Source of the DNA: a virus
Reading direction: 5' to 3' (one strand)
Virus record (IMG/VR): IMGVR_UViG_3300034060_000450
Span: 1-30,628 of that record
Length of the DNA stretch: 30,628 bases
The notes beneath the pieces were generated by a model. The model was not told the origin of the DNA. It ran no database searches and saw nothing but the letters and a program-made list of their open reading frames with translations. How positions within the stretch are numbered: the stretch's first letter is position 1; every line of letters starts with the position of its first letter. Shown piece after piece: positions 1 through 30,628 of the stretch. A program made the translations under genes and the position numbers.

Positions 1-142
1 TCACAAACTCTCCAGCAGCCTCATCATCAATCGATATTCGTGTGGCCATCTCGCTGAATGTCGGCTGACCTTTCGGCATCACGATCAATTCCATGATCCG
101 CACATCATGCGTCTCCGACGATACTGGCAAACTGTCACTCAT
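1..142 (-). CDS. Conserved phage hypothetical protein, cut by window edge
   Basis: The ATG at 142 follows a strong ribosome binding site, TTGGAGGAAATC, and the frame is still open after 47 codons at the left edge, so the C-terminus is missing. The visible part has a short polar N-terminus, then MELIVMPKGQPTFSEMA and a second segment ending DDEAAGEFV. I recall this IMPKGEPIFSEMAT...DEAAGEFV pattern from small phage proteins of unknown role. It is the last visible gene of the run of small genes that starts at 1109 and probably shares the 1175-1203 promoter. No function is proposed. Confidence 0.7.
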   Translation of the reverse strand, partial: MSDSLPVSSETHDVRIMELIVMPKGQPTFSEMATRISIDDEAAGEFV

Positions 143-178
143 GATTTCCTCCAACCGCGGAAGTGTGCTCCGCTGCCA

Positions 179-334
179 CTAAAACATCATCTGAAACATC
201 AACTGACGCGACTTAAACCACAGAATGCTGGTCTGAGTGTGGAGCTGATAATTTGGTTGTCTGCCGGGCCACGTGAAAGCAACATACACTTCCCCAAATT
301 GGCTTTCCCAGCACATATCGTAAAGAGCAATCAT
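179..334 (-). CDS. Small hypothetical protein, 51 aa
   Basis: The ATG at 334 lies 8 bases after AAGGGAG, a good ribosome binding site, and the frame runs to TAG at 179-181. The product has aromatic residues spread through it (YDMCWES, AFTWPG, ILWFKS) and ends in a methionine-rich LMFQMMF. There is no signal peptide or clear membrane segment. It sits 15 bases downstream of the previous small gene and ahead of the gene starting at 142, in what looks like one transcript. I do not recognise the family. Confidence 0.55.
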   Translation of the reverse strand: MIALYDMCWESQFGEVYVAFTWPGRQPNYQLHTQTSILWFKSRQLMFQMMF

Positions 335-349
335 CTTTTTGTCTCCCTT

Positions 350-502
350 TCACCCTACAGTCGCTGACCTTGTGTCATGGCAAGGCACGCTCGCGATGGA
401 CTCTCCGTCAAACGACACGTGCGAAATTCCCCAGCGGTCCCCGTAGTTTCGCAGTGCCTTAAATTTGCTGCTTGCCAGTGCGTTTAGAAGTTCTTCGTGC
501 AT
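350..502 (-). CDS. Small hypothetical protein, 50 aa
   Basis: The ATG at 502 overlaps the stop of the upstream gene as TGATG, so translation is probably coupled. The product starts MHEELLNALASSKFKALRNY and continues with WGISHVSFDGESIA. The sequence has normal codon use and a compact alpha then beta pattern, which makes it more likely a real small gene than a chance frame. Function unknown. Confidence 0.55.
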   Translation of the reverse strand: MHEELLNALASSKFKALRNYGDRWGISHVSFDGESIASVPCHDTRSATVG

Positions 503-702
503 CACTCACCCCCGTGCATCATTCGCATCTCCAGCTCCGCCTCTTGCCGCCGCTCAGATCGCTCGTCCTTTTCGCGGTCTCGCATCACGTCTGCACGATC
601 TGCGTCTCGCTCGTCTCTCAGTCGTTTCGCCTCGCGTTCGTCAGTTTCGTCATCTGGTGAGGCCAACTTCCACCGGTCGTAATCTCTGAAGCCGTCTCGC
701 AT
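502..702 (-). CDS. Small highly charged protein, 66 aa
   Basis: The start at 702 is chosen over the upstream in-frame ATG at 768 because AAGGGG sits 6 bases before it. The protein begins MRDGFRDYDRWKLASPDDE, a pattern I associate with small phage proteins (xDYDRWLxSP), and the rest is almost wholly charged (R, E and D), which predicts one long helix or coiled coil. Its leader repeats elements seen upstream of the gene at 1109 (AGCAGCGGAAC on the plus strand and AAAGGGGTTT before the start). Function unknown. Confidence 0.65.
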   Translation of the reverse strand: MRDGFRDYDRWKLASPDDETDEREAKRLRDERDADRADVMRDREKDERSERRQEAELEMRMMHGGE

Positions 703-761
703 AATAAACCCCTTTTTTTTCGATAAATCACCCCAGCAGCGGAACCACGAACCGATGCTAT

Positions 762-1109
762 TCAGCAATCATTTCGCTGCTGTGCCTTGCGGCACGGAGA
801 ACACGCACAATGGCCACACCATCCTGGCTCATCGCCATCGGTCTCGACTTCCGAAACCAATTGATTCGTTCTCGCCTTCAGCAGCACGTCAGCATAGGCA
901 TACGCTTCCACCGCAAGTTCTGGCTTGCTGTAGGTGGCTCCCTCGGTCATCTCGCGACGATGAACCAACTGAGTGAATGCCAGCCCCGCAAAGTAATCAC
1001 GGAGGCTCATTCCCGTGAACACGTTGAACCCAATGCCACGCTCCGGATCGTCGTAAAACCCTTCTGTCGGATGCGGAAATGCTGGACCGCCGTCTTTTAC
1101 CTGACTCAT
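762..1109 (-). CDS. Conserved phage hypothetical protein (GGPAFP...GMSLRDYFA type)
   Basis: This 115-residue protein has DGGPAFPHP near the N-terminus, then GMSLRDYFAGLA and AYAYADVLLKAR. That combination is a widespread phage protein type of unknown function, which I recognise from its motif order. The C-terminus carries CGHCACSPCRK, a possible metal-binding cluster that is an addition to the usual pattern. It is the first gene after the promoter at 1175-1203, with a leader of about 60 bases holding a hairpin at 1132-1154 and an AAAGGGG ribosome binding site. Confidence 0.75.
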   Translation of the reverse strand: MSQVKDGGPAFPHPTEGFYDDPERGIGFNVFTGMSLRDYFAGLAFTQLVHRREMTEGATYSKPELAVEAYAYADVLLKARTNQLVSEVETDGDEPGWCGHCACSPCRKAQQRNDC

Positions 1110-1131
1110 CGAAAACCCCTTTGTTTTTGAA

Positions 1132-1154
1132 GTTCCGCCAACAAGCAGCGGAAC
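1132..1154 (-). other. Hairpin in 5' leader of gene 762-1109
   Basis: Perfect 7-base arms (GTTCCGC and GCGGAAC) flank a 9-base loop just downstream of the predicted transcription start. No T-run follows, so it is not a terminator. The 11 bases AGCAGCGGAAC (1144-1154, plus strand) recur at 735-745 in front of the next gene. Confidence 0.45.
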
Positions 1155-1173
1155 GGAATTCCTCTACCTGACT

Positions 1174-1185
1174 AGTGATATCACT
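1174..1185. promoter_or_regulatory. Operator palindrome AGTGATATCACT
   Basis: Perfect 12-base palindrome with core TGATATCA overlapping the -10 box. The 8-base core occurs twice more, at 10089-10096 and 10123-10130, again at a promoter. The binder is inferred, not seen; the Arc-like protein at 9727-9882 is the best candidate. Confidence 0.65.
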
Positions 1186-1203
1186 TCCGCCGCAATTTGT
1201 CAA
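1175..1203 (-). promoter_or_regulatory. Sigma70-type promoter with operator over the -10 box
   Basis: On the minus strand a perfect -35 box TTGACA (1203-1198) is followed by a 17-base spacer and TATCAC (1180-1175) as -10 box. The -10 lies inside a 12-base palindrome, AGTGATATCACT at 1174-1185. A protein bound there would block polymerase. The same layout occurs at 10088-10115. It should drive the small genes at 1109 and leftwards. Confidence 0.7.
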
Positions 1204-1271
1204 GCTGGCATTCGGTGGTTTTTTTAAGTGATTGCCGGGTTAGGGGGCTAGGCTTGTACACTAGTTTCAAA

Positions 1272-1568
1272 TAAATCTGTCCAATCTGTCCCACTGGTAA
1301 ACTGAAGAAACCAAGAAACACCAGAAAACAAAAGGAAACAAAGACAATATACCTCCCCAGAGAAAAACACGGACAGATCTATTAAAGAGTATAGTTTTTT
1401 TTAAGTTTATACAGTGTTTTTATTGGTTTTTACTCTATCCGAATCTGTCCCAAACATTTGGGACAGATTCGGGACAGATTCGGTATGTGTGGTGTACGTC
1501 GGTATAGTTGTTGACAGTAACTGTCTAGCACTTACTCCGGACAGATTTATTTGTCCGGAGATTTGTCC
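1272..1568. other. Iteron array with AT-rich tract, likely replication origin
   Basis: The stretch 1204-1593 holds no gene. It carries GGACAGATT in both orientations at 1274-1282, 1283-1291, 1442-1450, 1461-1469, 1472-1480 and 1539-1547, a copy with one change at 1371-1379, and looser copies at 1549-1556 and 1561-1568. Two of them form a perfect inverted repeat with 14-base arms (1441-1454 and 1457-1470) and another a 9-base-arm repeat (1535-1543 and 1552-1560). A strongly AT-rich tract (about 1380-1440) lies in the middle. Its position right after the primase-helicase gene fits a phage origin. An operator region is the alternative. Confidence 0.65.
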
Positions 1569-1593
1569 AAGCCAAAAAAATAGATTTTGTACA

Positions 1594-3756
1594 CTATGTT
1601 TTTGGCTGATCAACACGCTTGTAGATGATCGTCTTTTTCGTCACTCCAGACTCAGCCACAACCTCAATTGACCCATCTGCCTGCATGCTTTCAGCAGCAG
1701 CAGTAAACTCACTTCCGCTAATCGACCGGAACTCTCGCATGAGATCCCGTCGAGATACTGAACCAAGCTTCGAGACTGCCATCTGCAGGACGTGCCTCGC
1801 TCGGTTAGCCTGTGAGTCCACGACATTCTCCCGGATCAGCGCACAGGCCACCCTAGCAAGCCAGTTCGCGATATGAATCCCCCAGTTGACATCCCGAAGT
1901 TCAATCCTAATAAACTGCCAGTCTGTCGTGCCTGGGTCCGTGTCTAACCTCGATGCCCTATGAACCATAGCCAGTTTCATCGCCCGACCAGCGACACGCC
2001 CCCAGATTGCAGCCCGTGATTCGCTTTCATGCTCCATTCGCTCGTCAATTGCGTCTGCGTGGTGATCCCATCGTTTAATTGCTTCATCTGTCATCTCAAT
2101 AATTTCAGCCGCCGGAATTCCGAGATTGCCGCTCACTGGCTCCCACTGCATCCACTGACGTACAGTTTCTGCCAGCCGATCCGGAACCGGAATCGCCCTG
2201 GCCGTTTTTCTTTTTGGCCGATTCTGAACTGGCCAAAATGCCAGCCGCCCGAAAAGCCCGTCTTGAACCTGCCGGCTGTCGATTGTCTCGAACATTTGCC
2301 CTGTCGTCAGTCCCAGAAGAACCAGGTGCGGCTGATCAACCTGATTGCGGATCCCATCGGCGTGAGCAGCTCCGCCGTAAAGACCAGCAGACTTTGAGTA
2401 CAGTCTCAGGAGATGAGTTCCTATCTGTTTCGCATGCCCGTTGTTGGACTTTTTATCTAAAATTGACTCCAGCACTTTTCCAAATTCGTCGCAGCACCAA
2501 ATCCCACAAGGGCATGAATGGATTGCTTTCATAAGTCCGTTTCCGGATTGTACATCCGGTGGAATCATGCAGACGGTTCCAGCAGCCTGTAATATCTTTG
2601 TGATTGCAGTTTCACAGGCTTCTTTCCCACTCGCTGTCGGGGCCATGATCACGTTGTAATCATTGGTCCGCATGTCGGTGTGGCTTGCAATTCGACGCCC
2701 AGAAATCGTTTCACATAAGCTGACAGCAACAGCCAATCCCATTACGTAGCTCGTTCGGTGCGATGTCTGGCAGTAATAATCAAAGACTTCACGGAGAAGA
2801 CCGGATTCAGGTACGGCACCTGCGCAAAATTGCTCATCATCAAAATCATCGCCGCGTTCTTCACCTAGAATTCCGGACAGATCAACCTCAGAGTGAAACG
2901 CCTCCATTGGTCGATTATACTTTATTTCACGCGGCGTTCCGTTTCTTTTGCATGAATCAACGACCCTCTGTAACTCATCATCTGAAAGTGGGGTAGGATT
3001 CTTAAGGTTCCAATCACGGGCGATTTGAAGTAATCGATCTTCAGAAAGCAGTTCTCCATCATGGTTAAAACCTCGGAGATGTCCAGCAAGTGAAAATGCT
3101 GAGTTGTTTCGGCTTCCCTCTCCAGCTTGGGGAACTGCTTTAATATAAGAGTCTATCCTGTTCTCAAACGCAACCATTGCGTTTTTTGGATTGGCAGGGA
3201 TCTTTGGTACAGCAGGAGATTCTTTTTCGCGTGAAAGATATTTTTCGCAAATCCAATCAACCGCGTCTTGCCCGTCGCCAATCTCATCGTTGCCAGCGTA
3301 AACATCACCTGTGATCGTCCAGAACCTAGCGTGGTCGTAAACTTCAATTTGACCTTCGCTGTGCTTATGGGTGCATCTAGAACCCAGAGGCTTGCGTGCC
3401 CGTGTTAGGATTTTGATTCCCGTTTGACTTGGGGACACCTCCGCAAAACCGATGCCGTCGAGTCTGCACAGAATCGGAATAACCCATGCCTTAATTCCAT
3501 TATCATCAATGCAGTCATCGAGGTCTATTCCAGTCCACGGGCCAGTAATCTCGAACGCCAATCCACTGTGGAACTGGCTTGCGTCTGAGGCAGTTTCAAA
3601 GTCTGTCCATGTGGATGAGTCGTTTGACTTTGCCGCCGATCCGTTTACCTGAATCGGAATTTTCACATCGTCGCCGTCTTTGTTTTTTATAAACTTCCAG
3701 CAATGCCACTGGTGAACATCACGAAGCTCTTGAGGAATCCGGTCGTAGTTATTCAT
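1594..3756 (-). CDS. Primase-helicase (PrimPol-type primase plus ATPase domain)
   Basis: This 720-residue protein should start and drive phage DNA replication. The N-terminal 200 residues match AEP/PrimPol-type primases: a QWHCWKF start, GIDLDDC around residues 76-82 (acidic metal-binding pair), SPSQTGIKI around 108-116 and EVYDHARFWTITG around 138-150. A PriCT-like linker (NSAFSLAGHLRGF, then SDDELQRVVDSC) follows at about 218-270. The C-terminal half is an ATPase with Walker A APTASGKE near 372-379 and Walker B-like CCDEFG near 421-426, resembling DUF3987-type phage helicases. The start at 3756 overlaps the stop of the previous gene as ATGA, so the upstream in-frame start is unlikely. The iteron region lies directly downstream. 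Confidence 0.88.
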   Translation of the reverse strand: MNNYDRIPQELRDVHQWHCWKFIKNKDGDDVKIPIQVNGSAAKSNDSSTWTDFETASDASQFHSGLAFEITGPWTGIDLDDCIDDNGIKAWVIPILCRLDGIGFAEVSPSQTGIKILTRARKPLGSRCTHKHSEGQIEVYDHARFWTITGDVYAGNDEIGDGQDAVDWICEKYLSREKESPAVPKIPANPKNAMVAFENRIDSYIKAVPQAGEGSRNNSAFSLAGHLRGFNHDGELLSEDRLLQIARDWNLKNPTPLSDDELQRVVDSCKRNGTPREIKYNRPMEAFHSEVDLSGILGEERGDDFDDEQFCAGAVPESGLLREVFDYYCQTSHRTSYVMGLAVAVSLCETISGRRIASHTDMRTNDYNVIMAPTASGKEACETAITKILQAAGTVCMIPPDVQSGNGLMKAIHSCPCGIWCCDEFGKVLESILDKKSNNGHAKQIGTHLLRLYSKSAGLYGGAAHADGIRNQVDQPHLVLLGLTTGQMFETIDSRQVQDGLFGRLAFWPVQNRPKRKTARAIPVPDRLAETVRQWMQWEPVSGNLGIPAAEIIEMTDEAIKRWDHHADAIDERMEHESESRAAIWGRVAGRAMKLAMVHRASRLDTDPGTTDWQFIRIELRDVNWGIHIANWLARVACALIRENVVDSQANRARHVLQMAVSKLGSVSRRDLMREFRSISGSEFTAAAESMQADGSIEVVAESGVTKKTIIYKRVDQPKT

Positions 3757-4001
3757 TGAATCCACCTTAGGAAATCATTGATTGCGTGTTGGCTCCCAGT
3801 CTGAAGGCTGCAAATTAACACAGTGTCAATGTTTTTCATTGAGGGAAAATCAATGCCGTGTTCGACTACTTCAACCTTTAATTTAAGTTCGTAGTTTCCA
3901 AAAAACTCAATCACATGGCCGACTGCTGGGGTAGATTCCAGATCTAGCTCAATCTCAACGACTGGCTTACTCGGAAATTCAATTTGAATTACATATCTCA
4001 C
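3753..4001 (-). CDS. Small hypothetical protein, 82 aa
   Basis: The start is GTG at 4001, 9 bases after GGAG; no ATG is available in frame. The product reads MRYVIQIEFPSKPVVEIELD then a HVIEFFGNYELKLKVEVVEHG stretch (alternating hydrophobic, mostly beta) and ends NDFLRWIQ. It looks like a small beta-rich protein whose function I cannot assign. It ends in an ATGA overlap with the primase-helicase gene, so the two are probably co-translated. It starts just after a strong terminator at 4018-4059, so either readthrough or a promoter close to 4002-4017 must serve it. Confidence 0.65.
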   Translation of the reverse strand: MRYVIQIEFPSKPVVEIELDLESTPAVGHVIEFFGNYELKLKVEVVEHGIDFPSMKNIDTVLICSLQTGSQHAINDFLRWIQ

Positions 4002-4017
4002 GTCTTAAAACTCCAAT

Positions 4018-4059
4018 AAAAAAACCGTCCGCAAGTGGTAGAAGGCACCTGCGAACGGT
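4018..4059 (-). terminator. Rho-independent terminator after helicase gene
   Basis: On the minus strand, arms at 4059-4046 and 4038-4024 pair over 14 positions with two G-T pairs and a 7-base loop, followed by seven Ts (4024-4018). A small ACCC-TTCG-GGGT hairpin lies just upstream at 4064-4075. It closes the helicase transcript but sits in front of the primase genes, so partial readthrough is expected. Confidence 0.8.
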
Positions 4060-4119
4060 CAAGACCCCGAAGGGTTTTATATTGTTGTTGTCGGCTTCTA
4101 CTCCGACACAATCACTCTA

Positions 4120-5817
4120 TCAGAACGGTAGGTCGTCATCAATCCCTGAAAACACTTTTGTCTCTTCCTGCTGTGCCAGCTCAGTCGGCTTCTTTGATTC
4201 AAAGAAGCACTCTGTGACCCTATGCCAGCGACCATCCTTCTTGGTTGTGATTCTTACCGGCCTGCGACAGACACCCATGTTAATCAAAGCTACAGCATCC
4301 GTGGCGTTATCCGGTGGATCACATATTGATCGAGCATCCCACCAGGCTAGAAACTTCAAACGTGCGAACCCCTGATGCCCTGGGCAAGTCCATTCAGGTA
4401 TGAGGATCGTTGTCAGGTTTCCAGCAACTCCAGTTTTTCCGCACACATAATCAACCCGCACTGTCTGCGGAGCGTGCTCGTCATCCCTTTTCGTGTGGAC
4501 CCGAACGACAACATCCTTGACTTCCCATTCCTCCGGAGGAATGGCTCCGGTAAGTTGAGACGTTTCATCCGCAGTGATGTCGTGCTTCAACTCCCGATCA
4601 CGAGGGAAGATAAAATTACACTCAGGGCAGACAACTGTTGCCGGAGACACATCCAGTTCACAGGACGGACACCGCTTACCTCGTCCGTTTTCGGCAGCAA
4701 CACCCGCTCGCCCTTTGCCTTCCGACCGCCCAAAGTTCTCGTCATCGATTGAGCCATGCCTAGCGATGTTACCACCGAAGTCTAAGAGTAAGCAGTTGGT
4801 TTTGCTGTCATGCAACCTCAGCCCCCTGCCAACCATTTGACAGAAAAGCCCAGGGGACATCGTCGCTCGGAGAATAGCAATGGCATCGACGCACCGAGCA
4901 TTGAAGCCAGTGGTCAAGACATCGACATTGACAAGAAAGCGAAGCTCACCCGCTACAAACCTTCGCAGCGTTTCGGCTCGTTCGATTGGCAGCGTCTCGC
5001 CAGTGACGACAGCAGACTCAGGAAGCAACTCAGCGATCTGCTCCGCATGGTGAACACCAGACGCAAAGACCAACACACTGTGCCTGCCCTGTGTCTTCTC
5101 GATGATCTCTGCGCAAGCGGCCTGAACCTTTTCATCAACATCGAATGCCGCCTGCATTTCTGATTCAACAAACTCACCACCGCGCAGCCCGACTTTGTCA
5201 GTGTTGACTTCGGCCTCTGCAACCTTGTTTGTGATCGGACATAAGAATCCTTCAGCAATCAACTGCGCAGTCTTTGCTTCAAAAACAATTCGTTGAAAGA
5301 TCCTGTCAGGTCCGCAGATTGGGCCTGTACCAGTCCTGAATGGCGTAGCGCTCAATCCGACAATCCTAAGCCCTTCCTGCTGCTTCATAGCGTTCAGGAA
5401 CGTACTGTACATGGACTCTTCAAGGTCACTACACAGGTGGCATTCATCCACGAGAATCAGATGTCTTCGCCCTAAATCCTCAGCTTTACGAAAGACACTC
5501 TGAATGCCAGCGACAACAACAGTGTTGTGTATCTCTCTGGATTTCAACCCCGCTGAGTAAATGCCAACATCGACGCCGGGAATCAGTCCCCTGATCTCGT
5601 CAGCGTTCTGCTGAAGCAGTTCTTTACGATGCGCGAGGACAACCACTCGCCCTCCGAACTCCAACGCCTGCCGAATCAACAGTGCAATCAGGAGGCTTTT
5701 GCCTGCACCTGTTGGAAGAACGGTAACGCAGTTCCCGCTCTTCTCATTGAGGTACTTCCACACAGCATCGTTTGCTTCGGACTGATACCAGCGAGGGCTA
5801 AGTACAGGCGTTTTCAT
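4120..5817 (-). CDS. SF2 DEAD/DEAH-box helicase, RadD-like, with SSB-like C-terminal tip
   Basis: 565-residue superfamily 2 ATPase. Visible motifs are motif I PTGAGKS (35-41), motif II DECH (124-127), motif III SAT (156-158) and motif VI QMVGRGLR (327-334), followed by a four-cysteine zinc finger CPSC...CPEC (383-400) as in RadD-like helicases. It should unwind or remodel branched DNA during phage replication or recombination. The protein ends FSGIDDDLPF, close to the DFDDDIPF tip by which bacterial SSB recruits partner enzymes, whereas the SSB-like DUF669 protein of this phage lacks such a tip. The gene overlaps the HTH gene by 20 bases and ends at the 4018-4059 terminator. Confidence 0.88.
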   Translation of the reverse strand: MKTPVLSPRWYQSEANDAVWKYLNEKSGNCVTVLPTGAGKSLLIALLIRQALEFGGRVVVLAHRKELLQQNADEIRGLIPGVDVGIYSAGLKSREIHNTVVVAGIQSVFRKAEDLGRRHLILVDECHLCSDLEESMYSTFLNAMKQQEGLRIVGLSATPFRTGTGPICGPDRIFQRIVFEAKTAQLIAEGFLCPITNKVAEAEVNTDKVGLRGGEFVESEMQAAFDVDEKVQAACAEIIEKTQGRHSVLVFASGVHHAEQIAELLPESAVVTGETLPIERAETLRRFVAGELRFLVNVDVLTTGFNARCVDAIAILRATMSPGLFCQMVGRGLRLHDSKTNCLLLDFGGNIARHGSIDDENFGRSEGKGRAGVAAENGRGKRCPSCELDVSPATVVCPECNFIFPRDRELKHDITADETSQLTGAIPPEEWEVKDVVVRVHTKRDDEHAPQTVRVDYVCGKTGVAGNLTTILIPEWTCPGHQGFARLKFLAWWDARSICDPPDNATDAVALINMGVCRRPVRITTKKDGRWHRVTECFFESKKPTELAQQEETKVFSGIDDDLPF

Positions 5818-6268
5818 TTTTCACCCATCCCTTTGACACTAAGTTAAAATGATCAATATCTCTCTGCTTCCATTTTGTTCTACCTCGCTCCATTTCTGAC
5901 ATCTTGGCCAGTGACCAACCTAAACTTTTAACTGCGTCTTCCTGCGACAAACCTGCAAGCGTACGGATCTCCTTCGCAGCCTTGCCTGTCGCCTCGTCAT
6001 CCGTAATTACCACGGCCTTGAGCTTTGCTCGCAGTCTTAAATGATCGACAAGCTTATTTTCTCGCGGCCTCGGACCTTGCGGATTCTTGACCGCACTCCT
6101 TGGTTTTGCTTCTCGCTTTGGGCGAGGCTCTTCACCAATGACTTGCTCTGGGGTCCACCCGGACTTCATGCGGAAATAAAGGGCTTCGCGGGAGATGCCT
6201 TTTATTTTTGCCCAGTTGGTCAGCAGGTATTCTCTGGTGCCAACTTTCAGAGATACTTGAGTTCTCAT
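5798..6268 (-). CDS. Double helix-turn-helix DNA-binding protein
   Basis: 156 residues with two candidate DNA-binding units. Residues 1-46 (LLTNWAKIKGISREALYFRM) look like a short HTH of the kind found in NUMOD-like modules. Residues about 97-145 (AAKEIRTLAGLSQEDAVKSL, then SLAKMSEMERGRTKW) read as a Cro/C1-type (XRE) HTH. The linker between them is rich in K, R and P. A strong AGGAGG 6 bases before the ATG at 6268 sets the start. It could be a phage regulator, but its place in the middle of the replication operon is not typical for a lysogeny repressor. Confidence 0.7.
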   Translation of the reverse strand: MRTQVSLKVGTREYLLTNWAKIKGISREALYFRMKSGWTPEQVIGEEPRPKREAKPRSAVKNPQGPRPRENKLVDHLRLRAKLKAVVITDDEATGKAAKEIRTLAGLSQEDAVKSLGWSLAKMSEMERGRTKWKQRDIDHFNLVSKGWVKNENACT

Positions 6269-6301
6269 AGATCCTCCTTTACTCGATTCAGCCAGCTTTT
6301 C

Positions 6302-6568
6302 TCACAATCCTTTAGCACGTTCAATTTCCTCTTTCAGAATTTGTTCGCTTCGTTCCAGCCAACTTCCCGCAATCTCTTCCCTAAGCTTTGCTGTTGCTTT
6401 AGCTCTGGCTTCATTAGCCTTGCGCCAAAACTCTTCAGCCCCTTTTACTTGCTCTGGCGTTTGCCTGATCGACCCGAATGGAGTCGGGAAAAGCCCTCCA
6501 TGCACAACATCCCCGACAGGGCAGTCATGCTTGGATGCGTACTGTGACTCAGGTGTTCTAAAGTCCAT
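6302..6568 (-). CDS. Hypothetical protein, 88 aa
   Basis: The ATG at 6568 lies inside the last codons of the HD gene, an 11-base overlap. The N-terminal third is rich in glycine, proline and aromatic residues (VVHGGLFPTPFGSIRQT). The rest (TPEQVKGAEEFWRKANEARA, then REEIAGSWLERSEQIL) is a charged, probably coiled-coil helix. Co-directional with its neighbours. I do not recognise the family. Confidence 0.6.
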   Translation of the reverse strand: MDFRTPESQYASKHDCPVGDVVHGGLFPTPFGSIRQTPEQVKGAEEFWRKANEARAKATAKLREEIAGSWLERSEQILKEEIERAKGL

Positions 6569-7019
6569 TAGAAATCTCCTGACGTACTGCCCTTACCATG
6601 GAAACAAAAGTCTTACAGCATTCTTCTGGCCGAAATGAATAACAGACATCGCCCCACATCATAGCCTCAGTGTCGCCGCACTCAGCGTCTGTAATTGCAA
6701 CGACGTTTCCTGTGTAGGTAATGCCAAGTTGCTCTTGTAAATACGCATCAAGCAAAACTTGATAGTTATGCGTAATCCTATTCTTTACTGGCCGCGTGAT
6801 GTCGCCGGTCAGTGTCTCGTGAGCATCGTGATACAGAGCCCAAAGTTGTGTCACCGGATCTTCATGCCTGAGCATCCACCACACTTCAAGTGAATGAATC
6901 AGCACGTTGCTTGTTGGGTGTTGTCCTCCAAACCTGCCGACACGCTGGAGGCACTGAGCAACCCAAAGCGGCTCATCAGCAGCTTTTTTGGCCCACGTTT
7001 TTGCGTCTTGAATAAACAT
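6558..7019 (-). CDS. HD-domain phosphohydrolase, YfbR-like 5'-nucleotidase
   Basis: 153 residues. Family motifs are VLIHSLEVWWML (first histidine), LYHDAHETLTGDI (the HD pair and following E..TGD) and RPVKN, the order seen in YfbR-type 5'-deoxynucleotidases. The likely role is adjusting nucleotide pools during infection. The start at ATG 7019 is preferred because GGAGG lies 9 bases upstream; the in-frame GTG at 7028 directly abuts that site. It begins right after the terminator at 7040-7069, so it depends on readthrough or a promoter I cannot see. Confidence 0.8.
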   Translation of the reverse strand: MFIQDAKTWAKKAADEPLWVAQCLQRVGRFGGQHPTSNVLIHSLEVWWMLRHEDPVTQLWALYHDAHETLTGDITRPVKNRITHNYQVLLDAYLQEQLGITYTGNVVAITDAECGDTEAMMWGDVCYSFRPEECCKTFVSMVRAVRQEISNGL

Positions 7020-7039
7020 CCTACTCACCCTCCGTCGAT

Positions 7040-7069
7040 AAAAAAGGCGCGGAGGATTGCCTCCACGCC
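7040..7069 (-). terminator. Rho-independent terminator after DUF669 gene
   Basis: On the minus strand GGCGTGGAGG and CCTCCGCGCC pair over 10 positions (one G-T) around a CAAT loop, followed by six Ts at 7045-7040. Textbook form. The other strand also has a short T-run, so it may work both ways. Confidence 0.85.
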
Positions 7070-7091
7070 TTTTGTTTTTGTAAATAAAGAA

Positions 7092-7535
7092 CTACCAGCC
7101 GCCTGGCTTAGTAGTCGTCGCCGTTACCACTGGAGCAGCAGAAGAAGCCGTGACTGCTTTATAGCCTTTGACTTCATTCTGGTTGCTGCCGTTGTACTCC
7201 TTCACGGCCAGCTTGATCATCAGCGGCTTCATGTGCAGAGATGATGAATCTGGAGGCTTCGGAATATTCACCGCTTCGCAGACCTTCTTAAACTGCTGCT
7301 GAGCAATAGTGGTTGCTGCTGGATTCTTATTCCATAAATTGAACCGATCGATGATGGTTCTATTTTTAAACGGCCCCTCGATGATCTGCAGCTTTACCTG
7401 CAATAACTCCGATTCGCCGTCCTTCGTTTTCTTTCGCTCGCTATCAGAAATGACAGCTCGATACTCGCCCGCAGGCAGAGCCTCAAATTCACTTTCTTTG
7501 ACCTGTGACGCATCAAACCCGCCTAAATCAGCCAT
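7092..7535 (-). CDS. DUF669 family single-strand-binding-like protein
   Basis: 147 residues. The start GGFDASQVKESEFEALPAGE followed by YRAVISDSE and LLQVKLQIIEGPFKNRTII is the typical pattern of DUF669 proteins, found beside phage recombinases and thought to act like single-strand binding proteins. It has an alanine- and threonine-rich C-terminal tail (TASSAAPVVTATTTKPGGW) and no acidic SSB tip. It overlaps the recombinase ATPase gene by 8 bases, which supports a shared role in recombination. A terminator follows. Confidence 0.85.
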   Translation of the reverse strand: MADLGGFDASQVKESEFEALPAGEYRAVISDSERKKTKDGESELLQVKLQIIEGPFKNRTIIDRFNLWNKNPAATTIAQQQFKKVCEAVNIPKPPDSSSLHMKPLMIKLAVKEYNGSNQNEVKGYKAVTASSAAPVVTATTTKPGGW

Positions 7536-8295
7536 TACTCTTCCCTTTCAAAACTTCACCTGGAACGAAAAACTCCGCATACTTCTCAAAACTAAACTCT
7601 GTGATTTCTTCAGGCATCTGCAGGCGATTCTTTGCCCTAATGCCCGCTGTTGGGGACGTGCGAATGACTCGCTCAGTTCCGCCAGCAGCAATATTGCGAG
7701 TGCGATTGAATCCAGTGTCTTCTTTTACGGCATAGGTTCGGAACGAACCAAAGAAAACTTCTTGGCACCAGTCGCAGAGCAAGTCGCGAGCAAACTCGCA
7801 GACTGATGGCTCCCACCGCTCATACGATGGTGCATCTGGTGGCGTAATCTTAACGGCATCGCTGTGTGCCAGCAGGATGATTCCAATCCCTCGTTCAGTG
7901 TGCAGCCAATCCAACTGGAACTTGACTCGATCCCACATTGACTCAATCAGCTTATTGCCTTTGCCATAGCTGAATTTATCGTCAGCCATTGACTCTACGT
8001 TTTTTTCTTTGCAGATCTGCTTCTCGATGATCCGCTGCATCGCGTCGATTGTGTCGATCGCAATCCAGCGATATGCGAAGTCTTTTGTACTGTCACAATA
8101 GCCCCAGAATTCCTGCCACTCATCCCATGTTTTAATGGGTGGTGACTTATCCATGTCAACATCCTTGTCGTCTTCTAGATTTGCCAGCAGGCACCCACCG
8201 AATGCCTGCGAGGCAAACGTCGTCTTTCCGATAAAGTTCGTCCCATGAAACAGAACGCGACGAGGTCCGCCCTGTTTTCCTTTTAAGATCTTCAT
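7528..8295 (-). CDS. Sak4-like RecA-type ATPase (phage recombinase)
   Basis: 255 residues, the usual size for Sak4-type AAA_24 ATPases. Walker A is GTNFIGKT (18-25), Walker B is RWIAIDTID (about 76-84), and IILLAHSDAVKI around 140-150 is the sensor-like region. Sak4 proteins pair with single-strand binding proteins to anneal single-stranded DNA in phage recombination, and a DUF669 gene lies directly downstream here. ATGA overlap with the RusA-like gene. Confidence 0.85.
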   Translation of the reverse strand: MKILKGKQGGPRRVLFHGTNFIGKTTFASQAFGGCLLANLEDDKDVDMDKSPPIKTWDEWQEFWGYCDSTKDFAYRWIAIDTIDAMQRIIEKQICKEKNVESMADDKFSYGKGNKLIESMWDRVKFQLDWLHTERGIGIILLAHSDAVKITPPDAPSYERWEPSVCEFARDLLCDWCQEVFFGSFRTYAVKEDTGFNRTRNIAAGGTERVIRTSPTAGIRAKNRLQMPEEITEFSFEKYAEFFVPGEVLKGKSNG

Positions 8296-8669
8296 TCACT
8301 CACTCCAGAAAATTCAAAAACCTCTACCAACACACACGACTCATTATGTTTTCTTTGATCAAATACTGTCCGCTTAATCCACTCGTGGCAGTCATCGTGA
8401 AACCAACCGACAGCGACTAGGGCGTCCTCAATCTCTTTCCAATTGCCACGCCCGATTGACGACGAATCCCAGAGCCGCTCACGCCCTGAAAACAACCGCG
8501 TCACATGAACGACAACAGGAACCTTAAACGGTTTTCGCTGCTGATGGTATTTTCGCAGATATTGCTCACAAGACGTGCGGAACTTGGCAGACTTCCAGAA
8601 CGAATGACCGCGCCCGTCATTTCCGTTCGTGAGCTTAAGCTCGAGAGTATCACGCAGCAGCAACTTCAT
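8292..8669 (-). CDS. RusA-like Holliday junction resolvase
   Basis: With the start at ATG 8669 (ATGA overlap with the upstream gene) the product has 125 residues, the usual RusA length. The core VVVHVTRLFSGRERLWDSSS, then NWKEIEDALVAVGWFHDD, matches the RusA layout of a beta strand, an aspartate, a central helix K..DAL and a G.l.DD turn. The usual D-L-D-N is replaced by D-S-S-S, so one catalytic aspartate may be shifted or missing. It fits the neighbouring recombination genes. The family call rests on pattern and size. Confidence 0.65.
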   Translation of the reverse strand: MKLLLRDTLELKLTNGNDGRGHSFWKSAKFRTSCEQYLRKYHQQRKPFKVPVVVHVTRLFSGRERLWDSSSIGRGNWKEIEDALVAVGWFHDDCHEWIKRTVFDQRKHNESCVLVEVFEFSGVSE

Positions 8670-8914
8670 CCTTGCCCCCTTAGCACGCCGTGACCAAATG
8701 GCAGCATTCGTGTTGAACACTCCCTGATCATTGGATCCCGATGACAACCTTTGTTCTGTGGAATCTCAGGCCGCTCTAAACGGATCATCTCAGCCATACC
8801 CATAGTTGTCTCAGTACCCCAAATCTGTTCCAGTGTTGGATCCGGAGTCACTGGCTTGTGTTCGACTGGGGGGTGCATAGCACCCGACCGATTCCTTGGT
8901 TTCTTCGCTGACAT
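8666..8914 (-). CDS. Hypothetical protein, 82 aa
   Basis: The ATG at 8914 overlaps the csrA stop as TGATG, and the gene ends in an ATGA overlap with the resolvase gene, so it is held in a tightly coupled set. The product starts MSAKKPRNRSGAMHPPVEHK, is rich in P, R and M, contains TLEQIWGTETTMGMAEMIRL, and has no clear fold. I cannot assign a family. Confidence 0.55.
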   Translation of the reverse strand: MSAKKPRNRSGAMHPPVEHKPVTPDPTLEQIWGTETTMGMAEMIRLERPEIPQNKGCHRDPMIRECSTRMLPFGHGVLRGQG

Positions 8915-9195
8915 CAGACATCCCTCCTGACTGGAGTTTTCTGCCACAACCTGACAGCATCTGGTGCAGTGAGGGAAACCGGAGCAGGAGGCTTAATCGG
9001 ATATGCCTCGGGATTGAAGCCAGTCTCCATGATTGAGTCATGGATCTCCTTCCGATCGATCCGCACTTCTTGAGATGCTGTGACCCCAATTCCAATACTG
9101 GTCGGACCATGAATGTAAACTAGTTTCACGACGATCGTCTCTTCACCGACCGTGATAATAATTTCTTCGCCAACTCTTCTTTTCAAAACTAACAT
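8914..9195 (-). CDS. csrA: CsrA-family RNA-binding translational regulator
   Basis: The first 60 residues match CsrA: MLVLKRRVGEEIIITVGEE, strands carrying TIVVKLVYIHG, then GIGVTASQEVRIDRKEI. The RNA-contacting residues at L4, R6 and the late R of the V-R-I-D-R motif are present. CsrA dimers bind GGA motifs in mRNA leaders and block or activate translation. This copy has 93 residues against the usual 60-70; the extra tail is proline-rich (IKPPAPVSLT) and ends KTPVRRDV. The start at 9195 is set by family alignment and by AAGGA 6 bases upstream. That site overlaps AAGGATGT, which matches the CsrA consensus core, so self-repression is likely. A large folded leader lies at 9218-9294. Confidence 0.88.
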   Translation of the reverse strand: MLVLKRRVGEEIIITVGEETIVVKLVYIHGPTSIGIGVTASQEVRIDRKEIHDSIMETGFNPEAYPIKPPAPVSLTAPDAVRLWQKTPVRRDV

Positions 9196-9198
9196 GCG

Positions 9199-9206
9199 AC
9201 ATCCTT
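9199..9206 (-). promoter_or_regulatory. Probable CsrA binding site over csrA ribosome binding site
   Basis: The mRNA sequence AAGGAUGU matches the last eight positions of the published CsrA consensus RUACARGGAUGU and contains the ribosome binding site of csrA itself. Self-repression is inferred from this overlap. Confidence 0.6.
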
Positions 9207-9217
9207 TCCGTTTGGGT

Positions 9218-9294
9218 AAAAACCAGAGACTGCCCGCCTTCATTGGCTTGCGGGGGCCAGCCGTTGAAAATCATTTTCAATGGGGCAGTCTCTG
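9218..9294 (-). terminator. Branched hairpin with T-run in csrA leader (terminator or attenuator)
   Basis: Perfect 12-base arms at 9283-9294 and 9224-9235 close a region that holds a second perfect hairpin (TTGAAAA-TGA-TTTTCAA, 9264-9280) and a short GGCT/AGCC stem (9245-9262), so the RNA can form a three-way junction. Five Ts (9222-9218) follow the closing stem, as in an intrinsic terminator. It lies between the zinc-finger gene and csrA, so it may set how much transcription reaches csrA. Confidence 0.65.
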
Positions 9295-9315
9295 AGGGAG
9301 GCTTGGACTGGCCGG

Positions 9316-9537
9316 TCAATAATCTTTATCGTCGAGTCGCAGCATTTTCACGGTTTGCTCAGCCCATCGTTTTCGCTGCGCTGGCTGATTTCGCCTTTTC
9401 GTCGTCTTGCTTGCATCGGCCTCTTTCTGTTTTTGACATTCACTGCAATAACTAGAAAGTCCGTCATATGCCCCTTTGTTTCGATAAAACTCGGAGACAT
9501 CTTTTTTTGTCTCGCATTTTGGGCAACGCTTTTGCAT
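9316..9537 (-). CDS. Small zinc-finger protein with two CxxC pairs
   Basis: 73 residues. MQKRCPKCETKKDVSEFYRN and YCSECQKQK give two CxxC pairs 25 residues apart, the treble-clef pattern often seen at the N-terminus of phage HNH or endonuclease VII-like proteins. No HNH catalytic residues follow, so it is either a stand-alone nucleic-acid-binding protein or a relic. The rest is basic (TTKRRNQPAQRKRW). The start at 9537 overlaps the previous stop as TAATG. Confidence 0.7.
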   Translation of the reverse strand: MQKRCPKCETKKDVSEFYRNKGAYDGLSSYCSECQKQKEADASKTTKRRNQPAQRKRWAEQTVKMLRLDDKDY

Positions 9538-9677
9538 TAATATGTCCTTCCGTATCGATCGCGAGCCCACTTCTCTACACGCTTTCGTTCAGTTCTCTCT
9601 CCGGCTAGCTCGCATGAGCCAGCAGCGAAGATTCCGAGCAATACAATTACTAATGTCACCATGAAGAAATTGATCAT
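9537..9677 (-). CDS. Small membrane or lipoprotein-like peptide, 46 aa
   Basis: The in-frame ATG at 9677 starts a short hydrophobic segment, MINFFMVTLVIVLLGIFAAG, followed by S-C. AAGSC resembles a lipobox, so cleavage and lipid attachment at the cysteine are possible. The tail is charged (ERTERKRVEKWARDRYGR). The upstream part of the same open frame (to 9809) has non-coding character. An outer-spanin role is possible from the layout but unsupported by neighbours. Confidence 0.5.
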   Translation of the reverse strand: MINFFMVTLVIVLLGIFAAGSCELAGERTERKRVEKWARDRYGRTY

Positions 9678-9726
9678 TTTATAGTTTCCAACTGTTTGTT
9701 TTGTTCTGAGTGACCGGCCCTGAATC

Positions 9727-9882
9727 TTACTTCTTTCGGCCCTTAAAATACTTCGCCGCAATCCGCCACAACACGCCCTGCCGAGTCTCGCCGGTCTTCG
9801 TTGCTTCATCCGCCAACGGCTTTTGAAGTTCCGGGGGAACCCGCAGCAGTAGTTGCGGATTGCCTTTTATCTTTTTTGTCAC
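9727..9882 (-). CDS. Arc-like ribbon-helix-helix DNA-binding protein, 51 aa
   Basis: The start is GTG at 9882, 7 bases after GAGGT, and the stop is TAA at 9727-9729. The translation, MTKKIKGNPQLLLRVPPEL and then QKPLADEATKTGETRQGVLW, RIAAKYFKGRKK, follows the Arc repressor pattern closely: a short strand PQxxLRxPxEL, helix one, a glycine turn, helix two and a basic end. Proteins of this fold bind as dimers or tetramers to palindromic, often tandem, operators. It is the second gene behind a promoter that carries two TGATATCA palindromes, so autoregulation there is a reasonable inference. It is small and easily missed because of the GTG start. Confidence 0.75.
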   Translation of the reverse strand: MTKKIKGNPQLLLRVPPELQKPLADEATKTGETRQGVLWRIAAKYFKGRKK

Positions 9883-9887
9883 TTCAA

Positions 9888-10046
9888 TTACCTCGCTGCT
9901 TTAATCAAAATGTCACAGGCAACCGCATAGCGAACAGGGGCGCTCACTGGCATGTACCGCAGTCGCATCTCAGCTAGCTTTGCATTTCCTTCGAGTGACT
10001 TTGGTGTTGTGTATCCAAGAATCTCACATGCTTTTGAGTAGCTCAT
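9888..10046 (-). CDS. Small hypothetical protein, 52 aa, first gene behind operator promoter
   Basis: The ATG at 10046 lies 8 bases after AAGGA. The product begins MSYSKACEILGYTTPKSLEG, which looks like a helix-turn-helix or excisionase-like start (ILGYTTPKSLE), then AEMRLRYMPVSAPVRYAVAC and a short helix. It ends 6 bases before the Arc-like gene, whose ribosome binding site overlaps its stop. As the first product of this promoter it may be another early regulator, but that is a guess from position and size. Confidence 0.6.
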   Translation of the reverse strand: MSYSKACEILGYTTPKSLEGNAKLAEMRLRYMPVSAPVRYAVACDILIKAAR

Positions 10047-10087
10047 TGTTCTTTTCCTTACCAGGTGTTTTGCGTCTCAGTGCGGGC

Positions 10088-10115
10088 ATGATATCACTAT
10101 CGGTATTGACGTCAA
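10088..10115 (-). promoter_or_regulatory. Sigma70-type promoter with operator over the -10 box
   Basis: On the minus strand TTGACG (10115-10110) and TATCAT (10093-10088), each one base from consensus, are 16 bases apart. The -10 lies within the palindrome TGATATCA. The -35 is half of the palindrome TTGACGTCAA. It faces the small regulator genes at 10046 and leftwards. A plus-strand reading exists, but its 14-base spacer is too short. Confidence 0.72.
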
Positions 10116-10130
10116 TGGATGGTGATATCA
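10089..10130. promoter_or_regulatory. Operator cluster: TGATATCA, TTGACGTCAA, TGATATCA
   Basis: Two TGATATCA palindromes (10089-10096 and 10123-10130) flank TTGACGTCAA (10106-10115). Their centres are 34 bases apart and the middle palindrome is within a base of the midpoint. The same core is at 1176-1183. The layout suggests cooperative repressor binding over the promoter. Confidence 0.65.
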
Positions 10131-10136
10131 TTTTGT

Positions 10137-10162
10137 AAAAAAGCAAAAGGATTTTGTTTTGC
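10137..10162 (-). terminator. Probable terminator after HNH gene
   Basis: On the minus strand GCAAAA and TTTTGC pair around an 8-base loop and are followed by six Ts (10142-10137). A GCCC/GGGC hairpin (10161-10178) overlaps its upstream side. The stem is AT-rich, so strength is uncertain, but its position between the rightward and leftward transcription units is apt. Confidence 0.5.
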
Positions 10163-10245
10163 CCGTGTTTTATTGGGCCTTCTAATCAGCATGACTGCGG
10201 AGAGGCTCGCGGATGGCTAGTGCGCACCACCGCTCTGTCCAGTCC

Positions 10246-10731
10246 TTATGTGACTTTCGGATTCTGCTCCCTTGATGCAGCCACTTCCGATTTTGTTCTT
10301 CGGTTTTTTGCCTGTTCTTTTGCGGTCGCCCATCGGCAGTTGCTTTTCTCGTAATTGCCATTCACGTTTATTCGATCGATCGTCATACCGAGTGGCCGCT
10401 CGCCCATGTCGCTGGCGAATGCCTCAAATGACATCCACTCTGAGCAGACCGTAATTCCGCGACCGCCATAATTTCGATAGTCATTGTGCCGTAACTCAAA
10501 GCATCGTTTACGCATCGCTCGCCATGACTGGTATGTTGACCCGCGACTCTGTTCAAATCTTTTTTGCGACTGCCGGCGTTTTTGGATCTGCCCATCAGTC
10601 AACAGTTCATTTGCGCGTGATTTTCGCGGGCCCGTCTTTGGCTTCAATCGCCCTTCAGCCTTTGCCTTGGCGTACCACTCACGAGTTCTTTTTCGCTTGT
10701 TCTCTTTTGCCCATTCAGACAATGCAGCCAT
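10246..10731 (-). CDS. HNH endonuclease of the YGGRGI type
   Basis: 161 residues from the ATG at 10731, chosen because GGGAG lies 6 bases upstream; the open frame runs on to 10854 but that part looks non-coding. The C-terminal half, STYQSWRAMRKRCF, YRNYGGRGITVCSEW, MTIDRINVNGNYEKSNCRWA and TAKEQAKNRR, is the pattern of phage HNH endonucleases that act as free-standing homing or packaging-associated nucleases. The N-terminus is basic and helical. It follows a 466-base region dense in inverted repeats and lies at the end of the virion operon, away from the terminase genes, which fits a mobile, selfish gene. Confidence 0.82.
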   Translation of the reverse strand: MAALSEWAKENKRKRTREWYAKAKAEGRLKPKTGPRKSRANELLTDGQIQKRRQSQKRFEQSRGSTYQSWRAMRKRCFELRHNDYRNYGGRGITVCSEWMSFEAFASDMGERPLGMTIDRINVNGNYEKSNCRWATAKEQAKNRRTKSEVAASREQNPKVT

Positions 10732-10864
10732 CACATACTCCCGTTGGTCGTTACAAAGCGGACTGATGCTGTTCGAGGGTTCTTTAGACGCAACCCCCTT
10801 ACCCCCTGGACGATTATCGTCAGAGTATTGGTAAGAAGAGTCGGTCAAAGTCATCGTGGCCTGA

Positions 10865-11111
10865 CGCCGTCCGATGGGACTTCATACCGCAAGGAAGTGG
10901 ACAGTTTTAAAGTCGCCCCACTCTGCCTGCATCGGACAGCCCCGCGACTCTGCAAAACGTTTCTTAGACGTTTCCGGGAAGCACAAACGCCGACAGCCAG
11001 AGCATTTCTGCCCTGGCTGTCATTGTGGATTGTGCGACTCTCAAATCGCGGTGCCTGAGTGTACGGGACAGGCGGCCCAGATTCAATGATTCATTACGAT
11101 TGAGAGTCGCC
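10865..11111 (-). other. Non-coding region dense in inverted repeats (possible structured RNA)
   Basis: The stretch 10732-11197 has no gene I can support. It contains inverted repeats with arms at 11034-11048 and 11097-11111 (15 against 15 with one shifted base), 10992-11000 and 11013-11021 (perfect 9), 10946-10951-region AAACGT/ACGTTT around a 7-base loop, 10911-10916 and 10944-10949 (6), and 10869-10875 and 10931-10937 (7). The last two pairings cross, so a pseudoknot is possible. Function is unknown. Confidence 0.5.
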
Positions 11112-11197
11112 AGTCGGTTTCCACGCCGAACAGCGTCCGCATCATACCAGCGATTGCAATAGCTCAAAGCACTTCGCGGAAATTGTTTGGCGGCTGG

Positions 11198-11470
11198 TTA
11201 AACGAAGCGAGCCAACCCCGATCGAGGTTGGCCCTTCCCAGGCTTCGTTGGTGGGCAACCCCGTCTTATTGGGGGCCGCCCGGCCGTAACCATGGTTTCA
11301 TCGGTCCATTGCGGAATCTGCTCAGTCTGTGCCTGCTGTATTCGCTCACGCACGCGATCCGGATTACTCCAGTGGTCGAGATACTCCCTGCGATCTTTTT
11401 CGATCATGTATCCAGATACCACTGACACCAACAGCCCGGCACATATGACAGTGCAAACTATTTCCTTCAT
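11198..11470 (-). CDS. Small membrane-anchored protein, 90 aa
   Basis: MKEIVCTVICAGLLVSVVSG is a clear N-terminal membrane segment, followed by YMIEKDRREYLDHW and a charged, helical RVRERIQQAQTEQI. This is the layout of an inner-membrane spanin, but no partner is adjacent, so the role is open. The C-terminal 30 residues (R, P and G rich) coincide with a nested hairpin at 11201-11249 and may reflect readthrough of a structured end. ATGA overlap with the glycosyltransferase gene. Confidence 0.55.
   Translation of the reverse strand: MKEIVCTVICAGLLVSVVSGYMIEKDRREYLDHWSNPDRVRERIQQAQTEQIPQWTDETMVTAGRPPIRRGCPPTKPGKGQPRSGLARFV
11201..11249 (-). terminator. Nested hairpin at end of membrane-protein gene (possible terminator)
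   Basis: Outer 8-base arms (AACGAAGC and GCTTCGTT) enclose perfect 7-base arms (GCCAACC and GGTTGGC) with an 8-base loop. The outer arm runs into the stop codon at 11200-11198. Only three Ts follow, so it may be a weak terminator or a transcript-protecting structure. Confidence 0.4.
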
Positions 11471-12153
11471 TTACCCACTCCACTGTAATTTGAAACCAAT
11501 TGGTTGCCCTGTGGCCGCCATGATGCCGACCCGTTTGCTGTTGCGAAATAGTTCTGATTTTCTTCATCTAGATTTTGCAGGTCGAGATACCACGGAACGT
11601 GCCTCGCGAGATATGGCGGGGCAGTTCGTGTTGATTTCGCGCCAACAACTCTGGTTGCGTGGCTGATTGGCGTTCCTGCTCGATACATGGCAAACGTCGT
11701 ATCTACCAGAGCAGAGAAGAATCGCGGATCTTTGGCAGGAAACTTCCACCAGCGTGCCTCCCATCCTTTTACGACAGATTGCCACGGCGGCAGGTCGTCT
11801 ATTCGTAATCCAAGACCGCTTTTTATGATGCCGTCATTCCAGCCAAACGGGACTTTCATCAGGTCCATAAGGTCTGCCGGACAATCTCCGATATCCAGAT
11901 CGCAGTCCGTCACGACGTAGAACCCTGATTTGTCGCGGTCTACTGCCCCGCACTTCCACGGGGCGTGATGCCCGATGTTTTGCGGAAGTCGGATCACTTC
12001 ATAGGGGCAGTGTTCGTACCACTCCAGAAGCGGCCCCCACGTCGACGCATTGTCAACAATGATTGGCACAGCATTTGGAAGGACGGCAATCTGTTCACAG
12101 AGCCTGCGTGTGGTTGTCAGGCGATTGAAAGCGTTAACGTAAACAGGAATCAT
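11467..12153 (-). CDS. Glycosyltransferase family 2-like protein
   Basis: 228 residues from the ATG at 12153, which has GAGGGG 3 bases upstream and an ATGA overlap with the previous gene. The N-terminus IPVYVNAFNRLTTTRRLCEQ, then VPIIVDNAST and a DCDLDIGD metal-binding DxD motif (about residues 83-90) are the GT-A fold signature of family 2 glycosyltransferases. It would transfer a sugar from a nucleotide sugar. Its place at the end of the virion operon suggests it modifies a virion protein or the host surface. The acceptor cannot be read from sequence. Confidence 0.8.
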   Translation of the reverse strand: MIPVYVNAFNRLTTTRRLCEQIAVLPNAVPIIVDNASTWGPLLEWYEHCPYEVIRLPQNIGHHAPWKCGAVDRDKSGFYVVTDCDLDIGDCPADLMDLMKVPFGWNDGIIKSGLGLRIDDLPPWQSVVKGWEARWWKFPAKDPRFFSALVDTTFAMYRAGTPISHATRVVGAKSTRTAPPYLARHVPWYLDLQNLDEENQNYFATANGSASWRPQGNQLVSNYSGVGK

Positions 12154-13364
12154 AAACCCCTCGCAAACTTCCAGTTGTCCCACTCAGGCTGGACAAGATC
12201 CCTGAAATACTTTTCGCTCAACACTGACGATTCTGTGAAGTCGTGAAGCAGGCACGCTGACTCATGAAACTTAAAAAGATGCGCCGGAACATACTCAACC
12301 CACCATCGATCGTTCTCAACCGTCTGCCAATCACGTTCGAATACTTCCTTGCACCTCATCCAATAGGCTGATCCGGCGTAAAAGAAATTCCCGCCGTTCG
12401 GCTTCACAACCAGAGGCTTTTGTGATCGCATCACACCGCATGTCAAGTGACTGGCCAGAGCATCGTGAACGATCAGAAGATCCATGTTGACCTGCCACAT
12501 GAGTGCAGCCCATTTTTGCTCTACACTGTTCTTGCCGTGTGTCACGCCCTTCGTGTGATAACGGAACACGAGATGATTCGGATCAGTCGTCTGAATGCAC
12601 TTGAACAACTCAACGTGTGTTGCTGTTTCGGCCCGTTTCTTTGTGTTGCTGACAATCACCCATTCATCTACTGGTATATCCGCCATGAGTGATTTGACTT
12701 CATCCGCCGTCGCGGTGTTATTATCAGTGGAAACCCCAATGCAGATCTTCCCGTTGAACTGTGGTGCATACTTTCGGATCTGCTCAATGTGCCAATGCCA
12801 ATTCCATTCTGCTCCTCGTTTCGGGTAGACATGGAACATTAAATGATGGACTGGATTCACCAGCGGCTTGCGTGTGTCGTTCTGTCGGTGCCACCTTCCG
12901 ACTGGGCACGATTCACTTCGCCAGAACAGCTTCCCGTTATTCAGCAGGTTCTTCAGCAGCGGGCATTCACACAACGTGCATTTGTTGTCCTTGTTGAGCG
13001 GGCACGATCCGCACTGCGATTTGCGGAAGAGCAGGTCATCAATGGCAGGAGCTGCTGAATCATCCTGTCGATGCTTCAGCAGTGCCGCAGCATACTGCGC
13101 GGCTCGCTCGATCAGGCTCCGTCTTTTGATTGCCGGCGCAGACACTTGCCCGCAACACGATCGCTTCACCCCAGTGGCGGGAGCGTGGAATGTGTTGCGA
13201 GACTTGACGACTTCCGCAGCGGCCTCGCTTAGTGGATTAAGTCCCCATCTCTCTCGGTAGCTGTTGATTGTCCCCAGTGGCAAGTCGGCTTCACCCCGGC
13301 AGATGGTCCCCAGCCTTCCCGGAAACTTCTCGCACTCACTCAGTGATTGTGATGTCATAGACAT
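12150..13364 (-). CDS. Zinc-ribbon plus glycosyltransferase-like protein
   Basis: 404 residues. Residues about 112-160 hold a cysteine cluster, CGSCPLNKDNKCTLCECPLL and later ESCPVGRW, a metal-binding module I have seen in planctomycete phage proteins. The rest (HLMFHVYPKRGAEWNWHW, ICIGVSTDNNTATADEV, HLVFRYHTKGVTHG, FFYAGSAYWMR) resembles a glycosyltransferase acting like DUF5672 or related families. Start choice: the ATG at 13364 has AGGGA 9 bases upstream; a TTG at 13370 is the alternative. The leader sequence ACAGGGAU also resembles a CsrA site. ATGA overlap downstream with a second glycosyltransferase. Confidence 0.65.
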   Translation of the reverse strand: MSMTSQSLSECEKFPGRLGTICRGEADLPLGTINSYRERWGLNPLSEAAAEVVKSRNTFHAPATGVKRSCCGQVSAPAIKRRSLIERAAQYAAALLKHRQDDSAAPAIDDLLFRKSQCGSCPLNKDNKCTLCECPLLKNLLNNGKLFWRSESCPVGRWHRQNDTRKPLVNPVHHLMFHVYPKRGAEWNWHWHIEQIRKYAPQFNGKICIGVSTDNNTATADEVKSLMADIPVDEWVIVSNTKKRAETATHVELFKCIQTTDPNHLVFRYHTKGVTHGKNSVEQKWAALMWQVNMDLLIVHDALASHLTCGVMRSQKPLVVKPNGGNFFYAGSAYWMRCKEVFERDWQTVENDRWWVEYVPAHLFKFHESACLLHDFTESSVLSEKYFRDLVQPEWDNWKFARGL

Positions 13365-14952
13365 TCTCAACGATCCCTGTTGATTGGCAGCATGTTTGAT
13401 CTTTATTGATATTTAGCCATGAACCGCTGTATGGATCGCATCCAGACGCATCAGGAAGCAGTGCATGAGCAAAGTCGCCGTCATATCGAATCGTCAGTTC
13501 AAGTCCCGATCCGTCAGCCGATGATGATGCGCACCGAAGCTCCAGACAGACTCGCACATCTGGACAGCCGGCGAACGGATAGCCACATCCAAACCATCCA
13601 ACCACGGCCCCCGCTGCTCTTTGTGCCCTGAGAACAATGGTCCCATCTGCTCCGACGCATGATGCGTTTTGGCCAGGTGTTTCTGGTGGATCTGGCGGCG
13701 GCGTTCCAGGCGTAATCGTTGCGTAGAGTTTCTCTGGAATGAAGTCGTAACATCCACACGGCTCCACTGTTGTGGGGCCGGGGCATTCTTCACATACAGC
13801 ACACTCCACAGTCACTGTTAAGGGGCGTCCAAAATAATCCTCCAGCAGCCAGAATGTCGAAATTTCAGGGCATTCAATATCAACCGGATCGCCTGATCCG
13901 ATGTCGCTAGACATGCGAATCTGTGTAACACCTCTTGCAGCATCGCAGCTTTTTGCGATTGTGAAGGTCGTCGGATAGCCATCATCAGACGTTGTCAGAG
14001 AACCGGCCCAGCCGCCGATGTCATCGTCCCATTGCGCTATTACAGATTCCAGCCGCACGTCGTCTTGGTATGTAATACAGATATATTCACACCAGCAAGT
14101 GCAGTCGATGCAGCCTTGTTTGGAGCATGTGATTTTTACCGTTCCATAACTCGTTTCCCACTCGGCGTAGAGGTTCGTGATGCAGCCACAGGCAGCACTG
14201 AGTTCCTCGCCGTCACCGATTGATGATCGCATCGAAAGTCGTGTCGGATCACCCTCCGCAGACTCTCGCGTGATGATCACCCATTGGTCATCGAGTATGT
14301 CGAACGGGGCATTCCATATGCCACCTTCAATACACACGGTTTCGCGAAACACTTCGCCGTCCAGTGTTACCAGCTCGATGCACGCGCACTGGCACATGCA
14401 CGCATAAGGATCGACCTGCCAATTGCGATCCGCTTCAGATGCCGCGACGTAAGCCGCCCTGCGAATCTGCAGGACCGCAACGCCATCGCCGAACGATGTT
14501 CCGGCTAAATCAAGCTCGAATTCATAGTTCGGATTCTGACAGACTGACCGCCGCGTTAGCTTACCGTATTCGTCTTCAAATGTGCCTTCGAGTGTCTGAT
14601 AAATTCGCGTGTCGTAACCGCCAACGCTCGCGCCAAGACCGAGCAAATTCGATCCGAGCATTACCCAGCATTCGCCGCCTGCGTCTTGAGCTACCTCGAA
14701 CCGAACATCGAGCACGGTGCCTGAAAAATCAAAACTTACGAAGTGCGCTCCACTGGCACAATCAATTGCGACTGTCTGTTTTCTAACTGTGTAGTCAGGC
14801 ATCGTCAACATAAAGCACAATCGCGTAGGCACGCACTTACAGCACTGAGCACCGCCATTCACTGCCCCCGCTCCGCCAACAATGCTGCCCTGACTGCAGT
14901 TCAGCCGTGTGTCACATTTACCACACGGGCAAGGTGATCCCTTAACTGGCAC
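13336..14952 (-). CDS. Cysteine-rich virion protein with duplicated domain, 538 aa
   Basis: The GTG at 14952, with GGAG 7 bases upstream, is preferred to the ATG at 15024; it overlaps the preceding gene by 11 bases. The protein has about 39 cysteines (about 7 percent). The region after CMCQCACIE and the region after CTCWCEYICI each carry a GxW-type turn, then RMS(S)-IG-GD, and end in a TVxxxC strand, so two copies of a domain of roughly 100 residues are present. No signal peptide is visible, so the cysteines either bind metal or form disulphides after release. It sits between tail proteins and glycosyltransferases, so a tail-tip or fibre role is likely. Confidence 0.6.
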   Translation of the reverse strand: MPVKGSPCPCGKCDTRLNCSQGSIVGGAGAVNGGAQCCKCVPTRLCFMLTMPDYTVRKQTVAIDCASGAHFVSFDFSGTVLDVRFEVAQDAGGECWVMLGSNLLGLGASVGGYDTRIYQTLEGTFEDEYGKLTRRSVCQNPNYEFELDLAGTSFGDGVAVLQIRRAAYVAASEADRNWQVDPYACMCQCACIELVTLDGEVFRETVCIEGGIWNAPFDILDDQWVIITRESAEGDPTRLSMRSSIGDGEELSAACGCITNLYAEWETSYGTVKITCSKQGCIDCTCWCEYICITYQDDVRLESVIAQWDDDIGGWAGSLTTSDDGYPTTFTIAKSCDAARGVTQIRMSSDIGSGDPVDIECPEISTFWLLEDYFGRPLTVTVECAVCEECPGPTTVEPCGCYDFIPEKLYATITPGTPPPDPPETPGQNASCVGADGTIVLRAQRAAGAVVGWFGCGYPFAGCPDVRVCLELRCASSSADGSGLELTIRYDGDFAHALLPDASGCDPYSGSWLNINKDQTCCQSTGIVENVYDITITE

Positions 14953-15373
14953 ACTGAGTCTCCGCACAGCATAGTGAAATGATTTCAAATGACGGATTCG
15001 GCATTCCCGGACATGGCCCTTCAAACTCTGAGCTAAGGTAGACGGCGTACCCTTTGCGGCCGATCAGAGCTTCGTTCGATTCATTCAGGAAACACCCGAG
15101 CCTGTCTGCAATCGTGACCGTTCCGTCGTACTCACCTGGCACGGTTGCCATTCCAGGCGGTCGGCTTAGGACAGTGCCGGTTGCTGTGCAGGCTTCACAG
15201 TAGACTGGATCGGTGATTTGAAATCGGATTGTGATGACGCCACCGCCTGGTCGCTGCTGCCATCGACCACGATGCGGAGTTTCATTTTGCATTCGCCTGG
15301 CGACTTCGCGCACCGTCTGCGCGATTTGTTCAACGGCTTTCGGGCCGAATGCAATTGGTTGATCTTCGGCCAT
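14942..15373 (-). CDS. Hypothetical tail-region protein, 143 aa
   Basis: MAEDQPIAFGPKAVEQIAQT with a helical N-terminus, then VITIRFQITDPVYCEACTAT, DRLGCFLNESNEALIGRKGY and a C-terminal EIISLCCAETQCAS. It has several cysteine pairs like its downstream neighbour and shares the junction sequence GCCATGTGGTTTAG with the gene before it. Probably a minor virion component. Not recognised. Confidence 0.6.
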   Translation of the reverse strand: MAEDQPIAFGPKAVEQIAQTVREVARRMQNETPHRGRWQQRPGGGVITIRFQITDPVYCEACTATGTVLSRPPGMATVPGEYDGTVTIADRLGCFLNESNEALIGRKGYAVYLSSEFEGPCPGMPNPSFEIISLCCAETQCAS

Positions 15374-15378
15374 GTGGT

Positions 15379-15747
15379 TTAGTACTCGTAGACGATCACA
15401 CGCACGTTACAGGCTGCCGTATTTGCTTTGAGATACAACGTAGCATTTGGCTCAAGAAAGAAGATTGCAGGAGCATTCGCCCCACGCAATCGCATCCCAT
15501 AGACAGTCGTTGCAAATCCCACCTGAACGTAATTCGTGGGGTCGAGATTATAGACGATGCACAATCCCTCCGTGCCGATGTCGCCAAACGTCGGACCTAC
15601 CGTTTCCTCCGACGTGCCTACGCTCGTTGTGAGGTCGTAGACAAGCGAGCCGGTCATAGTCAGCGACAACTGTGGCGGAGTGAATTCGTGCTTTAGTGCA
15701 CTTTTCACAAGTCGCACGGACTGCGTTATTTTGATCTCGTCTGCCAT
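15379..15747 (-). CDS. Hypothetical tail-region protein, 122 aa
   Basis: The ATG at 15747 is chosen because it lies 5 bases after the previous stop, whereas the upstream start at 15816 would overlap deeply. The protein is mostly beta: MADEIKITQSVRLVKSALKH, VYDLTTSVGTSEETVGPTFG, and ATLYLKANTAACNVRVIVYE. It resembles a small jelly-roll or decoration-type virion protein in outline. Not recognised beyond that. Confidence 0.6.
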   Translation of the reverse strand: MADEIKITQSVRLVKSALKHEFTPPQLSLTMTGSLVYDLTTSVGTSEETVGPTFGDIGTEGLCIVYNLDPTNYVQVGFATTVYGMRLRGANAPAIFFLEPNATLYLKANTAACNVRVIVYEY

Positions 15748-15752
15748 GTGGT

Positions 15753-16586
15753 TTAGCTCAGCGGAAGGGAGGAAAATGCACGAGTCGCGTAGACTTCGAA
15801 CGACAGGAAGACGCATGTCGAAAATGATGGTGATGCAAGAGATACACCGCTGCCATTTAATGGCACTGGAGCACCTGGTAGTTCGTCGTCGCCGGGGTTC
15901 TTAATGTTAACAAGTCCGCCGTAGGCGATCTCTCTGAAACCAGCATCGAGAGGGCGAAGCAACCATCCTTCGCGTTGCAAATGAATCGTGAAATTCACCG
16001 AGCGGAAGGTGTTTCCGTTTCGCCGCTGCACTTCTCCAACAGTGACCGTTTGCATTTTCGCCAGCCCGGCAGCAACCGTAACGCCATCGATCGTGAATGA
16101 GTCGCTGTTGACTGCGTCCTGATAATCCAGAATCCACGTTGGAACGACTGCCAGATTCTTTTGTACGGTGACAACTCGACGGCTGTCATCCATCATGTTC
16201 GGTGGATCAAAAGGATCGCCGGCAGAGTTCACGATGAAGTTACCGTTGCGATCAAACACGGCTGGCCGCTGGAATTGTTCTGAGCCCCATGTGATGACAG
16301 CTCCGTCAGAAGTTGCTTCATCTGACATTGTCCGCGCATCACTGTATTGTGCCGTCACCGTCCATCCACGCCACGGGCTCGTTGGGTCTGGCGTCAGTGT
16401 TGTGCAAAATGCGAACGGATCGTCTGGATGCGGCTGACCAATGACTGGTAGTAATATGTGCGAGCCTACGTCATAGGCGGATTCCTCTTGTAAAGTGGTG
16501 GACAATTTGAATGTGCGAGTGTAGGAACGCGAACCACGATCGTTTGTTGCTGATGCGTGATTTTCGCCGATATAGGTTACTGTCAT
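15753..16586 (-). CDS. Hypothetical tail protein, 277 aa
   Basis: A beta-rich protein starting MTVTYIGENHASATNDRGSR, with LLPVIGQPHPDDPFAF, WTVTAQYSD and FRSVNFTIHLQREGWLLRPL. It lies two genes after the tape measure, the position of distal tail proteins, and likely forms part of the tail tip. It starts in an ATGA overlap with the small gene before it. No catalytic motif was seen. Confidence 0.65.
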   Translation of the reverse strand: MTVTYIGENHASATNDRGSRSYTRTFKLSTTLQEESAYDVGSHILLPVIGQPHPDDPFAFCTTLTPDPTSPWRGWTVTAQYSDARTMSDEATSDGAVITWGSEQFQRPAVFDRNGNFIVNSAGDPFDPPNMMDDSRRVVTVQKNLAVVPTWILDYQDAVNSDSFTIDGVTVAAGLAKMQTVTVGEVQRRNGNTFRSVNFTIHLQREGWLLRPLDAGFREIAYGGLVNIKNPGDDELPGAPVPLNGSGVSLASPSFSTCVFLSFEVYATRAFSSLPLS

Positions 16587-16789
16587 TCTGTAGCCTCAAT
16601 GATCCATTCTGCGAATCCGACCGATACAAGCACACTCGCTTTTTGTCCTTCGAAGACAGTGCCGATTGGATGCACACAGAACAGCGTGTCTTCGTCTTCC
16701 GCCTGCTTTGCGAAACGAATCGCTGCCTTGCGTTCTGGCGTCCAGTTCGTAGCGTCTTCTTCCCAGACCTTGATCAGTTTTGCTTTCAT
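16583..16789 (-). CDS. Small phage protein with G-T-V...A..LV..G.A motif, 68 aa
   Basis: MKAKLIKVWEEDATNWTPER, then HPIGTVFEGQKASVLVSVGF and AEWI. The GTV-x-LV-x-G-x-A pattern is shared with the small genes at 22016-22237 and, less clearly, 19412-19723, which suggests one recurring mini-domain in this virion operon. It lies 3 bases after the tape measure stop and overlaps the next gene as ATGA. Function unknown. Confidence 0.6.
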   Translation of the reverse strand: MKAKLIKVWEEDATNWTPERKAAIRFAKQAEDEDTLFCVHPIGTVFEGQKASVLVSVGFAEWIIEATE

Positions 16790-16792
16790 GGT

Positions 16793-18721
16793 TTACATCC
16801 CGCCAAATTCAGCCAGATATCTCGGCCTCGCTTCTTTTATTGTCTGCGTGATTAAATTCCACGATTTCTTCTGCTCTTTCGTTTGCTCTCGCACCGCCTT
16901 CACGACTGGGTCTGCCTGCCGAATCATCGCTTGCACGATCGTCGAATACGCATCCTGAGAACCCGCCTGCATTGCCCCGGCTAGTCGTGGCTCGATTGGC
17001 TTTTCCTTCTTCGCGGGATCGCCAGTGAATATGTTGGACAGCGTTCCCATCGCTGCATCGGCTTTGATCTTGCCACGGTCCCACATGCCTTGAGCGGCCA
17101 TCTGTGCTTCTGCAATTGGAGACTCAAGAGCTTTCCAGAGGGATGAGACGCCTTCGGTTAGTTTCCTTCCGCCGGTTTCTTTTCTGACTTCAGCGTGTGC
17201 TTCCTTCACTGTTACCTGTGCCATCTTCGACAACGCAGCTTGAGCATCCTCGGAAACTTTCATCGCTGCAATCTGATCAGGCCCTGGGGCAGCGGCCAAA
17301 AACGCGTCACGGGCTTTGTCGGCTTCTGCGCCAAGTCGATCCCACTCAGCATAGACGGCATTTAGATTATTGATGGCCGGCGTGTTGCCTTCAAATCGTG
17401 GCTTTGCCTGCGCAGCAGGTGCCGCCGCAGCCGCTGGGCCTTGCAGTTTGCCCATAAGCTCATCAAGTTTAGCTTGTGCTGCTGGCAAGTTTCCGGCCTT
17501 TTCTCTGCCCCCCTGCCAGTCGCCTACCATTCGCCCGCCAGCGCCCATCGGATCGGCCATGATCTCCGCCATGTCACCGCTAAAGTTGGCAGCCCCGTTA
17601 ATCATATCACGAAGCATCACATCCCATTTTGCCGCAATGCTCTCAATCGCAACGTCAAACGATGCCTCAATCACATCGCCAATGAACCCGACCTTGTCCG
17701 GCAGCTCGTTGAACTTGCCAAGCATTGCGTTTGCTTGAGCCACCACGTCCTTAATAGCCGGCAGCATACTATCGCCGATGGCTCGTCCAGTCTTTTGGAT
17801 GCCTTCAATCATCGAATCCCATTGACCGAGCAACGTACTATTGCGTGCGGCCATTGCGCCGTAGAATCGACCGCCCTCCGCTGTCAGTCCTTGCAGTGCT
17901 TCTCGCATCATGTCAAAGCTGATCTCTCCAGCCTCGGACATCTTCAGAATTTCGCCCGATGTCTTGCCGAGCGTTCCAGCTAGTGCAGCGACGATACCAA
18001 CGCCGTTTTCTGCGAACTGCTTAATCTCCTGCCCTTGCAATCGCCCCTTGTTGAAAACGTCGGTGTAGGCTTTGGAAAGAAACCCGAGGCGGTTTGCATC
18101 GCCGAGTGACAAGTCACCCAACAGTTGCATCGTGTCTAGTAGGCTGTTTTCCGAAACGCCGGCTGCCATTAACACACGGGCGGCATCGCCAGCAGATTCA
18201 AGATTGAATGAAGTGCGAGCGGCGAACTTTTCAAGCTCATCAAAGAACTTCGCAGACTTGCCGACATCGCCGAGGAGTACAGCGAATTCTGACCGCATGA
18301 CTTCGGCACTGGCAGACAGTTTAACTGTACCAATAAGCATGTCTTTTAAACCGCTAACAGCCCCGGAGACTCCGTTGGCAATTCCGATCCCGCCTGCAAC
18401 TTCAAACATCCCTTTCGCGGATGGCTGCATTGACTGCATCGACTTCAGTTGAGCCATGCGGTCTTTGAATTGCCGTCGCTCTGCATCCGCTTGAATATTG
18501 GTCGCCGCCAGTGCTCGCTTTGATACTCCGACCAGCCGATCCATCTGGATGTTGACAGCTTTAATGGATGCCGCGAGCTTTGCAAATACCGCCGCTGTCG
18601 ACTTCATGTCAGTCAGTGTGTCGCGAAACGTCTTTGTCATCGACTGCGCTTTTTTCAGCGCAGTCGTGAATGGATTGGCGTTGGCCCCAATCTTAACCAC
18701 TAAGTCGCCGAGAAATGCCAT
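16793..18721 (-). CDS. Tail tape measure protein
   Basis: 642 residues. The N-terminus MAFLGDLVVKIGANANPFTT and the conserved block (FEKLSARTSF-like LEKFAARTSFNLESA, then LGDLSLGDANRL, KGRLQGQEIKQFAENGVG, MREALQGL) are the usual tape measure domain. It has glycine-rich hydrophobic helices around residues 100-130 and an alanine-rich, coiled-coil-prone second half. By the usual rule of about 0.15 nm per residue it would set a tail of roughly 95 nm. The start overlaps the chaperone stop as TAATG. Confidence 0.88.
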   Translation of the reverse strand: MAFLGDLVVKIGANANPFTTALKKAQSMTKTFRDTLTDMKSTAAVFAKLAASIKAVNIQMDRLVGVSKRALAATNIQADAERRQFKDRMAQLKSMQSMQPSAKGMFEVAGGIGIANGVSGAVSGLKDMLIGTVKLSASAEVMRSEFAVLLGDVGKSAKFFDELEKFAARTSFNLESAGDAARVLMAAGVSENSLLDTMQLLGDLSLGDANRLGFLSKAYTDVFNKGRLQGQEIKQFAENGVGIVAALAGTLGKTSGEILKMSEAGEISFDMMREALQGLTAEGGRFYGAMAARNSTLLGQWDSMIEGIQKTGRAIGDSMLPAIKDVVAQANAMLGKFNELPDKVGFIGDVIEASFDVAIESIAAKWDVMLRDMINGAANFSGDMAEIMADPMGAGGRMVGDWQGGREKAGNLPAAQAKLDELMGKLQGPAAAAAPAAQAKPRFEGNTPAINNLNAVYAEWDRLGAEADKARDAFLAAAPGPDQIAAMKVSEDAQAALSKMAQVTVKEAHAEVRKETGGRKLTEGVSSLWKALESPIAEAQMAAQGMWDRGKIKADAAMGTLSNIFTGDPAKKEKPIEPRLAGAMQAGSQDAYSTIVQAMIRQADPVVKAVREQTKEQKKSWNLITQTIKEARPRYLAEFGGM

Positions 18722-19038
18722 TAAGTTAACCTCGCTCCTGCGATTTGAAGTGCCGCAATCGCTACATCGTCAGCCACAGTTTTGTCTCTCTTCGGCTCAA
18801 CCATCCACGGCGCGAACGCCGCTTTCTTCACGTCCTTTTGCCCCAGATACGTAGCAATCAGAACGCATAACCTTGCAAGGATCTCATTCGTCCCGTGATT
18901 GCCGATTGGCTCAATCAGATCCTTTGCGTGCCATTCCTCGAACTGAGCATGTGTCATCCGTGACATCATTTCATCGACTTCAATACCACGGGACTCAGCC
19001 AGGCGAAGTGCCGTTAACCTTCGCTGGCTGCCTCTAAG
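18721..19038 (-). CDS. Tail assembly chaperone, frameshift extension (T-like, DUF4035 type)
   Basis: This frame is reached by a -1 ribosomal frameshift at 19044-19038 and adds 105 residues to the upstream product, giving a fusion of about 230 residues. It reads through TALRLAESRGIEVDEMMSRM into THAQFEEWHAKDLIEPIGNH, which is the T-domain pattern of minor tail T or DUF4035 proteins. A free start at 18969 (MMSRM) exists but lacks a convincing ribosome binding site and cuts off the conserved helix. The fusion should link tail tube subunits to the tape measure during assembly. Confidence 0.82.
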   Translation of the reverse strand, partial: LRGSQRRLTALRLAESRGIEVDEMMSRMTHAQFEEWHAKDLIEPIGNHGTNEILARLCVLIATYLGQKDVKKAAFAPWMVEPKRDKTVADDVAIAALQIAGARLT

Positions 19039-19044
19039 TTTTTT
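18996..19044 (-). promoter_or_regulatory. Programmed -1 frameshift signal: slippery heptamer and stem-loop
   Basis: The heptamer A AAA AAC (19044-19038) lies exactly in the zero frame of the upstream chaperone gene. A 7-base spacer follows, then a stem of 12 pairs with one bulged C (5' arm 19030-19019, 3' arm 19008-18996) and a 10-base loop. Heptamer, spacing and stem all fit known -1 frameshift sites. Confidence 0.85.
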
Positions 19045-19412
19045 GCGATGCTGTCAACGTCCTGTTCTGTGAATCCCGACAGGTTCAATGCGACGTTTAC
19101 GAGTCGCTCAATCACATCGCTGCGCCGTTTGCCAAGCTGTTCCACCTGATCGATTGTGAACAACTGAACGCCGTCATCGTTTCGGCAGCATTCCACTAGA
19201 ATGCGTTCACGAATCTGGCGTGCTTCCTTTTTTCGTTGATTCTTTGGGAGCTGTGAGCGGCGGTCTTCGAATGCACTTCGCTCCTCGACCGTCATGCCCC
19301 AAATGGGGATGACCTTACCGGATCCCAGTTCAGGAACTGGAACATCCACCTTCTGCCGGTCTAGCACCGGAGAACTCAGAAACTCATCTGCCGTTGCGAT
19401 TACCCTAGACAC
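19014..19412 (-). CDS. Tail assembly chaperone (G-like)
   Basis: 132 residues. MSRVIATADEFLSSPVLDRQ, VPVPELGSG, then IPIWGMTVEERSAFEDRRSQ matches the tail chaperone pattern (a VPVPEWG-like strand followed by an 'ERxAFE' helix). It lies between the tail tube and the tape measure as in lambda and HK97. The start is GTG at 19412, overlapping the previous stop as TAGTG with GGAGG a few bases upstream. The stop is followed in the -1 frame by the T-like extension. Confidence 0.82.
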   Translation of the reverse strand: MSRVIATADEFLSSPVLDRQKVDVPVPELGSGKVIPIWGMTVEERSAFEDRRSQLPKNQRKKEARQIRERILVECCRNDDGVQLFTIDQVEQLGKRRSDVIERLVNVALNLSGFTEQDVDSIAKNLEAASEG

Positions 19413-19723
19413 TAATCCTCCTCCTCGTTATCTTCTTCGTCTTCACCTAGACCGGAAAGACTTTTCCCGGCCAATAGTTTGTCCATAGCCGTCTTCGCAG
19501 CCGCAATCTGGAACGCTGTACGATTGCAGGCTGCATGGCACTCGTCGTCATCCGGAACGGCCAGTCCGTTATGAATCAAAGCTACACAGTCAGCCAGCGG
19601 GAACTCATCTTTGCAGATTACTGTTCCCGCTTTGATGACTTTTCGCCCCAGTGCATTCAGCGACACATAAGGCGGATGGCAATTGACATCAGCTGCGATA
19701 TCTCGAATCGTTTTGCACTTCAT
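19412..19723 (-). CDS. Small hypothetical virion-operon protein with acidic tail, 103 aa
   Basis: MKCKTIRDIAADVNCHPPYV, KAGTVICKDEFPLADCVALI and HNGLAVPDDDE give the same GTV...A..L[VI]..G.A outline as two other small genes in this operon, followed by a helix and an extremely acidic end (GLGEDEEDNEEED). It lies between the tail tube and the chaperones. Function unknown; the acidic tail may mimic DNA or bind a basic partner such as the gp10-like protein. Confidence 0.6.
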   Translation of the reverse strand: MKCKTIRDIAADVNCHPPYVSLNALGRKVIKAGTVICKDEFPLADCVALIHNGLAVPDDDECHAACNRTAFQIAAAKTAMDKLLAGKSLSGLGEDEEDNEEED

Positions 19724-19735
19724 GGCGTCACCTCA

Positions 19736-20173
19736 TCAGCTTGGAATTGCAGGGCAGCCAGAGTGCTTCAGTGTTAGTGAAGCGGATAGACCGCTGGACG
19801 CATCGCCCGTGATGGACATCCCGACGCCTGCGCACGTCATTGTCATCTCTGTAGAAGACGTGTTAGCGAACAGGATCTTCCAGTTCGTTTTATTGGCGCT
19901 GCCGTCTGTGTTCAGGCAGGCTGCGGTCACGAGGTCGCCGATTGCTTGATGCCCCGCCAAGGCCGGATCCCACAGCAGGTCAAACGTGGTTGAGCCACCT
20001 TCGACGTAGCCAGTCGGGTCGTATTCGACGCCAGCCGTCCCATCGAGCGTTCGGCTGTCGTAGGTTTCCGTTTCCATTCCATCGACGCCAAACGAAACAA
20101 TCTGAGCGACTGGCGTGAATGATGTACCAGATCCCTGAGACAGAACGGTCCCTTTAACTTTCAGCTTTGCCAT
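19736..20173 (-). CDS. Major tail (tube) protein
   Basis: 145 residues. MAKLKVKGTVLSQGSGTSFT, PVAQIVSFGVDGMETETYD, then EGGSTTFDLLWDPALAGHQA and a C-terminal ASLTLKHSG match the tail tube family related to lambda gpV (beta-sandwich with the 'GxSxGGxTxFDLxWDP' signature). It would polymerise as hexameric rings around the tape measure. Position after the tail terminator and before the chaperones agrees. Confidence 0.85.
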   Translation of the reverse strand: MAKLKVKGTVLSQGSGTSFTPVAQIVSFGVDGMETETYDSRTLDGTAGVEYDPTGYVEGGSTTFDLLWDPALAGHQAIGDLVTAACLNTDGSANKTNWKILFANTSSTEMTMTCAGVGMSITGDASSGLSASLTLKHSGCPAIPS

Positions 20174-20189
20174 TGTGTGACATCCTTAA

Positions 20190-20591
20190 TTAAGTGTTGT
20201 AATGGATCGTGAGATCCAGAGTGACCACAAACACACCAACATCAGAGCCGTCTTGAGGTGGCTCATAATCATCTGACTCATCATTGATCAATACAGCTCC
20301 GACTGTGTAACTGCCGGCTGTACCGCTGTAATCGTCGATGTAGGTTCTGACTGCATTTCCTAGCGACTCTGCCGTGACAGATGATTTTGCTTTGCAGTCG
20401 ATATCAAAATCCAAGAACCTTAACTGGCCGGATCCGCCATCGAGCGTTGTGTTTTCTTCGCTACTCATTTGAGTGATGATGATGTGAGGAAATGCCGCGT
20501 TCTGCGGGGCTCGCTGCACATAGACTCGCGTTCCACTGATTGCGGTAATCGTGGCCTCTGAGCTTAGCAGTGAAACGAGTCCTGATTTCAT
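20190..20591 (-). CDS. Tail terminator or completion protein (DUF3168, gp17-like)
   Basis: 133 residues with the DUF3168 outline: MKSGLVSLLSSEATITAISG, then TRVYVQRAPQNAAFPHIIIT, FDIDCKAKS, and a long loop ending QDGSDVGVFVVTLDLTIHY. This family caps the tail tube or joins it to the head connector. ATGA overlap with the gp10-like gene. Confidence 0.8.
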   Translation of the reverse strand: MKSGLVSLLSSEATITAISGTRVYVQRAPQNAAFPHIIITQMSSEENTTLDGGSGQLRFLDFDIDCKAKSSVTAESLGNAVRTYIDDYSGTAGSYTVGAVLINDESDDYEPPQDGSDVGVFVVTLDLTIHYNT

Positions 20592-21157
20592 CCTCTTGCA
20601 ACTTCCCTTGCTATTCCTTTGGCAACCCAGTCTCTGATAGTAGAGCTGACTAAGCCTCTTGTGCTCGTCTCAGCTTTTTGCACGTAGCCAGATCGTTTCA
20701 TTCGGCCCGTGTATTTCTTTTTGCCGCCTGTATTCATGCGAGCTTTATTGCCTCGCTTATGTGCTCCGACTCGTTTCGTTCCGGTGTATCGCTTATCCGT
20801 TCCTTCCAGCAGCCACATCACATTAGATACGCCGATTCCGACGCCCTTCTTTTTTTTGCCACGGCCTTTTTCTTTTGCCGCAGCGGCCATCTTTGACCGC
20901 TTTGCCTTCTTCATTCCAACGCCGGCCCCGGCTTTAGCAAACGTGAACCCTTTCCACTTTCCTTTACGTGGCCGCTGAACTGAATTTCCTATCGCCTTCC
21001 GGGCACTTTTTTGCGTGCTCGGAATCTGCTTCTTGATTGCCTTCGCAACGACTTTCGTAGCTTCTGACAATGCCTTCTTCGTGATCCGGTTGTTGACAGC
21101 GTTGCTGAGTGCTTCCATCTTTTTGCGAAGTGCTCTGTCACCGCTGATATTGAACAT
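20588..21157 (-). CDS. HK97 gp10-like head-tail joining protein
   Basis: 189 residues from the ATG at 21157 (TGATG overlap); GTG at 21160 is the alternative. The N-terminal MFNISGDRALRKKMEALSNA and EATKVVAKAIKKQIPSTQKS match the HK97 gp10 family. The centre is strongly basic (MKKAKRSKMAAAAKEKGRGK), more than usual for the family, which suggests DNA contact or binding to acidic neighbours. Order in the operon agrees. Confidence 0.78.
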   Translation of the reverse strand: MFNISGDRALRKKMEALSNAVNNRITKKALSEATKVVAKAIKKQIPSTQKSARKAIGNSVQRPRKGKWKGFTFAKAGAGVGMKKAKRSKMAAAAKEKGRGKKKKGVGIGVSNVMWLLEGTDKRYTGTKRVGAHKRGNKARMNTGGKKKYTGRMKRSGYVQKAETSTRGLVSSTIRDWVAKGIAREVARG

Positions 21158-21504
21158 CACACCGCTCGCTTCGTCTGAATCTCGATTTCCGTATGGTTCA
21201 AATCAATGTCAATCACACTCAGGATCTCGTATGTGTTGCCCTCGTGAATCAACCGCATGGCAGGTGATGCATCCGCCATTGTTTTGCTGTACTGGCATTT
21301 CCACACATGCGACACGTCCGCATTTGTTTGCTGAACTTTCCAAAACTCCCGGCCACCTTTACTGACCACCGAGCACCAGGCTGTGCAGTGCTGCCCCCAG
21401 TTTGCATCAGTGGTCTGGTCGACTTGTCCGTGAGCGTCCGCTGTCTGGCCGGTCAGCTTTTCAATTGATACCTTTTTGTTGTAACTGGCAATGCAGATGC
21501 TCAT
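21157..21504 (-). CDS. Head-tail adaptor (phage_H_T_join, SPP1 gp16-like)
   Basis: 115 residues from the ATG at 21504 (TGATG overlap; AAGGTG 5 bases upstream). The pattern MSICIASYNKKVSIEKLTGQ, VVSKGGREFWKVQQTNADVS and a C-terminal HEGNTYEILSVIDIDLNHTE is characteristic of the small beta-barrel joining proteins that sit below the connector. Confidence 0.85.
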   Translation of the reverse strand: MSICIASYNKKVSIEKLTGQTADAHGQVDQTTDANWGQHCTAWCSVVSKGGREFWKVQQTNADVSHVWKCQYSKTMADASPAMRLIHEGNTYEILSVIDIDLNHTEIEIQTKRAV

Positions 21505-22082
21505 CACATCACCTTATGAAATGCGGTCCATTGCAGTGTGCTGATAAGCCGCTTGTAATTTGCTTCGCTGCCTTCACATCCCGCCCAGAGGATCTTTGCA
21601 TATTCCACGATTGCCAGTTTCGCAGCCGCTGGCACTGATGCCGCTGTGGCTCCGTAGCCTGCCACAAACGTGATGGCGACCGCGTTTGGTGTGTTTTCTT
21701 CCGTCAGTTCCCACTGGTCGTTTGTGTCGAGAACAATTCTTGGGGGAGTGCTGTTTAGGTCCGTCGCGTATCGACTGGCCGCGAAGGTCTGACTTGCACT
21801 GTTTTGGTCTGTGTAGACGATCGATGTGATGGAACTGATCGGTGCCAGTCGCAACTCGATTTCTCGGACATTCAAAAACCCGTCCAGATAGCCCACCACC
21901 GTTTGTGTCACAAGTCGGCGATAGGTGTCTGCTTCAACCTGCTTTCGCGCCATCGTCAGAATCAGCGACAGTTCTGCGTCAAAGTCGCAGACTGAGCCAA
22001 TACGAAGACGGTCTTTCAGGTTTTCGAGCGTGATCGGTTCAACGGTTGGCTCGACGGTCGTTTTGAAGGTTCGACAGAGCAT
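21504..22082 (-). CDS. Head-tail connector (gp6-like)
   Basis: 192 residues when started at ATG 22082. TVEPTVEPITLENLKDRLRI, DFDAELSLILTMARKQVEAD and YRRLVTQTVVGYLDGF are the typical gp6-like connector start (PITLxEaKxhLRi...LIxxARxxvE..TxRxLi.QT). The open frame reaches back to 22214, but that part overlaps the previous gene and lacks family similarity. The ribosome binding site is weak, so translation may depend on the overlapping upstream gene. This protein forms a ring under the portal. Confidence 0.78.
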   Translation of the reverse strand: MLCRTFKTTVEPTVEPITLENLKDRLRIGSVCDFDAELSLILTMARKQVEADTYRRLVTQTVVGYLDGFLNVREIELRLAPISSITSIVYTDQNSASQTFAASRYATDLNSTPPRIVLDTNDQWELTEENTPNAVAITFVAGYGATAASVPAAAKLAIVEYAKILWAGCEGSEANYKRLISTLQWTAFHKVM

Positions 22083-22237
22083 TCGCTGCCCGTCTTCGTA
22101 GCTTCTGGCTGGTCTGTGTTGGAAAGCCATACTGCGGACCCATTCGAAACGAGTGTTGCTGCGATGCCTGGGGCGAATCCTGAATGAATCGAGCCCTTGG
22201 CGTGCCCATTCCATCCGCGTGTGAGTTGGATCATCAT
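22016..22237 (-). CDS. Small phage protein, 73 aa, overlapping connector
   Basis: Two tandem ATGs at 22237 and 22234 overlap the stop of the previous gene as ATGATGA. The product begins MMIQLTRGWNGHAKGSIHSG and continues PGIAATLVSNGSAVWL, the pattern of small phage proteins 'xLLRxWxGyxxGxvxxxxxxxAxxLVxxGxA'. The last part is poorly conserved in character and overlaps the connector gene by 67 bases. Function unknown. Confidence 0.6.
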   Translation of the reverse strand: MMIQLTRGWNGHAKGSIHSGFAPGIAATLVSNGSAVWLSNTDQPEATKTGSECSVEPSKRPSSQPLNRSRSKT

Positions 22238-23376
22238 TTTAAATTGCTCTCCCGCCATTGATGGACATACATGTGTTCTGGTTCCATCTTGTCGTTGAAC
22301 TGAACCACGGTTTCTTCAAGGTGTCCGATCGACACTGACGGCGCGACGTAAAGCGTGTTGCCGGCCAGTCTCCACTGATGCCAAAACCAGATATCATCAT
22401 CCATTCGCGTATCGTCCCAGTTGCCATCATCAGACGGCTGAGCGAAGAACCACGGCTTCGGAGTTTTTCGCAGTGAGTCGACGCGAATCAGAGTCAGGCC
22501 GAAGTGTGCGGTGGTAACTTTGATCGGTTGGTTGCTGACCTCGACCACCTGATTGTCTACGCCCGTTCCTGTCGTCAGCAGCGGGTAAGGCGATCCACGG
22601 CGACACTGCAGAGCGGCCAGTGCGTCGATGTGTGGATTGCTGGCGAGCGTGTCCATCAGCAGGCTGAGTTGTTCCGGCGTGAATAGCGAGTCGGAATCGA
22701 GTGAAAGAATCCAGTCGATGCCATCATTGACGGCCTTATCGAACATCCTCTGCATACACTGACCCCAGAATACGCCCTGACTGGTTGTCAGTTCGATCTT
22801 GAGTGCTCGCAGGGCTTGTTCGATTAGGCTCCGAGACGCCACCGCTTCATATCGCGGGAGAGTCAGGTAGGCACCGAGTCGGATTGTGGTCGTGTTTTGC
22901 TTTTTTGCTGGTGCTTCCACGGGAGCTTTTACGCCTTCGAGATTCAGGCTGATCGGCAAGGCTGCGCTGTCCGTGTTCGGTGAATACCAATCCTTGATCT
23001 GCTTCAGGCCGTTCTGTTGCATCAGTGCCGTCAGTCGATTGCGGTCGTAGGCTGATTTGTGGATGTCGTCAGCGTGCATCTGGCCGCCCATCAGATAGAA
23101 CAGCCGGTTCGGCGTTTCATCCTTCAGCACCTTGTCAACGTCTGGAACGCTGATGCGAATGCGTCCGCCAGGCTTCAGAACTCGCGACCATTCTTCCATC
23201 GCCTTCTGGGCATCACCGAAAGTGAAGTGCTCCAGAATGTGGCTGGCGCGGATCTCGTCAACAGAGCCGTCAGCGTAGGGCAGCGGGAAAGCTTCGGTGC
23301 CTAGCTTGCGGTCGATGGGAGTAAATCCCTCAATCACAGTCGATCCGGCCCCGATGTTTAGCTTGATATCCGTCAT
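22234..23376 (-). CDS. Methyltransferase-glycosyltransferase fusion protein
   Basis: 380 residues. The first half is a class I methyltransferase: LNIGAGSTVIEGFTPID (6-22, SAM loop), EIRASHILEHF (41-51), VLKPGGRIRISVPD (66-79). The second half, about 165-380, is a glycosyltransferase-like GT-A domain: DWILSLDSDSLF (221-232) with a DxD motif, ALAALQCRRG, and IGHLEETVVQF near the end. A single protein would thus link sugar transfer and methylation. It overlaps FkbM-like 23373-23960 by ATGA and lies among capsid and connector genes, so a virion protein is the likely target. The fusion point near the AP/K-rich linker (about 148-165) is clear. Confidence 0.8.
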   Translation of the reverse strand: MTDIKLNIGAGSTVIEGFTPIDRKLGTEAFPLPYADGSVDEIRASHILEHFTFGDAQKAMEEWSRVLKPGGRIRISVPDVDKVLKDETPNRLFYLMGGQMHADDIHKSAYDRNRLTALMQQNGLKQIKDWYSPNTDSAALPISLNLEGVKAPVEAPAKKQNTTTIRLGAYLTLPRYEAVASRSLIEQALRALKIELTTSQGVFWGQCMQRMFDKAVNDGIDWILSLDSDSLFTPEQLSLLMDTLASNPHIDALAALQCRRGSPYPLLTTGTGVDNQVVEVSNQPIKVTTAHFGLTLIRVDSLRKTPKPWFFAQPSDDGNWDDTRMDDDIWFWHQWRLAGNTLYVAPSVSIGHLEETVVQFNDKMEPEHMYVHQWRESNLK

Positions 23377-23960
23377 AACTCTTTCGCGTCAACAAAAAGT
23401 GCATTGCAGTGAGTTGTCGCCACCAGTTGGTAGCCTTTAGATTCGCCGAGAGACTTAATCGCCGAAAGTCCGGCCTGTCCTTCACCGCCCCGTAAAGGAG
23501 CAGGTTCTTCTGGGTGCCTCGTGCTGATCTCAACCAGCATCACACGAGGTCTGTAGAGTGTTAGGTCTTCCCAGAGATAGAAGTCTTGACCATCAATGTC
23601 GATCACCCCAAGGTCTGGACAGTCATCGAATCCGACATATTTCAAAGGCGGATGCAGGTCAGTGAATCGCCCGAACAGGCACCAGCATTGCTCGCCATAA
23701 TTAGACTGGAGCTTTTCGAACAAGGATGGATCCGCTTCCATTTGAAGCGATTCCCAGCCGAGTTCTCGAAGTCGTAAAGTGTTGGAGAAGAACAAACCGT
23801 CAGCAGCTCCGATTTCGAAACACTGACGATTTGTTTCCCCTATCTTCTTGAACACACTGGCAATCAATCCATCCTCACCGAACTGGGTATAGACATTCAG
23901 CCCGCATCCTTGCAGCCATGGAACAAGTGCCTCGTATCGGAGTGATTGACTGCCAGCCAT
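23373..23960 (-). CDS. FkbM-like methyltransferase
   Basis: 195 residues. VYTQFGEDGLIASVFKKIGE, CFEIGAADGLFFSNTLRLRE (SAM-binding loop), DLGVIDIDGQDFYLWEDL and RVMLVEISTRHP follow the FkbM methyltransferase layout. These enzymes often O-methylate sugars, which suits the glycosyltransferase domain encoded next to it. The ATG at 23960 is 3 bases from the stop of the preceding head gene. It has no typical phage head role, so it is an insertion within the virion module. Confidence 0.78.
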   Translation of the reverse strand: MAGSQSLRYEALVPWLQGCGLNVYTQFGEDGLIASVFKKIGETNRQCFEIGAADGLFFSNTLRLRELGWESLQMEADPSLFEKLQSNYGEQCWCLFGRFTDLHPPLKYVGFDDCPDLGVIDIDGQDFYLWEDLTLYRPRVMLVEISTRHPEEPAPLRGGEGQAGLSAIKSLGESKGYQLVATTHCNALFVDAKEL

Positions 23961-23963
23961 AGA

Positions 23964-24395
23964 CTAAACGAACCTCGTGACGCCGTTTGTGGATGTCACG
24001 CCGGTGGTTCCAGCAGGGGCAACCTTGACGCGGGACAGAATCGCTTCTGCCGACGCTGTGAAGTGATCATTGGTTGCGGTGGCTGAACTGATCGACAGTC
24101 GCAAATATCGCTTGCGGCCTCGAAGGTCCACGCCGTACACGATTGGCTTTGCTGCGATCGCATCGCCCGTGATGTTGGCCGTCACCGTCGCGAAGTTGCT
24201 CGCAGTGGTGTCGTCTGACTCCAGCAACTGGATTGTCGGACCAACGGCGTTTGTGTTGGCTTCGCTGCTGATGTTGACAATGATCGTCGCGTAGTCCGCG
24301 CCGTTTGTGTCAAGGTTTGCAGTGGCTGTTGCGTTGTTCGTGACTGCCCGTGAGGCAATCAGCTGACTATGGATGATTGAGCGAAAAGGAAGCAT
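23964..24395 (-). CDS. Small head protein (possible decoration protein), 143 aa
   Basis: The ATG at 24395 has AAGGAG upstream. The product is threonine-, alanine- and asparagine-rich and mostly beta: NNATATANLDTNGADYATII, VNISSEANTNAVGPTIQLLE and GRKRYLRLSISSATATNDHF. It directly follows the major capsid gene, the usual place of a decoration or head fibre protein. The many Ser and Thr residues would also make it a possible acceptor for the neighbouring glycosyltransferase. Confidence 0.6.
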   Translation of the reverse strand: MLPFRSIIHSQLIASRAVTNNATATANLDTNGADYATIIVNISSEANTNAVGPTIQLLESDDTTASNFATVTANITGDAIAAKPIVYGVDLRGRKRYLRLSISSATATNDHFTASAEAILSRVKVAPAGTTGVTSTNGVTRFV

Positions 24396-24424
24396 ATGAT
24401 CGGGCTCCTTAGAGCATGGCTTTC

Positions 24425-24456
24425 AGAAAGAGCCTGCTGGAACATCTCCAGCAGGC
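24425..24456 (-). terminator. Hairpin terminator after major capsid gene
   Basis: Perfect 10-base arms (GCCTGCTGGA and TCCAGCAGGC) around a 5-base loop, followed by TCTTTCT. The T-run is interrupted, so it probably terminates only part of the transcripts and lets the capsid mRNA be more abundant than the rest. Confidence 0.6.
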
Positions 24457-24476
24457 GGTTCATGAACTCAGATCGA

Positions 24477-25937
24477 TTATGATCCGGTGGATAGTGCGAC
24501 GATTGGACCGGCGACAGTATCTGAGCCGATCGAATGGACGTTGATGTCCATTCGCTGCGAGCACTTGACTGCGACCATGTCGTATTCGAACAGGTTGGTC
24601 CCGCCGATTGTGGCTTCCTTGGAGAACTCCAGAGTCTGCTTTCGGCGATCACCGAATGAGCAGCCCAGAGCAAAGTTCCCAAGGAAGACTGCGATCGTGC
24701 TGGTTGCTGTGGCCGTTCCCATAACCTGTGAGAACATCACGGGAATGCCCTGGAACATTGGCTGACGGAATCCGTTCTGCAGTTCGCTGCCAGTCACGCC
24801 GCCAGCTGCATTAAGCAGAGGCACCATCACCGTGTAATAGAACTGGCTAGAGCAGAGGAAGCTCATTCCAGCCTGAGCATAGACCGGAACATTTGCGATA
24901 AGCGACGTTAGGTCAGCGATCACGATAGCTGCCCATGTGTTGCTGGTTGTCGTGTCGCGGAAACCCGGAGCAGTTCCGATTGTTAGCGTTGCGAACATCG
25001 TCTTTAGACCACGCATGTGGCCGTAGGTCGAAGTTCCATCACCGTCGATGAAGCACTGATCTTCCTTCAGGGCGTTGCTGTAGCTCATTTCCTGAGCGAG
25101 CGTGTTTCCGAAGTCGATCACTGAATCTTCATTCAGTTCACTGGAATACGTCGACAGGCAGGTCATCTTGCGAGCGGTCAGGCGCACAATCTGATGTTGC
25201 ATGTCACTGGCTGTCAATGCAGCGTTTTCGCCGGTGAAGTATGATGTCAGCCCTGACACAAACTTTGGGTCCGTGCGAGTATCCGAATTCATCGGAACCA
25301 TTTTGCACAGCTTGCGGGCGACGCCGTATTCTTCGCGGAGCTTGATCAGATCCGTGCCGAATTCTTCCGGAACGAAGATGTGCGAGCCGCTGGTATCAGA
25401 TCCGCCTTCAAGGTGTGCGTTCTGAATCATGCCATGATCAGCAGCGAACTGCTTTGCATGTGCGAAATTGTACGTTCCCGGCAGGTCCATCGTGGCTTTT
25501 GCCAGAGCGAACTGCCCGAAGCGGTACGCCTTTTCTTCCTTCGTGAAACCGCCCGCCTGATTCTCATCCGAGAATGCGGTAACAGATTTCAGTTGCTTGC
25601 GAGCGGTCGCCGGGATGGTCCACTTCTCGCGATTGCCGCCGGATGGCATGGAAGACATTCCGCTGCCTCGTGCAACGATGCGGGCCACATCTGCATTCAT
25701 CGGTGCGTTGCGCAGAGATTCCAGCTTGGCGATCTTATCTGCCACTGCTGCTTCAGATTTGACAGCGGCTTCGATTTCGTTGCCAATGCGGTCGACTTCA
25801 GCCAAATGCTTGTCACATTCGGCGGTCTGCTCAGGAGTCAGGCTTTCGTCGCTGACGGTGGCGAGGATTGCATCGGCCGCGTCAATGGCGGTCTGTCGCT
25901 GGGCTTGCAGTGCCTTCAGCTTTTCACTGATTTTCAT
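24477..25937 (-). CDS. Major capsid protein, HK97 family
   Basis: 486 residues. The N-terminal about 100 residues are helical and charged (MKISEKLKALQAQRQTAIDA), the scaffold-like delta domain usually removed by the prohead protease. The mature part starts around the 110s and has the HK97 signature elements FVPEEFGTDLIKLREEYGVA, SVIDFGNTLAQEMSYSNALK and NGFRQPMFQGIPVMFSQVMG. It assembles the icosahedral shell. A folded leader covers its ribosome binding site (25941-26027) and a terminator-like hairpin follows the gene. Confidence 0.9.
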   Translation of the reverse strand: MKISEKLKALQAQRQTAIDAADAILATVSDESLTPEQTAECDKHLAEVDRIGNEIEAAVKSEAAVADKIAKLESLRNAPMNADVARIVARGSGMSSMPSGGNREKWTIPATARKQLKSVTAFSDENQAGGFTKEEKAYRFGQFALAKATMDLPGTYNFAHAKQFAADHGMIQNAHLEGGSDTSGSHIFVPEEFGTDLIKLREEYGVARKLCKMVPMNSDTRTDPKFVSGLTSYFTGENAALTASDMQHQIVRLTARKMTCLSTYSSELNEDSVIDFGNTLAQEMSYSNALKEDQCFIDGDGTSTYGHMRGLKTMFATLTIGTAPGFRDTTTSNTWAAIVIADLTSLIANVPVYAQAGMSFLCSSQFYYTVMVPLLNAAGGVTGSELQNGFRQPMFQGIPVMFSQVMGTATATSTIAVFLGNFALGCSFGDRRKQTLEFSKEATIGGTNLFEYDMVAVKCSQRMDINVHSIGSDTVAGPIVALSTGS

Positions 25938-25940
25938 GAT

Positions 25941-26027
25941 TGGTCCCTTATGATGCCAGGACCAACGCAGAAGGCGTCAGCCGCTGGCGTTGTTCGATAG
26001 ATTCGAAAAACGCAAACGACTGACGCC
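25941..26027 (-). promoter_or_regulatory. Folded leader of the capsid gene
   Basis: Two structures lie in the 169-base gap before the capsid gene. The far one (25973-26027) has 8-base outer arms and 10-pair inner arms with one mismatch, joined by a symmetric 6/6 internal loop. The near one pairs TGGTCC (25964-25959) with GGACCA (25946-25941), burying half of the ribosome binding site AAGGGA (25949-25944), 6 bases before the start codon. No T-run follows, so translation control is more likely than termination. Confidence 0.6.
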
Positions 26028-26106
26028 CTGAATTTACAGTGCTCAATCAATGTCGCCGACTCGGATCAATTTAGACCGTTCGGCTGATGTGTGAACTGTA
26101 GGCAGG

Positions 26107-26802
26107 TTATCCGACTTTTGTCAATCGATGTTTTGCAATTCTGTAGCTCAGCATAGCCTGCAGTTTCTGAACATCTTCGTTCTTAGGCTTCGGCTTATTC
26201 TTTCCGATTGGGATAATTTCATCGACGAACCCTGCCGACTTCGCTTGCTCGGCTGAATACTTTGTGCCGTCGCCCTTGTCACCAAGCAACGCCGATGCCA
26301 TCTCCTTTTCACTCTTGCCTGTCTTTGCGGAATAGGTGGCAATTGCGGCTGAGTTGAACTGCTGTAGCCACTCAATGGAATCTTGCAGGTCAGCAATGTG
26401 GCCGAATGCAAACGACAATCCTTCATGAATGTGGTATGTCGCATTCGCGTACATCTTGACGGTGTCGCATCCGAGAACCGCGAGACTAGCCGCCGATGCT
26501 GCGAGGCTTTCGATAATGCCAACAGTCGGCCCATCGTGAGCGGCCAGAGCGTTGTGAATGGCGAGCCCATCGAATGCGAGCCCGCCTGGGGAGTTCACTC
26601 GCATTGTGACGGGCTTGCCCTTGTTCGCGCTCAGGACTTTACTGATCGAAGCGCTGTCGGACTGCGTATATTCATCACCGACGATTCCAGTGAGAAAAAT
26701 CTCTAATTCCTGTGGCGTTTCATTGTAAACGATGCGAAAGCCCTCATCTTTGACGCTGTTTTTGACGTTTTCAGGGCAGTTTAAATTGATGATTTTTCTC
26801 AT
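26107..26802 (-). CDS. ClpP-like prohead protease
   Basis: 231 residues. NSPGGLAFDGLAIHNAL is the oxyanion region, IIESLAASAASLAVLG carries the nucleophilic serine, and YHIHEGLSF the histidine; EQAKSAGFVDEI closes the fold. This is the S14/ClpP-like type common in HK97-type phages, which cuts the scaffold part from the capsid protein and itself. The ATG at 26802 forms ATGA with the portal stop, so the longer frame to 26856 is not needed. Confidence 0.88.
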   Translation of the reverse strand: MRKIINLNCPENVKNSVKDEGFRIVYNETPQELEIFLTGIVGDEYTQSDSASISKVLSANKGKPVTMRVNSPGGLAFDGLAIHNALAAHDGPTVGIIESLAASAASLAVLGCDTVKMYANATYHIHEGLSFAFGHIADLQDSIEWLQQFNSAAIATYSAKTGKSEKEMASALLGDKGDGTKYSAEQAKSAGFVDEIIPIGKNKPKPKNEDVQKLQAMLSYRIAKHRLTKVG

Positions 26803-28448
26803 TTTTGCACCGCTTTCATGAGTAAACTGATGAGTGTTTCGGCCCGTGAATCCCACGATGCGACCACATCGCTAACATTTGACTTGAGGCTTAATGTAGT
26901 AGACACCGAATGGACATCCGAAAGCAGCCTTTTCGACTCTTCGGCGTGTGAAATAATGGCCGTTCGAGCGTCTGAATGCTCCAGCCCTGAGACTGTGTTT
27001 GCGGTCCATGTTTGATAGAACGCATCCACCTCTGCCATGAACCTTGCGGGCTGCGATCCTGCCCTTTGCACAACCTTTGACTGCTCCAGTTTCACCGCTG
27101 ACGTGACACTGCTGGTGATCATCGCTCGCAGTAGATTCTCTGCCGGTGATGGCTCGGCAGGATCCTCGCTTTCCGATTCACTTGCATCCTGCTGGTTGCC
27201 GTTGGCGTCCGTTGTCATCGGGTCGACCTCTTCGCCGGCGACAAGCCAGTTTGCTGGATGGTAGAAATCATCACCGCCGTCTTCTTCGTCGCTGATTTTT
27301 GGCAGGTTCATTAAGCTTCGCGCCTCGTTGCGTGTCATCATCCCGCACTCAATCTGGCGGTAGATCATGTTCACCTTTTTCTCACCTTCCATCTGCACTT
27401 CGGATTCGCGGTTGAACTCAATGACATGCGAATCTTTCATTCGCTCCTTGGGAGTCATCAGCTTGGCGCGGAGTTCGCTTTCCCATCGCTTCAACCACGG
27501 ATTGAGGCATCGAGACAGATAGGTCTGTGATTCGCTTTCCAAGCTGTTGTGAGACGTTCTGGTAGCATCGCCGAGCATGTGTGGAGGTACGCCGGTGATG
27601 TTGCTCACGGTCTGCCGTACCTCAAATTCCCGTGTCTGCAGGAACTGAGCTTTATCAGGATCAATCGACAACTGCTGGAACTTCACGCCATCTTGCAGCA
27701 ACGCGACTTTGTGGGAGTTGTTCAGTCCGGTCTGCATTGAATTCCACGCGGACATAGTGTTCCTGACTTTCTCCTCGCTGAAATGCCCAGGCACCATCAG
27801 CAGGCCGCTCATGTTGGCACCCTGAGAGAATAGCCGCCCGCCGAATTGCTGAGCTGCCATACCGACGCCAAGAGCATCGCGGAACAGGTCCAACTGGCAG
27901 AGCCCCATGATTCCATCACGGCTCATGCTCATTAGGTGAATCATATCTCTGTCAGGCACGCGCACCGGCTGACCATCCTGATACCAAATGAACCACTTCT
28001 GACCATCCGGCATGATGCGGATCATCATTCCTACAGGATCCGCGAGGCCGATTTCGACAGGATTGCCAGCCATATCACGCACGATTGGCAGGTACGCATT
28101 TCCAAACACGTTGGCGTGATAAGTTCCAGTTTCAATCATCGTCCGTGCCGACCACCACGCTGCCGGACGATCGCGAAGCAGAACCGCCGCTGGGTGTTCG
28201 TATGCGTATTTCTTGCCGCCGTCTTTCTGTCGCTTGAAAATATCACAGGGCATTCCAGCCACATCAGAAGCAATGAGATTGACTGCCCGCCAAAAAGGAG
28301 CGTACCCCATCGCCGACAGTTCATTGACAATGACACCAGCAGAGCTTTTCTCTGAATGCCCCGACAGCGTACGCCAGCCACCATCTGTGACAGCAGACGT
28401 GACGATCGGCATTGAATTCACCACAAGTTCCGTGACGCCATAGACCAT
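26799..28448 (-). CDS. Portal protein, HK97 family
   Basis: 549 residues. MGYAPFWRAVNLIASDVAGM, WWSARTMIETGTYHANVFGN, then LLQDGVKFQQLSIDPDKAQF and EVRQTVSNITGVPPHMLGD are the hallmark motifs of HK97-like portals. Twelve copies form the DNA entry vertex. The C-terminal 150 residues (after DDFYHPANWL) are acidic and low in complexity, with a helical end, longer than in many relatives. The ATG at 28448 has AAGGTG 8 bases upstream; a TTG at 28454 also opens the frame. Confidence 0.9.
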   Translation of the reverse strand: MVYGVTELVVNSMPIVTSAVTDGGWRTLSGHSEKSSAGVIVNELSAMGYAPFWRAVNLIASDVAGMPCDIFKRQKDGGKKYAYEHPAAVLLRDRPAAWWSARTMIETGTYHANVFGNAYLPIVRDMAGNPVEIGLADPVGMMIRIMPDGQKWFIWYQDGQPVRVPDRDMIHLMSMSRDGIMGLCQLDLFRDALGVGMAAQQFGGRLFSQGANMSGLLMVPGHFSEEKVRNTMSAWNSMQTGLNNSHKVALLQDGVKFQQLSIDPDKAQFLQTREFEVRQTVSNITGVPPHMLGDATRTSHNSLESESQTYLSRCLNPWLKRWESELRAKLMTPKERMKDSHVIEFNRESEVQMEGEKKVNMIYRQIECGMMTRNEARSLMNLPKISDEEDGGDDFYHPANWLVAGEEVDPMTTDANGNQQDASESESEDPAEPSPAENLLRAMITSSVTSAVKLEQSKVVQRAGSQPARFMAEVDAFYQTWTANTVSGLEHSDARTAIISHAEESKRLLSDVHSVSTTLSLKSNVSDVVASWDSRAETLISLLMKAVQK

Positions 28449-28460
28449 GTTCAAAGCACC

Positions 28461-30143
28461 TTAGAAAAGAACGACGCCTGAACCGGCGGTGGAATATGCA
28501 AAGCTTGACTCACCTTTTTCGACACCAGCAAGAGCCATGACAGCCGCCTGCATTCCGTCGATTGTTCTGACATCGTCTTTTCCATTCGGCTTGCAGAGCA
28601 GGCCATTTCTTCCCCTTGTCACATTACTGGCCTGCCATGCAGCGATTGGGTTTCCGTCATGTGTCAGCTTGTGGGACATCACAAGCTTTTCAAATTCCTC
28701 AATTGGCTCATTCAAAATGAATGGACCTTGTCCGCATTCTTCGATTGGAAACTCTGCGGGTCGATGCTTCCAAGTGCCGTCACTGTTCTGCTCACCAACC
28801 ATCACTCTCTGAATCAAATAGTCCGCAAATCGCTTGTCATAAAGTAGCTTTTGAATTTGAAAACGCTGTCCGATTTCACAGAGTGTTGACCATACGTAAT
28901 CATAATCAATCCAGTCACCATCTGTCAGCGTTAGTTGTGCCTTTTCGTCATGCTCCCAGTCGGTAAACGGGGCAGCCGATACCCGCTGCTTTGCAGTGTC
29001 TTCTGGCATCCAAAACCACCATCGAAAGTGCAGCGTCTGGTCATGGTCTTTGAAGCAAAGACAGAGTGCCGTTAAGTCTCTTGTCCTAGATAAGTCCAGA
29101 CCTGCCCAGCATGGCAACGTCTCAAGATGTTCCCACGACATTTCCCGCTGACATGCGGCCCAGTCATGCGACTGTAAAAACGGATTCGATGACTGCTGCC
29201 AGATGTTCAAGCGATACATCTTGAATGTGCGAAGTGCTGATGGAGTATCGCAGCTCTGCAGGTCTGAAATGAATTCTTCTTCTCCGACCGTGTGTCCCCA
29301 AGCGGGATTTGCCATCATCCCAAACTTGATTGGATCCTTTTTTAAATCGTCGTCCGTTAAGTCGAATGGAGCCTCGTGCCAATCGAAGAAAAACGATTCG
29401 TTTTCAAATGCCCCTGATTCGACCCGTTTTCCGTAGTCATACCGCTGCTTTCCGTAGCTCGTCGGATCGTTTCCGGCTGTCGTGACTTGGATAATCATTG
29501 GCTCTGAGCGACTGATCCCCATGCGGCTGATTCGCTTCATGAACTCCGCATCAACGACGTGAATTTCGTCCACTGAACACGAGCCGTTGAGGCCCTCCTT
29601 TGACTTCTGAGAGGCTACGTTGTCACTGCTCAGAATCCTCATTGCTGAGTTTGTTTCATTAACCGTGATGCTGGAATCTGTTTTATTGATCCGCATGTAA
29701 GCCGCCAGCGTTGGCGACGCCTGAACCATTTTGATTGCGTGCCCCTGAACAATCTTCGCCTGCTGACCATCCTTGGCCGCTGTGTATACGTTTTGGCCTG
29801 GCTCCCCGTCGCCATCAAGTAGATAAAGATCCCACCACGCAACGGTCGGTGATTTCTTGTTCTTCTTCGGCTTACCGATGAGGGCTTCACGGAATCGACG
29901 AACCTCGCGTTTCCATCGAGCTGACATTTTCACCCAACCAAACAACCGCATCGCACAGTCAGCTTGCCAGTCGCTGGCGATCAGTGGCAATCCTGCGCAG
30001 TCCCCTTCCCAGAGAACCAGATTATCCCGCGCCCAGTCAATCACGAACTGGCCCCGAGCTTCGTCCATGCGACATCCCGCCGCCGCCGCTCGCTCGTCGG
30101 CTTCGTTTCGAATCCATCTCTTTGTGACTTTGTCGATTCTCAA
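28461..30143 (-). CDS. Terminase large subunit (Terminase_1 type) with unusual Walker A
   Basis: 560 residues when started at TTG 30143, which forms TTGA with the TerS stop and has AGGA 13 bases upstream; the longer frame to 30254 lies inside the TerS gene and is less likely. TKRWIRNEADERAAAAGCRM is the usual start of this family. The ATPase has KPKKNKKS (91-98) in the Walker A place, SCSVDEIHV as Walker B (about 188-196) and VTTAGND as coupling motif. The nuclease half has CWAGLDLSRTRDLTALCL and ends at an RTIDGMQAAVMALA helix. It packages DNA through the portal. Confidence 0.9.
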   Translation of the reverse strand: MRIDKVTKRWIRNEADERAAAAGCRMDEARGQFVIDWARDNLVLWEGDCAGLPLIASDWQADCAMRLFGWVKMSARWKREVRRFREALIGKPKKNKKSPTVAWWDLYLLDGDGEPGQNVYTAAKDGQQAKIVQGHAIKMVQASPTLAAYMRINKTDSSITVNETNSAMRILSSDNVASQKSKEGLNGSCSVDEIHVVDAEFMKRISRMGISRSEPMIIQVTTAGNDPTSYGKQRYDYGKRVESGAFENESFFFDWHEAPFDLTDDDLKKDPIKFGMMANPAWGHTVGEEEFISDLQSCDTPSALRTFKMYRLNIWQQSSNPFLQSHDWAACQREMSWEHLETLPCWAGLDLSRTRDLTALCLCFKDHDQTLHFRWWFWMPEDTAKQRVSAAPFTDWEHDEKAQLTLTDGDWIDYDYVWSTLCEIGQRFQIQKLLYDKRFADYLIQRVMVGEQNSDGTWKHRPAEFPIEECGQGPFILNEPIEEFEKLVMSHKLTHDGNPIAAWQASNVTRGRNGLLCKPNGKDDVRTIDGMQAAVMALAGVEKGESSFAYSTAGSGVVLF

Positions 30144-30589
30144 CGCTGTCGTCTCATCCTGGCTGGTGCTGTTTCTTGTGTGACGTTTACCCGTGACCGT
30201 GATGCTGGAGTCAATCCGAACTGACAAAGATATTTGTGCATTTCTGCAGAGCATCGAAGGGCAATTTTTGATGATGGGTTTTCATACGATCCATGCTCTG
30301 AACTCAGTACGGCCCCCTCCCTTGCCACTGCTCTCAATGCGTCTCTCCAAGTCCCGTACAAAACGCAATACTGCTCCATTGCAGCACGATCGGGAAGAGT
30401 CATCACTTTCATGGATTTGATTTCCGCCATGATCCGGATCCACTCTTTTCGAGCATCACCCTTCATCCATGCTGGACAGTCGGGAGTCTCTGCCTGCACT
30501 TGTGGCTCTGCCTTGTTCCGGCGTTTCGGATTCTTGGCAAAATCACCGTGGAGAATTTTCAGAGCTGTCGGTTTTGGTTGTCTTGCCAT
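30140..30589 (-). CDS. Terminase small subunit (P27 family)
   Basis: 149 residues. MARQPKPTALKILHGDFAKN, PDCPAWMKGDARKEWIRI and MTLPDRAAMEQYCVLYGTWR follow the P27-type small terminase pattern, including the basic N-terminus and the central helices that recognise the packaging site. It is the first gene of the virion operon in this window. The packaging site and promoter should lie just to the right, beyond the edge. Confidence 0.87.
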   Translation of the reverse strand: MARQPKPTALKILHGDFAKNPKRRNKAEPQVQAETPDCPAWMKGDARKEWIRIMAEIKSMKVMTLPDRAAMEQYCVLYGTWRDALRAVAREGAVLSSEHGSYENPSSKIALRCSAEMHKYLCQFGLTPASRSRVNVTQETAPARMRRQR

Positions 30590-30628
30590 TCCTTAATTTC
30601 AAAAATTGTGTGGAAAAATGTGAACGAG

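Follow-up and report, generated by a model that had tools for sequence, protein, structure and literature searches.

A repeat array behind a phage primase-helicase gene

The window, by which we mean the whole 30,628-base stretch of viral DNA analysed here, contains a gap at positions 1204-1593 that begins directly 3' (downstream) of the stop codon of a primase-helicase gene on the minus strand. A 9-base word, GGACAGATT, is repeated in this gap on both strands, together with a long palindrome and an AT-rich tract. Two mechanically called open reading frames overlie the gap and appear to be accidental. The features are as follows, with word sites numbered outward from the primase gene.

1204-1593: non-coding region resembling an origin, containing the nine word sites, the palindrome and the AT-rich tract; origin function is inferred
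1255-1260: TGTACA at the distal array end, offset 333 from the primase stop
1274-1282, minus strand: word site 9, exact, in the distal head-to-tail pair
1283-1291, minus strand: word site 8, exact, in the distal head-to-tail pair
1371-1379, plus strand: word site 7, GGACAGATC, one mismatch (GGACAGAT(C) at 1371-1378), beside the AT-rich tract
About 1373-1432: AT-rich tract, best 60-mer 80% AT, candidate unwinding element
1439-1472: perfect inverted repeat, 16-base arms and 2-base centre (16+2+16)
1442-1450, minus strand: word site 6, exact, in the left arm of the palindrome
1461-1469, plus strand: word site 5, exact, in the right arm of the palindrome
1472-1480, plus strand: word site 4, exact
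1539-1547, plus strand: word site 3, exact, in an arm of the second inverted repeat (1535-1560)
1549-1556, minus strand: word site 2, GGACAAAT, one mismatch, in an arm of the second inverted repeat
1561-1568, minus strand: word site 1, GGACAAAT, one mismatch
1588-1593: TGTACA at the array end on the primase side, offset 0 from the primase stop
1594-3765, minus strand: primase-helicase of 723 amino acids, proposed initiator, with AEP prim-pol, PriCT-1, DUF3987 ATPase and C-terminal winged helix
1597-1815, minus strand: C-terminal winged helix (residues about 651-723), proposed word reader on the basis of a structural model and covariation with the word
1747-1749, minus strand: codon of Arg673, in the first turn of helix 2, the alignment column that parts C4 from A4 words (those with C or A at base 4)

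All exact copies of the word in the 30,628-base record, six in number and three per strand, lie in the gap; in 2000 dinucleotide shuffles of 1204-1593, 9-mers never exceeded three copies. Three near copies (1371-1378, 1549-1556 and 1561-1568) bring the array to nine sites. The original prediction, made from sequence alone, had described at least six exact repeats in both orientations, several near-exact ones and a location right behind the primase-helicase gene, and each of these claims held, the gap being 3' of the gene. It had also listed a stray copy at 2875-2883; this is GGACAGATC, with one mismatch, and not an exact copy, and it carries no weight because about eight one-mismatch matches are expected by chance in the window.

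The predicted palindrome, with 14-base arms at 1441-1470, proved to be longer, its 16-base arms making it the longest perfect inverted repeat in the window (loop up to 10); the arms of perfect inverted repeats in shuffles of 1204-1593 never exceeded 9. A second palindrome, predicted with 9-base arms at 1535-1560, was also confirmed, the perfect arms sitting inside 12-base arms (1535-1546 and 1549-1560) that are 92% complementary, and the predicted AT-rich tract was found as listed above. An Rfam search returned no match, and a promoter and terminator scan of 1100-1700 gave none above threshold. TGTACA also lies at or near both array ends in most of the window's closest relatives.

The N-terminus of the primase matches solved AEP primases (about 5e-41), its Pfam matches are PriCT_1 followed by DUF3987, and its PHROG matches are DNA primases. 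No Toprim match was found in the protein, the AEP match standing in its place, and Pfam gave neither DUF927 nor a Primase_Cterm/D5-type helicase domain but DUF3987 instead. AlphaFold2 modeled the last 84 residues as a winged helix with H-S-H-H-S-S topology (mean pLDDT 84), and the full-length model has the same topology in this region. Foldseek comparison of the winged-helix model with the PDB returned generic wHTH regulators with modest E-values, and a sequence profile of the winged helix had no significant match among PDB chains. The protein thus appears to have the domain set of PrimQH (PrimPol-PV1) enzymes, namely AEP, PriCT-1, DUF3987 and WH, although the WH is predicted by the model and no AEP-domain tree underlies the assignment. 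The surrounding genes form a replication and recombination set, encoding an SF2 helicase and DUF669 SSB-like, Sak4-like and RusA-like proteins.

Arrays and words in related phages

We collected several hundred related loci through IMG/VR scans with the primase and with primase alignments, and took a census of arrays in the first 450 bases behind the gene at 94 non-redundant loci where the 3' end of the primase gene is complete. An array lies directly 3' of the primase at about 60 of the 94, the word count there beating all 8 shuffles per locus. About one third of the relatives have no clear array within 450 bases; some of these absences may reflect a gene inserted between primase and array, as perhaps in L337. 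There, about 360 bases, apparently including a small gene, separate the primase stop from the array and are absent in the related L336; beyond this insertion the internal layout of the L337 array is kept.

The five closest relatives (L007-L011) have a gap of the same build but with another word, GGAAAGAAG in L007, L009 and L011 and GGACATCT in L008 and L010. More than 20 words were found across lineages, including GGACAGAAG, GGACAAAAG, GGACAGTGG, TGACAGATT, TGACAATCG and TGACACTCG, as well as CGGCAATCG, TGCCAAACG, GGACAACCT, GGTGAAGTT, CGACAACTT and TGACGGAAG. Phages with unlike words nevertheless have closely similar templates, that is, similar site positions and orientations, and AT-rich tracts comparable to that of the window are present in most relatives examined. 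L014 (40.9 kb) has seven exact copies of its own word, all of them inside the block behind the primase. The original prediction had proposed a comparison of repeats between relatives and was to be refuted by relatives that keep the primase without repeats. On comparison, GGACAGATT itself is usually absent from relatives, but an array with another word is present; the array is kept, with words that vary from lineage to lineage. Primase matches in named phage and plasmid records were only distant (<60%), and arrays there were left out; host genomes likewise contained only distant relatives.

The record of L014, a close relative, also encodes a tyrosine integrase (G001:20231-20653; PF00589, E 5.6e-27), and some members of this phage group, if not all, are therefore probably temperate. 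The same small GRPK gene, probably encoding a ribbon-helix-helix protein, lies beyond the array in L009, L336 and L337, phages with primases of only about 30% identity, which points to recombination near the putative origin.

Covariation of the word with the winged helix and residue 673

If a protein reads the word, it has to change as the word does, and the C-terminal winged helix of the primase does so. In the natural pair L185 and L187, the primases differ at 10 positions in residues 1-650 and at 23 in residues 651-728 (the last 78 or so). At the DNA level, the two are 66-76% identical over the winged helix, mostly 42-58% over the array and 86-100% beyond +300. Their other replication genes are more than 90% identical; the pair also has a variable SF2-like and N6-N4 methylase gene pair upstream of the helicase (L185:352-2693 and L187:297-2691), about 30% identical.

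Among pairs with less than 25% divergence in the primase body, the ratio of winged-helix to body divergence has a median of 1.47 where words differ vs 0.87 where the word is shared. These pairs are not independent, and for some of them the label "different" rests on a locus with no clear array. Ancestry dominated the global mutual-information and Mantel tests, which did not single out the winged helix: its partial r of 0.24 was reached by 4 of 2000 permutations, with helicase segments giving values of up to 0.39. Helix 3, the recognition helix, was rejected as the sole determinant of specificity, being nearly invariant in a close group of phages while their words differ. Because of this near constancy, other specificity residues may lie elsewhere, perhaps in the wing. 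Covariation of word and winged helix across the family is shown, in the absence of binding data.

One residue stands out within this domain. In the close group, columns 673 and 676 are the only ones of the whole primase that strictly split phages with GGAA words from those with GGAC words, and the primase body groups these phages otherwise. Family-wide, among 452 columns (the C-terminal two thirds), column 673 alone parts A4 from C4 words: it holds S, S, T, T and T with A4 words, R (nineteen times) or N (once) with C4 words, and H with the single G4 word. The serine codons are unlike, TCT in L007 and AGC in L013, which points to independent change and not to one exchanged tract. In L336 and L337, whose primases are 98% identical overall, N673 is replaced by T as TGAC is replaced by xGAA at matching positions.

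The rule linking residue 673 to base 4 was recorded before two further scans for relatives. Among the new loci, those with readable arrays fitted the rule: five with S or T at 673 (L350, L351, L353, L371 and L391) have A4 words and two with N673 (L343 and L352) have C4 words. Several of these loci are close kin of earlier ones and not fully independent, L351 and L353 have short or uneven arrays, and word registers were set by eye. Only four phylogenetically independent base-4 contrasts fall on well supported branches, three of them consistent and one without change, too few pairs for significance in an independent-pairs sign test. Several lineages do not fit or could not be registered, namely L048 (CGAGAATG), L307 (CGAGAAAT) and L044 with T673, and L053, with S673 and a weak array (CGACGAAC); the alignment of helix 2 is shifted in L039, L179, L032 and L035. 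The data show that residue 673 covaries with word base 4, on few independent contrasts and with a few distant lineages that either do not fit or could not be registered.

A putative origin and its proposed initiator

Together, these observations suggest that the gap is likely to be a replication origin read by the winged helix of the adjoining primase. Two features expected of an iteron-type origin are present, namely a cluster of copies of one short word beside the proposed initiator gene and an AT-rich element next to the repeats. The array, its conserved place, the similar templates, the diversity of words, the winged-helix covariation and the link between residue 673 and base 4 are shown by the comparisons above; binding, ring assembly, melting and origin activity are inferred. 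In the proposed mechanism, the primase-helicase encoded just upstream of the gap would be its own initiator, with the winged helix recognizing a 9-base word, in this phage GGACAGATT, at some nine sites. These follow a conserved template that comprises an outer cluster, tandem sites that end in the palindrome, a lone site by the AT-rich tract and, at the distal end, a head-to-tail pair. On the palindrome, bound protomers would form a ring or double ring and melt the AT-rich tract; the DUF3987 ATPase would unwind the DNA and the AEP domain would prime synthesis. Word and reader, that is, the array plus roughly the last 75 residues, would evolve as one cassette, so that most sites take on a new word in concert and the template is retained.

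Comparative evidence thus supports the original prediction of a repeat-bound replication origin, origin activity itself being inferred. Of the two binders it had offered, the primase-helicase or a small HTH protein, the former is favored because arrays adjoin the primase family-wide and the word covaries with its winged helix. The GC skew, which it had put forward as a check, is uninformative on the origin and tracks the one-directional genes.

A first alternative is that the array is an operator, through which the primase or another protein controls transcription beyond it, with replication starting elsewhere. By eye, a TTGACA box and a -10-like hexamer lie past the array at about 1198-1165 on the minus strand, and several relatives have TTGAC boxes past theirs, for which the word sites could be operators. 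However, the promoter scan described above found no candidate above threshold, an operator would not need some nine sites spread across 300 bases plus a palindrome and an AT-rich tract, and the covarying reader belongs to a primase-helicase and not to a dedicated repressor. We consider this explanation unlikely, and autoregulation could in any case coexist with origin function.

It is also improbable, in our view, that another protein (the double-HTH protein, the small GRPK protein or the SF2 helicase) reads the word while the winged helix hitch-hikes by recombination with the adjoining array. In favor of this possibility, the winged-helix code adjoins the array, so that recombination alone would exchange both, and other genes differ within the natural pairs: the small gene before the primase in L336 and L337, and the methylase and SF2-like gene pair in L185 and L187. 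Yet neither pair differs in the genes that vary within the other, the window and L009 share 90% identity in the SF2 helicase despite having different words, and the unlike serine codons of L007 and L013 argue for independent change at 673. Among the array-bearing phages L007-L011, none encodes a relative of the double-HTH protein (5798-6268), and L009, L336 and L337 have nearly identical GRPK proteins although word base 4 differs; both were rejected as readers, the first as not conserved and the second as alike where words differ. Finally, iteron-like centromeres and stoperators exist, and the L014 integrase makes temperate members of the group probable, but a partition site, incompatibility locus or set of immunity (stoperator) sites in place of an origin is very unlikely, since the word is coupled to the primase and is confined to one block in both the window and L014, unlike stoperators, and no ParA/ParB-like match was found among the window proteins scanned (not every gene).

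The reading of the gap as an origin recognized by the primase can be extended to a bolder one, toward which the evidence leans slightly unfavorably. Here, the words would be a diversifying self-recognition code, in which phages sharing one template keep switching to mutually non-recognized words through a co-changed or exchanged reader of about 75 residues plus array, under selection to keep co-infecting relatives, satellites or decoys from exploiting the origin or attacking it. Residue 673 and base 4 would then be the part of such a code that is already legible.

By analogy, the proposed origin and initiator share their logic with several known systems. The SaPI Rep/PriRep proteins (and SCCmec Cch2) are initiator helicases, AEP-fused in SaPI5, whose C-terminal domain reads short iterons of an origin immediately downstream of the gene (PMC7581432), as is proposed here, and the AEP domain of the window's protein matches solved primases including the 797-amino-acid DNA primase entry 7ola. 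The SaPI and SCC proteins have DUF927 or Primase_Cterm/D5 helicases, whereas ours has a DUF3987 ATPase, and SaPI Rep differs further from the family described here, with its more than 20 words on closely similar templates and its one-residue link to one base. Phage P4 alpha combines primase, helicase and an origin-repeat-binding winged helix in one protein (PMC4234260), but its primase is of the Toprim class and not AEP, and its helicase class and array layout also differ. Because it differs from them in helicase or primase class, we have not filed the protein as a SaPI Rep or a P4 alpha. In pRN1, ORF904 combines an AEP primase with a helicase and ends in a winged helix, and the origin follows its gene immediately on the 3' side (PMC4234260); that origin is a stem-loop of about 100 bases without iterons and the helicase is SF3, in contrast to the iteron array and DUF3987 of this system. 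Closest in domain order, which is the same, are the PrimQH AEPs of the PrimPol-PV1 supergroup, some with DUF3987, for which a role of the WH in origin recognition has been suggested (PMC5862659). Our data support that suggestion by analogy and supply candidates for the cognate origin and word, neither of which is named in the sections of that paper bearing on it. Two systems with unrelated proteins and replication modes offer parallels to the covariation: in the geminivirus Rep iteron-related domain, a single initiator residue varies with one base in the iteron core, GGNGTCC (PMC2974675), and in PLE RepA and its ori, the DNA-binding domain and the origin covary and are exchanged as a module (PMC8263062).

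These comparisons attach a candidate origin and a word to DUF3987-type prim-pol initiators, for which origin recognition had previously only been suggested. With more than 20 origin words and their putative readers, including the near-isogenic pairs L185/L187 and L336/L337, both the specificity of the winged helix and the selective driver of word change become testable, and the position of the array behind the primase could help to locate origins in uncultured phages of this group. Elsewhere in the window, positions 8914-9243 (minus strand) contain a phage-encoded CsrA-family regulator (PF02599, E 2.8e-10).
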